DNA of 64,000 nt from Nitrospirota bacterium. Lineage in GTDB: Bacteria > Nitrospirota > JACRHJ01. The position numbers and the translations under genes were made by a program. The stretch spans positions 211,280 to 275,279 of the forward strand of contig JAJYHX010000001.1 in NCBI GenBank assembly GCA_021784575.1, read 5' to 3'. The notes beneath the pieces were generated by a model. That model was not told where the DNA came from and did no database searches. It saw only the letters and a program-made list of their open reading frames with translations. Position 1 is the first letter of the stretch. Each line of letters opens with the position of its first letter. Positions 1-64,000 of the stretch are shown piece by piece.

Positions 1-809
1 GCAAGCTGAATGTCGGAGCGGTGTCCGCCGGTTATCACGGCCTTGTTGTGCGTGCGCCTGAAATACTTCAGCGCGCTCTCGACGTCCATCGCGCCTATTG
101 AGAGGTTCTCGACGAGTTCGTCCATGTTCTCCTCGCAGCACAACATCGTCCCGCCTATCGACTCGTTCACCTGGCGGACGGTCATGGAGTTCAATACCGG
201 GTCTGCCGGCAGTATCCCCACGAGAGGAATGCCCTTCTTCTTTAAAAACGGCCCGGCGGATTCTTTCAGATAATCCATGCCCTCAGGCGGGACGCGGTTT
301 ATGACGGCTCCGACAAGGCTCTCGCCCAGGAAATCCTTGACGGAAAGCAGGCAGTCCACGCACGTCTCGCCGTTAAAGGGGTCAACTATCAGGGCCTTCG
401 CGCCCGTCTCCCTGATTATCCTTGCGCCGGAAATGCCGAGGGATATGCCGTCGAAGATATTCCTTGCCCCGCCGAGGATTACGGCGTCCGCATCGGAGGA
501 GACTGCTTTATATGCCGCCATGACCTTCTTCAGGAGGTCTTTGCCGCGTCCGCGCAGGGCTTCCGCCATGAGGTCGTGCGAGTATACGACCGGGCAGAGC
601 CTCTCGATAGGACCCGCGAGGCCCAGCCTTTTTTTCATGAAAAGGACGTCACCGTCCGTGAGGACGCCGCCCTCAACGGCCGGCACCCTTCCGTAAGGCT
701 TCATGTATGCCACGCGAAGCCCGTCTTCCTTCATCTTGAGCGCAAGGCCCAGGGAGACAAGGCTCTTGCCGGAATATCCTGCCGTGGAACCTACGTATAG
801 CGGGACCAT
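1..809 (-). CDS. BioD-like/phosphotransacetylase-family (DRTGG-type) ATPase, 3' end outside window
   Basis: Reverse-strand reading from ATG at 809: MVPLYVGSTAGYSGKSLVSLGLALKMKEDGLRVAYMKPYG..., open to the window edge; P-loop-like GSTAGYSGKS. Confidence 0.75.
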   Translation of the reverse strand, partial: MVPLYVGSTAGYSGKSLVSLGLALKMKEDGLRVAYMKPYGRVPAVEGGVLTDGDVLFMKKRLGLAGPIERLCPVVYSHDLMAEALRGRGKDLLKKVMAAYKAVSSDADAVILGGARNIFDGISLGISGARIIRETGAKALIVDPFNGETCVDCLLSVKDFLGESLVGAVINRVPPEGMDYLKESAGPFLKKKGIPLVGILPADPVLNSMTVRQVNESIGGTMLCCEENMDELVENLSIGAMDVESALKYFRRTHNKAVITGGHRSDIQL

Positions 810-863
810 TTTCCCCTCCGCTCGATTGAATATTAATACAGCTTTCTTCCGGTTACTTTTCGC

Positions 864-2978
864 TCACGATGGAAAATTAACCACGATCCTCGCGTCGATG
901 GCGACCGCGCCTTCTCCCTCCGGCATGACCAGGAGAGGATTTATGTCCATCTCCACAATCTCCGGGAAATCGACCGCAAGCTGAGAAAGCCTTAAGATGC
1001 AGTCTCTCGCCGCATTCAAATCCGACGGCCTCTCGCCGCGAAGCCCCTTGAGCAGCCTGAACGAGCGCACCTCCTCCATCATGGCGCCGGCCTCAAGCGC
1101 GCCGACGGGTGCAATCCGGAACGAGACGTCTCCAAGCGCCTCCACGTAAATCCCGCCCATCCCGAACATTATCATCGGGCCGAAGCTTTGGTCAAGCGTC
1201 ATGCCGAGGATTACTTCCTTTCCGCCCGCGACCATCTCCTGCACCAGACAGCCCCATACCATCGCCCCCGGCATGAGCCTCCGGGCGTTGGAGGTTATTT
1301 CGAGGAAGGCCTTTTCCACGTCGCGCGGCGTGCGAAGATTCACCCGGACGCCGCCGATGTCCGTCTTGTGGAGTATGTCCGGGGACGAGATCTTGAGCAC
1401 GACGGGGAAGCCGGTCTTGACCGCCTCCTTCACCGCCTCGCCCGAAGTTCTGGCCAGGGCGCTCCTCGGCGTGCGGAACCCGCAGGCCGAGACTATCTCC
1501 CGCGCGTCCTTCTCGCCCAGCTCGTTCCTGCCCGCCTCGCGCGCCCTCGATATAACCCCGCGCGCCCTTTCCGTGTCCATGTCAAAATGCATGAAGCCGG
1601 GATCCGGTTTTTCTCTCTCGCGGCGGTATCTGACCAATGCGTCGAAGGCCCGCACGCCGTCTTCGGGGTAGGGATATGTCGGTATCCCGCCGGAGCGGAG
1701 CATCTCCGCTCCTTTCCTTATGCTGTTGCCGCCCATGAAACAGGCCAGAACAGGCTTCGATTTACCGCCCTGAAGCTGGAGGATTGTCCTGGCCGTCCCC
1801 TCAACTTCCGTCATGGCCTGGGGCGTGAGTATGACGAGGGCGCCGTCGACGCCGGGGTCTTTCAGAACTGCCGACATCGCCGCCGCATACCTGTCCGCCC
1901 TCGCGTCGCCTATGACATCCACCGGGTTGTAGAATCCGCCCGTCGGAGGGAGGCTCCTGCGAAGCGCGGCTACCGTGCCGGAAGAGAGCTCCGCCATCCT
2001 CGCCGTCGAGCGCTCGCACGCGTCCGCCGCGATTATTCCGGGGCCGCCCGCATTTGTCACTATGCACAGCCCCGGCCCTTCCGGGACAGGGTTATCGGCA
2101 AACGCAAGCGCGAAGTTGAACAGGTCCTCTATCGTATGCGCCCGCAAGACCCCGGTCTGTCTGAAGGCCGCGTCGAAGGCCTTCTCAGAGCCCGCGAGCG
2201 ATCCGGTATGTGAAGACGCGGCCCTTGCCCCGGCGGCTGTGCCTCCGCCCTTCATCACCACGAGCGGTTTTTTCCGCACCGCCTCAGACGCCTTCTCCAT
2301 GAACTCGCGGCCGTTCGCTATGCCTTCGATGTAGCCGAGGATAACGCGCGTCTGCGGGTCGTCCGCAAGGTATTCGAGCAGGTCAAGCTCGCTTATGTCG
2401 GACTTGTTGCCGAGCGAGACGAACTTGGAAAAACCGACGCCGCGCACCAGAGACCAGTCGAGTATCGCCGTGCAGAGCGCGCCGGACTGCGAGAAGAACG
2501 CGATGCTCCCGCTCCTCGGCATTAGCGGCGCAAAGGAGGCGTTCAGGCCGTTTGCCGTGTTGATTAACCCCAGGCAGTTCGGCCCGAGTATGCGGACGCC
2601 GCCGGCTGCGGCTGTTTCGAGGACCTGCCGCTCAAGGATATGCCCTTCCTCCCCGGTCTCCTTGAAGCCGGCCGTGATGACAATCGCGGCCCTGACACCC
2701 TTCCCGGCGCACTCCCGGACGGAGTCCAGGACGAACCTGGCTGGCACAGCGATTACGGCAAGGTCAACGGCGTCGCGGATGCTTGAGAGGTCCGGGTATG
2801 TTTTAAGACCGAGTATCTTTTTGGCGTTTGGGTTGACGGGATAGAGCTTTCCCGGGTAGCCGTTATGCTTGAGGTTGCCGAGGACGCTGTGGCCGACCTT
2901 CGCCGCATCCCTCGATGCGCCTATCACGGCCACGGAGGATGGGTTGAAGAATCTGCGCAGGGATACGGAGGTTTTCAT
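864..2978 (-). CDS. ADP-forming acetyl/acyl-CoA synthetase (CoA-binding plus ATP-grasp domains)
   Basis: 704 aa; N-terminal FFNPSSVAVIGASRD, GPNCLGLIN, C-terminal ATP-grasp LKISSPDILHKTDIGGV. Confidence 0.9.
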   Translation of the reverse strand: MKTSVSLRRFFNPSSVAVIGASRDAAKVGHSVLGNLKHNGYPGKLYPVNPNAKKILGLKTYPDLSSIRDAVDLAVIAVPARFVLDSVRECAGKGVRAAIVITAGFKETGEEGHILERQVLETAAAGGVRILGPNCLGLINTANGLNASFAPLMPRSGSIAFFSQSGALCTAILDWSLVRGVGFSKFVSLGNKSDISELDLLEYLADDPQTRVILGYIEGIANGREFMEKASEAVRKKPLVVMKGGGTAAGARAASSHTGSLAGSEKAFDAAFRQTGVLRAHTIEDLFNFALAFADNPVPEGPGLCIVTNAGGPGIIAADACERSTARMAELSSGTVAALRRSLPPTGGFYNPVDVIGDARADRYAAAMSAVLKDPGVDGALVILTPQAMTEVEGTARTILQLQGGKSKPVLACFMGGNSIRKGAEMLRSGGIPTYPYPEDGVRAFDALVRYRREREKPDPGFMHFDMDTERARGVISRAREAGRNELGEKDAREIVSACGFRTPRSALARTSGEAVKEAVKTGFPVVLKISSPDILHKTDIGGVRVNLRTPRDVEKAFLEITSNARRLMPGAMVWGCLVQEMVAGGKEVILGMTLDQSFGPMIMFGMGGIYVEALGDVSFRIAPVGALEAGAMMEEVRSFRLLKGLRGERPSDLNAARDCILRLSQLAVDFPEIVEMDINPLLVMPEGEGAVAIDARIVVNFPS

Positions 2979-3030
2979 TTTATTATGTTATACGGCGGCA
3001 AGGCAGACGTCAAACAGAATGATATGAAAA

Positions 3031-3132
3031 GGAGGGAGTGTTCTCGAAGAAAAATTATCCTGAACGTAAAACAGAACTATTGCCGAACGGTGTGATTGTG
3101 AATAATAATTTTTCGTAGAGGATACTCCCTCC
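3031..3132. repeat. ~102 bp terminal-inverted-repeat element, copy A
   Basis: ggagggagtgttctc...gaggatactccctcc with ~30 bp imperfect TIRs; similar along its length to copy B at 5253..5349. Confidence 0.75.
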
Positions 3133-3145
3133 GACTATTCAGGCA

Positions 3146-5233
3146 TCAACGCATGGATGGGCTGGCCGCAATCTCCCGGTATGCGCGGCACTGGTTCCTG
3201 CCTCCGTTTTTCGCGGCGTAGAGGGCCTGGTCGGCCTTCTCTATGAGCCCGCTCTTTTCCTTCGCGTCTTCCGGGAATACGGCACAGCCGACGCTTACTG
3301 TTACGGGAATCCTCCGGCCGTCCAGGACAAACCGGCTCTTCTCTATGCTTGCGCGTATCCTCTCGGCCATCAGGGATGCGCCCTTCATGTCCGTGTTGAT
3401 AAGCAGGGCTATGAATTCCTCTCCTCCGTAACGGGCCGCAATATCCACCGTCCGCACCGTGTCCCTGAGTAGAGCGGCAATCTTCTTCAGCACCGCGTCC
3501 CCGACGGGATGACCGTAGGTGTCGTTTATTTTCTTGAAGTGGTCTATGTCGAAGAGGAGTATGGCGATAGGCTGCGGGTATCTCACGGCCCTCTCGAACT
3601 CCTGGTCGGCCTTTTCCTGGAAGGCCTTGTGGTTCGTAAGCCCCGTAAGCCCGTCGGTCGTAGCCATCCTCTGCATAGCGTGGTGGAGGTTCGCATTGGC
3701 GATGTTGACGGCCACCTGGTTTGCTATGACGGAGAGCGTGTTGTGTTGGTACTGCGTTATCGCGTCCGGAGCGCGCATGGCAATCGTGAAGACGCCAAGA
3801 CAGGAGTCGTGGCTTAACAAGGGTATGCCCAGAAACGAGCGGAAGTCCGCCTTGAGAAGGCCGTTCGGGAACACGGGGAGCCTCTGGCTTCTCTGGTCGA
3901 GGTCGGCGAAGAACATGGCCTGTCTGGTCTGCGCAATCCAGCCCAGCAGGCTCTTTGCGAGAGGCACAGGTCCCTCCGGGACATTGAACCCGTCGTAGCC
4001 TCTGAGCGTCCTGAATACGGCCGAGTCGGCATCTTCGGCAAGCGAGATTGTCAGGTAGTCGTAGGCTATAATCTCCCGCGAGAGCGTCGCAAACTTCTCC
4101 AGTATGGTCTCCAGGTCGAGGCTCGAAGACAGTTCCGCGCTTATCCGGTGCAGCGCCTCCGACTGCTTCGCCGACATGTCCACGCGCCGGTACGCCCGCG
4201 CGTTCTTCAGGACATGAAGGGCAAGGGACGCAAACCCCGCAAGGCTCTCCCTGTCCTTTTCATCAAAAGTCCCCGCGGCGCCGTCGAGCGCGATGACGCC
4301 CTCGAGGAATCCGCCGTTCAATATCGGCGCGGCCAGGAATGCGCCGGCATCCCGCCCGCCGCTCGGGTATCCGAGGCCGTGCGCGTCATCCTTTACCAGC
4401 ACCGGTTTCTTTTCTTTGGCCACCCAGCCGACAAGCCCCTGGCCGACGGCGATTTCGGGAGTCTCGGAAATGGCGGCGTCCCCGATGTGCAGCCGGAGAT
4501 AGAGCTTCTCCGTATCCTCCGTCGGCATGAAAATCAGGGCGTTTCCGCAGGGGATGGATGTCCTGATTGTCCTTAAGAGTTCTTCAAACACCATGTCGAG
4601 CTCCGCCGCGCCTTCCACGAGATTGGACAGGCGTCCCTGCGGCGATATGGACGAAAGCTGCCTGTCCGCTCCTTCGGCCATGCCCGCCGCGCCCTCGTGC
4701 AGCCTGCGCACGGCAAGCATCGCCTTTTCCTTTTTCTTCTGCTCGGACTGGAAAAGCCTGCCGAGGATTATAGCCGTCCCCAGGAGGTAAGCGCCGAACA
4801 CCGCAAGGCCTGCGAGCGGCTTTGGCGCGGCCCCCGCCGAGAGCGCGTTTGAAAGTTGGAGGATGAATATGAAAGCGGCGACAATAAAATTAAAACCGAG
4901 CGAATAATATACCGCGCAGAGGGCTATCAGGACGTAGTTCATCGGTTGGAGCCAGTGGTTTTCCGGGCCGAGCAGGACGGAGAATAAATCGAGCGTGAGC
5001 GCGAGCGAGATGACGAAGCTTAAGTCGGCGGCGCTCTGAGGCCCGGAGGGCTGGAGGAGTTTTATAAAACTGACGGAGAGGATGGTCAGGAGCAGGGCGG
5101 CCCAGAAAACAAGGAACGGCGAATCCCACCCGAGCCTCATGAAGGGGATTGCCGCAGCCCCGGCATACGCGAGGAAGACAAAGACCGCCAGGTAGTTTTT
5201 CCGGAAGAAACTGCCGGAACCGGCTAGTGTCAA
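3146..5233 (-). CDS. Membrane-associated GAF-GAF-GGDEF diguanylate cyclase
   Basis: 695 aa; N-terminal TM segments, GAF-like regions, RYGGEEF (GGEEF) active-site motif. Confidence 0.9.
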   Translation of the reverse strand: MTLAGSGSFFRKNYLAVFVFLAYAGAAAIPFMRLGWDSPFLVFWAALLLTILSVSFIKLLQPSGPQSAADLSFVISLALTLDLFSVLLGPENHWLQPMNYVLIALCAVYYSLGFNFIVAAFIFILQLSNALSAGAAPKPLAGLAVFGAYLLGTAIILGRLFQSEQKKKEKAMLAVRRLHEGAAGMAEGADRQLSSISPQGRLSNLVEGAAELDMVFEELLRTIRTSIPCGNALIFMPTEDTEKLYLRLHIGDAAISETPEIAVGQGLVGWVAKEKKPVLVKDDAHGLGYPSGGRDAGAFLAAPILNGGFLEGVIALDGAAGTFDEKDRESLAGFASLALHVLKNARAYRRVDMSAKQSEALHRISAELSSSLDLETILEKFATLSREIIAYDYLTISLAEDADSAVFRTLRGYDGFNVPEGPVPLAKSLLGWIAQTRQAMFFADLDQRSQRLPVFPNGLLKADFRSFLGIPLLSHDSCLGVFTIAMRAPDAITQYQHNTLSVIANQVAVNIANANLHHAMQRMATTDGLTGLTNHKAFQEKADQEFERAVRYPQPIAILLFDIDHFKKINDTYGHPVGDAVLKKIAALLRDTVRTVDIAARYGGEEFIALLINTDMKGASLMAERIRASIEKSRFVLDGRRIPVTVSVGCAVFPEDAKEKSGLIEKADQALYAAKNGGRNQCRAYREIAASPSMR

Positions 5234-5252
5234 GAAGTCACCTTTTGGGTGA

Positions 5253-5349
5253 AGGAGTATTATCGCAGAAAAAATATCTTGAACGTAAAATAGAGCGATA
5301 ACTCATGAAGCATTGTTGTGAATAATATTTTTCCGGAGAGAATGCTCCT
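5253..5349. repeat. ~97 bp terminal-inverted-repeat element, copy B
   Basis: aggagtattatcgcagaaaaaatatcttgaacgtaaaa...gtgaataatatttttccggagagaatgctcct; aligns with copy A. Confidence 0.75.
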
Positions 5350-5359
5350 GTACCGTGAG

Positions 5360-5641
5360 CTATGGCATTCTAACCCTCTTTTTCAGCTCTTCCTGGTAAT
5401 GCTTCCGGAAGAGTATGTCCCATTCCGGGCTTCCCTCCAATATCTTGCGGGAGTAGGAGAGGACTTTCTTCCTGACGATCTCTTCCAGTTCCTCCTCGCC
5501 TTTCAGGGCCTTGGCGATGGCCTGCTTAAGCTCGCGCCGCACCTTTGCGTCTTCTTCCAGGGCTTCCGCGGCCTTTGTCTTGACAAGGGCGTCGAAGACT
5601 ATGTGCGAGAGGTGCGTTATCTTGTCTTCGGAGAGTCTCAT
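5360..5641 (-). CDS. DUF507 family protein
   Basis: 93 aa, MRLSEDKITHLSHIVFDAL...; tandem with a second DUF507 gene. Confidence 0.8.
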   Translation of the reverse strand: MRLSEDKITHLSHIVFDALVKTKAAEALEEDAKVRRELKQAIAKALKGEEELEEIVRKKVLSYSRKILEGSPEWDILFRKHYQEELKKRVRMP

Positions 5642-5922
5642 CAGAGCACCAGCCCCCGCTCGCGGACGAGCTTCTTCTTGACCAGGTCGAACATGGTCTT
5701 GTAGTCCGCGCGCCCCTGCTCTATTTCCCGCTCATACTGTTTCAGTATGTCCTTTACTTCCTCGTTCAGACGGTCTTCCACCATCAGGTCCTCGGTTATC
5801 GCCTTCTCGACCATTGCGAATGCGTCTTCCTCCGGGACAACGAGCCGGACGGCCTTCCGCCGGACAGCCTCTTTCACGACGTCTTCCGAAACCGAACGGA
5901 TCTGCTGGGATGTTAGCCTCAT
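5641..5922 (-). CDS. DUF507 family protein
   Basis: 93 aa, MRLTSQQIRSVSEDVVKEAV...; same length and pattern as its neighbour. Confidence 0.8.
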   Translation of the reverse strand: MRLTSQQIRSVSEDVVKEAVRRKAVRLVVPEEDAFAMVEKAITEDLMVEDRLNEEVKDILKQYEREIEQGRADYKTMFDLVKKKLVRERGLVL

Positions 5923-5981
5923 GGGAAGGTATTATACCTGAACTTTCCGCCGAATCAATATGATTGTGAGGAGGGGGCGTG

Positions 5982-6896
5982 TCAGTAGCCGCCGAGCGGG
6001 TTGCCGTACTGGTAAATCCTCAGGAACTCGAGGAATTCGCCCAGCGTATGCGAGGTGAAGCCCTTTTTCCTCTGGATGAGGCTGAAGTAGCGGACGAACC
6101 GGGCGTCCTTGAAGGTGTTCGCGACGAGAAGCCCCGCGCGCAGCTCCTTCCTGGCCGCCCAGCCGGACATGACGGAGATTCCAAGACCGTCCTCCACAGC
6201 GGTCTTTATCGCCTCCGTCGAGCCGAGCATGAGCGACACCTTGAGGCTGTCCGGCGAGACCTGGTTTTCCTCCAGGAACTTCTCCACCATCTGCCTCGTC
6301 CCGGAGCCTTTTTCCCGCATGATTATCGGCTCCTTGGAGAGCTCCGAGACGGATATGTTCTTCCTGCCGGCCCATTCGTGGTCGGGGCTCATTATTATTA
6401 CCATCTCGTCAGGGATGAGCTTCTCGACCACGAGGTTGTGCTTCGCCACGTCGCCTTCGACAATCCCCAGGTCGATCTCGCCCGAGAGGAGCTTCTCCAC
6501 GATTATCTTCGTGTTGCCGACGACGAGGTTCGTCCAGATGCGCGGGTGGTTCTTCCTGAAGCTGACAATCACGGACGGCAGGAGGTAGTTTCCTACGGTC
6601 GTCGAGGCGCCTATGGAGAGGTTCCCTTTCACGAGGCCGATCATGGCGTTTATGTCCCGCCGGGCGGATGCGTAAAGCCCCAGGATGTCCTTTGCGTATT
6701 TATAGAGGAGCTCTCCCGCCGGAGTCATGGTAACCGCGCCGCCGGAGCGGTCGAAAAGCTTCGTCTCGTAGAGCTCTTCGAGGGCCTGTATCTGGAGGCT
6801 TACCGCGGGCTGGGTAAGGTGTATTATCTCCGAGGTCTTGGAGAAGCTCTTGGTCTCGGCGACCGTGCAGAAAACTTTCAGCTTGTGGTCATCCAT
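5982..6896 (-). CDS. LysR family transcriptional regulator
   Basis: 304 aa; LKVFCTVAETKSFSKTSEIIHLTQPAVSLQIQALE helix-turn-helix. Confidence 0.93.
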   Translation of the reverse strand: MDDHKLKVFCTVAETKSFSKTSEIIHLTQPAVSLQIQALEELYETKLFDRSGGAVTMTPAGELLYKYAKDILGLYASARRDINAMIGLVKGNLSIGASTTVGNYLLPSVIVSFRKNHPRIWTNLVVGNTKIIVEKLLSGEIDLGIVEGDVAKHNLVVEKLIPDEMVIIMSPDHEWAGRKNISVSELSKEPIIMREKGSGTRQMVEKFLEENQVSPDSLKVSLMLGSTEAIKTAVEDGLGISVMSGWAARKELRAGLLVANTFKDARFVRYFSLIQRKKGFTSHTLGEFLEFLRIYQYGNPLGGY

Positions 6897-6917
6897 CTGT
6901 CTCTCACCCTGGCCTTT

Positions 6918-7382
6918 TTAAATATAAAACACATAGTCGTGGCTCACCTTGCCGGACTCCATCATCTCCCTGGCCTCGTCAACGAGGTCCTGGAGCGTGA
7001 CGGAAGAGAGGTATTCCGTGATGTGGTTGCCGAGTCTCTTCCAGAGGATGAACGTGACGCACTTGTCCGCGCGGTGGCATATCTTCTTCTTGTCCCTGGC
7101 GTCCACGCACTTCACGGGAGTTATGCTCCCTTCCACCACCCGGACAATCTCCTCGACGGTAATCTCGGAGGGTTTCCTCGAAAGACGGAACCCGCCGGAC
7201 GGCCCGCGCACGGACTCCACCACGCCGCTTTTCCTAAGCTTGTTGAAAAGCTGTTCGAGGTAATGGAGCGATATTTCCTCCCTCTCGGAAATCCTCGAAA
7301 GCGGCACCGGATCCCCTTTTGAATAAAAGGAGAGGTCGAACATCGCCCGCACCGCGTATCTCCCCTTTGTGGAAAGCTGCAT
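6918..7382 (-). CDS. Rrf2 family transcriptional regulator
   Basis: 154 aa; MQLSTKGRYAVRAMFDLS, C-VDARDKKKICHRADKC cluster-ligand-like cysteines. Confidence 0.92.
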   Translation of the reverse strand: MQLSTKGRYAVRAMFDLSFYSKGDPVPLSRISEREEISLHYLEQLFNKLRKSGVVESVRGPSGGFRLSRKPSEITVEEIVRVVEGSITPVKCVDARDKKKICHRADKCVTFILWKRLGNHITEYLSSVTLQDLVDEAREMMESGKVSHDYVFYI

Positions 7383-7430
7383 ATGTCCCCTCCCGTAAAT
7401 CAGCTCTGGCCGGACGGTGGTCCGGCGGCT

Positions 7431-8354
7431 TCAGCAAAACAGCCCCGTGCTCAGGTATCGCTCCCCCCTGTCCGGCAATATCACGACAACGCTCTTGCCC
7501 TTGCCAAGCTCCCTTGCCGCCTTCAGGGCCGCGTGAATCGCCGCGCCGGAGGATATTCCGCAAAGGATGCCCTCCTTTATCGCAAGCTCCCGCGCAGCGT
7601 GGACGGCCTCTTCGTCGGTTACAGTCGTTATCCTGTTGTAGATGCGGGTATTCAGGACGGCGGGCATGAACCCCGCCCCTATCCCCTGGATTTTATGCGG
7701 CCCCGGAGCCCCGCCGGAGAGGACCGGCGAGGAGGCCGGCTCCACGGCGATTATGCGTATGTCCCGGTTCTTCGACTTAAGCACCTCGCCCACGCCCGTG
7801 AGCGTCCCGCCCGTCCCCACGCCGGAGACGAAGGCGTCTATCCTCGCGCCAAGGGCGGAGAGTATCTCGCGCGCCGTGGTCTTTCTGTGCGCCTCAGGGT
7901 TTGCGGGGTTATTGAACTGCTGGGGCATGTAGGAGTTAGGCGTGGATTTCAGAAGCTCTTCCGCCTTCTCCACCGCGCCGCGCATCCCGTCCTTGCCCGC
8001 CGTCAGCACAAGCTTCGCCCCGTATGCGGCAAGGAGCGTGCGCCTCTCGACGCTCATAGTGTCCGGCATCGTGAGGATGAGCCTGTAGCCCCTGAGCGCC
8101 GCGACTATACCGAGCCCGATGCCGGTGTTGCCGCTGGTCGGCTCGATTATCGTCCCGCCCGGTCCTATGAAGCCGTTTCTCTCCGCCTCCTCTATCATCG
8201 CGAGGGCAATCCTGTCCTTGACGCTCCCGCCGGGGTTATGGCCTTCGAGCTTGGCGTACACGGCGGCGGAGCCCGGGTCGGTCATGTTTCTTATCAGCGC
8301 CATCGGCGTGCGGCCTATCATCTCAAGCATCCCGGCGTATACCCTGGCGTTCAC
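7431..8354 (-). CDS. cysK: Cysteine synthase A
   Basis: 307 aa; [43 protein letters not shown]. Confidence 0.95.
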
Positions 8355-8836
8355 CGCTCCCTCCCAGAGACCGTTACTTCAAGAAGCTCCCCGTCCGGGA
8401 CATCCTGCACCCAGCCCACCAGGGCCAGGAAGTCCCGCTCGATTATCCCGTCAATCTCCTTCGCGCGGGCAAGGCCGGAGACTTCGCGCTCCTTCAGCAG
8501 CCCGGCCTTCGCGTCCTTGTGCGCCGCAAGCCTTGCGAGCGCCCCCGCCGATACGCGGACTTCAGCCCGCTTGCTCCCGTCCCGCATACCGAGGAGGAGT
8601 ATGGGCTTCCCGGTTTCGGAGCAGGCAATGTTCCCGTTGCCGAGCGTGCAGCCGGTCACGAACTGTATGCCGTCCAGGGCGCAGTTCTTAATCCCGTATT
8701 CGGCCCTGATGAGGAACTGGTCGCCCTTCCCGACGCCAAGCGCGCTCATCGCCGCCGCGGCGAGCCTCGCGCCCATCGTGGACATCGGGCATCTGTGCCC
8801 GTGAAATTTGTATAGACCGTCGAAATCGAGAGTCAT
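8351..8836 (-). CDS. FmdE-domain protein
   Basis: 161 aa; [16 protein letters not shown] motif; overlaps cysK by 4 nt. Confidence 0.8.
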
Positions 8837-9606
8837 ATTTTTACTCCCCTCCCCCTCTTATCTTGAGAGGGGGACAGAGGGGGCGTTACTTTCACCAGTT
8901 CCACCCTGCCCCAGGCGCCGAGCTTGTCCCCGGAGATAATCACCGCGCCCAGGACGCCCGGTATGCCGGCCGCCGCGCCAAGCCCGGCCCTAACATCTCC
9001 CTCGGCCTTCACGGCATTCCCGGCGGCGGTTGCGGCGGCGTCGGCAAGCGCGGCGGATTTTGCTACTATACATGCCGCATGGGCCACGCCGAGCGAGAGC
9101 GAAGGCCCGACCTTCCCCGACGACGTGCAGACGCCCACAGGAGAGTCCTGCGGCGAAATTTTTATGCCGGTCTTCCCTGAGAGCGGGGAGTCTCCCGCAA
9201 ACAGCGCGACCGTGCGCTCCCGCAGGGTATTGATGAATATGTCCCCGCCGTTTTCCACTATGACTTCCGGGGAGCGCTCCATAAGCGCCCTGCCCACAAG
9301 CTCCGAAAACGCCCCGGCGACGGCTGCCATTGGTCCAACGTTCGCGGCCTTTCCCGCCTCCGCCATCATCCGGACGACCTCCGGAGCGCCAAGCGGTATC
9401 CTTACCGGCGCAAGTGACGTCTTGAAGTCCGGGTATTTATCTATAAACGACTCAAGTTTGTGCCGGTGGTTGATTACCGTTTCGAGAGCAAGCCCATGAA
9501 GGTCCGACCGCGCCAGGATAAATAAGTCCGTCTCCTTTACGACCACAGTGAAGGATACGAGGTCCGCCGACTGCAAAAAATCCCTATATGTCCTGGCCTC
9601 GTGCAT
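8833..9606 (-). CDS. UPF0280 family protein
   Basis: 257 aa; YRDFLQSADLVSFTVVVKETDL...GPMAAVAGAFSE...VENGGDIF. Confidence 0.85.
   Translation of the reverse strand: MHEARTYRDFLQSADLVSFTVVVKETDLFILARSDLHGLALETVINHRHKLESFIDKYPDFKTSLAPVRIPLGAPEVVRMMAEAGKAANVGPMAAVAGAFSELVGRALMERSPEVIVENGGDIFINTLRERTVALFAGDSPLSGKTGIKISPQDSPVGVCTSSGKVGPSLSLGVAHAACIVAKSAALADAAATAAGNAVKAEGDVRAGLGAAAGIPGVLGAVIISGDKLGAWGRVELVKVTPPLSPSQDKRGRGVKI
8843..8885. repeat. Dispersed palindromic repeat (CCCCCTCTTATCTTGAGAGGGGG type)
   Basis: Related copy at 27640..27672 (gccccctgtgtccccctcttatcttaagaggggga); overlaps the 3' end of the UPF0280 gene. Confidence 0.7.
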
Positions 9607-9724
9607 GAGCCGCCAGCATAAGTTAAATTCCCAAGGTGTGGACAGAATAGCAATCTATACTTCTCTTGTCAAGTTAAATGTGCATAAATCCCTGATTTTT
9701 AAAAAGGGTTTCGGGATACATAAC

Positions 9725-9762
9725 TATTTCCGTCATTCCCGAGAAGGCGGGAATCCAGGTTT
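9725..9762. repeat. Dispersed palindrome GTCATTCCCG-AGAAG-CGGGAATCC
   Basis: Same family near 17170, 38759 and 51265. Confidence 0.75.
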
Positions 9763-9838
9763 TGTTCTGTCCCGGTCTTTCGTATTTTTCCCTTGACTGG
9801 TATTCCCAAAAATAATAATTTATTTGTCTGGAGGAGAC

Positions 9839-10261
9839 ATGACGAAAAAAGGGCTGGCAAGGTTCGCCATATCCATCGACAGAAAACTCATCGACCGCTT
9901 CGACCGCTCGCTCGGCGAGAAGGGCTACACGAACCGCTCCGAGGCCGTGCGGGATCTGATCCGGGACTCCCTCGTGGAGGACGAGTGGGAGGCGGACAAG
10001 GAGGTCGTCGGGACGATTACGCTCGTCTATAACCACCACACGCGCGAGCTCCCGGACATCCTGAACGACATCCAGCACAACTCGTTCAATTCCATAATAT
10101 CCAACCTCCATGTTCACCTTGACGCGCACAACTGCCTTGAGGTCATGGTTGTGCGGGGCAAAAGCTCGGCGGTCAAGAGCATCGCCGACAGGCTGATAGG
10201 CACCAGGGGCGTCGTCCACGGCAAGCTCACCATGGCCACTACGGGCAAGAACCTCGCCTGA
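9839..10261 (+). CDS. nikR: Nickel-responsive ribbon-helix-helix regulator
   Basis: 140 aa; [15 protein letters not shown]...[16 protein letters not shown]-terminal ACT-like domain with H/C metal residues ([22 protein letters not shown]). Confidence 0.93.
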
Positions 10262-10296
10262 TTTTCCGCAAAAATTAGGATAATCGCATTTTTTTA

Positions 10297-10346
10297 TTGA
10301 CAGCTTCCTTTGTGTAATGGTAATACTTTTTAAAATTTCGTAACAC
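10297..10346 (+). promoter_or_regulatory. Candidate nikM promoter with overlapping NikR operator
   Basis: TTGACA(10297)-N18-TAATAC(10321); GTAATAC(10320-10326)-N13-GTAACAC(10340-10346) resembles GTGTTAC-N13/14-GTAACAC. Confidence 0.55.
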
Positions 10347-10389
10347 TATGTGCGCATAAAAACAAATTTAGTAACAAAAGGAGGAGCCG

Positions 10390-11076
10390 ATGCACATACC
10401 GGACGGATATTTAAGCCCGCAGACTTTTTTGCCGATGTACGGCGTGTCCGCGACGATTTGGGGGATTGGGCTGAAAAAAATCAAGAAGCAACTGCCGCTC
10501 AAACATATCCCATACCTGTCGATGGCCGCGGCTTTTTCATTTCTCGTTATGATGTTCAACGTGCCCATACCCGGCGGCACCACCGGACATGCCGTCGGAG
10601 GCGGAATAATAGCCATCCTGCTTGGGCCGTGGACGGCAGTCGTGGCGGTCTCCACGGTCCTTGTAATCCAGGCGCTTGTCTTCGGCGACGGAGGCATAAC
10701 GGCCCTCGGAACCAACTGCTTTAACATGGCGATAGTGCTGCCGTTCGTTTCCTACTGGACGTTCAAGCTTCTCAACGGGCGCGCTACGAGCGGGAAGAGA
10801 GTGTATGTTTCATCTTTTATCGCGGGCTGGTTCGGTCTTACGGTTGCCTCGGCGTTCGCCGGGACGGAACTCGGACTCCAGCCGCTTATCGCAAAGGCCG
10901 CGGACGGCGCGCCCCTCTATGCGCCCTATCCGCTCTCCGTGGCTCTGCCCGCGATGGTCGGGGAACATGCGCTTGTCTTTGCGCCCGTCGAAGGGCTGAT
11001 AACGGCCCTGCTCCTCGGATATTTCCTGAAGAATGAACCGGAGACCGTGTTTGCGATAAACGGAGGGCCGAAATGA
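10390..11076 (+). CDS. nikM: Nickel/cobalt ECF transporter S component, CbiM/NikM type
   Basis: 228 aa; MHIPDGYLSPQTF N-terminus with conserved His2, polytopic. Confidence 0.88.
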   Translation: MHIPDGYLSPQTFLPMYGVSATIWGIGLKKIKKQLPLKHIPYLSMAAAFSFLVMMFNVPIPGGTTGHAVGGGIIAILLGPWTAVVAVSTVLVIQALVFGDGGITALGTNCFNMAIVLPFVSYWTFKLLNGRATSGKRVYVSSFIAGWFGLTVASAFAGTELGLQPLIAKAADGAPLYAPYPLSVALPAMVGEHALVFAPVEGLITALLLGYFLKNEPETVFAINGGPK

Positions 11077-11402
11077 GCTTCCGCAAAAAACTCTGGATTG
11101 GATTGATATTGCTGGCTCTTGCAAGTCCCGTCGGCATAATACTGCCGGACAAGTTTAACGCCGGCGACGCCTGGGGCGAATGGAACGCGGATAAATTAAA
11201 AGAGATGCTTGGGTTCGTGCCGAGGAACCTCGCAAAACTGAGCGGCCTGTGGCATGCGCCTATGCCGGACTACGGCTTTGCCGAAAACGCCTCGCCGGCA
11301 ATTCAGTATATCGGGTATATAACATCGGGAATCCTTGGTATCGTGCTGGCGGGTTCAGCTATATATTTCATTTCAAAACTCCTTTTTAAGAAAGAAAAAT
11401 GA
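11073..11402 (+). CDS. NikN/CbiN-like (PDGLE-type) accessory membrane protein
   Basis: 109 aa; two TM segments, overlaps nikM by 4 nt. Confidence 0.7.
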   Translation: MSFRKKLWIGLILLALASPVGIILPDKFNAGDAWGEWNADKLKEMLGFVPRNLAKLSGLWHAPMPDYGFAENASPAIQYIGYITSGILGIVLAGSAIYFISKLLFKKEK

Positions 11403-11406
11403 AACA

Positions 11407-12264
11407 ATGGGCGTCAAGGCTATCCTGGTTTTCGCCATTCTTTTTTTGATGGTTTTTTCGTGTGCCCCGGTCTTTGCAGCACAGCAGGATGCCTCCGCGC
11501 AGGGACAGACCGTCCAGCCGTCCTGCGCGGATACCGACTCCGGCGGAGGGCAGACGCAGAAACAGGTGCAGGCGCCCGTTTGCGCAGAGCCTGAAAAGGG
11601 AATATGTTCCGGGGCGGACGCGTCCTTCTTCAGCAAATACGTCTCGCGCGGGGTAGACATGACAGACGGCCCGGTGTTCGAGCCGGACGCATGGATCTCC
11701 TACAGGCATTTTACGGCGACCGTCTGGGCCAATGTTGACCTTACGGACAAAAACTACAAGGACGGGAAGTTCACGGAGTTCGACTTCACGCTCGATTATT
11801 CCGCCTCGCTCGGCAAACTCGGCCTCTCCGGCGGGGCGATATATTACGACTACGTAAGCGCCCCGAACACGGCGGAGGTATACGGCAGCGTAAACTACGA
11901 CACGTTCCTGTCCCCGAAGCTTATAGTCTACTACGACTGCTGGCAGGCGGACGGCTTCTACGGCGTGCTTTCCGTGGGCCACACGTTCTGCCTGCCTCGG
12001 CCCGCGAAGTGGCTGAATCCCTCTCTTTCGCTTTCAGGTCAGGTCGGCTGGGGTTCGAGGAACTTTAACAGCTACAGTTGGGGCGCAAATCACAGCACGT
12101 TTACCGACGCGGTGTTTACCGCAGGCCTGCCGACACAGGTTTCGAGCCATTTCTCGGTTACGCCGACCGTCAGCTATTCCACCGTCCTGGACAGGACGAT
12201 AAGGACCAAGAACCATAAAAACGACAATATAATCTGGGGCGCGGTAGTTTCCGCGAGCCTGTGA
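11407..12264 (+). CDS. Putative porin / outer-membrane beta-barrel protein (TorF-like)
   Basis: Signal peptide (MGVKAILVFAILFLMVFSCAPVFA), FSKYVSRGVDMTDGPVFEP, amphipathic beta pattern, C-terminal SASL. Confidence 0.7.
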   Translation: MGVKAILVFAILFLMVFSCAPVFAAQQDASAQGQTVQPSCADTDSGGGQTQKQVQAPVCAEPEKGICSGADASFFSKYVSRGVDMTDGPVFEPDAWISYRHFTATVWANVDLTDKNYKDGKFTEFDFTLDYSASLGKLGLSGGAIYYDYVSAPNTAEVYGSVNYDTFLSPKLIVYYDCWQADGFYGVLSVGHTFCLPRPAKWLNPSLSLSGQVGWGSRNFNSYSWGANHSTFTDAVFTAGLPTQVSSHFSVTPTVSYSTVLDRTIRTKNHKNDNIIWGAVVSASL

Positions 12265-12292
12265 TTCCCGGAAGGAGGCGACCATTTTCAAC

Positions 12293-12321
12293 TTGACAAG
12301 AGAAAACGGCTGAGCTATTTT
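12293..12321 (+). promoter_or_regulatory. Predicted sigma70 promoter upstream of the cobalamin riboswitch
   Basis: TTGACA (12293-12298), N17, TATTTT (12316-12321). Confidence 0.5.
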
Positions 12322-12328
12322 TAGAGAG

Positions 12329-12568
12329 ATTTTCGGCGCCCCGCAAGGGGCTTAATAGGGAATACCCATAATGGCTGTTCTCGCAGCCATTAAAGGGAGC
12401 GGACCCGCCGCTGTAACCGGCGACGAAACCCAGAAGTTTAAGCCACTGTCCCTGAAATAACCCTTTCCATTCACCCTCGCCCCTTGCGGGAGAGAAGCAG
12501 GGGAGAGGGGGGGATGGGAAGGCTTGGGGAGTAGGACGACCCGGAAGCCAGAAGACCTGCCGGAATAA
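12329..12568 (+). ncRNA. Cobalamin (AdoCbl) riboswitch
   Basis: Ordered conserved blocks: TTAATAGGGAA, GCCGCTGTAACCGGCGACGAAACCC, GCCACTG, GGGAAGGC, GGAAGCCAGAAGACCTGCC; upstream of cbiM. Confidence 0.92.
12460..12520. repeat. Dispersed GC-rich palindromic repeat inserted within the riboswitch
   Basis: Reverse complement CCCTCTCCCCTGCTTCTCTCCCGCAAGGGGCGAGGG aligns with CCCTCACCCCAGCCCCTCTCCCGCGAGGAGAGGGG at 41239. Confidence 0.75.
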
Positions 12569-12626
12569 ACAAAGCCTGCCTCTCCGATGGAAAAAGAGAG
12601 CGGCAAACGGATTATAAAAACGTATA

Positions 12627-12675
12627 ATCCTCCCCTGTACTGCCCGCATAGGGCACCCGGGGGAGGATTTTTTTT
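12627..12675 (+). terminator. Intrinsic terminator of the riboswitch expression platform
   Basis: ATCCTCCCC ... GGGGGAGGAT followed by TTTTTTT, just upstream of the cbiM ribosome-binding site. Confidence 0.75.
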
Positions 12676-12696
12676 GGCAACAAGGAGACGCAAGCC

Positions 12697-13392
12697 ATGC
12701 ATATCGAAGACGGAATTCTCCCGCCCGGCGCGTGGGCGGGGTGGTATGGCGCGGCAATGCTTTTTATCGTTCCGGGCATAAGGGAAATCAAGAGGCGGGT
12801 TAGGGAGAACCTCTCTTACAAGCCGTTTCTCGCAATGGTCGGAGTCGCCGTATTCGTAATCTCGGCCATGCACCTGCCCGTCCCGGTGACCGGCTCCTGC
12901 TCGCACCCATGCGGAACGCCGCTTGCGGCCATAGTCGTCGGCCCCATGGCCACGGCTGTAATCTCCATGATCGTCCTCTTTTTTCAGGCCGTTTTTCTGG
13001 GGCATGGAGGCATTACGACCATCGGGGCAAACGACTTTTCAATGGGCATAGTCGGAGGGATTTCCGGCTGGCTCTGCTGGAAGCTTCTCAGGCGTTTTGG
13101 GGCGCCGCTCTGGCTTGCCGGCGGCGCGGCGGGTTTTGCCGGAGACGTCATGACGTATCTCGCGTCGGCCTTCGAGCTTGCCCTCAGCCTGCACGGCCAT
13201 GTCCCGATTGTAAGGCAGTGGATGATTTTCTTTGCGGGTTACGGGCCGACGCAGCTGCCGCTTGCCGTTGCCGAGGCCGTTTTCACGGCCGCGGTGTTGC
13301 AGGCTATGTACAGCCGCAGGCCGGACCTGGTGCCGGGAGTGGCCGGCCGCGGGATGTCGAACGAAGCGGCAAGCTCAGGCATGGAGGCATAG
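12697..13392 (+). CDS. cbiM: Cobalt ECF transporter S component CbiM
   Basis: 231 aa; MHIEDGILPPGAWAGWYG, conserved His2; cobalamin riboswitch upstream. Confidence 0.88.
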   Translation: MHIEDGILPPGAWAGWYGAAMLFIVPGIREIKRRVRENLSYKPFLAMVGVAVFVISAMHLPVPVTGSCSHPCGTPLAAIVVGPMATAVISMIVLFFQAVFLGHGGITTIGANDFSMGIVGGISGWLCWKLLRRFGAPLWLAGGAAGFAGDVMTYLASAFELALSLHGHVPIVRQWMIFFAGYGPTQLPLAVAEAVFTAAVLQAMYSRRPDLVPGVAGRGMSNEAASSGMEA

Positions 13393-13397
13393 ACGCC

Positions 13398-13715
13398 ATG
13401 GACACGGACAAGAACGGGACAAGAAACGTTCCCTGGCTGGATTCCTTTACCCGCCTGATGCTGATAATCATGTTCGCCATACTTGCCATAATCTTCGCGG
13501 CTGCCAAATACATGGACATGCACGGGATGCAGGGCGGCGGCACGGACGACGCTGTAAACGCAATGGCCTCTCTTTCGGCCCATGCAAGGTCCCATCCCTT
13601 CATCTACCTCCCCGGAGACGCCGAGGTGGGCGCCTTTTCCGTCGCCAATTTCTTCGCGGGCATGATTGTCGGGCACAACTGGAGGAAGTTGTTTGGAAGC
13701 GGGAAAGGGGACTGA
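13398..13715 (+). CDS. Small two-TM protein in the CbiN position
   Basis: 105 aa from ATG 13398; TM-loop-TM topology, between cbiM and cbiQ; no clear CbiN signature. Confidence 0.55.
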   Translation: MDTDKNGTRNVPWLDSFTRLMLIIMFAILAIIFAAAKYMDMHGMQGGGTDDAVNAMASLSAHARSHPFIYLPGDAEVGAFSVANFFAGMIVGHNWRKLFGSGKGD

Positions 13716-13716
13716 A

Positions 13717-14511
13717 ATGCAATGCGCCGGGTGCGGCATCATGGCGGACGACAATTACCTCCGCCGCGTGGACGGACGAATCAAGACAGCCGTTTTCCTA
13801 TGCGCCATAATCGTCGCCAGCGTCCTTGACATATGGCCCCTGGCGGCGGGCGTCCTGGCTGCCGCCATTGCCTTAATGTTCACGCTTCGCATTCCGGCAA
13901 GGAAGGTTTTGTGGCGCATGTCCGCCCCGTTCGGCGTGGCCTGGCTGGTGTTCGCAAGTCTGATATTTACCACCGGCCATACGGTCGAAGGCACGGTAAA
14001 TTTCCGGCATGTTTCCCTGCCGGTATACCGCGAAGGCATGGCCCTCGGCTTCCTGATAATGCTCCGCATACTCGCGTCGGTCTCGCTGGCCATGCTGCTC
14101 TCGTTCTCGACGCCGATGTCCGAGATACTGGCCGCGCTGCGCGCTTTCAGGGTGCCGGGGTTAATCGTCGACATAGCGGACATGATTTGCCGCTACGCGT
14201 TCTCCCTGGGCGAAATCGCCGCAACCATGCGGAAGGCCCAGCTTTCCCGCGGGGGCGGCGGGCTTCCCTGGCACAGGCAGGCCGGGGACCTGGGAAGGCT
14301 TGCCGGGAACCTCATGATAAAGGCGTTCGGCAGGGGCGAGAGGGTCTACAAGGCCATGCTGGCGAGGGGATACGACGAGGAAGCCTCGTCTCCGCCCTAC
14401 TATGTTTCCCCCATCCCGCGGAGGGACATGGCGGCTGGAATCCTGGCGGGTTTCGTCCTCCTGTCCCTGCTCGTCTGCAACTTCGCTGTCGGCCATACGC
14501 CATGGAACTGA
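13717..14511 (+). CDS. cbiQ: Cobalt ECF transporter T component CbiQ
   Basis: Polytopic; FGRGERVYKAMLARGYD coupling-helix motif. Confidence 0.88.
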   Translation: MQCAGCGIMADDNYLRRVDGRIKTAVFLCAIIVASVLDIWPLAAGVLAAAIALMFTLRIPARKVLWRMSAPFGVAWLVFASLIFTTGHTVEGTVNFRHVSLPVYREGMALGFLIMLRILASVSLAMLLSFSTPMSEILAALRAFRVPGLIVDIADMICRYAFSLGEIAATMRKAQLSRGGGGLPWHRQAGDLGRLAGNLMIKAFGRGERVYKAMLARGYDEEASSPPYYVSPIPRRDMAAGILAGFVLLSLLVCNFAVGHTPWN

Positions 14512-15335
14512 TAACGCTGTCATCCGTGAGCTTTGCCTATCCGGACGGCACGAGGGCTCTGTCCGGCATAAACCTCTCCATCGACTCCGGCGAGAGAGTG
14601 GCCCTGCTCGGCGCCAACGGCGCGGGGAAGAGCACCGTTTTACAGATGTTCAACGGCCTCCTCACGCCCGCAAAGGGGGCCGTAAGCTTCAAGGGCCGCC
14701 CGGTCGAAAAGACGTCCTTGAAGGATGTGCGCCGCAGGATAGGCATGGTCTTCCAGGACCCGGACGACCAGCTCTTTTCGAGCACCGTGCGCCAGGAGAT
14801 AGCTTATGGACTGATAAACCTCGGCCTGGCGAAGGACCGCATGGAAGAGGCCGTATCCTGGGCGCTCCAGGCTGCGGAACTCGCCGGCTATGAAGACAGA
14901 AGCCCGTTTAACCTCTCCGGCGGCGAGAAGAAGCGCGTGGCCCTCGCCGGCGTCCTGGCCATGCAGCCGGAAGTCCTCGTGCTCGACGAGCCCACCGCCG
15001 CGCTCGACCCCCTCGGCTCTGCCAGGATAATAAAACTGCTTAACGCCATAAACAGGCAGCTCGGCATTACCATAGTATTTGCGACGCACGACGTTGACGC
15101 CGTCCCCCTGCTTGCGGACCGCGTTTACATAATGGACAAAGGAGAGATAAAGCTGTCGGGTTCCACAAGGGAAGTGTTCGTCAGAAAGGACCTGATACGC
15201 GCACATAACCTGAGGCTCCCGCGCGTGGCGCACCTGGCCGAGCTGCTGGAGCGCGAAGGCGGCTGCCGGTTCCCGGCGCTCCCGCTGACCATCGGAGAGG
15301 CGAGAGCGGAACTGGCGAAGAAAATCGAAAAATAG
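14502..15335 (+). CDS. cbiO: Cobalt ECF transporter ATPase CbiO
   Basis: Walker A GANGAGKST, LSGGEKKRVALAGVLAM signature, Walker B VLVLDEPTAALDP; overlaps cbiQ by 10 nt. Confidence 0.93.
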   Translation: MELITLSSVSFAYPDGTRALSGINLSIDSGERVALLGANGAGKSTVLQMFNGLLTPAKGAVSFKGRPVEKTSLKDVRRRIGMVFQDPDDQLFSSTVRQEIAYGLINLGLAKDRMEEAVSWALQAAELAGYEDRSPFNLSGGEKKRVALAGVLAMQPEVLVLDEPTAALDPLGSARIIKLLNAINRQLGITIVFATHDVDAVPLLADRVYIMDKGEIKLSGSTREVFVRKDLIRAHNLRLPRVAHLAELLEREGGCRFPALPLTIGEARAELAKKIEK

Positions 15336-15386
15336 CAACGCCGCCTTCCGTATTGACTTCTCGGAGAATATATTCTATAAGTTCTT

Positions 15387-16418
15387 ATGACCATCCGCGA
15401 ACAATCGGAAAAAATCGAGGAAGAAACCCTACATCCCCGCGCGTCGAGGGCTGCCATGAGCCGTGGCCGCGCCCGCCGCGAGGCCGAAGGCATCATACGC
15501 ACCGCGTACCAGCACGACCGTGACCGCATAATCCACTGCAAGTCCTTCCGGCGACTGAAGCACAAGGCCCAGGTCTTCCTCGCGCCGGAGGGAGACCACT
15601 ACAGGACAAGGCTCACGCACACGCTCGAGGTAAGCCAGATTGCCCGGACCATCTCCAGGGCGCTTCGGCTCAACGAAGACTTGACCGAGGCCATAGCGCT
15701 CGGGCACGACCTCGGGCACACCCCCTTCGGCCACGCGGGCGAGGCGGTGCTGAACGCCATCCTGCCCGGCGGCTTCAACCACTACGAGCAGAGCCTCAGG
15801 GTAGTGGACGTCCTCGAAAAAGACGGGCAGGGCTTGAACCTAACATACGAAGTCCGGGACGGAATCCTCCGGCACTCCAAGGGCAGGGGCTCGGTGCTCC
15901 CGGAGGCGGAGAACCGCGCGGAGACGCTCGAAGGCCAGATCGTGCGCATCGCCGACGGCATAGCGTATGCGAACCACGACCTTGACGACGCCGTCCGCGC
16001 GAAGGTGATAAAAAACTCCGACGTGCCGAAGGATATAATAAAGGCCCTCGGCGGCACCCACGCGAAGAGGATAGACACGATGGTCAAGGACGTGATATTC
16101 TCAAGCTTAAAGCTCGACTTGAGCGAGATTGTCATGGGCGGGGAAGTCCGCGCGGCGACGGAGGAGCTTCGGGCGTTTCTCTTCGCCAACGTCTACGAGG
16201 ACAAAAAGACCTACGGCGAATTCGTGAAGGCCACGAAGATATTGACGGAGTTGTACAATTACTTCATGGGCGAGAGCGTATCCATCCCCGGCATCTACGG
16301 CGGGCTCGACTCCGACAGGGCGCGGAAGGTGTGCGATTTCATATCGGGCATGACGGACAGGTATGCCCTGAAACTTTACCAGGACATCTTCATACCGAGG
16401 CCATGGGCGGAGATATAA
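15387..16418 (+). CDS. dgt: Deoxyguanosinetriphosphate triphosphohydrolase-like HD protein
   Basis: 343 aa; CKSFRRLKHKAQVF, TRLTHTLEVSQIART, LGHDLGHTPFGHAGE. Confidence 0.93.
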   Translation: MTIREQSEKIEEETLHPRASRAAMSRGRARREAEGIIRTAYQHDRDRIIHCKSFRRLKHKAQVFLAPEGDHYRTRLTHTLEVSQIARTISRALRLNEDLTEAIALGHDLGHTPFGHAGEAVLNAILPGGFNHYEQSLRVVDVLEKDGQGLNLTYEVRDGILRHSKGRGSVLPEAENRAETLEGQIVRIADGIAYANHDLDDAVRAKVIKNSDVPKDIIKALGGTHAKRIDTMVKDVIFSSLKLDLSEIVMGGEVRAATEELRAFLFANVYEDKKTYGEFVKATKILTELYNYFMGESVSIPGIYGGLDSDRARKVCDFISGMTDRYALKLYQDIFIPRPWAEI

Positions 16419-17155
16419 GCGTACTATCCGGCGACATAAATTACTTCCGGCTCCCGGAGGTGCTCCAGATGCTCGCCTTCCAGAGGCTCACCGGCAGACT
16501 CACACTCATAAACGACGAGATGTCCGTCGAGATATATCTCCGCGACGGCCACGTCGCCTTCGCAAGCGGAGAGAAAAGGGGCTTTAGGGAGCAGCTCGGC
16601 AACATCCTTTTAAGGATGGGGAAGGTGAAGGAAAAGGCCCTTAACGCGGCCCTTGAGAGGTGCGCGTCAGAGGGCAGGCGGCTCGGGCAGGTGCTGGCCG
16701 AGGAAGGCCTTGTAACGCCGGAAGACATAAAAAACGCTCTCTACAGGCAGACGGAGCGCTCCACCTGCCGAGCGATGGCCTGGGGAGAGGGGCTTTTTTA
16801 TTTCCGGCTCTGCGATCTTCCCGATTTCGCAAACGACTTCCCGATAGAGCTTCGCGTCGAGGACATGATACTCGAGGGCGTGCGGAGGATAGGCGAGAGC
16901 AGGCTCATCCTGGAAAAGATACCGAACATGGAGATTGTCTTCAGGACGGTCTACGGCCCCGACGAACTCGACTCCGTCTCGCTTAAGATGGACGAGCGGC
17001 TTGTCCTTGGCCTCGTGAACGGCAGGAGGCCGGTGAAAGAGCTTATCGCCATGAGCGGGATTTCACAGCTTGAGTGCCTGCGCTCCCTCTACGCGCTCTT
17101 CAGCGCCGGCATAGTCAAAAAAGTGGAAACCTTCTCCCGCACGAATTACCTCTAA
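16403..17155 (+). CDS. DUF4388 (PATAN) domain protein
   Basis: From ATG 16403: MGGDISVLSGDINYFRLPEVLQMLAFQRLTGRLTL...; 16 nt overlap with dgt. Confidence 0.8.
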   Translation: MGGDISVLSGDINYFRLPEVLQMLAFQRLTGRLTLINDEMSVEIYLRDGHVAFASGEKRGFREQLGNILLRMGKVKEKALNAALERCASEGRRLGQVLAEEGLVTPEDIKNALYRQTERSTCRAMAWGEGLFYFRLCDLPDFANDFPIELRVEDMILEGVRRIGESRLILEKIPNMEIVFRTVYGPDELDSVSLKMDERLVLGLVNGRRPVKELIAMSGISQLECLRSLYALFSAGIVKKVETFSRTNYL

Positions 17156-17167
17156 GACACAGCTCCC

Positions 17168-17205
17168 ACCCGTCATTCCCGCGAAAGCGGGAACCCGGGC
17201 TCCTC
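17168..17205. repeat. Dispersed palindrome GTCATTCCCGCGAAAGCGGGAA
   Basis: Same family as 9725, 38759 and 51265. Confidence 0.75.
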
Positions 17206-17450
17206 TTTTGCCTGTCATTCCGGGCGCAACCGCCGAAGAACCCGCCTTTGGCCCTTGCAACCAATTGAAAACATTAAAGCCAGATTTTGCGTTTCTGCCG
17301 GGGTTGAATGGCGCTGGGCGATTTATTAAAATTTATTTATATATTCGCCCGGAGTCAATCTAAGCACTCTTTTATAAACAAATAAATTGATTTTATTCCC
17401 CGTTTGTATTATAAAAAGAGCATTGAACGTGCGCCCTTTATGGAGGAATC

Positions 17451-18674
17451 ATGCCATACAAGGTTTTCCTGGCGGACGACAGCATTACGATACAGAAGGT
17501 CGTGGAACTGACCCTCTCCGAAGAGGATTTTGAGGTTACGGCCTTCGGCGACGGCCAGGCCGCGCTGGATGCGGCAAGGAAGGCCCCTCCGGACATTTTC
17601 CTGGCGGATATTGTCATGCCCCGCATGGACGGCTATCAGCTCTCGAAGGCCGTAAAACAAGACCCCGCATTGAAAAACATCCCGGTAATTCTGCTCGCCG
17701 GCACGTTTGAGAATTTCGACACGGGCCTCGCCGCGGAGGCGGCCGCGGACGGACATATCGTCAAGCCCTTCGAGTCCTCGGAACTTATAAACAAAGTGAA
17801 GGAACTCATCGCCGGGAGGACATTGCAGGCGCCCGAGGCCGAAACCCTCGAGGCCGAGCCTCTGGAAGATGCCGTATTCGCGGAGGAAGTCCTCGATGCC
17901 GACCCTGTTGACGACCTCTGGAGCGTCGTGGACATGCAAAGTCCCGACCAGCCGCTTGCCGGGGCCACGGAGGTAATATCCGAGGACGAGCTATGGGAGC
18001 GCGCGAACCTCGTAAGCAAGCCGGACATTGTGCCCGCGCCACAGGCGGATATGGCCGGGAAGAGCGGCGGAGCGGCGCCTGCCGGTTTATCAGGTCCGGC
18101 GGACAACGGCATCCCCTGGGACAGTATGCCGGTCGAGGCCGAGGTCGAGGGTGAAGAGTCCGCGGCGGAGGCGTTCCTGGCGGATGACGACGATTCCATC
18201 TTCACGGCGCCGGAGGCCGCTGTCGAGGCCGTGGAGGCGCCCGAGCCGGGCGATTTCATGCATGACGCCTCGCTTGCCGATTTCGCGGAGGAGGCCGAAG
18301 AAGCCGAAGAGGCGGAAACGGAAACTCCCGGGTCGTCCGCCGCCCCTGAGGTTGCCGGGCCGGTATCCGGCGCGTCCGGAACTGTCCAGCCCGTATCGGG
18401 CGCACCGGCGCCAGAAGACCTCCGCAGGCTTATCGAGGCGAAGGTGCGCGAGATAATCTCCGGGGAATCCTCCGGCATTGCCGAGAAGACGGCCTGGGAG
18501 GTAGTGCCCGGCGCGGCGGAAAAGGCGGTCTGGGAGACCGTCCCGTCGATTGCCGAGAAGGTGGTATGGGAGGTCGTCCCGGCCATAGTTGAGAAGGTGG
18601 CATGGGAGGTCGTCCCGGGTCTCGCCGAAGAAATAATCCGCAAGGAAATAGAGGAGCTTAAAGCGGGAACTTGA
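17451..18674 (+). CDS. CheY-like receiver protein with acidic linker and C-terminal WEVVP repeats
   Basis: 407 aa; MPYKVFLADDSITIQKVVELTL, IFLADIVMPRMDG; four ~12-aa repeats (EKxxWEVVPxx). Confidence 0.88.
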   Translation: MPYKVFLADDSITIQKVVELTLSEEDFEVTAFGDGQAALDAARKAPPDIFLADIVMPRMDGYQLSKAVKQDPALKNIPVILLAGTFENFDTGLAAEAAADGHIVKPFESSELINKVKELIAGRTLQAPEAETLEAEPLEDAVFAEEVLDADPVDDLWSVVDMQSPDQPLAGATEVISEDELWERANLVSKPDIVPAPQADMAGKSGGAAPAGLSGPADNGIPWDSMPVEAEVEGEESAAEAFLADDDDSIFTAPEAAVEAVEAPEPGDFMHDASLADFAEEAEEAEEAETETPGSSAAPEVAGPVSGASGTVQPVSGAPAPEDLRRLIEAKVREIISGESSGIAEKTAWEVVPGAAEKAVWETVPSIAEKVVWEVVPAIVEKVAWEVVPGLAEEIIRKEIEELKAGT

Positions 18675-18721
18675 AAATACGGAGGGACCATAAGACTCAA
18701 AAAAGCGGGGACGCCGCCGGG

Positions 18722-20134
18722 ATGAAGAAGGACAGGGAATGGCTGATTATCTTTTCCCTGTTTTCCTTTGCGGCGGCATTCGCATATTACGGGCCTTTCC
18801 TCACAAATTTCTTCATATTCGACGACTTCAGGTATATCGAGAATATCTTCCACGGTTTCTGGGCGGTCTTTCTCGGCTACAACACCCTGAGGCTGGTAAG
18901 TAACGGCTTGTGGTGGCCGCTGTATGCCATAGGCGGGTTTAACCCCTTCGTTTTTAATCTCTTTGCCGTAATCCTGTACGGCGTCAACGCAATTCTTCTT
19001 TACCTGCTCCTGTCGAAGCTGTTCAACGACAAGAATTATGCATTTCTGGGCGGGTCGTTTTTCCTTTTGAATTCCGTCGGGTGCGATGCCGTTTTCTGGA
19101 AGGCGGCGCACAGCGGCCTGGTCAGCCTCTTTTTCTATCTCCTGGCGCTTTACAGCTATGTAATTTACCGTCAAAAGGGCGCGGGAAAACAAGGAGTTCT
19201 GGCGGTCGTTTTTTTCATATTCGCCATGTTCAGCAAGGAAGAAGCCGCTTCACTGCCTTTCATTATCATCCTGATAGACCTGGTCTTTTTCGGCGGATTA
19301 AAGGACAAGAAGGGCGTTATATCAAGAGTTGCCCCGTACGGGGCCATGGTATTGTTTTATCTGGCAATGAACAGGGTGGTCTATATTTATCTGCTTCATT
19401 CCTACATAGAGCTGGCGAAGTTCTTCGACCCCAGGCCGCTTTATGCGCTTTTTGCCGGCTGGTCGGTCTTTTTCCTTGATCCGCAGGGATACCTTGACTT
19501 ATCCAATCCGTTGATATATATAACCGGCGCCGGAATAGTCCTGAGCTTCTTCTGGGTAAAGGACAAGAAGGCGCTCTATTTCGGTTACGGCTGGATATTT
19601 TTTTCCTTTCTGCCGCAGAGCCTCACAAGGATAGGGCAGTTTGATCCGAGGTATATCTTTGATTCCATAAGCCGTTACCTGTATATTACATCCGTCGGCT
19701 CTTCGGTTGTTTTCGCCGCCGTAATATTGCGTTTCAGGGAAAGGTTCTCGTCGAAGGTTTTTTTCCCTGTTGCCATCGCCGCCGTCTCGCTGTTTATCTG
19801 GGTTAATTGTCCACGCGTTCAGGCAAGGGGCTTTCAGTGGCGGGAGCAGGCGGAACCCGTTAAGCCGTTCCTGCGCGCCGTGAAGAAGGCAATGCCGGAC
19901 TTCCCGCCGAACTCTTATGTGTTTGTCATAAACGGGCCGGTGGGAAGGTCCTATATACAGCAGTCGCTCCGCGCATTTTACGGGAGAGCGGATATATCCT
20001 GGATCTATACGCCTCAGACGTTCGTCAGAAAGCCCGGCGAAAGCGCGTTCCTTATTATCTGCAACTGGAGCGATGGCGGGGTATATATTAAGATATTTCC
20101 TATCGACAAGGTCCCCCCCGAGGTCTTTATTTGA
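18722..20134 (+). CDS. Polytopic membrane protein, possible GT-C-type glycosyltransferase
   Basis: Many hydrophobic segments; FFIFDDFRYIENIF acidic pair after TM1; next to UbiA-family gene. Confidence 0.55.
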   Translation: MKKDREWLIIFSLFSFAAAFAYYGPFLTNFFIFDDFRYIENIFHGFWAVFLGYNTLRLVSNGLWWPLYAIGGFNPFVFNLFAVILYGVNAILLYLLLSKLFNDKNYAFLGGSFFLLNSVGCDAVFWKAAHSGLVSLFFYLLALYSYVIYRQKGAGKQGVLAVVFFIFAMFSKEEAASLPFIIILIDLVFFGGLKDKKGVISRVAPYGAMVLFYLAMNRVVYIYLLHSYIELAKFFDPRPLYALFAGWSVFFLDPQGYLDLSNPLIYITGAGIVLSFFWVKDKKALYFGYGWIFFSFLPQSLTRIGQFDPRYIFDSISRYLYITSVGSSVVFAAVILRFRERFSSKVFFPVAIAAVSLFIWVNCPRVQARGFQWREQAEPVKPFLRAVKKAMPDFPPNSYVFVINGPVGRSYIQQSLRAFYGRADISWIYTPQTFVRKPGESAFLIICNWSDGGVYIKIFPIDKVPPEVFI

Positions 20135-21060
20135 AATTCGCAAGAGACATCATTGCGATGATGAGGCCTTCCCAGTGGGCAAAGAACCTCTTCGTCCTGC
20201 CCGCGCTCGTTTTTTCCGGGCGTCTCCTGGACGCCCGCAGCCTTTTTAAAAGCCTTGCAGCCTTCGGCCTGTTCTGCATCCTTTCCGGAGTCGTCTATAT
20301 ATTCAACGACCTGATGGACGAGGAAGAGGACAGGCATCATCCGCGCAAAAGGCTGAGGCCCCTGCCGTCGGGCCGCATGTCGAGGCGGCCGGCATGGATT
20401 GCTTTCGCGGTTTTGTCGCTTCTCTCTCTTCTGGCGGCCTTCGCGCTCGGCGCCGGTTTCGGGTTGATAAGCGTTTTTTATTTCGCGCTCAACATCGCAT
20501 ACTCGGTGCATCTGAAAAGGGTTGTAATACTCGACGTGCTCATTGTCTCTGCCGGATATGTCATCCGCGCGGCGGCGGGGGGATTGGTGCTGCACGTCGA
20601 GGTGTCGGACTGGCTGCTTCTGTGCACCACGCTGCTCGCCCTCTTTCTCGTGCTGGCGAAGAGGAGGCACGAGCGCGTGCTTGTCGACGAGCGCATGTCG
20701 GCGGCGCCGGAGCCTCCCGATGCGGACGGCGCAGGCGCATTCCGTTACAGGAAGAGCCTCGATGAATACAGCGTGCGTTTCCTGGACCAGATGATAAACG
20801 TCACGACGGCGACCGCGCTTATGGGATATATACTCTATACCGTGTCCGGCGACGCCGTGCGCAAGTTTGGAAACACCCGGCTTGTCTTCACGACACCGTT
20901 CGTGATATACGGGATATTCCGATACCTGTACCTGGTCTACCTGAAAAAAGAGGGCGGCAACCCGTCGGAGTCGTTCCTAAACGACAAGCCCCTCCTCATA
21001 AACGTCGTCTTCTGGGGCCTGTCCGTCATTCTGCTTGTCTACATAAACCCGAACCTGTGA
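20131..21060 (+). CDS. UbiA-family prenyltransferase, decaprenyl-phosphate phosphoribosyltransferase-like (TTG start)
   Basis: MRPSQWAKNLFVLPALVFSG, FNDLMDEEEDRHHPRKRLRPLPSG. Confidence 0.85.
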   Translation: MKFARDIIAMMRPSQWAKNLFVLPALVFSGRLLDARSLFKSLAAFGLFCILSGVVYIFNDLMDEEEDRHHPRKRLRPLPSGRMSRRPAWIAFAVLSLLSLLAAFALGAGFGLISVFYFALNIAYSVHLKRVVILDVLIVSAGYVIRAAAGGLVLHVEVSDWLLLCTTLLALFLVLAKRRHERVLVDERMSAAPEPPDADGAGAFRYRKSLDEYSVRFLDQMINVTTATALMGYILYTVSGDAVRKFGNTRLVFTTPFVIYGIFRYLYLVYLKKEGGNPSESFLNDKPLLINVVFWGLSVILLVYINPNL

Positions 21061-21066
21061 GGAGAT

Positions 21067-22149
21067 ATGTCGAAATCCAAAGTCGCCGTCCTTAAGACGC
21101 AGCCGCAAACAGTGCTGGAGGATTACGGCGCCCTCATGCGGATGGCGGATTATCAGGCGCACATCAAAAAGGAAGCCGACACGGCGCTCAAGATAAACAT
21201 CTCCTGGCACGTGTTCTACCCGGCATGTTCCACCACCCCCTGGCAGCTCGAGGGCGTGATAAAGACCATGCTGGCGGACGGCTACAAAAAGGAGCTTGTC
21301 CACGGCTGCCACAACAGGACTGTCGTCGTCTCGGCGAAACGCGGAGAGGCTGCGAACAAACACAAGCCCGTCATCGACAAATACGGCCTGAGGAACGTCC
21401 ACCTCTACGAGGGCGAGCAGTGGATACGCTACGAGCCGAAAGGGGAGATGCTCGTCCTGAACAAAATATATCCGGACGGCATCCAGATACCCAGGCGCTT
21501 CATCGGCGAGAACGTCATACACCTGCCGACGATGAAGACGCACGTCTTTACGACCATGACGGGCGCCATGAAGAACGCCTTCGGCGGACTCCTCCATGAG
21601 AAAAGGCACTTCACGCACTCCGTAATCCACGAGACTCTGGTAGACCTGTTGACCATCCAGAAGGAGATTCATTCCGGGATATTCGCCGTGATGGACGGGA
21701 CGTTCGCCGGAGACGGGCCGGGGCCCCGGTGCATGGTCCCGCACGTGAAGGACTACATCCTCGCCTCCGCCGACCAGGTCGCCATAGACGCCGTCTCGGC
21801 GCACATGATGGGCTTTGACCCCATGGAGCTTCCGTTCATAAGGCTTGCGCACGAGCGGGGCCTGGGCTGCGGCGAGATAAAGGACATAGAGATAGCGGGG
21901 GAGGACATCTCCGAGGTGAACTGGCATTTCAAAAAAGGGCAGAACACCTTCGCATCGAAGGGCCAGAAGATGATCTACTGGGGCCCGCTGAAGCCCCTGG
22001 AAAAGCTGCTTCTGCGCACCTTCATCGCGCCGTGGTCATATGCCGCCTCCATCGCCTACCACGACTGGTACTGGTATCCGGCGATAGGGAAAGAGCGGGT
22101 GCGCCGGGCGCTCGAAACGAAATGGGGAGAGCTTTTTAAAAAGTATTAA
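21067..22149 (+). CDS. DUF362 domain-containing protein
   Basis: 360 aa; VIHLPTMKTHVFTTMTGAMKNAFGGLLHEKRHFTHS, DQVAIDAVSAHMMGFDP. Confidence 0.8.
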   Translation: MSKSKVAVLKTQPQTVLEDYGALMRMADYQAHIKKEADTALKINISWHVFYPACSTTPWQLEGVIKTMLADGYKKELVHGCHNRTVVVSAKRGEAANKHKPVIDKYGLRNVHLYEGEQWIRYEPKGEMLVLNKIYPDGIQIPRRFIGENVIHLPTMKTHVFTTMTGAMKNAFGGLLHEKRHFTHSVIHETLVDLLTIQKEIHSGIFAVMDGTFAGDGPGPRCMVPHVKDYILASADQVAIDAVSAHMMGFDPMELPFIRLAHERGLGCGEIKDIEIAGEDISEVNWHFKKGQNTFASKGQKMIYWGPLKPLEKLLLRTFIAPWSYAASIAYHDWYWYPAIGKERVRRALETKWGELFKKY

Positions 22150-22183
22150 GGAGCCAGGCCGGGGGTTATCTCGCGGCCGGTGT

Positions 22184-23194
22184 TTAAAATTTCGGCGGGC
22201 GTATCGGCTTTAAAAAGTATGGCTGCTTCCCCTGCGCCCGGAAGCATCTCACCCGGTGGCCGGGTTTTATCTCTGCCAGCTCCGGCTCGGTCTCTGCGTA
22301 TTCCGGCCTGGCGTAGGGGCATCTCGGAAGGAACTTGCAGCCGCGGGGGAGCTCGCTTAGCTTCGGCACCATGCCGGGGATGGCGGAAAGCCTCTTTTGG
22401 CTCTCGCCCGGCTTCGGGATGGACGCCAGAAGCCCCTGCGTGTACGGGTGCAGGGGGTCGTGGAATATGTCGTCCGTCCGGGCCTCTTCGACAATCCTTC
22501 CCGCATACATAACGGCGACCCTGTCCGCCATCTGCGCGATGATACCCAGGTCGTGGGTTATGAGGATTATTGCCGTGCCGGTCTTTTTGCGGATGTCGTC
22601 GAGCAGGGCCAGTATCTGGGCCTGAATCGTAACGTCCAGCGCCGTAGTGGGTTCGTCGGCAATGACAAGCCCCGGCCCGCATGAGATTGCCATTGCGATC
22701 ATCACCCTCTGGCGCATCCCGCCGGAGAGCCTGTGAGGATAGCTGGAGAGGAGTCTTTCCGGCTCCGGCAGGCCGACCATCCCGAAAAGCTCTGCCGCCT
22801 GTTTCAGCGCCTGGTCTTTTTTCAGGCCCTTGTGGACGATGAGCGCCTCGGCAACCTGGTCGCCGACGGTAAACACGGGGTTCAGCGAGGTCATCGGCTC
22901 CTGAAACACCATCCCGATCCTGCCGCCGCGGACGGCTCTCATCCTCGGCTCCGGGAGCTTCAGGAGATCGACTCCCTCGAATATCACCTCGCCGCCCGCG
23001 ATGTGTCCGGGCGGGTCTGGTAGGATGCGCATGATGGACAGGGCCGTTACGCTCTTGCCGCAGCCGGACTCGCCGACAAGGCCCAGCACCTCGCCCTTAT
23101 CCACATGGAAGCTCACGCCGTCGACGGCATAAAAGCTCCCCTCGCGCGTGCGGAACTCGGTGCGGAGGTTGTTTATCGAAAGGATAGGAGGCAT
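22184..23194 (-). CDS. Peptide/nickel-type ABC transporter ATP-binding protein (OppD/DppD-like)
   Basis: 336 aa; [35 protein letters not shown]-terminal oligopeptide motif [10 protein letters not shown]. Confidence 0.93.
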
Positions 23195-23195
23195 A

Positions 23196-23924
23196 CTACA
23201 GGTTTTCCAGGCTCCCCCCGCCTTCCTGCTCGCTCTGGACGAACTTCAGGTACATCTTCGCGTCGGAGTTCTCCGGGTTCATTTCGAGCGTCTGTGTCCA
23301 CTCCTTAACGGCTAAGTCTATGAAGCCCTTCATGTAATACGTTATGCCGAGGTTGATGCGGGCGGGGATGTAGTGCGGGTGTATCTCCCTGGCCTTCATA
23401 AACTCGCGTATGGCCTCGTTGTACATGCCCTTTTCGCGGTATGCTATGCCGACCTTCGTCAGGATGTCCACGCAGGCCGGGCGCAGGTTTATGGCCTTTT
23501 TGTATTCCTCGACCGCCTCGCCGAAAAGCCCCAGGTCGTAGTATATGTCGCCTATCCTCGAATGTTCGTTGGCGAGCTTCCCTTTTATGAACGGGTCTAT
23601 GGAATAGGGCGAGCCGTGGGCGATCTTCGCGGCCTCGCTGAATATTTCGTTCGCCTCGCTGTATTTGCCCATGTCGTTTAAGGTTACGGCGAGGTTCAGC
23701 GAGACCTCGGTATAGCCGGGGTTTAACTCCAGGGCCTTCCTGAACGCGTCCGCCGCCTTAGAGAGCTCGCCCCGTCCGTGGTATATCTGGCCGAGCTTGT
23801 TGTATACGTCGGCGTAAGGTCTTATCGCAATCACCATCTCAAGATATTTCCTGGCCTCGTCCCACTCTTTGTTGTTGAACGCGTCCCTGCCGCGCATGTA
23901 GAGGTCGTCCACGTTTTCGGTCAT
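23196..23924 (-). CDS. TPR repeat protein
   Basis: 242 aa; repeated A-Y-x-x-L-x-x-A-x-x-x-P pattern. Confidence 0.88.
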   Translation of the reverse strand: MTENVDDLYMRGRDAFNNKEWDEARKYLEMVIAIRPYADVYNKLGQIYHGRGELSKAADAFRKALELNPGYTEVSLNLAVTLNDMGKYSEANEIFSEAAKIAHGSPYSIDPFIKGKLANEHSRIGDIYYDLGLFGEAVEEYKKAINLRPACVDILTKVGIAYREKGMYNEAIREFMKAREIHPHYIPARINLGITYYMKGFIDLAVKEWTQTLEMNPENSDAKMYLKFVQSEQEGGGSLENL

Positions 23925-23927
23925 AAC

Positions 23928-24917
23928 TCAAGACTCCTTTTCCGGATTGTGCATGTTCGCCCCGGAAAGCTGGCGCGCCATTGCGAGGTTCTTTTCGCTC
24001 AAAACCTTCTTGTTAGCGAAGACATCCCTGAAAGGGGTAGAGACTATCTCGTTGTTTATAAGCCCCGCCATGAAGCCGCGCTCGCCGTTGTCCAGCCGCC
24101 TGACGGCCGCCGTCCCGAGGCGCCTGGCCAGTATCCTGTCGAAGACCGTAGGTTCGCCTCCGCGCTGGAGGTGGCCGAGCACGGTAATCCTTGTCTCGAA
24201 GCCCGCGAAGGACTTCAGCTTCAGTTCCACGGCATATGCGGAAGCAGCGCCCTCGGCGACTATTACTATGCTGTTAGTCCGGCCGCGTTTCTTGGCCTCC
24301 AGCAGGCGCGCGCCGATGGCTTCGAGGTCGTAGGGGACTTCCGGGATTATGACCGCCTCGGCCCCGCACGCAAGGCCGGAGGTGTATGCCAGGTATCCGG
24401 AGCTCCTGCCCATGACTTCGAGGATGAACGCGCGGTCGTGGGAGGATGCGGTATCGCGCAGCATGTCCACGGCGTGGACGATGTTGTTCAGGGCCGTATC
24501 GACGCCGATTGCCATGTCCGTGCCGTAGATGTCGTTGTCGATCGAGGCCGGTATCCCGGCGACGGGCACGCCAAGGTCGTGCAGTACCTGCGCGCCGCGC
24601 AGGGAGCCGTCCCCGCCTATAACGACAAGGGCCTCTATGCCGTTTTTCGAGATGTTCTCAAGAGAGGTCTTCTGGCCCCAGTCGCTCTTGAACTCGCCGC
24701 TCCTCGCGGAGCGGAGTATCGTGCCGCCGCGCTGGATTATGCCGTCCACGGAGCCTGCGTCCATCTCCATGAAGCGGTTTTCGATAAGCCCCTGGTAGCC
24801 CTGGATGAAACCGAGCACCCGCATGTCCATGTCGAGGCCGGTGTGCACGACGCTCCTGATTGCGGCGTTCATGCCGGAGGAATCTCCCCCGGAGGTGAGA
24901 AGGGCTATTGTTTTCAT
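23928..24917 (-). CDS. 6-phosphofructokinase, ATP-type motifs
   Basis: 329 aa; TSGGDSSGMNAAIR, VVIGGDGSLRGA, PASIDND. Confidence 0.92.
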   Translation of the reverse strand: MKTIALLTSGGDSSGMNAAIRSVVHTGLDMDMRVLGFIQGYQGLIENRFMEMDAGSVDGIIQRGGTILRSARSGEFKSDWGQKTSLENISKNGIEALVVIGGDGSLRGAQVLHDLGVPVAGIPASIDNDIYGTDMAIGVDTALNNIVHAVDMLRDTASSHDRAFILEVMGRSSGYLAYTSGLACGAEAVIIPEVPYDLEAIGARLLEAKKRGRTNSIVIVAEGAASAYAVELKLKSFAGFETRITVLGHLQRGGEPTVFDRILARRLGTAAVRRLDNGERGFMAGLINNEIVSTPFRDVFANKKVLSEKNLAMARQLSGANMHNPEKES

Positions 24918-24936
24918 ATATTTATTTTACACCAAT

Positions 24937-25983
24937 TTAGCCGAAGAATATTTTGGCCGTCTCGTATACGTCCATGTCGAGCGTCTTGGTCCTGCCCACG
25001 GCCTCTTCGAGCGGCACGGCCTCTATATCCGTGCCGTGAATCGCCACCATCACCCCGAACCTGCCATCGCGCACCATGTCCACAGCCTTCACGCCGAAGC
25101 GTGTGGCGAGTATCCTGTCGTATGCCGTGGGAGTGCCGCCCCTCTGGACATGGCCCAGGATGACCGCCCTTGTCTCGAAACCCGTCCTGGCCTCTATCTC
25201 CTTGGCGAGGATGTTGGCTATGCCGCCGAGCCGGACGTTTCCGAACGCGTCCTTTTCCGCCGTCTGTAGCACCATGCTGCCCTCGACGCCCGGCGCGTCG
25301 GAGAACTTCGCGCCCTCCGAGACGGCGACGATATTGAACTTCTTGCCTCTTGCCGCGCGTTTTTTCAGGACATCGCAGACCTCGACGATATTGAACGGCT
25401 CCTCCGGGACGAGTATCATGTCCGCGCCGCCCGCTATGCCCGCCGCGCAGGTTATCCAGCCTGCGTGGCGTCCCATTATCTCCACAACGAGCGTGCGGTG
25501 GTGGGACTCCGCCGTCGTGTGAAGCCTGTCGATGCACTCCGTGGCGATGGACACGGCGGTGTCGTAGCCGAAGGTCACGTCCGTCGCGGAGAGGTCGTTG
25601 TCTATGGTCTTGGGCACGCCGACGGTATTTAGCCCCATCTTCGAGAGCTTGTTGCAGACGCCCAGGGTGTCGTCTCCGCCAACGGCTATGAGCGCGTGGA
25701 GGTCCATTCTCTTCATGTTCTCCGCGACAATCTCCGCCCCGTTCTCTTTCTTGAACGGGTTCGTGCGGGACGTGCCGAGGATAGTCCCGCCGAAGAGGTG
25801 GATGCCGGATACCTGCTGGCGCGTAAGGGGATCGCACTGCATCTCCATCAGGCCCTTCCAGCCGTCGCGTATGCCGATTACCTCGTAATCGTACTGCTCG
25901 GCCCTCCGGAAAACGGCCCTGATAACCGCGTTCAGCCCCGGACAGTCCCCGCCTCCGGTGAGGATGCCTACCCTGTGCTTCAT
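24937..25983 (-). CDS. 6-phosphofructokinase, PPi-type motifs
   Basis: 348 aa; GGGDCPGLNAVIR, AVGGDDTLGVC, PKTIDNDL. Confidence 0.92.
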   Translation of the reverse strand: MKHRVGILTGGGDCPGLNAVIRAVFRRAEQYDYEVIGIRDGWKGLMEMQCDPLTRQQVSGIHLFGGTILGTSRTNPFKKENGAEIVAENMKRMDLHALIAVGGDDTLGVCNKLSKMGLNTVGVPKTIDNDLSATDVTFGYDTAVSIATECIDRLHTTAESHHRTLVVEIMGRHAGWITCAAGIAGGADMILVPEEPFNIVEVCDVLKKRAARGKKFNIVAVSEGAKFSDAPGVEGSMVLQTAEKDAFGNVRLGGIANILAKEIEARTGFETRAVILGHVQRGGTPTAYDRILATRFGVKAVDMVRDGRFGVMVAIHGTDIEAVPLEEAVGRTKTLDMDVYETAKIFFG

Positions 25984-26166
25984 GAAAGCTCTCCTTTCGT
26001 GGACCTTAAAAAATTTCGGCCAAATATTTCGGTTTTTGCGAAAAAGTTAGTATAAACTTAGAAATACTACCATATGCATAAAACTCCTGTCAATCGCGTA
26101 TAGCATGAAAATCTTTTGAAATTATGGGGATTGACAAAGACGGGCGGGCGCGTATAATCACAGTCC

Positions 26167-27600
26167 ATGCCTACCCCCGACCCATTATCCGGGAGGCTTG
26201 CGGAAAACAGCCTGCCCGGCATATTGACACGCCTGCACCGGATAAAGACGTCCGGCACGCTCTCGGTCTCGCGCGAGGGCGTCGTAAAGAATTTATACAT
26301 AAAGAACGGGGAGATAATTTTCGCCTCCTCGAACTACGAGGGAGACCGCCTTGGAGAGGTGCTACTCAAGGCCGGGAAGATAAGCGTAAAGCAGTTCGAG
26401 ACGGCCTCGAAGGCCTTGGTCCGGACGAAGAAACGCCTGGGCGGGACACTCGTGGAGCTCGGATATTTAAAGCCCAAGGACCTCTTCTGGGGTGTTAAAT
26501 ACCAGGTGCGGGAGATTGTCGCAAGCCTTTTCGACATGACGGAAGGGAGCTACGAGTTCCTTCCCGGCGAGATACCGCCGGGCGAGGTGATAACGCTTCA
26601 CATGTCCACGGCAAACCTCATACTGGACGGCGTTAAAAGGATAAACGACTGGACGCGCGTCTCGCGCGGGATCCCGCCGATGGAGGCGGTCCTGAGACCC
26701 ACCTCCGACCCCCTGAAGCTATACCAGGACGTGGACGTCTCGCCCGAGGAGAAGAAAACACTCGGGCTGTTCGACGGCAAACGGACAATAAAGGAAGTCA
26801 TAACCCATTCGGGCATCGGGGATTTCGACGCCCTGAAGGCCGTATACGCGTTCTTTTCCATAGGGATGCTGGAGGAAGGCGGCGGGCATGAGAAGAAACA
26901 GAAAACAGCCTCTCCCGCGGAAGGGCCCGCGATAGACAGGACGGCCGTCGAAAAGGCGTATTTCGACGCGAAGACACAGAGCCACTACGAGATACTGGGG
27001 CTGGACTCCGAGGCGTCTCAGGGAGAAATAGAAGAGGCGTATCAAAGACTTGCAAGGCTTTATCACCCGGACGGGCAGTTCAGGCCGGGCATGGAGAAGC
27101 TGGCCGGGGAGCTAAGCGAGCTTTTCTCGAAGGTCTCCGAGGCCCATGCCATACTATCCGACGATTCGCGCCGGTGGGAGTACGACCTCTCGCTTGCGAC
27201 GGTTATGACGGACAAGGGCTTGGGAACAAAGAAGAAAAAGCCCAGGGACTCGGCAAGGGCCAAAGAGGTTTTTAACCAGGGAATCGAGAGCTTCAAAAAG
27301 AAAGACTTCGAGTCCGCCGTCGGTCTTTTCAAGGAAGCCGTGAAGCTCGATTCGGTAAACGCCTTATATTACAGCCACCTGGCGCTTGCGCTCCTTCAGA
27401 GGCCGCACCGCGAGGCCGAGGCCGAAGAGGCGATGCTCACGGCCGTCGCGCTTGAGCCGAAAAACGCGGAACACCGCGCAAACCTTGGACTTTTATACCA
27501 GAAGGCAGGTATACGGGACAAGGCAAGAGAGGCGTTCGAGGCGGCGTATAACCTCGACCCGAAAAACGCCAAAGCCCTCCGGGGCCTGGGCAAAAAGTAG
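26167..27600 (+). CDS. DUF4388 (PATAN) - J domain - TPR protein
   Basis: 477 aa; PLSGRLAENSLPGILTRLHRIKTSGTL; SHYEILGLDSEAS...LARLYHPDG; C-terminal TPRs. Confidence 0.88.
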   Translation: MPTPDPLSGRLAENSLPGILTRLHRIKTSGTLSVSREGVVKNLYIKNGEIIFASSNYEGDRLGEVLLKAGKISVKQFETASKALVRTKKRLGGTLVELGYLKPKDLFWGVKYQVREIVASLFDMTEGSYEFLPGEIPPGEVITLHMSTANLILDGVKRINDWTRVSRGIPPMEAVLRPTSDPLKLYQDVDVSPEEKKTLGLFDGKRTIKEVITHSGIGDFDALKAVYAFFSIGMLEEGGGHEKKQKTASPAEGPAIDRTAVEKAYFDAKTQSHYEILGLDSEASQGEIEEAYQRLARLYHPDGQFRPGMEKLAGELSELFSKVSEAHAILSDDSRRWEYDLSLATVMTDKGLGTKKKKPRDSARAKEVFNQGIESFKKKDFESAVGLFKEAVKLDSVNALYYSHLALALLQRPHREAEAEEAMLTAVALEPKNAEHRANLGLLYQKAGIRDKAREAFEAAYNLDPKNAKALRGLGKK

Positions 27601-27639
27601 GTAACGCCGCTCCCGCCCCGGCCGCAGTTGTCATAACGC

Positions 27640-27672
27640 CCCCTGTGTCCCCCTCTTATCTTAAGAGGGGGA
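27640..27672. repeat. Dispersed palindromic repeat (CCCCCTCTTATCTTAAGAGGGGGA)
   Basis: Second copy of the 8843..8885 family. Confidence 0.7.
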
Positions 27673-27933
27673 TGAATGACGATGCTATTTACTGATACTT
27701 TGGCTCGAACACCCATGAGCAATCCTCATTGGTAGGCGAAGTTCACTGTCAGTGGCTATTCCGGATTGCTTTTGTAACCCGCCGATTATTAAAATAAAAA
27801 TCAATAAAAATCACGTTTTTCCGCCGGTATAGAAAGCGGCTCGAAAACGGGCCGTTTTCGGGCAATTTCAGGGCAAAAAGGCGGTGCGGGGACGGGGCGA
27901 TTTTTTGCTATACTTAGAGTAAGGAGGCTGGCT

Positions 27934-29091
27934 ATGGAAGAGGAAAAAAAGAAAGAGTACAGCCCCGGACTTGAAGGTATAATCGCAGGGAAAACAGGCA
28001 TTTGCGAGATCGACCCTGAGCGCGCCACCCTGACATACCGCGGATACGACATCCGCGACCTTGCGGTTAAGTCCACATACGAGGAGACGGCATACCTGCT
28101 CCTGTATGGAGAACTGCCAACTGCCGGGAAATTAAAGGAATTTTCGGATACACTGAGGTCGGAGCGGGCGGTGCCGGGCGAGGTCGTAGACCTCTACCGG
28201 AGGGCGCCGCAGAAGTCTCACTCCATGGATTTGCTCCGCACCGGCATATCACTGAGCGCGCTTTACGATCCGGAGGTGTGGGATGATTCCATCGATGCCA
28301 ATTACCGTAAGGCCGCGAGAATTATAGCAAAAATGCCCACGCTAGCCGCCCTTGGATACAGGCTTGCGCACAGGAAGAAACCGATAGAGCCAAGGGACGA
28401 CCTCTCGGCGGCGGAGAATTTCCTTTACATGATGCGCGGGAGTGAGCCGGAAGGCCCCGCCGGGAGGATATTCGACTCCTCGCTCATCATCTATGCCGAG
28501 CACGAATACAATGCCTCGTCGTTCTCCGCTTTGGTAACGATTTCAACACGTTCCGACATTTACTCCGGGATCGTCTCCGCCGTCGGGACGCTCAAAGGCC
28601 CGCTCCACGGCGGCGCGAACGAGGAGGTTATGAAGATGCTCCTCGACATTGGCTCCGTGGAGAAGGCCGAGGCGTGGATAATGGATAAGCTTGCGAAAAA
28701 ACAGAGGATTATGGGGTTCGGGCACAGGGTCTACAAGCACGGGGACACCAGGGCACCCATCCTCAAGGAGGCAAGTCTTGAGATATGCAAGTTTGAAAAC
28801 TACTGCCGGTGGCACGATATTTCCCTGAAAGTTGAAGAAGTTGTGAAGCGCGAGAAGGGACTTCTGCCCAACGTGGATTACTTTGCCGCATCGGTATATT
28901 ACCTGCTCGGCCTGCCGCTCGAAACCTACACCCCGATATTCGCTATGGCGCGCTCGGCGGGCTGGTGCAGCCACATCATAGAGCAGCTCTCCGACAACCG
29001 GCTCATCCGGCCAACGTCCGAATATACCGGGAAACGCGGGCTTAAATATGTGCCGCTCGGGGAAAGGGAAGGGGGGCAAAAGGCGGCGTAA
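27934..29091 (+). CDS. gltA: Citrate synthase
   Basis: 385 aa; LEGIIAGKTGICEID, GPLHGGANEEVMKML, MGFGHRVYKHGDTRA. Confidence 0.93.
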   Translation: MEEEKKKEYSPGLEGIIAGKTGICEIDPERATLTYRGYDIRDLAVKSTYEETAYLLLYGELPTAGKLKEFSDTLRSERAVPGEVVDLYRRAPQKSHSMDLLRTGISLSALYDPEVWDDSIDANYRKAARIIAKMPTLAALGYRLAHRKKPIEPRDDLSAAENFLYMMRGSEPEGPAGRIFDSSLIIYAEHEYNASSFSALVTISTRSDIYSGIVSAVGTLKGPLHGGANEEVMKMLLDIGSVEKAEAWIMDKLAKKQRIMGFGHRVYKHGDTRAPILKEASLEICKFENYCRWHDISLKVEEVVKREKGLLPNVDYFAASVYYLLGLPLETYTPIFAMARSAGWCSHIIEQLSDNRLIRPTSEYTGKRGLKYVPLGEREGGQKAA

Positions 29092-29134
29092 GCAGACGAC
29101 AAGGGACGGTTCGGGAAAGGCGAGGTCAAAAAAA

Positions 29135-29170
29135 GAAAGGCAGGCATATTCACGGATATGCCTGCCTTTC
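29135..29170. terminator. Bidirectional hairpin terminator after gltA
   Basis: Perfect 15 bp stem GAAAGGCAGGCATAT-tcacgg-ATATGCCTGCCTTTC. Confidence 0.75.
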
Positions 29171-29379
29171 TGCATTAAACGGTCATTATTCCCGCCCCGG
29201 TTTTAGGCTTACCGGGAAAAGCTACATCGGGAATTCAGGGAGTTAAAGTTCCGGCCCCCGTGTCAAGCACTGGGTGACAAAGATTATACGACAAGTAATC
29301 GCCCGCGCAACCGGCAACTCATCTGCCGTCCTACCCTGCCCGGCCCATATCGATTACTTTCTGCAACGGCCCGGCCCCG

Positions 29380-29484
29380 TTCGAGTGTCTGACAAGACCG
29401 GCCCGCTTAGACTTTCATGGACCGCCCGATGATCGCCTGGGCCATATCGCTTCGAGTGTCTGACAAGACCAGCCTGCTTCGACT
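29380..29484. repeat. Two copies of a ~33 bp direct repeat, period 71 bp
   Basis: ttcgagtgtctgacaagaccggcccgcttagact and ttcgagtgtctgacaagaccagcctgcttcgact. Confidence 0.75.
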
Positions 29485-29501
29485 GCCCGGCCCCCGGCAC
29501 G

Positions 29502-29687
29502 TTACTTCGTATCCGCCGGGATTTCCTTCTTTTCCTCGTTCTTGCCTTCGGCCATGGCCTTCTTGAAGTTCTGGATGCTCTCGCCGAGGCCCTTGCCGAT
29601 CGCGGGAAGCTTCCCGGGACCGAACACGAGCAGGGCGATGATAAGTATCAGGATAAGGTGGAATGGACGGAACAGATTGTCTATCAT
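29502..29687 (-). CDS. tatA: Sec-independent translocase TatA/E
   Basis: 61 aa; HLILILIIALLVFGPGKLPAIGKGLGESIQNFKKA. Confidence 0.93.
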   Translation of the reverse strand: MIDNLFRPFHLILILIIALLVFGPGKLPAIGKGLGESIQNFKKAMAEGKNEEKKEIPADTK

Positions 29688-29750
29688 GATTTTACCTCCA
29701 GTAAAACATTATTACGAATTATACTGGAATATTATTAAGAAAGTCAAATC

Positions 29751-30230
29751 TTAAATGAGGGCATTCAGGGCTTTTTTTATGACGTCGAAGGAGAATCCGC
29801 GCCGCCGGAGATAATCGGTAATCCGTCTTTTTGCCTTATCCGGCGGAAGGTTGCGCATCGACACGGCCTTCTTTTGCGCGATGCCGAGGGCCAGGCCGTC
29901 TTCGTCGTAGCCGCCTTCCGCGAAAAGGCCCTCAAGCGCGCCGTCGATATAATCCTGCCGGACGCCCTTCCTTTGAAGCTCCATCCTGAGCGCGTAACGG
30001 GAAAGCCCCTTGCGCTCGATCAGGGCCCTGGCGAATGACACGGCGAAGCGGCGGTCGTCGATATAACCGGAGCCGACGAACTTCCGGATTACCTCCTCAA
30101 CCGCATCGTCCTGAATCCCCTTGCGGGAGAGATAATCCCGAAGCTCCTTTTCGCTTCTGCCCCGAAGGGCAAGATACCGGTAAGCCAGCTCGCGCGCGCG
30201 GGTCAGAACCGGCACGCCTTGCAAACTCAC
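29751..30230 (-). CDS. recX: Regulatory protein RecX
   Basis: 159 aa; SEKELRDYLSRKGI...VIRKFVGSGYIDDRRFA; near recA. Confidence 0.85.
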   Translation of the reverse strand: MSLQGVPVLTRARELAYRYLALRGRSEKELRDYLSRKGIQDDAVEEVIRKFVGSGYIDDRRFAVSFARALIERKGLSRYALRMELQRKGVRQDYIDGALEGLFAEGGYDEDGLALGIAQKKAVSMRNLPPDKAKRRITDYLRRRGFSFDVIKKALNALI

Positions 30231-30328
30231 TGCTCACGTTCCTTCCGTTGTTATTATATCGAGCACACTATCACGCCTTGAAAAAAAACTATTATCTGTC
30301 CCCCCGGCCCGCCGCCAGTCGACCGGCC

Positions 30329-31519
30329 TTACTCCCCCAGGCGGTCGATCTTGAAGCCGGAGCCTCCATGTTTCTCCGGGGTGTTCTGCGGTTCGGAGGA
30401 GCTATCCCATGTGTCGTCGGAGGTGGAGGTTATGCCGCGAATCCTAAGCGCGAAGTCGTCCGGGTTGGAGCTTCTCCTCAGGGCCTCTTCATACGTTACA
30501 AGCCCGGCCTTGTAGAGGCCGTAGAGGGACTGGTCGAACGTCTGCATCCCGTACTGGGAACCGCCCGCGGCGATTACGTCGTGTATGTGCCTTGTCTTGT
30601 CCGCATCTATGATGCACTCCCTCACCGTGCCCGTGACGATGAGTATCTCGCACGCGGGGACGCGGCCCTTGCCGTCCGCGCGCGGCACAAGCCTCTGGGA
30701 TATGACTCCCCTCAGGACTGCGGCAAGCTGGAGGCGCACCTGCTTCTGCTGGTAGGGCGGGAAGACGGATATTATGCGGTTGATGGTCTCGACGGCATCG
30801 ACCGTATGGAGCGTGGACAGGACGAGATGGCCCGTCTCTGAGGCGGTCAGCGCGGTGCTTATGGTATCGTAGTCCCGCATCTCGCCCACGAGGATAATGT
30901 CCGGGTCCTGCCGGAGCGCCGAGCGGAGCGCCAGGGGGAAGGACTCCGTGTCCATCCCGACCTCGCGCTGGTTCACGAGGGCCTTCTTGTCCCTGTGCAG
31001 GTATTCTATCGGGTCCTCGATGGTCATTATGTGTTCGGTGCGCGACATGTTGATGTAGTCTATCATCGAGGCCAGCGTGGTGGATTTTCCGCTGCCGGTC
31101 GTCCCGGTGACGAGTATCATGCCCCGCGGCTCCTGGGCGAGCTTCGTGATTACCGGCGGGAGGTTAAGCTCATCGATGGATGCGACCTTCGTGGGGATGG
31201 CGCGCATGACTATGCCGACGGTGCCCCTCTGCATGAAGACGTTTACCCTGAACCGCCCAAGCCCCGGGACGCCGTACGCGAAGTCGGACTCGTTCTTCAC
31301 CTTGAACTTCTCCCGCTGGCCCTGGTTCATCATGGAGAACGCGAGCTTGACGACGTCCTCCTGCGTCAGGCGCTTCTGCTCCAGCATCGGCGTAAGCTTG
31401 CCGTCGATGCGCAGCACTGGCGGGCTTCCAACCTTTATATGCAAGTCCGATGCGCGACGCTCCGTGGCCGTCTTGAGCAGGTCGTTGACTGAAAGGCTTC
31501 CTTGTGCCGGTATGTCCAT
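30329..31519 (-). CDS. pilT: Type IV pilus retraction ATPase PilT
   Basis: TGTTGSGKSTTLASMIDYIN, TIEDPIEYLH, SALRQDPDIILVGEMRD; likely start MDIPAQG at 31519. Confidence 0.92.
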   Translation of the reverse strand: MDIPAQGSLSVNDLLKTATERRASDLHIKVGSPPVLRIDGKLTPMLEQKRLTQEDVVKLAFSMMNQGQREKFKVKNESDFAYGVPGLGRFRVNVFMQRGTVGIVMRAIPTKVASIDELNLPPVITKLAQEPRGMILVTGTTGSGKSTTLASMIDYINMSRTEHIMTIEDPIEYLHRDKKALVNQREVGMDTESFPLALRSALRQDPDIILVGEMRDYDTISTALTASETGHLVLSTLHTVDAVETINRIISVFPPYQQKQVRLQLAAVLRGVISQRLVPRADGKGRVPACEILIVTGTVRECIIDADKTRHIHDVIAAGGSQYGMQTFDQSLYGLYKAGLVTYEEALRRSSNPDDFALRIRGITSTSDDTWDSSSEPQNTPEKHGGSGFKIDRLGE

Positions 31520-31529
31520 GTTTGCCTCG

Positions 31530-32552
31530 CTATGCCGTAACGGCGGAGACAAGGCCGGCCTTTTCCTTGACCTTTGCCTCTATATCCGTCAGCGTTTCCG
31601 GATGGTCCCTCAGGTATTGCTTCACGTTCTCGCGCCCCTGGCCGATGCGGTCTCCGTCGTAAGAATACCATGCCCCGGCCTTCTCTATGACGCCGATATT
31701 CACGCCCGCGTCCACAACCTCGCCTATCTTCGATATTCCCTCGTTGAAGAGTATGTCGAACTCCGCCTGCTTGAACGGCGGCGCGACCTTGTTCTTGACA
31801 ACCTTCACCCTGACGCGGTTCCCGGTTATCTCCTGCCCGTCCTTTATGGACTCCGCCTTCCTGATGTCGAGCCGCACGGACGCATAGAACTTCAGCGCGT
31901 TGCCGCCGGTTGTCGTCTCGGGGTTCCCGTAGACTATGCCAATCTTCATGCGTATCTGGTTTATGAAGATGACCGTGGTCATGGACTTCGAGATTGTGGC
32001 CGTAAGCTTCCTTAATGCCTGGGACATGAGCCGCGCCTGAAGCCCCATGTGGGAATCCCCCATCTCGCCCTCTATCTCGGCCTTCGGCACGAGCGCCGCG
32101 ACGGAGTCAACTACGACTATATCAACCGCGCCGCTTCGGACAAGCGTCTCCGCGACTTCGAGCGCCTGCTCGCCCGTGTCCGGCTGGGAGATGAGCAGGT
32201 CGTCCGTCCTTACTCCGAGCTTCCTGGCGTAGGTAACGTCGAGCGCGTGTTCCGCGTCTATGAACGCGGCTATCCCGCCCGTCTTCTGCGCCTGCGCGAT
32301 TGCCGTAAGAGAGAGGGTCGTCTTGCCGGAGGACTCCGGGCCGTATATCTCTATGACCCTGCCGCGCGGGTAGCCGCCGACGCCGAGGGCGATGTCGAGC
32401 CCAAGCGAGCCCGTGGGTATCACCGCCACGTCCGGCGAGGGCTGGTCGTTCCCAAGACGCATTATGGAACCCTTGCCGAACTGCTTCTCTATCTGCGAAA
32501 CGGCCAGGTCCAGCGCCCTGAGTTTCTGGTCTTTTTCAGTCTTCTCCGCCAT
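31530..32552 (-). CDS. recA: Recombinase RecA
   Basis: 340 aa; [15 protein letters not shown], canonical throughout. Confidence 0.98.
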
Positions 32553-32610
32553 ATCACTTATCTCCTTCCTTACTGCTGAAGTTATTGATAATTGCCGAAA
32601 TCCAATTATT

Positions 32611-32662
32611 GTAGGGGCTCAATTTATTGAGCCCGTGGGCGCGATAAATCACGCCCCTACAA
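32611..32662. repeat. Dispersed composite inverted repeat (TGTAGGGGC...GCCCCTACA)
   Basis: tgtaggggctcaatttattgagcccgtgggcgcgataaatcacgcccctaca: outer TIR plus two inner palindromes; partial copies near 33258 and 51222. Confidence 0.75.
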
Positions 32663-32665
32663 AAT

Positions 32666-33244
32666 TTAATGTTTCAATTTTATCCTTCGCATCTCCGTAT
32701 ACACCGCGCCCGCGGGCTTAAGCTCGCTCTTCATCACGGACACGGCGTCGGCTTCGAACTCACCCAGGTCGGCGTCCCTGAAACCCCCCAGCATCTTCAC
32801 GAGCGCGTCCCGTCCCTTGGGCGAACGCACCCGCCCAAGCGTCAGGTGCGCCTTGAATGGGCGACTCTCGCTGGGAAACTCAAGCCCGGCGCAGACACGT
32901 TCCACCGTCTCCGCGAGGGCGGAGAGCCTTGCCGCATCGCCCTCGACGCCAAGCCAGACAACGCGCGGCGCCCTCGGAGCCGGGAACGCGCCGACGCCCT
33001 TCGCCCGGAGGGTAAAAGAAGCTTCGCCCTTAAGCGCGCCGTCAAGCGCGTCGCCGAGTTTTTTAACCGCTTCCTCCTCCACGTCTCCCAGGAACTTTAG
33101 CGTCAGATGCACGCCGTCGGGCCGGACCCAGACCACATCCGCGCCTGATTTCCCAAGCTCCGCCTGCACCCCCGCCATCGCCTCCTTTATATCCGGCGGA
33201 AGCTCGATTGCGATGAACGTGCGGATGAAATTATTCCGAGACAT
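32666..33244 (-). CDS. thpR: RNA 2',3'-cyclic phosphodiesterase (2H family)
   Basis: MSRNNFIRTFIAIELPPDIKEAM; HLTLKFLGDV and HLTLGRVRS, the two HxTx motifs. Confidence 0.9.
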   Translation of the reverse strand: MSRNNFIRTFIAIELPPDIKEAMAGVQAELGKSGADVVWVRPDGVHLTLKFLGDVEEEAVKKLGDALDGALKGEASFTLRAKGVGAFPAPRAPRVVWLGVEGDAARLSALAETVERVCAGLEFPSESRPFKAHLTLGRVRSPKGRDALVKMLGGFRDADLGEFEADAVSVMKSELKPAGAVYTEMRRIKLKH

Positions 33245-33301
33245 TTGCCGCGGCTCCGGGCGCAATAAATTGCGCCCCTGTCTCCTGCAATTGTGCAAGG
33301 A

Positions 33302-34546
33302 TCAGCTTATCAGGTATCGGCGTATCATGTCCAGCGCCATTTGCGAGGAGGCGAAGCGAACCTCCGCGCGGTCTCCGGGGAAATGGAACTTTTTAACCGT
33401 TACGCCGCCCGGCGTCGCGAGGCCGATATACACAAGCCCCACGGGCTTCTCCGCAGTCCCGCCGCCCGGCCCGGCGATGCCGGTTATGCCAAGCCCCAGG
33501 TCCGCCTTGGCGCTCTTTCGTATCTCTTCGGCCATAAGCCGCGCGGTCTCTTCCGAAACCGCGCCGTGCTTGACAAGCGTCTCCGACGGGACCGAGAGAA
33601 GCTCCTCTTTAGATTTGTTCGAGTATGTTACGACACCGCGTTCCATGTATGCGGAGCTTCCGGCGATGTCCGTAAGCCTTTTGGCGACAAGGCCTCCGGT
33701 GCAGGACTCCGCCGTGGCGACGGTCATGCGTTTCTCCGTCAGGAGCCTTGCGACCGTGTCGTGCAGCCCCTCTTTGTCCGTGCCGTAATAGCCGTCGCCG
33801 ACTCTGCGGACAATCTCGGCGCAAAGCTCCAGGAGCAGCTTCTGGGCCTTCTCGCGCGTATCCGCGTTTGCTTTCGCCGTTATGTCCAGCCCCGCGGCGG
33901 AGCTTGAGAACTTCATATCCCCGCCCGGGACGGAAACATTATCGAGAAGCCCGCGCGCGTCTTCTTCGGTTATCCCGTAGCACCGCATTGTCCGGCCGGC
34001 GGAGAATGTCCTGCCCCGGCCGCTGGACAGCGCCCGCGCAAGCTCCGGCGGGATGATGTCCCGGAGCGCCCGCCCCCGGTCCGGCGGCCCGTTCAGCCAG
34101 GCGAGATACCTGCCCTCGTGCTCCAGCCAGAACCCTGGCGGGCATCCATGCCCTGAAGGGCATCGATGGCCCGAGGGGGGGCGATGATGGCCGGCGGGAG
34201 CTTCCTTCGGGTCCGCAAGGAGCCGCGCGCCCTTTGGCAGGAGCGCCCTGCCTTCGAGGTCGGGGTGTAGCACGAGCCGTTTCCCAAGCGCGCGCGCCAG
34301 AGCCTTCCTTGAGACCTCCCCTGTCCTTTCCTGTCCCTCTGCGCCGGAGAGCAGGACAAAAAACGACCTTGAGAGCGCGAGCCGGACGGCGTTTTCCGCT
34401 TCCTTTTCGTCGGACGCGACGAACGAGACCGATATAAGATCGAGCCCGAACTCTGCAAGGGAGTCCGAGAGCTCCCGCATATAACCGCCGGATGATTCCG
34501 CGCCGCCCGGTATGCCGAGGCCGAGTATTACCGCCTCCGCCCTCAC
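33302..34546 (-). CDS. cinA: CinA-like protein with divergent N-terminal domain and PncC-type amidase domain (GTG start)
   Basis: C-terminal AESCTGGLVAKRLTDIAGSSAYMERGVVTYSN...GITGIAGPGGGTAEKPVGLVYIG; GTG start overlaps pgpA stop. Confidence 0.85.
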   Translation of the reverse strand: MRAEAVILGLGIPGGAESSGGYMRELSDSLAEFGLDLISVSFVASDEKEAENAVRLALSRSFFVLLSGAEGQERTGEVSRKALARALGKRLVLHPDLEGRALLPKGARLLADPKEAPAGHHRPPSGHRCPSGHGCPPGFWLEHEGRYLAWLNGPPDRGRALRDIIPPELARALSSGRGRTFSAGRTMRCYGITEEDARGLLDNVSVPGGDMKFSSSAAGLDITAKANADTREKAQKLLLELCAEIVRRVGDGYYGTDKEGLHDTVARLLTEKRMTVATAESCTGGLVAKRLTDIAGSSAYMERGVVTYSNKSKEELLSVPSETLVKHGAVSEETARLMAEEIRKSAKADLGLGITGIAGPGGGTAEKPVGLVYIGLATPGGVTVKKFHFPGDRAEVRFASSQMALDMIRRYLIS

Positions 34547-35016
34547 GCCGCGAGCCTTACGATTATGCGCAGGGCGATGTTCGCGTAAATTCCGGCGGCG
34601 ATGTCGTCCAACATCACGCCCCAGCCGCCCTTCATGCGCTGGTCGATTGTCCGCGCCGGGAAGGGCTTTGTGATGTCGAAGAACCGGAACAGGAAAAAGC
34701 CCGCCGCAATCCACCGCCAGTCGAACGGGATGAGATAAAGGGTTACGAACATGCCCGCGATTTCGTCTATGACAATCTTGCCGCAGTCCTTCTGGCCGTA
34801 TATGACTTCGGCCCGCCCGGCGGCCCATACGCCGACGAAAAATGTGAGGACGGTCAGGAGCGAGTAGGCCGTTCCGGCGAAGGAGCCGAGGCCAAGGAAG
34901 GCGGCAAAGAGGAAGGCGATAACCGCGCCGACTATGCTGCCGGCCGTGCCGGGGGCGACAGGAGAGTATCCGGCCCACAGGCCGGAGGCGACCGCTATTA
35001 CAATTTTATCGGCCAT
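34543..35016 (-). CDS. pgpA: Phosphatidylglycerophosphatase A
   Basis: 157 aa; SGLWAGYSPVAPGTAGS, DEIAGMFVTL, RFFDITKPFPARTID. Confidence 0.92.
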   Translation of the reverse strand: MADKIVIAVASGLWAGYSPVAPGTAGSIVGAVIAFLFAAFLGLGSFAGTAYSLLTVLTFFVGVWAAGRAEVIYGQKDCGKIVIDEIAGMFVTLYLIPFDWRWIAAGFFLFRFFDITKPFPARTIDQRMKGGWGVMLDDIAAGIYANIALRIIVRLAA

Positions 35017-35352
35017 ACTGTCGACCGGCCTCCCGAACCCTCGTAAAAATCAAGGACTTATCTTATCACCGGAGGCGTTGCCGGTCAAGGACAAAGTGGC
35101 GTGCGTGCGCCGGGCGCGGCGTCTTTATAAGGGCCGGATTGGGTTTTTTGCGGCGTCCGGGTTATGCGGGTCGCAGCCGCCGCCGCGAAGGGCGGCAAGG
35201 TATGCCGTGTCCCGCCCCGTGTTTGTGGAGGCATGTCTTGCCCCCGCCGGGACGGTTAACATAAAGGGTCTTGAAAATAATAAGATTTTCCTTGAACTAC
35301 CGGGTGGTTTTGTGGTAGGTTAAATGTCGTTTATTAATAAAAAGGAGCAGTG

Positions 35353-35847
35353 ATGCCAGGTTCAGACCTTATAATGTTCGAGGAAGAGTTCGGTTCTGTA
35401 GACCAGGAGCTCCAGCGTCTTCAGGCCCAGTCGAACGCAAGGGTCGTTTTCCTCGTTGACAAGAACGGCCAGCTCATAGCCTCCGCCGGAGAAGTCCTGG
35501 GGCTTGACACCACCTCGCTCGCCTCGCTTACGGCGGGCAACATAGCCGCGACGGGCGGCATGGCCAAGCTGCTTGGCGAGAAGGAATTCTCGGTGCTCTT
35601 CCATGAAGGCGAGAAGGACAACATCCACATCTCCATAGTAGACCAGCGCATCATTCTCGTCGTGATATTCGACCAGCGAAGCTCGCTCGGGCTTGTGAGG
35701 CTTCGGGTCAAGAAAAGCGCGGAGGCGCTTGCGAAGATATTCCAGTCCGTATCCGAGAAGTCACGGAAAGAAGGCTCCACGGGCAAGGTCAGCGTCTCTC
35801 CGTTCGCGGAGATAACCGACGAAGACATAGACAACCTGTTCGGATAA
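35353..35847 (+). CDS. mglB: Roadblock/LC7 domain protein, MglB-like
   Basis: Roadblock fold pattern; immediately upstream of an MglA-like GTPase. Confidence 0.85.
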   Translation: MPGSDLIMFEEEFGSVDQELQRLQAQSNARVVFLVDKNGQLIASAGEVLGLDTTSLASLTAGNIAATGGMAKLLGEKEFSVLFHEGEKDNIHISIVDQRIILVVIFDQRSSLGLVRLRVKKSAEALAKIFQSVSEKSRKEGSTGKVSVSPFAEITDEDIDNLFG

Positions 35848-35850
35848 TAA

Positions 35851-36438
35851 ATGTCCTTTATCAATTACTCCTCCCGCGAAATAAACGTAAAGCTCGTCTA
35901 CTACGGCCCCGGCCTCTGCGGCAAGACGACGAACCTCCATTACATTTACAGGAAGACGAACCCGGAGGCGAAGGGCAAGATGATCTCGCTCGCCACGGAG
36001 ACGGAGCGGACGCTCTTCTTCGACTTCCTGCCCCTGGCCCTTGGCGAGATACGCGGTTTCAAGACCCGCTTCCATCTCTACACCGTCCCGGGCCAGGTGT
36101 TCTACGACGCCTCCCGCAAGCTTATCCTTAAAGGCGTTGACGGTGTCGTCTTCGTTGCGGACTCGCAGGTCGAGCGCATGGAGGCGAACGTCGAGAGCAT
36201 GGACAACCTCCGCGTGAACCTTTCCGAGCAGGGCTACGACATGGACAAGATCCCCTTTGTTGTCCAGTACAACAAGCGGGACCTCCCCAACGTCGCGCCC
36301 GTCCCGGAAATGGAGAAGATACTGAACCACCGCGGGCTTCCTTCCTACGAGGCCGTCGCCACCACCGGCGTCGGCGTATTCGACACATTAAAAAACCTCG
36401 CCAAACAGGTGCTCTTCGAGCTCAAGAAGGGCCATTAG
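35851..36438 (+). CDS. mglA: MglA-like small GTPase
   Basis: 195 aa; KLVYYGPGLCGKTTNLHYIY, FDFLPL, YTVPGQVFYDASRK, QYNKRDLPN. Confidence 0.93.
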   Translation: MSFINYSSREINVKLVYYGPGLCGKTTNLHYIYRKTNPEAKGKMISLATETERTLFFDFLPLALGEIRGFKTRFHLYTVPGQVFYDASRKLILKGVDGVVFVADSQVERMEANVESMDNLRVNLSEQGYDMDKIPFVVQYNKRDLPNVAPVPEMEKILNHRGLPSYEAVATTGVGVFDTLKNLAKQVLFELKKGH

Positions 36439-36838
36439 CCGGTCTGCCGGTTTCAGGCGGCGGGCCGGAAATCCGAAATAGTTTTCATGGCGGCTTAAGT
36501 CAGTGCCGTCGATTTCAGGAAAAAAAGGCCCGGCGTCAAACCATGCCGAGGCGGCCGCGTCTGTAACGTGCAACCACTTGAAAATCCAAGATTTAACCCG
36601 GAGCTTGCCGCCTTCCGCGCTGCCGGAGGCAATAAGCCCGCGGCGCCGCATGTCACGCGAGCAGTGATTGCTTAACGTATTGGTTTTGCAGACAAATTTT
36701 AAATCGCACAACATAAATGCCGCCCGGAAGCCTGCAAAACGTGCCGAAGCCGGCCTGTGGATAAAAATTTTTAACCATGCGGAGGCGTAAGTTAGGCAGG
36801 ATTTTGGATTTCGTTATCAATAAGAGCCTCATCTTTGC

Positions 36839-36868
36839 TTGACAAAGCTTTCGCCCTTGGAGTATAAA
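36839..36868 (+). promoter_or_regulatory. Predicted sigma70 promoter of an orphan sRNA
   Basis: TTGACA (36839-36844), N18, TATAAA (36863-36868). Confidence 0.6.
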
Positions 36869-36874
36869 GGGGTG

Positions 36875-36931
36875 GTGGGAAGGTCCGGGAGACCTCAGGA
36901 TAGGGAAGAATTCCTGGGGTTTTATTTTTTT
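36875..36931 (+). ncRNA. Candidate stand-alone small RNA (~57 nt)
   Basis: Promoter directly upstream; hairpin GGTC-CGGGA-GACC; terminator hairpin CCTCAGGA...TCCTGGGG followed by TTTTATTTTTTT; no ORF. Confidence 0.6.
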
Positions 36932-36938
36932 AAATGAA

Positions 36939-36964
36939 AAGGGCCGGACATAAAGCCCGGCCCT
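36939..36964 (-). terminator. Terminator of the H1-like gene
   Basis: AGGGCCGGGC-tttatg-tCCGGCCCTTTT on the minus strand. Confidence 0.65.
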
Positions 36965-36994
36965 CAATCCGGAAGAACAAATTGGCTGTCTGAC

Positions 36995-37531
36995 TTACTT
37001 TGCGGTTTTGGCAGCCGGCTTCTTGGCAGCCGGTTTTGCCTTCGACGCGGCGGTCGCTTTCTTGGCGGCCGCCGGTTTTTTTGCGGCGGTCTTCTTCTTA
37101 GCGGTCTTCTTTGCAGCCGGTTTTGCAGTCTTCTTGGCGGCTGGTTTTGCCTTCGACGCAGTTGTGGCCTTCTTCGCGGCCGGTTTCTTTGCAGCCGGTT
37201 TCTTTGCAGCCGGTTTCTTTGCGGCTGGTTTCTTTGCAGTCGCTTCTGCCATTTTCGTGGCTCCTTTCTTTGCCGCCGCCTGTTTTATGGCGGCGGGATA
37301 ACAGAGCTCATCGTCCGACACGGACAACCGTCCGCATGTCTCGCAGAAAAACCTGAGCTCCATGACCTTGGGCATGCATACGTGCCGAGGGTCTTCGGCG
37401 ACATTACCGCAGAACTCACAGACAGCCAACTCGACGGACCTGACCGGGGCGCATACGTGCCCCTTGTTGGAAGTAACCGCGCCGCATGTCTGACACACGT
37501 ACAGCGGATATTCCTTGTCGGTCCTTGCCAT
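36995..37531 (-). CDS. Zinc-knuckle-like protein with histone-H1-like AAKKP tail
   Basis: 178 aa; three CxxCx8[H/E]xC repeats, then (PAAKK)n tail. Confidence 0.85.
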   Translation of the reverse strand: MARTDKEYPLYVCQTCGAVTSNKGHVCAPVRSVELAVCEFCGNVAEDPRHVCMPKVMELRFFCETCGRLSVSDDELCYPAAIKQAAAKKGATKMAEATAKKPAAKKPAAKKPAAKKPAAKKATTASKAKPAAKKTAKPAAKKTAKKKTAAKKPAAAKKATAASKAKPAAKKPAAKTAK

Positions 37532-37824
37532 TTGTTTTCCTCCTTTCTTCCGGATTTAAGCGGAGCCTTAATGGACGGGCATCCGCGAAGCCTTGCGCCG
37601 TTTTCTTCTGTTCCGCCGCGGAACATTTTACGACGCATGAAAAAAATATTTCTATGGAACCAGAAAAAGTATATAGCAATTATTTTTCAATTGCAATAAA
37701 TAATTTAATATCATGCACTTCGGCGACAAATTTTTTTCGAGTCTTCACGCGCAAATTTTTTATCAACTCCGTTGACATATTCTCCGCATGATGTAAACTC
37801 GTAATGAGGAGAAAGGAGGCACGC

Positions 37825-38646
37825 ATGAAACAGAAACTGCTTTACGCACTCGCCATACCGCTTGCGCTCTTGCTCTGCGCATGCGCCTCTGCACGGTTCG
37901 CGCAAAACGACAAGCCGGACTCGGGCATAGAAGGCCAGGTCTCCATCAAGAACAAAGGCGCCGCCGGAGAAGTATACGTCTACGCGTACACCTCTCCGTA
38001 CAACGACATGAGGGTGCCCACGAAGCTCATCTCGAAACCGTCCGCGCCCGACGGGACATACCGGCTCGGCCTTGTACCCGGCACATATTTCATCGTGGCC
38101 AGGAGGCGCACCTCCGGAAGCCCGAAGGGGTATCTCGTGAAGGGCGATTACGAAGGGGAATACCCCGCCAACCCGGTAACGGTGAAGCCCGGGAAATACG
38201 AGAAGGTGGACATATCCATATCGATGCTCGACGGCAATTTCCTCCTTGCCCCGTATATTCCGAGCAATGGCAACAGGGGCGTCAGAGGCACGGTATACGG
38301 CGAGGACGGAAAGCCCGCGAACGGCGCATATGTGATGGTATACAAGGACCGCGAGATGGTCGGCCTTCCGACCTACCTATCCAAGGCGACAGCCGCAGAC
38401 GGCAAATATTTCGTATATGTGCCCAAGGCCGGTGTTTATTATGTTGCGGCCCGGCTCAAGTACGGCGGCATCCCGAAGAAGGGAGAGCCTTACGGCACGT
38501 ACGACAAGAACAAGAACCATATGATTACGCTGAACGGAAACCAGGTCGCCTCCGGCATAGACATAAATCTCGGGCCGTTCCCGTTCGACCTGATACTGCC
38601 CGTGCCGCCGGTGAAGGGACAGCCTTCTTCCGCTCCGGCGCACTGA
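37825..38646 (+). CDS. Lipoprotein with carboxypeptidase-regulatory-like (Ig-like) repeats
   Basis: Signal/lipobox MKQKLLYALAIPLALLLCAC; two related segments with KATAADGKYFVYVPKAGVYYVAAR. Confidence 0.75.
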   Translation: MKQKLLYALAIPLALLLCACASARFAQNDKPDSGIEGQVSIKNKGAAGEVYVYAYTSPYNDMRVPTKLISKPSAPDGTYRLGLVPGTYFIVARRRTSGSPKGYLVKGDYEGEYPANPVTVKPGKYEKVDISISMLDGNFLLAPYIPSNGNRGVRGTVYGEDGKPANGAYVMVYKDREMVGLPTYLSKATAADGKYFVYVPKAGVYYVAARLKYGGIPKKGEPYGTYDKNKNHMITLNGNQVASGIDINLGPFPFDLILPVPPVKGQPSSAPAH

Positions 38647-38668
38647 TTATTTTCTTGCACGCAAAACG

Positions 38669-38698
38669 AAGGCCGTCTTTTTTGAGGCGGCCTTTTTT
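38669..38698 (+). terminator. Intrinsic terminator after the lipoprotein gene
   Basis: AAGGCCG...CGGCCTTTTTT. Confidence 0.7.
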
Positions 38699-38755
38699 GC
38701 TTTTTGCTATACTTCAATTCATAAATAAAAACACGTGTTCGTGAAACATTTAAAG

Positions 38756-38828
38756 CCCGTCACCCCCGCGAAAGCGGGAATCCGGGAAGTTTAAAATTCC
38801 TGGGCCCCGTGTCAGGCACGGGGTGACA
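38756..38828. repeat. Dispersed palindromes GTCACCCCCGCGAAAGCGGGAATCC and CCCCGTGTCAGGCACGGGGTGACA
   Basis: Related to 9725, 17168 and 51265; second half resembles 29258 (cccgtgtcaagcactgggtgaca). Confidence 0.7.
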
Positions 38829-38878
38829 GGCTTTACTCCTTTTACGAATACGTCATCTATCTTCCCGGAGGATATTGG

Positions 38879-39973
38879 ATGCTGTTCGACAGGTTCGACC
38901 CCTTGAAGGGCGAGAAGCTTGAGATAATGGACAAGGACGGGCGCGTAAACGAGGAGCTGCGCCCGGACTTGAGCGACGAGCGTATAAAGGAGCTTTATGT
39001 AAGGATGAGCGTGATGAGGCTTGCGGACAGGACCGCGCTCAACCTCCAGCGCGAGGGGAGGATGGGCACCTACGCGCCCGTCTACGGGCAGGAGGCTTCC
39101 CAGGCGTCCGCCGCATTCCTCGAAAGCGGGGACTGGCTCGTGCCGTCGTACCGCGAAAGCGGCGCGCTCTTAATGCGCGGAGTCCCGCTCTCCGGGATAT
39201 ACCGCTACTGGATGGGAGACGAGCGCGGCCTTATAGGCATAAAGGACCTGCGCGTGCTGCCGGTAGAGGTGGTGGTGGGCAGCCAGCCCCTGCACGCCGT
39301 GGGCGTGTCGTGGGCGATGAAGCTTCGGGGAATCAAATCTATCGCTGCGGTATATTTCGGCGACGGCGCCACGTCCGAAGGCTCCTTCCACGAGGCTATG
39401 AACTTCGCGGGCGTGTTTGGTACCCCGACGGTCTTTGTCTGCCAGAACAACCAGTTTGCCATAAGCGTCCCCCGCAGGGTTCAGACAAGGTCAAAAAGCA
39501 TCGCCCAGAAGGCGAACGCCTACGGCTTCAAGGGGATTCAGATATACGGCAACGACATCATGGCCGTTTACGCCGCCATGAAGGAGGCAATGTCCGACGC
39601 GCGCGAAGGACGCGGCCCCCGGCTCATCGAGATGCTGACATACCGCTTCGGCCCGCATACCACAGCCGACGACCCGGCCAAATACAGAGACGCCTCCGAA
39701 CTTGAAAAGAACAAGCCGTTCGACCCGCTCATCCGCCTGAGGCTGTATCTCTCTTCGCTTGGCATGTGGAGCGAAGAGGAGGAATACGAGATTATGGACG
39801 CCGCAAAAACGGAGGTGGAAAAGGCCGTGGCAGAGGCGGAGTCCGCCCCGAAGCCTTCGCCCTCCGATATATTCCATAATACCTGGAAGAGAGAGCATAC
39901 GTACCTGAAGAGACAGGAGAGCGAGCTGCTCGCGCTCCTTCAGGAGACGGACGGGGGCGCATCCCATGCCTAA
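38879..39973 (+). CDS. pdhA: Pyruvate dehydrogenase E1 alpha
   Basis: 364 aa; YGQEASQASAAFL, YFGDGATSEGSFHEAMNFAGV. Confidence 0.93.
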   Translation: MLFDRFDPLKGEKLEIMDKDGRVNEELRPDLSDERIKELYVRMSVMRLADRTALNLQREGRMGTYAPVYGQEASQASAAFLESGDWLVPSYRESGALLMRGVPLSGIYRYWMGDERGLIGIKDLRVLPVEVVVGSQPLHAVGVSWAMKLRGIKSIAAVYFGDGATSEGSFHEAMNFAGVFGTPTVFVCQNNQFAISVPRRVQTRSKSIAQKANAYGFKGIQIYGNDIMAVYAAMKEAMSDAREGRGPRLIEMLTYRFGPHTTADDPAKYRDASELEKNKPFDPLIRLRLYLSSLGMWSEEEEYEIMDAAKTEVEKAVAEAESAPKPSPSDIFHNTWKREHTYLKRQESELLALLQETDGGASHA

Positions 39974-40943
39974 GCTGAACATCGTCTCCGCCATAAACCT
40001 GGCCCTCGACAGGGAGATGGAGAAAAACGAAAGGGTCGTCATAATCGGCGAGGACGTGGGCCGGGAGGGAGGCGTGTTCAGAGTCACCGACGGCCTCCAG
40101 GGAAAATACGGTCCGGAGCGCGTTATCGACACCCCGCTCTCCGAGGGCGGAATAGCGGGCACGGCGCTTGGTCTTGCGGTCGGAGGTCTCATCCCCGTCG
40201 CGGAGATACAGTTCGAGGGATTCATGTATCTTGCGCTCGACCAGATTGCGAACCAGATGGCGAGATACCGCTCCCGGAGCCGCGGGCAGTATCCCATAAA
40301 CCTCGTCCTGAGGCTTCCCTGGGGCGGCGGCATACGCGCCCCGGAGCATCACTCCGACTCCCCGGAGGCCGTGCTTGCAAATACTCCCGGCATCACCGTC
40401 GTCCAGCCGTCCAACCCGTATGACGCCAAGGGGCTTATGACGGCCGCGCTCCGATACGGAGACCCGGTGATATACTGCGAGCCGAAGCGCATATACCGCG
40501 CCATAAAGGCCGAGGTGCCGGACGAGGACTACGAGGTCCCGATAGGCAAGGCAGCCGCCGTGCGCGAGGGGACGGACATGACCATTGTCGCGTGGGGCGC
40601 GATGGTGCGCGAGGCCTTGAGGGCCGCCGAAGAACTCGCCGCGGACGGCGTTAGCGCCGAGGTAATCGACCTGCGGACGATTTCGCCGATGGACAGCGAT
40701 ACCATTATAAGCTCCGCGAAGAAGACCGGCAGGCTCCTCGTAACGCACGAGGCCCCGAAGACGGGCGGCATAGGCGCGGAGATTGCGGCGAGGGTATACG
40801 AAGAGGCGTTCACGAGCCTGCTCGCGCCAGTCGAACGCGTTACGGGCTACGACGCCGTGATGCCTCTTTTCAAACTGGAGGACTACTACCTGCCGAACGC
40901 GAAGAAGATAATCGCTGGGGCGCGGAAGATACTGAACTACTGA
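39966..40943 (+). CDS. pdhB: Pyruvate dehydrogenase E1 beta
   Basis: 325 aa; VVIIGEDVGREGGVFRVTDGL, DTPLSEGGIAGTALG. Confidence 0.93.
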   Translation: MPKLNIVSAINLALDREMEKNERVVIIGEDVGREGGVFRVTDGLQGKYGPERVIDTPLSEGGIAGTALGLAVGGLIPVAEIQFEGFMYLALDQIANQMARYRSRSRGQYPINLVLRLPWGGGIRAPEHHSDSPEAVLANTPGITVVQPSNPYDAKGLMTAALRYGDPVIYCEPKRIYRAIKAEVPDEDYEVPIGKAAAVREGTDMTIVAWGAMVREALRAAEELAADGVSAEVIDLRTISPMDSDTIISSAKKTGRLLVTHEAPKTGGIGAEIAARVYEEAFTSLLAPVERVTGYDAVMPLFKLEDYYLPNAKKIIAGARKILNY

Positions 40944-40972
40944 TGTTAACGCCATACCTCACAGGTGACTAT

Positions 40973-42379
40973 ATGGCCTACGAATTCAAATTCCCCGACA
41001 TCGGCGAAGGCCTGACCGAGGGCGAGGTCGTCGAATGGAAGGTGAAGGTCGGAGATTATGTCAACGACCACCAGACGCTGCTTGAGGTGGAGACGGACAA
41101 GGCGGTCGCCGAAGTGCCGTCGCCGAAGGCCGGGTATGTCATCAGCATAAAGGGCGAACCCGGCGACATCATAAAGGTGGGCGAGGTGATTGCCGTCATA
41201 GGAGAAAAGGAAGAGATTGGCGCAGCCCCGGCGGGGAAACCCTCACCCCAGCCCCTCTCCCGCGAGGAGAGGGGGACGGAAAAAGCCGAGACTGAGAAAG
41301 CCGGCAAGAAGCCCAAGCCCGAGGCCGGTCGACCGGCTGCCGGTCCGCCGGCCCGGCCGGCGGAGCCGTTCGACATATATGCGGAACGGCTCGGCTCGGT
41401 GGGTGTCGTGGGAGAGCTTGAGGAGGCCCCGGAAGAAGAGGGTCTCGAAGAGGCGGCCCGGGAAGCGGCGCCCTATCAACCCGCGAGGCCGCCGCGCGTC
41501 GAAGCCCTGCCGAAGGATCGGCTGCTCGCCAGGGAACTCGGTGTGGACATGGAACAGATCAGAGGCACAGGGCCTAAAGGGCGCGTTACGGAAGATGACG
41601 TCCGGAAATTCGCGGGAGCGGGCGTCCCGGAAAAAGGCGCGCGGGAGCCGGAAGGCGCGCCGGGGCGAGACAACTGGGGGGCGGTTACGCGCGCGCCGCT
41701 TCGCGGAGTGAGGAGGAAAATCGCCCGGGCGATGACGGATTCCATGACTAAGGCCGCGCAGGTGACGACGACGGACGAGGCGGACGCCGGGCTTCTCTCG
41801 CTCATAAGGGAGAAGGAAAAGGAGGACGCCAGGGGACAGGGGATAAAGCTGACGCTCCTTCCGTTTATAATCAAGGCTGTCGCCGGGGCCTTGAAGCGGG
41901 ACCCTTCCATGAACTCCGCGATGGACGACGAAAAGGGAGAGATAGTATATAAAAATTATTACAACATCGGTATCGCCGTGGAGACGCAGGACGGGCTTAT
42001 AGTGCCGAACATAAAGGACGCGGACAAAAAGTCCATCCTGCAAATAGCGCGCGAACTTGAAGACCTCTCCGGGCGCGCCCGGAAACGGACGCTCGACATA
42101 GGCGAGCTCAAGGGCGGGACATTCACCATAACCAATTACGGCTCCATCGGCGGGATGTTCGCAACGCCGATTTTAAACTATCCGGAAGCCGGCATCCTTG
42201 GCGTCGGGAGGCTCATGGAAAAACCCGTCGCGGAAGGCGGCGCGATAAAGATAAAGAAAATGCTGCCGCTGTCTCTTACCTTCGACCACCGCATAGTGGA
42301 CGGCGCGACGGCCCAGCACTTCATGAACAACGTCATCCGGCACATCGAAGACCCGGATCTTATCTTCGTAAACATGTAA
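40973..42379 (+). CDS. pdhC: Dihydrolipoamide acyltransferase E2
   Basis: Lipoyl VETDKAVAEVPSP, E3-binding RLLARELGVDMEQIRGTGPKGRVTEDDV, catalytic FDHRIVDGA. Confidence 0.93.
   Translation: MAYEFKFPDIGEGLTEGEVVEWKVKVGDYVNDHQTLLEVETDKAVAEVPSPKAGYVISIKGEPGDIIKVGEVIAVIGEKEEIGAAPAGKPSPQPLSREERGTEKAETEKAGKKPKPEAGRPAAGPPARPAEPFDIYAERLGSVGVVGELEEAPEEEGLEEAAREAAPYQPARPPRVEALPKDRLLARELGVDMEQIRGTGPKGRVTEDDVRKFAGAGVPEKGAREPEGAPGRDNWGAVTRAPLRGVRRKIARAMTDSMTKAAQVTTTDEADAGLLSLIREKEKEDARGQGIKLTLLPFIIKAVAGALKRDPSMNSAMDDEKGEIVYKNYYNIGIAVETQDGLIVPNIKDADKKSILQIARELEDLSGRARKRTLDIGELKGGTFTITNYGSIGGMFATPILNYPEAGILGVGRLMEKPVAEGGAIKIKKMLPLSLTFDHRIVDGATAQHFMNNVIRHIEDPDLIFVNM
41239..41279. repeat. Dispersed GC-rich palindrome inside the E2 linker
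   Basis: ccctcaccccagcccctctcccgcgaggagagggggacgg, encoding PSPQPLSREERGT; homologous to the riboswitch insertion. Confidence 0.75.
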
Positions 42380-42387
42380 GGAGGGAT

Positions 42388-42810
42388 ATGAAACGCAAGG
42401 CCTCGGCTGTATGGAACGGCGGACTGAAGGACGGCAAAGGCGCGCTATCGAGCGCAAGCGGAGTATTAAACGACACGGCCTATTCTTTCGCAACGAGGTT
42501 CGAGGACAGGCCCGGAACGAACCCCGAGGAGCTTATCGCGGCGGCGCACGCGGGGTGCTTTTCCATGGCGCTTTCCGCGATACTCGGCGAGTCCGGCATC
42601 ACGCCCGGGAGCGTAAAGACGACGGCGACCGTCGCCATCGAGAAGCAGGGAGATGGCTTTGCGATAACGGAGAGCCGCCTGGAAGTCCGGGCGAAGGTTC
42701 CGGGAATAAGTGAGGCTAAGTTCATGGAAGCGGCGAACAAGGCCAAGGAGGGATGCCCGGTCTCGAAGGTCCTGAACGCGAGGATAACGATGGACGCGAA
42801 GCTGGAATAG
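42388..42810 (+). CDS. OsmC family peroxiredoxin
   Basis: 140 aa; TNPEELIAAAHAGCFSMALS, KAKEGCPVSKVLNA. Confidence 0.9.
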   Translation: MKRKASAVWNGGLKDGKGALSSASGVLNDTAYSFATRFEDRPGTNPEELIAAAHAGCFSMALSAILGESGITPGSVKTTATVAIEKQGDGFAITESRLEVRAKVPGISEAKFMEAANKAKEGCPVSKVLNARITMDAKLE

Positions 42811-42813
42811 GGG

Positions 42814-43668
42814 CTACTTTGCCGTGAAGTTCAAAAAAGGGGGATGCCCGTGTCCGGCGGCTTTTGCAGTTGTGCTCTCGCCGGGGAATGCGGGTTTTCC
42901 CTCCGGCGTTTTCTCCTTTGCCGGGTTCATCGCCTCCTCGTAGTCCGGCATGACAATCCCCCTCTTTACCATTACCCTGTAGATTATCGCCGAGCGGCGC
43001 AGGACGTACCTGTCCGGCCTCGTCGGGCTGTAGATGTTCGGGTTCGGCAGCACCGTCGCAAGCCTCGCCGCCTGCTCCGGGGAAAGCATGGACGCCGGGA
43101 TTCCGAAGTAATGCAGGCTTGCGGCTCCGATCCCGAAAATGCCGTGTCCCCATTCGGCGTAGTTCAGGTAAAGCTCCAGTATCCTGCGCTTGGACAGGTC
43201 CCTGTTGAGCCGCCAGGCAAGTATCGCCTCCTTCAGTTTCCGGACCGGGTTCCTGGACGGCGTGAGGAACAGGTTCCTGGCGAGTTGCTGGGTTATGGTG
43301 CTACCGCCCGCCTTGAGCCTGTGCGTCTTGATGTCTCTCTCAAGCGCGGCCTCCATGCCGTTAATATCGAAACCGGAATTGTGCCAGAAGGAGTCGTCCT
43401 CGCCGATCAGCACCGCCTTGACGATATACGGCGAAATCCTTGAGAACGGGACCCACCTCCTTATAATATGAATCTTCTTTCCCTCCGCCCGCACCTGCCT
43501 GATGCGGTATTCCATCATCGACGACATCTTCGGGTCGTATCTTCTGTATTTCTCGACGTTCGGGTAGACAAGCGCCGAGCCGATGTCGAGGATGAAAAAC
43601 GCGAGCAGTATGCCGACGATGGCTTTAAGCTTAAGCTTCGTGTTGTATAAAAAACGTGGCGCCCGCAT
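42814..43668 (-). CDS. mtgA: Monofunctional peptidoglycan transglycosylase
   Basis: 284 aa; AVLIGEDDSFWHNSGFD, GGSTITQQLARNLFLTPSR, RILELYLNYAEWG. Confidence 0.93.
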   Translation of the reverse strand: MRAPRFLYNTKLKLKAIVGILLAFFILDIGSALVYPNVEKYRRYDPKMSSMMEYRIRQVRAEGKKIHIIRRWVPFSRISPYIVKAVLIGEDDSFWHNSGFDINGMEAALERDIKTHRLKAGGSTITQQLARNLFLTPSRNPVRKLKEAILAWRLNRDLSKRRILELYLNYAEWGHGIFGIGAASLHYFGIPASMLSPEQAARLATVLPNPNIYSPTRPDRYVLRRSAIIYRVMVKRGIVMPDYEEAMNPAKEKTPEGKPAFPGESTTAKAAGHGHPPFLNFTAK

Positions 43669-43672
43669 TCTG

Positions 43673-44923
43673 TTAATTCAGTATGTCCGGGAATATGGAA
43701 ATAACCACAAGCATCAGGGTCAGGACTATCAATATCGCCGTTGTGAGCCAGGCGATTGCGTTGAACCCCTTCGAGTTCACGTAGCCCCCCATGATTTCCT
43801 TCCTGTTGATGAGGCTCAGCATATATATAAGGATGAAGGGCAGGAGGACGCCGTTTACGACCTGCGACCAGAGCATCACGGATATTAGCGGCACGCCCGG
43901 TATGAGAATGACGCCGGCTCCGACGGCTATCAGGAGCGTGTATAGCCAGTAGAATATCGGCGCCTCGTCCCAGGACTTGTCTATGCCGGCCTCCACGCCG
44001 AACGCCTCGCAAATGTAATATGCCGTGGCGAGCGGCAGGATGGACGCCGAGAACACGGAGGCGTTAAGAAGGCCCAACGCGAAGAGCGTGGACGCCCATC
44101 TGCCCGCAAGCGGGGCAAGCGCCAGGGCCGCGTCCTTGGCCGTCTCTATGTGTATCCCGTGGACGAATATTGTCGCGGCGCACGCGACGACGATAAAGAG
44201 CGCGACGATGTCCGTCATGAAGCAGCCGAATATCACGTCCATGCGGGAGTATCCGTATTCCTTCACGGTAATGCCTTTCTCCACGACGGCGGACTGTATG
44301 TAGAACTGCATCCAGGGCGCAATCGTCGTGCCGATAAGGCCGATTACCATCGCTATATAATCGCCGGAGGCGGTGAAGTTCGGGACGACAAGCTCTTTCA
44401 TAACCGTCCCCCAGGGCGGATGCGCCATTGCGCCGGAAAGAATATACGTAAAATAAAGACCGGAAGCAACGAGGAAAATCCGCTCGACATGCTTGTATGT
44501 GCCTTTAACCACTATCAGCCAGATGAGAATGGCCGAGATCGGGACGGAGATGTATTTGCTGACGTTGAATATCTCCATGCTCGCCGCGACGCCCGCGAAC
44601 TCGGAGATCGTATTACCCATGTCCGCCAGGAGAAGGGACACCATTATCAAAAGCGTCATCCTGACGCCGTAGTTCTCGCGGATTAAGTCGGCCAGGCCCT
44701 TGCCCGTGACGGCGCCCATCCTGGCGCTCATCTCCTGCACGACGATAAGCGCAATCGTCATGGGTATGAATAGCCAGAGCATCTTGTAGCCGAACTGCGC
44801 GCCGGCGACGGAATAAGTCGTTATGCCTCCGGCGTCGTTGTCCACGTTCGCCGTGATTATGCCGGGGCCCACGACGGCAAGGAATATCATTATCATGCGG
44901 AAATTAACTCTCGGTATTTTCAT
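43673..44923 (-). CDS. Divergent Nramp-family divalent metal transporter
   Basis: 416 aa polytopic; VVGPGIITANVDNDAGG replaces DPGN; TTIAPWMQFYIQS replaces MPHN. Confidence 0.85.
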   Translation of the reverse strand: MKIPRVNFRMIMIFLAVVGPGIITANVDNDAGGITTYSVAGAQFGYKMLWLFIPMTIALIVVQEMSARMGAVTGKGLADLIRENYGVRMTLLIMVSLLLADMGNTISEFAGVAASMEIFNVSKYISVPISAILIWLIVVKGTYKHVERIFLVASGLYFTYILSGAMAHPPWGTVMKELVVPNFTASGDYIAMVIGLIGTTIAPWMQFYIQSAVVEKGITVKEYGYSRMDVIFGCFMTDIVALFIVVACAATIFVHGIHIETAKDAALALAPLAGRWASTLFALGLLNASVFSASILPLATAYYICEAFGVEAGIDKSWDEAPIFYWLYTLLIAVGAGVILIPGVPLISVMLWSQVVNGVLLPFILIYMLSLINRKEIMGGYVNSKGFNAIAWLTTAILIVLTLMLVVISIFPDILN

Positions 44924-44927
44924 TGCG

Positions 44928-46196
44928 CTATTTCATCCTGTGCTTCTTGCGCCTTGACTGCGGCGGCAGGAGCAGGTCTACTACATCGTCCACGGTTACT
45001 ATGCCGAGCATCCTGTCTTCCTCCACCACCGGCAGCGCCAGGAGGTTGTATTTCGAAATCTTCTCGGCGACCTCGCGCTCGTCGTCGTCGGGAGACGCGG
45101 TCTTGATGTCCGTATGCATTATATCTTCAAGCTTCCTGTCCTGGCTTGAAAGCACGAGGTCTTTCAAGTGCACCTCGCCAAGGAGGCGCTCCTCCGAGTC
45201 GAGGACGTATATGACATACGCGGAGGCGGACTCCACGTCCGGCGCCGCAAGGCGGTATTCCACCAGGGATTCCGAGATTGTCATGTCCGGCGGGAAGGAG
45301 AGGTATTCGGTGGTCATAAGACCGCCGGCGGTGTCCTCCTCGTGTTCCAGGAGCTCCTGAACGTCCTCCGCCTCTTCCGCCTCCATGCGCTTCAGTATCC
45401 CGTGCGCCTTGTCCTCCGAGAGGTCAGCGACAAGGTCGGCCGCCTCGTCCGGAGGCATCGCTTCGAGGATGTCCGCGGCCTGCTCCTCGTCCATGTGGGT
45501 TATGATGTCCGCCTGCACGGACGGCTCAAGTTCGTGGATCGTCTCCGCCGCGGTCTCGATGTCGAGGGATTCGACAATTGCCCGCCTGTCCTTCTGGGAC
45601 ACCTCCGAGATAATCTCGGCTATGTCCGCGGGGTGAAGCGTACCCATCTGCTTCCTCGATACGGTCAGGGCGAGCTTCCCGAGCTGCGGCTGAAGCGGCT
45701 GGAGGTAGTTCCAGCTTATGAGGCTCGTGGAATATTTCAGTCCAAGAAGGTTGACCGCGTTCTCCCACTGTTTCTTGAGCCCCAGCCGCCTGAGCAGGCC
45801 CGACGCCCCCACGTCCGCCGCTATCAGGCATAGTTTTCCCTTGACCTCGCCCAGCTTCAGGTCGTTTACCCGGACGACCTTCGCGCCGTTTATGTCCACA
45901 ATCTGCTTGTCGAGAAGCTCGCGGCACGCAAGCATTTCGCCCCTGCCCGGCTCGAACGCAGGAATCGTCTCGAAAGAGAGGTTCGTCGAGACGATTTTCT
46001 TGTTGAATATGCTTACATCTTCCCAGGGCACGCGGTACAGCCCGCCCTTGCGGTTGACAAGCAGGCCGGATACGCGCGGGAAGAGCTCGCCTATCGTAAT
46101 GATGAAATCGTCCAGGCGCCCCGACTCCTCGCCCGTCGGATCCAGGACCTGTTTTTTCAGGATTTCGCTTACGTAAACGTCGCCGATGTAATGCAT
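44928..46196 (-). CDS. Soluble MgtE-N/CBS protein with N-terminal PRC-barrel-like repeats
   Basis: 422 aa; LHPADIAEIISEVSQKDRRAIVESL...; CBS pair ending VVEEDRMLGIVTVDDVVDLL; no TM domain; 4 bp upstream of the Nramp gene. Confidence 0.85.
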   Translation of the reverse strand: MHYIGDVYVSEILKKQVLDPTGEESGRLDDFIITIGELFPRVSGLLVNRKGGLYRVPWEDVSIFNKKIVSTNLSFETIPAFEPGRGEMLACRELLDKQIVDINGAKVVRVNDLKLGEVKGKLCLIAADVGASGLLRRLGLKKQWENAVNLLGLKYSTSLISWNYLQPLQPQLGKLALTVSRKQMGTLHPADIAEIISEVSQKDRRAIVESLDIETAAETIHELEPSVQADIITHMDEEQAADILEAMPPDEAADLVADLSEDKAHGILKRMEAEEAEDVQELLEHEEDTAGGLMTTEYLSFPPDMTISESLVEYRLAAPDVESASAYVIYVLDSEERLLGEVHLKDLVLSSQDRKLEDIMHTDIKTASPDDDEREVAEKISKYNLLALPVVEEDRMLGIVTVDDVVDLLLPPQSRRKKHRMK

Positions 46197-46456
46197 TTGC
46201 CGTCTCCGGACGGGTTGGCAGCTTGACGGTTCTTATCCCTGGAAAGCCTTGAGAAGCGGAAGACCGGGAGGAAAACGGGGTGAGGCGGTTAGAATGAAGA
46301 AATCCTGGCGGTCAATCCGCGCATATGTGCAGCGAACAAATCTTCCATTCGACTATTGCCTGGGCCAGCATCCATGCGAGGACCACCACCTTTCGGTTTT
46401 TTATCGGAATCCGCCTTGAACCTTAAACGAGCTTTGCCGATTTGTCAAGGAAAAAT

Positions 46457-46489
46457 AAAAGCCCCGCACCGGATGGGGCGGGACTTTTG
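46457..46489 (-). terminator. Terminator of the small secreted protein gene
   Basis: Minus strand AAGTCCCGCCCC-atccggt-GCGGGGCTTTTATTTTT. Confidence 0.55.
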
Positions 46490-46513
46490 AAGGTTGATTA
46501 TGGTGATGTGAAA

Positions 46514-46810
46514 TCAATAACCCGTCATGTTGTGGAACGTGCCGTTCGAGCGGCCTATGGCCGGCTTGCCGGCCACGCCCGGATCGTTCGCGCTGTTCTG
46601 GGCGCCGGTGTCGGGGTTTATGCTTTCTTTCATGCCCGTATAGTTGGCCATCGCGCCGCCGGGCGGGTCGGCGCTGCTTGTCTTCTGCATATGGCTTCCG
46701 CCGGACATGCCGGTGTAGGTCTCGTAGGCATTGCCGCCGATGGCCGCGAAGGCCGGGATGGCGAAGACAAGAGCCGCACCCGCGCAAAACATTATAATCC
46801 CTTTTTTCAT
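46514..46810 (-). CDS. Small secreted hypothetical protein
   Basis: 98 aa; signal peptide MKKGIIMFCAGAALVFAIPAFA, YTGM motifs; terminator downstream. Confidence 0.6.
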   Translation of the reverse strand: MKKGIIMFCAGAALVFAIPAFAAIGGNAYETYTGMSGGSHMQKTSSADPPGGAMANYTGMKESINPDTGAQNSANDPGVAGKPAIGRSNGTFHNMTGY

Positions 46811-47034
46811 GGTCTGTTACCCTCCACGATTGATATTGCCTCTGAAATTAAAAAAGCAGTCCGAAATTACCACCGGACCGCTTGCTTCGGTTTACGTGCA
46901 GCTTGGAAGGTTTCCTTATAGCTTCATAAGCAAAGATAGCAGGGGATATTTTAGTTGTCAACCCGATGAAAACTATAAATTTTCCAAATAAATTTAAGAT
47001 AAGGCGCGATTAAAAGATTTAATACGGTTTCTCC

Positions 47035-47063
47035 TTGACAATCTTTTGTTTGGCGTGATAACT
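47035..47063 (+). promoter_or_regulatory. Predicted promoter of the atp operon
   Basis: TTGACA (47035-47040), N17, ATAACT (47058-47063). Confidence 0.5.
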
Positions 47064-47145
47064 TGCAACCCGGTTTTAAACGCCGGGGGCGTGGGAGTGG
47101 AACAGCGCAGAACCCGGGCAGGATTTTATTTTTGGGAGAGAAGAA

Positions 47146-47577
47146 ATGGTTACCGTAATTCCGGACTATACCTTCTTTGTTCAGCTCGCCAATTTTCTCG
47201 TGCTCATAATCATCCTGAACCTGCTTCTGTTCAAGCCGGTCCTGAAGCACCTCTCCGAGCGGGACGCGAAGATTGCCGGTCAGCACGAGGACGCGGCGGG
47301 TTATGCGAACAAGGCCCAGGCCATGCTCCGCGATTTCGAGCGTGAGCTTGCGGACGCGAGGGTGAAAGCGAACCAGTCGTATCACTCGCTTCAGCAGGAA
47401 GGCATATCCCGCCAGAGGGAAAGACTCTCCCAGGCCAAGGCGGAGGCCCAGTCCACGGTGGAAAAGGCCAGGGCGCAGGTCTCGGCGGAATCTGGCAGGG
47501 CCAGGGAGACGCTTGAGAAGGAAATGGCGAAGCTTCCGGGAGAGATTGCATCCAAGCTCCTGGGCAGGCCGGTATAA
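47146..47577 (+). CDS. ATP synthase F0 subunit b'
   Basis: 143 aa; single N-terminal TM then long charged helix; first of the atp cluster. Confidence 0.88.
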   Translation: MVTVIPDYTFFVQLANFLVLIIILNLLLFKPVLKHLSERDAKIAGQHEDAAGYANKAQAMLRDFERELADARVKANQSYHSLQQEGISRQRERLSQAKAEAQSTVEKARAQVSAESGRARETLEKEMAKLPGEIASKLLGRPV

Positions 47578-47592
47578 ATAAAGAGGAAAGAG

Positions 47593-48177
47593 ATGGAAAC
47601 GGGGAACCGGAAAATCAAGAAATATATCGGTGCTGGTTTGGCGGCGCTTGCGATTGTCTCGGTCTTCGCGGCTGTCGCCTTGGCTGCGGGCGGCGGAGAA
47701 GCGACTAAGCCGATGGACTGGGGATGGCGCATTATAGACTCCTCCATCATTATCGCCGTCCTCGTCTGGGTATGGATAAAATACGGCAAGCCCGCCCTGC
47801 TCGGCAGGATAGCAAAGATAGAGGCCTCTCTCGAAGAGGCAAAGAAGACGCGCGAAGAGGCGCTGGCGAAGCTCTCCGCCGTCGAGGCGAAACTCAGGAA
47901 CAAGGACGCCGAGCTTAAGAGCATACTCGATATCGCAAAGGCCAACGGAGAAAAAGAAAAGGAAATGCTCGTCAGGGAGGCGGAGAAGATGGTCGCAGAC
48001 ATCGCCTCATCGACGAAGGACCTTATAGACGCCGAGCTGGTCAAGGCCAGGGAAGCGATAAGGCGCGAGGCGGCGTTCAAGGCCGTCGAGCTTGCCGAGA
48101 AAATGGTCAGGGAAAACGTAAAGAAGGAAGACCAGGCCAGGATGCTCCAGGAATACCTGGAGAAGGTCGGAAAATAA
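47593..48177 (+). CDS. atpF: ATP synthase F0 subunit b
   Basis: 194 aa; two hydrophobic N-terminal segments then charged coiled coil. Confidence 0.9.
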   Translation: METGNRKIKKYIGAGLAALAIVSVFAAVALAAGGGEATKPMDWGWRIIDSSIIIAVLVWVWIKYGKPALLGRIAKIEASLEEAKKTREEALAKLSAVEAKLRNKDAELKSILDIAKANGEKEKEMLVREAEKMVADIASSTKDLIDAELVKAREAIRREAAFKAVELAEKMVRENVKKEDQARMLQEYLEKVGK

Positions 48178-48225
48178 GGGGGCAGGACGGGCCGGGAGTA
48201 TAAGGCCTGATACCTGATATAAATT

Positions 48226-48765
48226 ATGCTAAAGGATATAATCGCAAAAAGATACGCGAAGGCGCTCCTTTCGCTCTCTTCAGGCTCCGGCAACGCGGAC
48301 GCCGTGAAGAAAGACCTCGCGCAGGTGGCCGAGGTATACAGGACGTCCAGGGGCCTTCAGAGCGTATTCATGAATCCGGTGTTCTCCCTTAAGGACAAGA
48401 TAAAGGTTATGGACGGCCTCGCCGGAGAGCTCGGGGTAAATCCCCTGACTCTGCGCTTCCTCGACCTCCTTGCCAGGAAGCGCCGGTTCAGGTATATACG
48501 CGAGGTCTCGGCGGCCTACTCCGACCTTCTCGACCTTGCGCAGGGCAGAGTGAAGGCGTCGGTCGCCTCCGCGGCCCCGCTCTCGGACGCCGAGGCCGGG
48601 AGTATCAAGGCGAAGATAAGCGGCATTGTCGGTAAGGACGTGGAACTGACGATGGAGGTCGATCCGAGCCTCATCGGCGGAGTGCGCACGAGAATCGGGA
48701 GCACGGTTTATGATGGAAGCCTCTCCAACCAGGTGCGCCTGGTGCGGGCGGCTCTCCTTAAATAG
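48226..48765 (+). CDS. atpH: ATP synthase F1 subunit delta
   Basis: 179 aa; IAKRYAKALLSL, VDPSLIGGVRTRIGSTVYDGSLSNQV. Confidence 0.93.
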   Translation: MLKDIIAKRYAKALLSLSSGSGNADAVKKDLAQVAEVYRTSRGLQSVFMNPVFSLKDKIKVMDGLAGELGVNPLTLRFLDLLARKRRFRYIREVSAAYSDLLDLAQGRVKASVASAAPLSDAEAGSIKAKISGIVGKDVELTMEVDPSLIGGVRTRIGSTVYDGSLSNQVRLVRAALLK

Positions 48766-48798
48766 GAAGCCGGCTGACCGGCTACGGAAGGGGGATTT

Positions 48799-50307
48799 AT
48801 GCAGATCAAGGCGGAAGAGATCAGCGAGCTGATAAAACGGCAGATCGCCGAATTCGAGAAGGGTGTGGACGTGATGGAGGTCGGCACCGTTATTACGGTC
48901 GGCGACGGCATCGCGAAGATCTACGGCCTGGAGAAGTGCATGCAGGGCGAGCTCCTGGAGTTTCCGGGCAACGTCATGGGCATGGCGCTTAACCTCGAAG
49001 ACGACAATGTCGGCACCGTTCTTTTCGGCGACGATACGCTGATCAAGGAAGGCGACATAGTAAAGCGCACGGGGCGCATCATGGAGGTCCCCGTCGGAGA
49101 CGCCGTCATCGGGCGCGTCGTTGACGGCATAGGCATGCCGCTCGACGGCAAAGGGCCCATCGCGTCCACCGAGTCCAGGCGCGTCGAGGTCATAGCGCCC
49201 GGCATAGTAAAGCGCCAGCCGGTCCGGGAGCCTCTCCAGACGGGCATCAAGGCGATAGACGCCCTTATCCCCATTGGCCGCGGACAGCGCGAGCTCATAA
49301 TCGGAGACCGCCAGACGGGCAAGACCGCCGTCGCGATCGATACCATAATCAACCAGAAGGGCAAGAGCGTTGTCTGCATATACGTCGCCGTCGGACAGAA
49401 GCGCTCCACCGTCGCCCGCGTAATGAAGACACTTGAAGAGCACGGCGCGATGGACTACACCGTCGTCGTCTCGGCATCCGCGTCGGATGCGGCCTCGCTC
49501 CAGTTCATTGCCCCCTATACCGGCTGCACCATCGGAGAGTATTTCCGCGACAACGGCAAGCACGCCCTCATAATCTACGACGATCTCTCCAAGCAGGCGG
49601 TGGCTTACAGGCAGCTGTCCCTCCTGCTCAGGCGTCCGCCGGGCCGCGAGGCGTATCCGGGCGACGTCTTCTACCTGCACTCCAGGCTCCTTGAGCGCGC
49701 GGCGAAGCTCTCCGACGAGCTCGGCGGCGGTTCTCTCACGGCGCTTCCAATAATCGAGACTCAGGCGGGCGATGTCTCCGCCTACATCCCGACGAACGTC
49801 ATATCCATCACGGACGGCCAGATATTCCTGGAGTCCGACCTCTTCTACTCGGGCGTCAGGCCCGCGCTGAATGTCGGCCTCTCGGTCTCCCGCGTCGGCG
49901 GCTCCGCCCAGATAAAGGCGATGAAGCAGGTCGCAGGCTCGCTTAAGCTCGACCTCGCGCAGTTCCGCGAGCTCGCGGCGTTCGCCCAGTTCGGCGCCGA
50001 CCTCGACAAGGCCACGCAGAACCAGTTGGCGAGGGGCCAGAGAATGGTGGAGATACTGAAGCAGAACCAGTATTCCGCCATGGGCGTCGGCAGCCAGATA
50101 CTCATAATCTTCGCCGCGACGAACGGCTACGTCGATGATATATCCATCGGCTCCATAAGGAAATTCGAGGCCGACCTCCTGAAGTTCCTCGAACTCCAGC
50201 ATCCGGAAATCACAAAGGAGATAGAGGAGAAAAAGGCGATAAGCGACGAGCTTAAAGAGAAGATTAAATCGGCAATCGAAGAGTTCAAGAAGACGTTCGC
50301 GGTCTAA
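48799..50307 (+). CDS. atpA: ATP synthase F1 subunit alpha
   Basis: 502 aa; [25 protein letters not shown]. Confidence 0.98.
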
Positions 50308-50319
50308 GGGGAGGAACAG

Positions 50320-51183
50320 GTGGCTGGCTCAAGGGATATACTTAGAAGGATCCGCAGCGTAAAGAACACGCAGCAGATCACAAAGGCAATGAAGGCGGTC
50401 TCGGCCTCGAAGCTTAAAAAAGCCCAGGCCGCGATGCTCGCCGCCCGCCCCTATGCGAACATGCTGGTCTCGGTCCTCGGGAACCTCGCGGCAAGGGCGC
50501 CGAGGGAATACCACCCGCTGCTCGCGCACAGGGGATGCCGTCGCATCGAGTTCCTTATCGTTACCTCCGACCGCGGACTGTGCGGCGCGTTTAACACGAA
50601 CATAATGAAGCGCGCGGTCGCGCTTTACCACGAAAAGAAAACGGACGGCTGCGACTTGACGCTGAATGTCGTTGGCCGCAAGGGCAGGGACTACCTGGTG
50701 CGCAGGGATTACGCCATAAGGAAGGACTGGACGGGTATCTCCGGCCACCTGAACTACTCCCATGCGCAGACGATTGCCTCCGAGATTATCGAGAACTACA
50801 TAAACGCCGAGGTGGACGAGGTCTACGTCATCTACAACGAGTTCAAGACCGCGCTCTCCCAGACGGTAATCGCCGAGAAGGTGCTGCCCATAGAGCCGCC
50901 GAAGACGGACATCGAAACCGCCTCCGGAGACTACATATACGAGCCGGGGCCGGAAGCCGTGCTCGACACGCTCCTGCCGAAGCACGTGGAGTTCCAGGTC
51001 TACAGGGCGCTTCGGGAGTCCGAGGCCTCCGAACTCGGGGCCAGGATGACGGCGATGGACTCGGCAAGCAATAACGCCAAGGAAATGATAGCCAAGCTGA
51101 CGCTCAAATATAACAAGGCGCGCCAGGCCGCCATCACGAAGGAACTGATGGAGATAATCGGCGGCGCAGAGGCGCTGAAATAG
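50320..51183 (+). CDS. atpG: ATP synthase F1 subunit gamma
   Basis: 287 aa; ILRRIRSVKNTQQITKAMKAVSASKL. Confidence 0.97.
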   Translation: MAGSRDILRRIRSVKNTQQITKAMKAVSASKLKKAQAAMLAARPYANMLVSVLGNLAARAPREYHPLLAHRGCRRIEFLIVTSDRGLCGAFNTNIMKRAVALYHEKKTDGCDLTLNVVGRKGRDYLVRRDYAIRKDWTGISGHLNYSHAQTIASEIIENYINAEVDEVYVIYNEFKTALSQTVIAEKVLPIEPPKTDIETASGDYIYEPGPEAVLDTLLPKHVEFQVYRALRESEASELGARMTAMDSASNNAKEMIAKLTLKYNKARQAAITKELMEIIGGAEALK

Positions 51184-51218
51184 GGGCTGGTAATCAGTGG
51201 CCGGGTGTCGGCAATAAT

Positions 51219-52738
<1,520 letters not shown>

Positions 52739-52809
52739 AAGGGCCGGGGCTTGGACGATAGAAAATACTTGAGGCGCAAGAGGCCCCTTTTGGAAAGTTG
52801 GGAGCAATA

Positions 52810-53211
52810 ATGGACAAGCTGACGCTCGAAATAGTCACGCCGGAGAAGAGGGTCGTCCGCGAGGAAGTGGACGAAGTCGTCTGCCCCGGCATAGAGGGGG
52901 AATTCGGAGTCCTGCCCGGCCACACACCCTTTCTGACCGCGCTCAGGATAGGTGAACTCAGCTACCGCATAGGCGGCGCCCACAAATATATCGCCGTCAC
53001 CTGGGGCTACGCGCAGGTTGACGGGGACAAGGTGGAGGTGCTTGCGGACATAGCCGAGACCGCAGAGGAGATAGACCTACACCGCGCCGAAGAAGAGAAG
53101 GCGAGGGCCGAGGCCATACTCAGAGGCCAGCCCGCAGAGGTCGAGTTCGAGAAGGGCCAGGTCTCCCTGGAAAAGGCCGTCATCAGGATGCAGGTCGCCG
53201 TCAAGAAATAA
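52810..53211 (+). CDS. atpC: ATP synthase F1 subunit epsilon
   Basis: LTLEIVTPEKRVVREEVDEVVCPGIEGEFGVLPGHTPFLTAL. Confidence 0.95.
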   Translation: MDKLTLEIVTPEKRVVREEVDEVVCPGIEGEFGVLPGHTPFLTALRIGELSYRIGGAHKYIAVTWGYAQVDGDKVEVLADIAETAEEIDLHRAEEEKARAEAILRGQPAEVEFEKGQVSLEKAVIRMQVAVKK

Positions 53212-53229
53212 ACGGCCTTATAAAATACA

Positions 53230-53260
53230 AATCGGCATCCGAAACGGATGCCGATTTTTT
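53230..53260. terminator. Intrinsic terminator after atpC
   Basis: AATCGGCATCC-gaaac-GGATGCCGATTTTTT. Confidence 0.75.
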
Positions 53261-54725
53261 ATTTGGCCTGACCTTGTTTGTCATCCCCGTTCCGCCACCA
53301 GCGCTCTTTAAGGATGCCGAGCTTAAAGAGGTCCTTGAGGCGCGCCTTTGCAAGCGGGGCGGCCTTCGGGCCGGCGGAAGAGACGAGCGTCGCATCGGGG
53401 TAGAGAATACAAAGCTCGCGGTATGAGCTTGCGGCGTCCGTCCAGCGGCCCATCTTCTCGTATACTCCCGCCATGCGATAGAGCGCCGTTCCCCTGCATA
53501 TTCCGCTTCTGGCCGGGGATACCGCCTTCCCGTATGCCTTGAGCGCGTCCGTATAATCGCCCGTCCGCGAAAAAGCGTTTCCAAGCGTAATAAACTCCCC
53601 GCAGCCCGGATGTCCTTTTTCGGGTATGCGCGTAAGGGCAAGGTTGAACAGGTAGCCGCCGTCTTCGGGCGCAGCCTCCGCCTCGGAAGGCTTGCCGGAC
53701 GACGGCTTGTCCTGCGCCTCCCATTGGCCGATGAATTTTTTCAGCCCGGCCGCAAGGTCGCCCTCGTTTTTACAGGGGATGTCGAACATGTCCGGGATGT
53801 ACGAGCGCGCGCTGTAAAGCGAAAGGGAGACGATATTCACGCCGCCCGCCCGACTCTCGGATACGGAAAGTGCAAGCTCCGCGCGTTCCTGCTCAAGAAG
53901 GCTCGACAGGACCGCGGAATCCTCAAGGCTCAATCTTCTTTTGCCGGATTTAAGGAATTCAATCGACGACGGGTCAAGCTCCCTTGAACGCAGAATGTCC
54001 TGAAGCTTCCCGATGCTTGCCGGGATCAGGCGGATGCCTTCAAGACCTCCGATTGCCGCCTTCGTCTCCTGCGCGGCGGAAGGCGGGATATTCAGCGCCC
54101 CGACCGTCAGGAAAAGAAGACGCCTTTTGAGCCGGACACGGACAGCCCCGCTCCCTCCGGCCTGGAGCGTCTCCCGTATCTCATCCGGCTCGAAATATTC
54201 CTTTGTCAGCGCTATCCTGTGAGACCCGCCCGATACCTGGGAGAGAGTAACCGGCGTAACCCCGGACTCCACGCCGTCGAGATATACCGACGCGCCCCGG
54301 GGCTGGGACTGCACAGTTATGCTCCCGCGCGCCGGGGCCAGCTTCTCGTCGATTGTCAGGGTCACGTCTTTTTTAATCGTTATTTCCTCCGTGGAATTTT
54401 CGTAACCGCGCTCCATCAATACAATGCGATATGTCCCCGCCTTTATGTGTTCCTTCCTGAGCGGCGCCTCGCCAAGCGATACGCCGTCAAGGAAGACGTC
54501 CGCGCCCGCCGGGTCGCTGCTGCAAGCGAGAACCCCTTCGCCCGCCGCGGATTTCGCCGCCGCGCGCTTTATGGAGAGGTTCTCAAGCGGAGCGGGTTTT
54601 GCGGCGGCCGTGGGACCGGCAGGGGCCGCGGGAAAAAAAGACGCCATCCCGGAGGCGTCGGCAAAGGCCGTGGCTGACGATGCAAGGAGCAGAATGCAGG
54701 CGGCGATGGCCGGAAGTTTTTTCAT
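53259..54725 (-). CDS. PEGA-domain / TPR protein
   Basis: 488 aa; signal peptide; SDPAGADVFLDGVSLGEAPL and QSQPRGASVYLDGVESGVTPV PEGA repeats. Confidence 0.85.
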   Translation of the reverse strand: MKKLPAIAACILLLASSATAFADASGMASFFPAAPAGPTAAAKPAPLENLSIKRAAAKSAAGEGVLACSSDPAGADVFLDGVSLGEAPLRKEHIKAGTYRIVLMERGYENSTEEITIKKDVTLTIDEKLAPARGSITVQSQPRGASVYLDGVESGVTPVTLSQVSGGSHRIALTKEYFEPDEIRETLQAGGSGAVRVRLKRRLLFLTVGALNIPPSAAQETKAAIGGLEGIRLIPASIGKLQDILRSRELDPSSIEFLKSGKRRLSLEDSAVLSSLLEQERAELALSVSESRAGGVNIVSLSLYSARSYIPDMFDIPCKNEGDLAAGLKKFIGQWEAQDKPSSGKPSEAEAAPEDGGYLFNLALTRIPEKGHPGCGEFITLGNAFSRTGDYTDALKAYGKAVSPARSGICRGTALYRMAGVYEKMGRWTDAASSYRELCILYPDATLVSSAGPKAAPLAKARLKDLFKLGILKERWWRNGDDKQGQAK

Positions 54726-55513
54726 GGCTTGGCCTTGATATTTATGGAATCCTTGGCAACCGGGCCGGGCTTCCCCGCGCTCTTGATTAATCCTATCTCG
54801 GTTTTTGCCCTGTCGGAATAAAGACCCGCCGGATAACCTGCCAGCATCGCCTTGAAGTCTGCAAGCGCGCCGGAGGCGTTCCCCCGTGCAAGTTTTGCCA
54901 TGCCAAGGCAGTACAGCGCCGGGGCGGCGTAAGGGGATCCGGGGAAATCGCTATATACGCGCTTGAAGATTTCACCGGCCTGCGCGTAGTCCTTCATCTC
55001 CATCCGGCATTTGGCGGCATAATACAGCGCCTGCGAGATTGCCGGCTGCCCCGCGCCGGAAGTATTTTCGCCTTTGCCGTCTGCGGCAAAAATGGCCGGG
55101 ATCTTCATGAATTCGCTGAAGGCCGCGCCAATGTCCCGCTTCGGGTTGTCGGGGTTGTAGAGGCAATACGCAAGCTCGAAGCGTATGGATGCGGCTATGC
55201 CGTCGGTCGGGAAGTTCCCTGCAGCCCGGCGCAGAAGTATCTCGGCCTCGTCATAGCGGCCCTTTAGTTCCTGGTATTTACCGAGCCAGTAGAGCGAGTC
55301 GTTTGCGCGCACACCGTCCGGAAACTCTTTTAAGTATTCCTCGAAGGCATCCTTTGCCGCGGAAAACGAGCCGCTCATGTACAGATGCAGGGCGTTTTTA
55401 AACCGCGCGTTTCCCCTTATGCGTGTTGGCGGCAAAGACGCCGTTCCCGCCGCACGGGACGGCGCGGAAAACATGAGGAGCAAGGCAACGGACATTAAAA
55501 TACGCTTTATCAT
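54722..55513 (-). CDS. Secreted TPR protein (YbgF/BamD-like)
   Basis: 263 aa; signal peptide; tandem TPR-like helices. Confidence 0.75.
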   Translation of the reverse strand: MIKRILMSVALLLMFSAPSRAAGTASLPPTRIRGNARFKNALHLYMSGSFSAAKDAFEEYLKEFPDGVRANDSLYWLGKYQELKGRYDEAEILLRRAAGNFPTDGIAASIRFELAYCLYNPDNPKRDIGAAFSEFMKIPAIFAADGKGENTSGAGQPAISQALYYAAKCRMEMKDYAQAGEIFKRVYSDFPGSPYAAPALYCLGMAKLARGNASGALADFKAMLAGYPAGLYSDRAKTEIGLIKSAGKPGPVAKDSINIKAKP

Positions 55514-56286
55514 TTGCAGTGTCCCGCGAATTCCGGGAAGCCGGAAATGTCGTTTAGCATGTCGTAGATTTTCCCGGCGAGGGCGTGAAGGTTCTCCGTG
55601 TCCTCGCGGTTATACGCGATAAGCGTGTCCAGCGCGCCCTCGCGGCCGCGCATGTGCGCCTGCCAGAGCAGCACCGCCTGATAGCCGCCTATGCCCTCCA
55701 CCTCGCCCGCGCGGGCGATCCCGACCAGCTTTTCCACCTTCTTCAGTCCGCCCTTGAGCCCCGCACGGTGCCCCGCCGGGCAGAGGTCGAGATGCGGCAC
55801 GTCCACCCTGAGATCCGGGTAGAAGGTCTTGAGGTATGGCACGTCGAAGGTGCTGCCCGCGAAGGTTACGAGGAGCCGCGCGTCTTCTATCTCCCTCTGG
55901 ACACTGTCCTGGGTAAGGTTCCTGCCGCAGACGTACGGGCGATACTCGCCGTTTGAATAAAAGCCGGCCACCGTTACCGCGCCGGTTTCCGGGCTTCTTC
56001 CGTCCGTCTCTATGTCCATGCATACGGCGTCCGGCCCCAGGCTGTCCCACAGCCTCCAGAGGCCGCCGGAGCCGAGCAGCGGCTGGAAGTAGAGTATGTT
56101 CCCCGCCTTAAGCGCGCTCATGGCGTCTATGACATAGCCGTCAAGCAGCAGTTTTCTCTGGCTGGAGAATCCGGGGATTTTTTCTGCGGACAGGAAGTCT
56201 TCCCAGGTAAGGACGCCCGCGCGCCAGAGGTATCTCTCAAGGCGCGGGCCGATGCCGGGGAATATGGAGAAAGTGCTGCTTAACAT
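55510..56286 (-). CDS. Ribonuclease H-like (YprB-type) exonuclease-fold protein
   Basis: VCMDIETDG, FAGSTFDVPYL, AYNREDTENLHAL; likely start 56286. Confidence 0.8.
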   Translation of the reverse strand: MLSSTFSIFPGIGPRLERYLWRAGVLTWEDFLSAEKIPGFSSQRKLLLDGYVIDAMSALKAGNILYFQPLLGSGGLWRLWDSLGPDAVCMDIETDGRSPETGAVTVAGFYSNGEYRPYVCGRNLTQDSVQREIEDARLLVTFAGSTFDVPYLKTFYPDLRVDVPHLDLCPAGHRAGLKGGLKKVEKLVGIARAGEVEGIGGYQAVLLWQAHMRGREGALDTLIAYNREDTENLHALAGKIYDMLNDISGFPEFAGHCK

Positions 56287-56341
56287 GAAGACAAACTGAC
56301 GGAGAACCAATATTCCATACCGTTCCGGGCAGGTATGTACA

Positions 56342-56758
56342 TCACCCGTTTAAGCGGTCGTCGCCGCCCCTGTCCCCCTTGAGGGCGGAGAGGCCCGCGA
56401 ATATGTTCGCGACGACCACGACGGTAAACCCGAACGCAAGGCCAAGAAGGTTCGTGAGTTTATATACCACGAGAAGGTATAAGAGGGCAAGCAAAATAAG
56501 AAATTTTACGAGATGCACGACGACCGAGAGTATCTTTGCGGCCTTTTTTACGCGCCTGTCGGACGTGGCCGCCCCGGCAATGGCTTCGACAAGCGTTATA
56601 ATCGAGTAGACGTTGAAGACGGATATCGCGGCGCCGGTTAGGATGCTCGCGGCAATCAGGGGAGGAAACTTCAGGAGGCTTGCCGCCGCAAGTATCGCGG
56701 AAAGCCCCGCGCCCCAGAGGGTGGTTTTTTTAAAGTGCCGCTTGTTGGCCGGTAACAT
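56342..56758 (-). CDS. ATP synthase subunit I-like membrane protein
   Basis: 138 aa; four hydrophobic segments; follows an AtpZ-like gene. Confidence 0.7.
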   Translation of the reverse strand: MLPANKRHFKKTTLWGAGLSAILAAASLLKFPPLIAASILTGAAISVFNVYSIITLVEAIAGAATSDRRVKKAAKILSVVVHLVKFLILLALLYLLVVYKLTNLLGLAFGFTVVVVANIFAGLSALKGDRGGDDRLNG

Positions 56759-56780
56759 AGAGCTCGTTTCTTATAATCGC

Positions 56781-57077
56781 TTAAAATTTATCCTTGTCCT
56801 TGTCCTTGAAATCGCCCTTGCCGCCGTTTTCCTCTCCGGGTTTTTCGATATTTGTCTTCTTCGCCATCTGGAACATGTTTTTAAACCCGGCGATTATCCC
56901 GAATAGGAGAAAGACCATCGTGAACCAGGGCGAGGTATGCCAATTTAACCTGGGCGTAAGCCAATTGTCAATAGCCCAACCCATGAAAAGCCCTATAAAG
57001 GTTGCCGCGACGAGGTTTATGCCCATCGCGGCAAGCTGATAGAGGTTGCGCCAGAATTCCTTGTCCCGTTCTTCCAT
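56781..57077 (-). CDS. AtpZ/AtpI-like protein
   Basis: MEERDKEFWRNLYQLAAMGINLVAATFIGLFMGWAIDNWL; start could be 57122. Confidence 0.75.
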   Translation of the reverse strand: MEERDKEFWRNLYQLAAMGINLVAATFIGLFMGWAIDNWLTPRLNWHTSPWFTMVFLLFGIIAGFKNMFQMAKKTNIEKPGEENGGKGDFKDKDKDKF

Positions 57078-57126
57078 GTTCTGTTTCCCCGCTCCCTTGT
57101 CCCTCGTGATTTTCCTAATCATGCCC

Positions 57127-58092
57127 TCATCGCAGGAAATCCGCCGGATTGACAGGCCCATGACATTTCGTGCACTTTGCCGACCGGCCCATCGCCTTCG
57201 TTACCCTCCAGACATGCGGCTTGTGGCAGTCGAGACATTTCAGCCCCATACCAAGGTGCAGGGCGTGCTTCCCTGTATTGGGCACGGTGCTGTGGCAGGC
57301 CATGCAGACCTTCTCCACCACGGGCATGAGCTGGCTGTGCGGCTTGTGGCACTGGTAGCAGTTGAACCTCATCGGCCCGTCGTCCGGGAAGGTGGTGAGG
57401 CTGGAGGCTATGGCTATATCGTCCGCGGAGGGATGGAAATGCCTGGTGTCAACCGTCTTCGGCAGCGCGGTTATCCATGCTCGCTGTTTCGCATTCCCGT
57501 GGCAGGTTAGGCACTTGTTGCGGTTGGGCATGAGGTTTCTCGTCTCGTCGGTATGGCAGGCGAGACACGCGAAGTCCTCCATGCCGTGCACCTTTGCGTT
57601 CTTCGGATGGCACTTCACGCAGAACCTCGGCTCTACGGTAAATTTGTGCAATCTGTAGCCGTGGCAATTGAAGCATTGGATCTTCTGCTCGAAAAAGTGC
57701 CTGGCATGAAAAGGGGAATCGCCCACGTTGCGGGCCTTCGGATACAAGGGGTTAGTCTCCCAGTGGCATTTTACGCAGTATTTCCAGGGCACAAGGACCT
57801 TGCCGTGCGTAGATGGAATCGTCTTCGGGTTGTGCAGGACAAGGGAGACCAAAAGCTCGTTTTCCTCCACGAACGAGAGATGGTGGCATTCATGGCAGTT
57901 TATGCCTTTATGCTCGGATATGGACCACTTCAGGAAAGCAGTCTTCATGAGATGGCAGTTCATGCAGAAGCTGGGATTGTTCTCTTTGTAGTCCCAGAGC
58001 TTGTACGCCCCGTAACCCGCCACGGAAACCAGGACAAGTATAATAACGGAAAGCCATGCCAATGACCTTGTGGTCATTCCTTCCCTGAACAT
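57127..58092 (-). CDS. Membrane-anchored 11-heme cytochrome c
   Basis: N-terminal TM (NapC/NirT-like) and 11 CxxCH motifs counted: CMNCH CHECH CVKCH CFNCH CVKCH CLACH CLTCH CYQCH CMACH CLDCH CTKCH. Confidence 0.92.
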   Translation of the reverse strand: MFREGMTTRSLAWLSVIILVLVSVAGYGAYKLWDYKENNPSFCMNCHLMKTAFLKWSISEHKGINCHECHHLSFVEENELLVSLVLHNPKTIPSTHGKVLVPWKYCVKCHWETNPLYPKARNVGDSPFHARHFFEQKIQCFNCHGYRLHKFTVEPRFCVKCHPKNAKVHGMEDFACLACHTDETRNLMPNRNKCLTCHGNAKQRAWITALPKTVDTRHFHPSADDIAIASSLTTFPDDGPMRFNCYQCHKPHSQLMPVVEKVCMACHSTVPNTGKHALHLGMGLKCLDCHKPHVWRVTKAMGRSAKCTKCHGPVNPADFLR

Positions 58093-58121
58093 TGCTCCAC
58101 CTCCTCACAGATGTGGCGCTC

Positions 58122-59405
58122 TCAAATGTTTTTCAGCGCCGCGCGCGCCGCGGCTGAAGTCCTCCTTATATCCGTATCGCTATGGGCGAGCGACATGAAA
58201 GCCGCCTCGAACTGCGATGGCGCCATGCTCACGCTGCCCTTGAGCATACCCCTGAAAAATTTTGAAAACCTTGCGGTATCCGAAGACTTCGCGTCGGTAT
58301 AGTTCTCGACCTTCCTGTCCGTAAAGAAGACTGTGAACATCGAGCCTACGCGGTTAAAGCTCGCCTTCACGCCCGCTTTTTTGAACTCGTCCTTCAATAA
58401 ATCGGTCAGAAACGCGCTCTTTCTCTCCAGTTCCTTGTATACTCCAGGCTGCTTTAGGAGTTTCAAGGTCTCTATGCCTGCGGTCATGGCAAGCGGATTG
58501 CCGGAGAGCGTGCCGGCCTGATACACCGGGCCGTCCGGGGATATGTGTTTCATTATCTCCGCCCTGCCGCCGTATGCGCCGACGGGAAGCCCGCCTCCTA
58601 TTACCTTGCCCAGGCAGGTTATGTCCGGTTTTATCTTGTATAGCGACTGCGCGCCCCCGTATGCGACACGAAAACCCGTCATTACCTCGTCGAGTATAAA
58701 CAGAGCGCCATGCCGGCCGCACAGTTCCCGAAGGCCGGGCAGGAACTCGTCAACGGGCGGCACGCAGCCCATGTTGCCCGCCACCGGCTCGACAATCACG
58801 CAGGCTATGTTTCTGCCGTCCTTCTCGAATACTTTCCTGACAGCCGCGAGGTCGTTATAAGGGCAGGTAATCGTCAGGCCCGCAAGGGCCGCAGGGACTC
58901 CGGGAGAGTCCGGCACGCCGAATGTCGCCGCGCCGCTTCCCGCCTTAACAAGGAGGCTGTCCGCGTGGCCGTGGTAGCCGCCCTCGAACTTTATAATCTT
59001 GTCCCTGCCGGTAAAGCCGCGCGCAAGCCGTATGGCAGACATGGTCGCCTCCGTCCCGGAGCTTACCATCCTTACCATCTCGATGGACTTCACCGCGTCT
59101 TTTACCATCCTGGCGAGCTCCAATTCAAGGCCGGTGGGCGCGCCGTAGCTCGTGCCGTGCGAGACGGCGCTTTTCAGGGCCTTAATCACCTTCGGGTGCG
59201 CATGACCCAGTATCATCGGCCCCCAGGACAGGACGTAATCAATATATGCGTTGCCGTCCACGTCGAATATCTTCGAGCCCTTCGCACTCTCGACGAAGAA
59301 CGGTTCCGTCCCGACGCTCCTGAATGCCCTTACGGGCGAATTTACGCCCCCCGGTATAAGTTTCCTGGCCTGCCTGAAAAGCGATGCGGATTTTTTGTTA
59401 GGCAC
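58122..59405 (-). CDS. hemL: Glutamate-1-semialdehyde 2,1-aminomutase
   Basis: 427 aa; [46 protein letters not shown]. Confidence 0.96.
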
Positions 59406-59726
59406 GATATTCTCCTTGCAGATTTTTTATTTCTCCGGAATTTTTATTATTTTTAAGCGCCGGTTATTAAATAAATGCCGATTTGGCGTTCTTCGGATAA
59501 AAACAACACCGCAATTGAGTATGATAGCACTTTGGCTTCCCGTTGTGTCAAGATAAATCCCCTTTAAGCCCCGAAACCTTAAAAAAAACGCCCAAACTTA
59601 AAAAAGAGATTTTTATGCGACATAAAACTGTAATTATGCTAAAATTAAAACCAGTTGTTACGATTAAGATTATACCATGCGAGAATAAAAGAGCCTCATT
59701 TTTCCAGATCCCGGGGGAGATTAAAG

Positions 59727-60233
59727 ATGAAGACTCAGGAGATGCTCGACATTGCCATCAGGATGGAGGAGGAGGGTTACGATTTTTACAAACAGGCCGA
59801 AGGACGGACTAAGGACAAGTTCGGAAAGGCTATGTTCTCTTTCCTCGCGGAGTACGAGGTGCACCACAAGGCCCTGCTGGAACGCCTGAAAAAGAATATC
59901 CTGCCCATTACAGCCGACCTCGACATCCCGCTCCCGAAAGTGAGGCTAAAGTCGGTCTTCGCCGAGGCGAAGAAAAATATCGGGGAGCACGTCCCTCCGA
60001 CGGCGGACGACATAAAGGCCCTTTCCTTCGGCATGGAGAAGGAAAAGGAGAGCTTCCGGATGTATGAAAGCGCAGCAAAGGACGCCTCTGAACCTGCCGT
60101 GAAGGCGATGTTTTCGCGCATGGCCGCGGAGGAGGAGGAGCATTACGATATTCTGGAGAAGAGCCGCTATTACCTTGAGGAATTCGCCAACTGGAGCCTC
60201 TGGGTCGATGGCGGCCCGATAGAGGGGGGCTGA
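59727..60233 (+). CDS. Ferritin-like / rubrerythrin-domain protein
   Basis: From ATG 59727; MLDIAIRMEEEGYDFYKQAE, EVHHKALLERL, AAEEEEHYDILEK. Confidence 0.85.
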   Translation: MKTQEMLDIAIRMEEEGYDFYKQAEGRTKDKFGKAMFSFLAEYEVHHKALLERLKKNILPITADLDIPLPKVRLKSVFAEAKKNIGEHVPPTADDIKALSFGMEKEKESFRMYESAAKDASEPAVKAMFSRMAAEEEEHYDILEKSRYYLEEFANWSLWVDGGPIEGG

Positions 60234-60459
60234 GAAGCCTTGTTATACGCTTGTAATTAATTATTATTATAAACATATAAAAAAAACCTTTCAGTCCGGT
60301 TAAATTTTTACCTTGACTTTACCCGCCGATTTGTTCATTATCATTCCGCCTCAAGCTGTGCAGGATTCCGAACTGGTTGAGTCTTATTCTGTTAATGCCC
60401 ATATGAATGGTTTGTATGGGCCCCGGAGTTAAACCAAAACAGTTTCAAGGAGTGCGGGA

Positions 60460-60936
60460 ATGAGTCATGTATGGCGGCCTCTCTGGGTGGTGATTATCCT
60501 CGTAGCCGGGGTTCTCACCTTTAGGCATTTTTACGTCCCGAAGGATTTCGGGGTACAGGAACAGGGCTACATGTACGGTTTTCATCGTCTGAGCAACGAG
60601 AAGGAATGGATGAATTTCCCAATAAGCTACAAGTTTTCCAAAGACGACAGCTATTGTCAGCAGTGTCATCCAGGTCACGTCAAGAGCCTTCTCGCCTCTC
60701 CTCATGCCATAATCCCATGCGAGGATTGCCACGGCCCGGCGCTTAACCACCCGGACAATCCGCCCAAGCTCCAGATAGACAAGAGGAGGGCGCTCTGCCT
60801 GCGGTGTCATGCGAACCTTCCGTATCCGGGGGCCGGCAGGAACGTGGTGCCCGGCATAGACCCTGTAACGCATAACCCCGGGCAGGAGTGCGTGGAATGT
60901 CACAACCCTCATAACGTGATGGAGGGACTTCAATAA
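60460..60936 (+). CDS. Tetraheme cytochrome c, membrane-anchored
   Basis: 158 aa; TM plus CQQCH, CEDCH, CLRCH, CVECH. Confidence 0.9.
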   Translation: MSHVWRPLWVVIILVAGVLTFRHFYVPKDFGVQEQGYMYGFHRLSNEKEWMNFPISYKFSKDDSYCQQCHPGHVKSLLASPHAIIPCEDCHGPALNHPDNPPKLQIDKRRALCLRCHANLPYPGAGRNVVPGIDPVTHNPGQECVECHNPHNVMEGLQ

Positions 60937-61709
60937 TGGAAAGAAGGAATTTTTTAAAGGGTGCGATAATGGTGGTGGCCGGAGCCGCGGTGCCGATGTC
61001 GGCGCTGGAGCTTATGGACCCCAGGGACGTCCTGGCCGCCAATCCTGACCTCAAATGGGCTTTTCTCGTCGATACGACGAAGTGCGTGGGATGCGGCATG
61101 TGCGTCAAGGCGTGCAAGACCGAGAACGGCATACCCTGGACGGCCAACGTATCCCGCACCTGGGTTGAACGCTATGTGGTTACAAAAGAAGGCAAGGTCT
61201 GGGCGGATTGCCCAAAACAGGCGCGGGACGGCTTTACTTCCCCCCTGCTCGACGAAAACTCTGCCGGAATGGTATCCATCCAGCCGGACGACATAGCCAA
61301 GGGCTTCTTCGTGCCGAAGCTCTGCAATCAGTGCGACAATCCGCCCTGCGCCCAGGTCTGCCCCGTCGGGGCAACGTACAAGACGCCGGACGGCCCGATT
61401 CTGGTTGACAGGACATGGTGCATAGGCTGCGGTTACTGCATCCAGTCCTGCCCGTATGGCGCCAGGTTCTTCCACCCCGTCCTGCACGTGGCGGACAAAT
61501 GCACATGGTGCTACCATCGCCTCCACCACGGCATGAAAACCGCATGTGTCGGGGCATGTCCTTTCGGCGCAAGGCAGATAGGAAACTTAAGGGATCCCAA
61601 CGACCCGGTTACGCAGGCAGTGCTTGACGACCGCATCGGCGTCCTCAAAGCCTATTTCGGCACAAAGCCTCAGGCGTTCTACATAGGCTTAAGCAAGGAG
61701 GTAGATTAA
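60936..61709 (+). CDS. 4Fe-4S ferredoxin-type subunit with Tat-like signal
   Basis: MERRNFLKGA; CVGCGMCVKAC, CNQCDNPPCAQVCP, CIGCGYCIQSCP, CTWCYHR...CVGACP. Confidence 0.93.
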   Translation: MERRNFLKGAIMVVAGAAVPMSALELMDPRDVLAANPDLKWAFLVDTTKCVGCGMCVKACKTENGIPWTANVSRTWVERYVVTKEGKVWADCPKQARDGFTSPLLDENSAGMVSIQPDDIAKGFFVPKLCNQCDNPPCAQVCPVGATYKTPDGPILVDRTWCIGCGYCIQSCPYGARFFHPVLHVADKCTWCYHRLHHGMKTACVGACPFGARQIGNLRDPNDPVTQAVLDDRIGVLKAYFGTKPQAFYIGLSKEVD

Positions 61710-62989
61710 TGCTGGTACATGGCGAGATCTGGACGACAAAAGAATACTTCGTCTATCCGAACGAATACGTGACATGGGCTATTCAAATTGTCATGTATCC
61801 GTACATGACCGGCCTGGTCGCGGGCGCGTTCGTTTTGTCGTCGCTCTATCACGTCTTCGGTGTGAAGCAGCTCAAGGACATAGCCCGGTTTGCGCTTGTT
61901 TTTTCCTTTGCGCTCCTCCCGGTCGCGATGATGCCGCTCCTTCTGCACCTCCAGCAGCCCTTCCGGGGCATAGAAGTCATGATGACGCCGCACTTTACCT
62001 CCGCTATCGCCGCGTTCGGCATAGTCTTCTCCACATACGCCGCTATCGTGGCGACGGAGATATGGTTTGTCTACAGGAAATATTTCGTGGAAACCGCCAC
62101 GGCGCTCAAGAACAAGCCGAACAAGGGAATGATAGACGGCATCCGTCAGCTTATATTCAGCGCCCTGACGCTGGGCGCATGGGACATTAGCAACGAAGCG
62201 CTGGAAAAAGACCATAAGGCGATAGGCATCATGGCCGGCATCGGCATACCGGTCGCCTGCTTCCTGCACGGCTACGCCGGCTTCATCTTCGGCTCCGTCA
62301 AGGCGAACGCGCTCTGGATGACGCCGCTCATGCCCGTCATATTCATAATGTCCGCCGTGGTCTCCGGTATCGCGCTCTGCCTGCTCGTCTATACAATCGT
62401 GATGGAAGGGCGCAAGAGGCTGGCGAAGCTTAAGAAGCCGGGAACGCATGGTTACCAGGACCTCAAGCACATAAGGGGCGTGGAGGACCACGAGGTAAAG
62501 CTGACCGCAAAATACCTCATGATTTTCATGATACTGGCCTTTACACTGGAGATCCTCGACCTCGTGTTCAGGGGATACACCGCCATGAAGTCTTGGGACG
62601 CCCTTCGGGAAGTGCTTTACAAGAGGGACATTTTCAAGCTGGTGGTGCTCCAGTACGCCATAGGCAACGTCCTGCCGTTTATTATGCTCCTTTGGCCGCG
62701 CATCACGGTCAAGAGGGCTGCGATAGCCTCGGTTTTTGTCCTGTTCGGCGTGTTTATGATGCGCTGGAACGTCGTTATCGGCGGCCAGGCATTCTCGTCC
62801 ACCTTCCACGGCTTCATGGACTATCATTTCCCATGGATACCGCGCAACATGGAAAGTGTAAAGGAAGGGCCTCCCGGCGTTTTCCTCGTGGCGGTTACGC
62901 CCTTTATCCTCTTCTATATACTGAACAAGTTCGTGCCCGTGTTCGTAGGGGAAGAAAAGGAAAAGGAAAAGGAAAAGGAAAAGGCTTAA
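61709..62989 (+). CDS. NrfD/PsrC-type integral membrane quinone-interacting subunit
   Basis: 426 aa, about 10 TM; follows the FeS subunit with a 1 nt overlap. Confidence 0.88.
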   Translation: MLVHGEIWTTKEYFVYPNEYVTWAIQIVMYPYMTGLVAGAFVLSSLYHVFGVKQLKDIARFALVFSFALLPVAMMPLLLHLQQPFRGIEVMMTPHFTSAIAAFGIVFSTYAAIVATEIWFVYRKYFVETATALKNKPNKGMIDGIRQLIFSALTLGAWDISNEALEKDHKAIGIMAGIGIPVACFLHGYAGFIFGSVKANALWMTPLMPVIFIMSAVVSGIALCLLVYTIVMEGRKRLAKLKKPGTHGYQDLKHIRGVEDHEVKLTAKYLMIFMILAFTLEILDLVFRGYTAMKSWDALREVLYKRDIFKLVVLQYAIGNVLPFIMLLWPRITVKRAAIASVFVLFGVFMMRWNVVIGGQAFSSTFHGFMDYHFPWIPRNMESVKEGPPGVFLVAVTPFILFYILNKFVPVFVGEEKEKEKEKEKA

Positions 62990-63035
62990 GTTCGGTTGTT
63001 TTGCTTGCGATATCTCTTTAATTAAAGAATAAAAT

Positions 63036-63066
63036 AAAGCCCGGCGGATAAGGTTCGCCGGGCTTT
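63036..63066 (+). terminator. Terminator after the nrfD-like gene
   Basis: AAAGCCCGGCG-gataaggtt-CGCCGGGCTTTTT. Confidence 0.75.
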
Positions 63067-63163
63067 TTCTATTGCAACGCCTTTCTTTCAAGCGCCTTCT
63101 GCGCCACATTTCTTGCCCTTTGCGATAGGAAAAAATCGAGTACTGAAATTGAATAAAATTCGG

Positions 63164-63191
63164 TTGACTCCAATATATTGTGGCGTATAAT
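63164..63191 (+). promoter_or_regulatory. Predicted sigma70 promoter upstream of the RNR gene
   Basis: TTGACT (63164-63169), N16, TATAAT (63186-63191). Confidence 0.55.
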
Positions 63192-63306
63192 AAAAAAACT
63201 ACAAAATGCTATGTAAAATTTTCATACGATTATCCATCTGAACCAGTTTCCAAGCGTTTTTATTTGTTTTTTTGACAAGTTATACTTAATTAACCGGAGG
63301 CGGCAT

Positions 63307-64000
63307 ATGGCACTTGGGGAGGCCGGCGACAAGGCGGCGGAAGGCCGCAGGAGGGACAGTCAGAACGACTTCTTTAACCAGGCGGCACGGCAACCTTCAG
63401 GGCCGGCGGGCCAGGACGGACCGCCGGCTGGCAGACAGGCGGCGCGCCGTCCGGTTGCGTCGTTCGACCCGCAGCTTTCGGACGCCGGGGACGCGCCGGA
63501 TTTTGTTTTGGATGGATCTGCGGATTATGAAAGGAAACCGGTCTTGACCAAAAACGCGATAAAAGTCCTTGAGAAGAGATACCTGAAAAAGGGCGAGGAC
63601 GGAAATCCCGTCGAGACGCCGGAGGAGATGTTCCTGCGCGTCGCGCGGAACATCGCCCAGGCGGAGACCAACTACGGCATGTCGAAAAAAGACGCGGAGG
63701 CCGTAGCGCGCGGGTTCTACGACATCATGGCCGGGCTTGACTTCCTGCCCAATTCCCCTACGCTTATGAATGCGGGAAGGGAGCTTCAGCAGCTCTCCGC
63801 ATGTTTTGTCCTGCCAATCGAAGATACGATGGAGAGCATATTCTCCACCATCAAGAAGACCGCGCTTATCCACCAGTCCGGCGGCGGGACGGGCTTTTCG
63901 TTCTCGCGTCTGAGGCCTGCGAACGACAAGGTGGCATCCACCGGCGGGGTCGCCTCCGGGCCGGTATCCTTCATGCGCGTTTTCAACGCGGCGACGGAGG
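63307..64000 (+). CDS. nrdJ: Adenosylcobalamin-dependent (class II) ribonucleotide reductase, truncated by window end
   Basis: Manual translation from ATG 63307: ...[41 protein letters not shown]...[59 protein letters not shown]; open to window end. Confidence 0.9.

Follow-up and report, generated by a model that had tools for sequence, protein, structure and literature searches.

In the 64,000-nucleotide stretch of Nitrospirota DNA that we analysed (the window, to whose positions coordinates refer unless a contig or locus is named), an intergenic region contains a short transcription unit with its own promoter and terminator. As a sequence feature, this predicted unit is genuine. Our preferred reading, held with moderate confidence, is that it specifies a genus-restricted intergenic small RNA (sRNA), which is most likely Hfq-associated and would act in trans. 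The unit had been proposed in an initial annotation of the region as a sponge for the regulator CsrA, with another trans-acting sRNA as the fallback. The sponge reading has to be given up, while the fallback is supported by the anatomy of the unit, by its conservation and by the presence of Hfq.

Anatomy of the predicted transcription unit

The unit lies where the initial annotation had placed it, between mglA, a motility GTPase gene (35851-36438, + strand), and a gene encoding an H1-like protein (36995-37531, - strand), which is convergent to it. The H1-like protein has a cysteine-rich N-terminus and a lysine/alanine-rich C-terminus, and has no match in Pfam. The parts of the unit were likewise found as claimed, all on the + strand. 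A -35 hexamer, TTGACA (36839-36844), is followed after an 18-nt spacer by a -10 hexamer, TATAAA (36863-36868), and the predicted transcript of about 55 nt, whose start site is inferred from the -10 hexamer, would extend over 36875-36931. Its 5′ segment GAAGGUCCGGGAGA (36879-36892) leads into an intrinsic terminator hairpin (36893-36919), in which the arms CCUCAGGA and UCCUGGGG enclose the loop UAGGGAAGAAU. The stem comprises 8 bp (36893-36900 with 36912-36919) and the loop 11 nt. A U tract, TTTTATTTTTTT (36920-36931), completes the unit, with seven uninterrupted terminal T nucleotides of the type seen in Hfq-dependent sRNAs. According to base-pair probabilities, the first ten bases of GAAGGUCCGGGAGA are mostly unpaired, to an extent that depends on the fold, and its last four bases, GAGA, pair with UUUU, lengthening the terminator stem. 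We also observed that the -35 hexamer is spanned by a small inverted repeat, CTTTG-N5-CAAAG (36833-36847), which shows no change in four genomes and is a possible operator.

The pairing of promoter and terminator in this unit exceeds chance. Background statistics were taken from the contig that carries the window (623 kb, or 30% of the 2.1-Mb source genome, which is assembled in 14 contigs and is 96.7% complete). When this contig was scanned for TTGACA-16/18-TATAAT with at most one mismatch, 38 near-consensus promoters were detected, compared to 0-5 in six first-order Markov sequences. A strong terminator within 200 nt accompanies only one of the 38, namely the promoter of the sRNA unit, and none of those in the Markov sequences.

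Conservation and genomic distribution

Of the five genus genomes covered, four (G000, the source genome, to G003) contain the unit according to DNA searches of 61 relatives. The fifth, G004, lacks it because its contig stops at an assembly edge, 237 nt short of the next conserved gene. In the sister genus (G005), the H1-like gene is retained and the sRNA unit is missing. When 296 Nitrospirota genomes were searched with a covariance model, the four members of the genus scored 92-95 bits and no match outside them exceeded 26 bits; the plasmids and phages that we searched contained no match. Judged by these searches, the unit is restricted to four genomes of one Nitrospirota genus. The H1-like gene is linked to it in all four, but the gene on its 5′ side varies by subgroup, being either mglA or a gene for an Ig-like-repeat protein. 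The unit is thus independent of mglA, and is not the leader or trailer of one particular gene.

Several apparent relatives were rejected. Those covariance-model matches at E-values of 4e-5 to 2e-3 that we inspected correspond to generic terminators or coding DNA, and a BLAST match in another genome (G030) sits within a DNA-repair-like (AlkA/Ada-type) reading frame. Pattern matches in Myxococcaceae (L010) and Anaerolineae (L012) metagenome-assembled genomes are not part of any comparable unit. A promoter-terminator unit in another Nitrospirota family (L030:1444-1550, genome G110) carries GAAGGTCCGGGAG in its terminator hairpin. Its architecture differs, however, and its score is no higher than chance would give in 296 genomes; that GAAGGTCCGGGAG is common to both units is probably a coincidence.

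Within the unit, the RNA core is identical to that of each of the three relatives at 40 of 41 positions, and the 14-nt GAAGGUCCGGGAGA, part of whose bases are paired depending on the fold, is unchanged in all four genomes. Promoter identity is 0.90-0.94, compared to only 0.70 for the bases right after the -10 hexamer and 0.4 for DNA further upstream, and the leader bases immediately 5′ of the RNA core vary among relatives. The terminator stem is invariant, and both variable core positions fall in the terminator loop. In the relatives the terminator stem and the GGA in its loop are kept, but there are no compensatory changes; it is where the substitutions fall, and not covariation, that supports the structure. 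Fourfold-degenerate sites in neighbouring genes are 0.56-0.81 identical. Such sites in the H1-like gene are better kept (0.82-0.86), which means that conservation of the sRNA unit is partly regional. The 3′ UTR between the H1-like gene and the unit is 95-97% identical, and the region is locally slow-evolving.

Conservation extends to a block upstream of the promoter (36757-36838, + strand; 81-98% identical in the three relatives), which is probably promoter-upstream regulatory DNA. At its upstream edge there is a perfect DnaA-box-like TTATCCACA (36756-36764, - strand), kept in four genomes; boxes of this type occur three times in the 623-kb contig, which is about the chance number. We considered a replication origin at the locus, prompted by this box and a local GC-skew minimum, and rejected it, since both dnaA (C6:53704) and the skew minimum of the contig (57848 in contig coordinates) are 190 kb away. 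No cluster of DnaA boxes was found in the contig.

Other RNA features were seen in passing. The window contains a cobalamin riboswitch (RF00174; 12317-12578, + strand; 88.5 bits). In the sister genus, an apparently non-coding region of ~600 nt (L017:2341-2990, contig G005:C31) is strongly structured (z=-4.9), has a near-perfect promoter, TTGACA-17-TATAAT, and adjoins a thioesterase-like gene. It is partly kept, with matching spacing, in G001 (L115 around 1020-1880, contig G001:C6), and has no match in Rfam. This region is possibly an undescribed large structured RNA.

Possible functions of the RNA

The initial annotation had proposed that the RNA titrates CsrA/RsmA, with GGA motifs in loops that would bind and sequester the protein. 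Four GGA motifs are indeed present in 57 nt, and one lies in an exposed, conserved loop. However, this number is not above the 3.5 expected from dinucleotide content (P=0.49), the 5′-most motif is lost in all three relatives, and the GGA of CAGGAU is buried in the terminator stem. Two motifs had been placed in predicted loops. The terminator loop holds up, and its GGA alone is both unpaired and conserved, but the hairpin GGUC-CGGGA-GACC has a pairing probability of 0.00 in the four sequences because GACC belongs to the terminator stem. A cmscan search to E=10 gave no CsrB, CsrC or RsmX/Y/Z model for the sRNA. Most importantly, the check for csrA yielded no homolog, the outcome that the initial annotation had itself named as speaking against a sponge: CsrA (PF02599) has no match in the source genome or in the five other family genomes (G001-G005), whereas the same search is positive in 34 of 61 Nitrospirota genomes, and FliW was not found in the six family genomes either. 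For the source genome the sponge reading is refuted, unless in all relatives csrA happens to lie within the ~3% that is missing, and we accord it almost no probability.

Since the genome lacks CsrA, the RNA is most likely an ordinary Hfq-assisted sRNA. Hfq is encoded (PF17209, E=8e-25) and has the canonical RNA-binding residues QD, F and YKHAI. Besides it, there is a gene for a protein in which the Hfq-like domain occurs twice (G000:C2:131624-132027); this protein is present in all six family genomes. In E. coli, the terminators of Hfq-binding sRNAs combine a moderately strong hairpin with at least seven terminal T nucleotides (PMC5558911), and the seven terminal T nucleotides and 8-bp stem of the predicted sRNA agree with this description. 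So do, judging from sequence alone, the intergenic location, autonomous promoter and intrinsic terminator expected of an Hfq-dependent sRNA. We infer that the unit's own sigma-70 promoter would drive synthesis of an intergenic RNA of ~55 nt, which would end at its own intrinsic terminator, that Hfq would bind its U tail together with the hairpin of the terminator, and that either the invariant, mostly single-stranded GAAGGUCCGGGAGA or the 11-nt terminator loop would pair with target mRNAs. The best candidate to pair with targets is GAAGGUCCGGGAGA.

Target screens did not single out a partner. Sites complementary to the seed were about as numerous as reversed-pattern controls in the four genomes (71 versus 56, 66 versus 71, 56 versus 38 and 65 versus 49), and at 515 translation starts the duplex energies were no better than those of shuffled queries. 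The best single site, complementary at 13 of 14 positions and common to G000 and G001, is at chance level and no more than a lead. It lies in a secretin-like frame that immediately precedes a pseudopilin-like gene (names assigned by eye). A specific scenario in which the Hfq-associated RNA, encoded beside mglA in a lineage without CsrA, regulates surface motility through a type IV pilus/secretin-like transcript is accordingly given very little weight.

The location of the unit could instead suggest a role in cis, in which a short transcript affects the H1-like gene by transcriptional interference, by protection of the 3′ end or as an antisense to a readthrough 3′ UTR. The convergent orientation, the linkage to this gene in all four genomes and the near-identity of the intervening 3′ UTR would fit such a role. 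On the other hand, the H1-like gene of the sister genus does without the unit, and the H1-like translation start ranks only 320th of 515 for pairing with the sRNA. Moreover, the H1-like gene has a separate terminator (36939-36965, - strand), and as each transcript would end at its own, the two need not overlap. We regard a cis role as unlikely. It is also rather improbable that the unit is a functionless promoter-terminator remnant or a dispensable transcript, kept by slow regional evolution or by promoter DNA that binds a regulator. Conservation is likewise seen at local synonymous sites in the H1-like gene (0.82-0.92) and in the 80 bp upstream that include the DnaA-box-like 9-mer, yet decay would not be expected to leave a functional promoter, an invariant 14-nt segment and an intact stem with changes confined to the loop. 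In four species the promoter, the 5′ segment and the terminator are all intact, and for this reason we consider a remnant the less likely reading.

A small-peptide gene is more doubtful by far. In the source genome a GTG-started frame of 21 codons runs through the RNA, and an ATG frame of 21 codons (36777-36842, + strand), which stops inside the -35 box, is present upstream in all four genomes. Neither has a Shine-Dalgarno sequence, and the start of the frame in the RNA is lost in G002. The upstream frame is probably not coding, given this lack and its mostly non-synonymous substitutions. In line with the earlier statement that no open reading frame fits, none is conserved, as indels between relatives break reading frames on both strands.

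Comparison with known small RNAs

The sRNAs catalogued so far in the phylum Nitrospirota are few: in a survey from 2022 it is represented by 3 distinct annotated sRNAs (PMC9029176). A clean and conserved candidate whose genome encodes Hfq but not CsrA could serve for testing how Hfq and sRNAs regulate genes in this phylum; the candidate is otherwise ordinary and of a known kind. No sequence relative was found in Rfam. SorX and related 3′-UTR sRNAs (RF02784) are matched weakly by the 3′ UTR that follows the H1-like gene, but this match, at 24.5 bits, is below the gathering score of 46.6 bits, is on the strand opposite the sRNA and rests on a terminator-like hairpin. With the CsrB, CsrC and RsmX/Y/Z sponges and with McaS, the predicted RNA shares GGA triplets, one of them in an exposed loop. 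CsrB has 22 GGA motifs, 14 of them in loops, and McaS has 4 and binds two CsrA (PMC10729762); the Nitrospirota genome, by contrast, lacks CsrA, and its RNA has just one GGA that is exposed and conserved, not many. There are also parallels with Hfq-dependent sRNAs of the SgrS and RyhB type. Although the Nitrospirota sRNA is a prediction from sequence and, at about 55 nt, shorter than most of these, it shares with them its own promoter, a short 5′ segment that may be mostly single-stranded, depending on the fold, a moderate Rho-independent terminator with at least seven terminal U nucleotides, and a genome that encodes Hfq.
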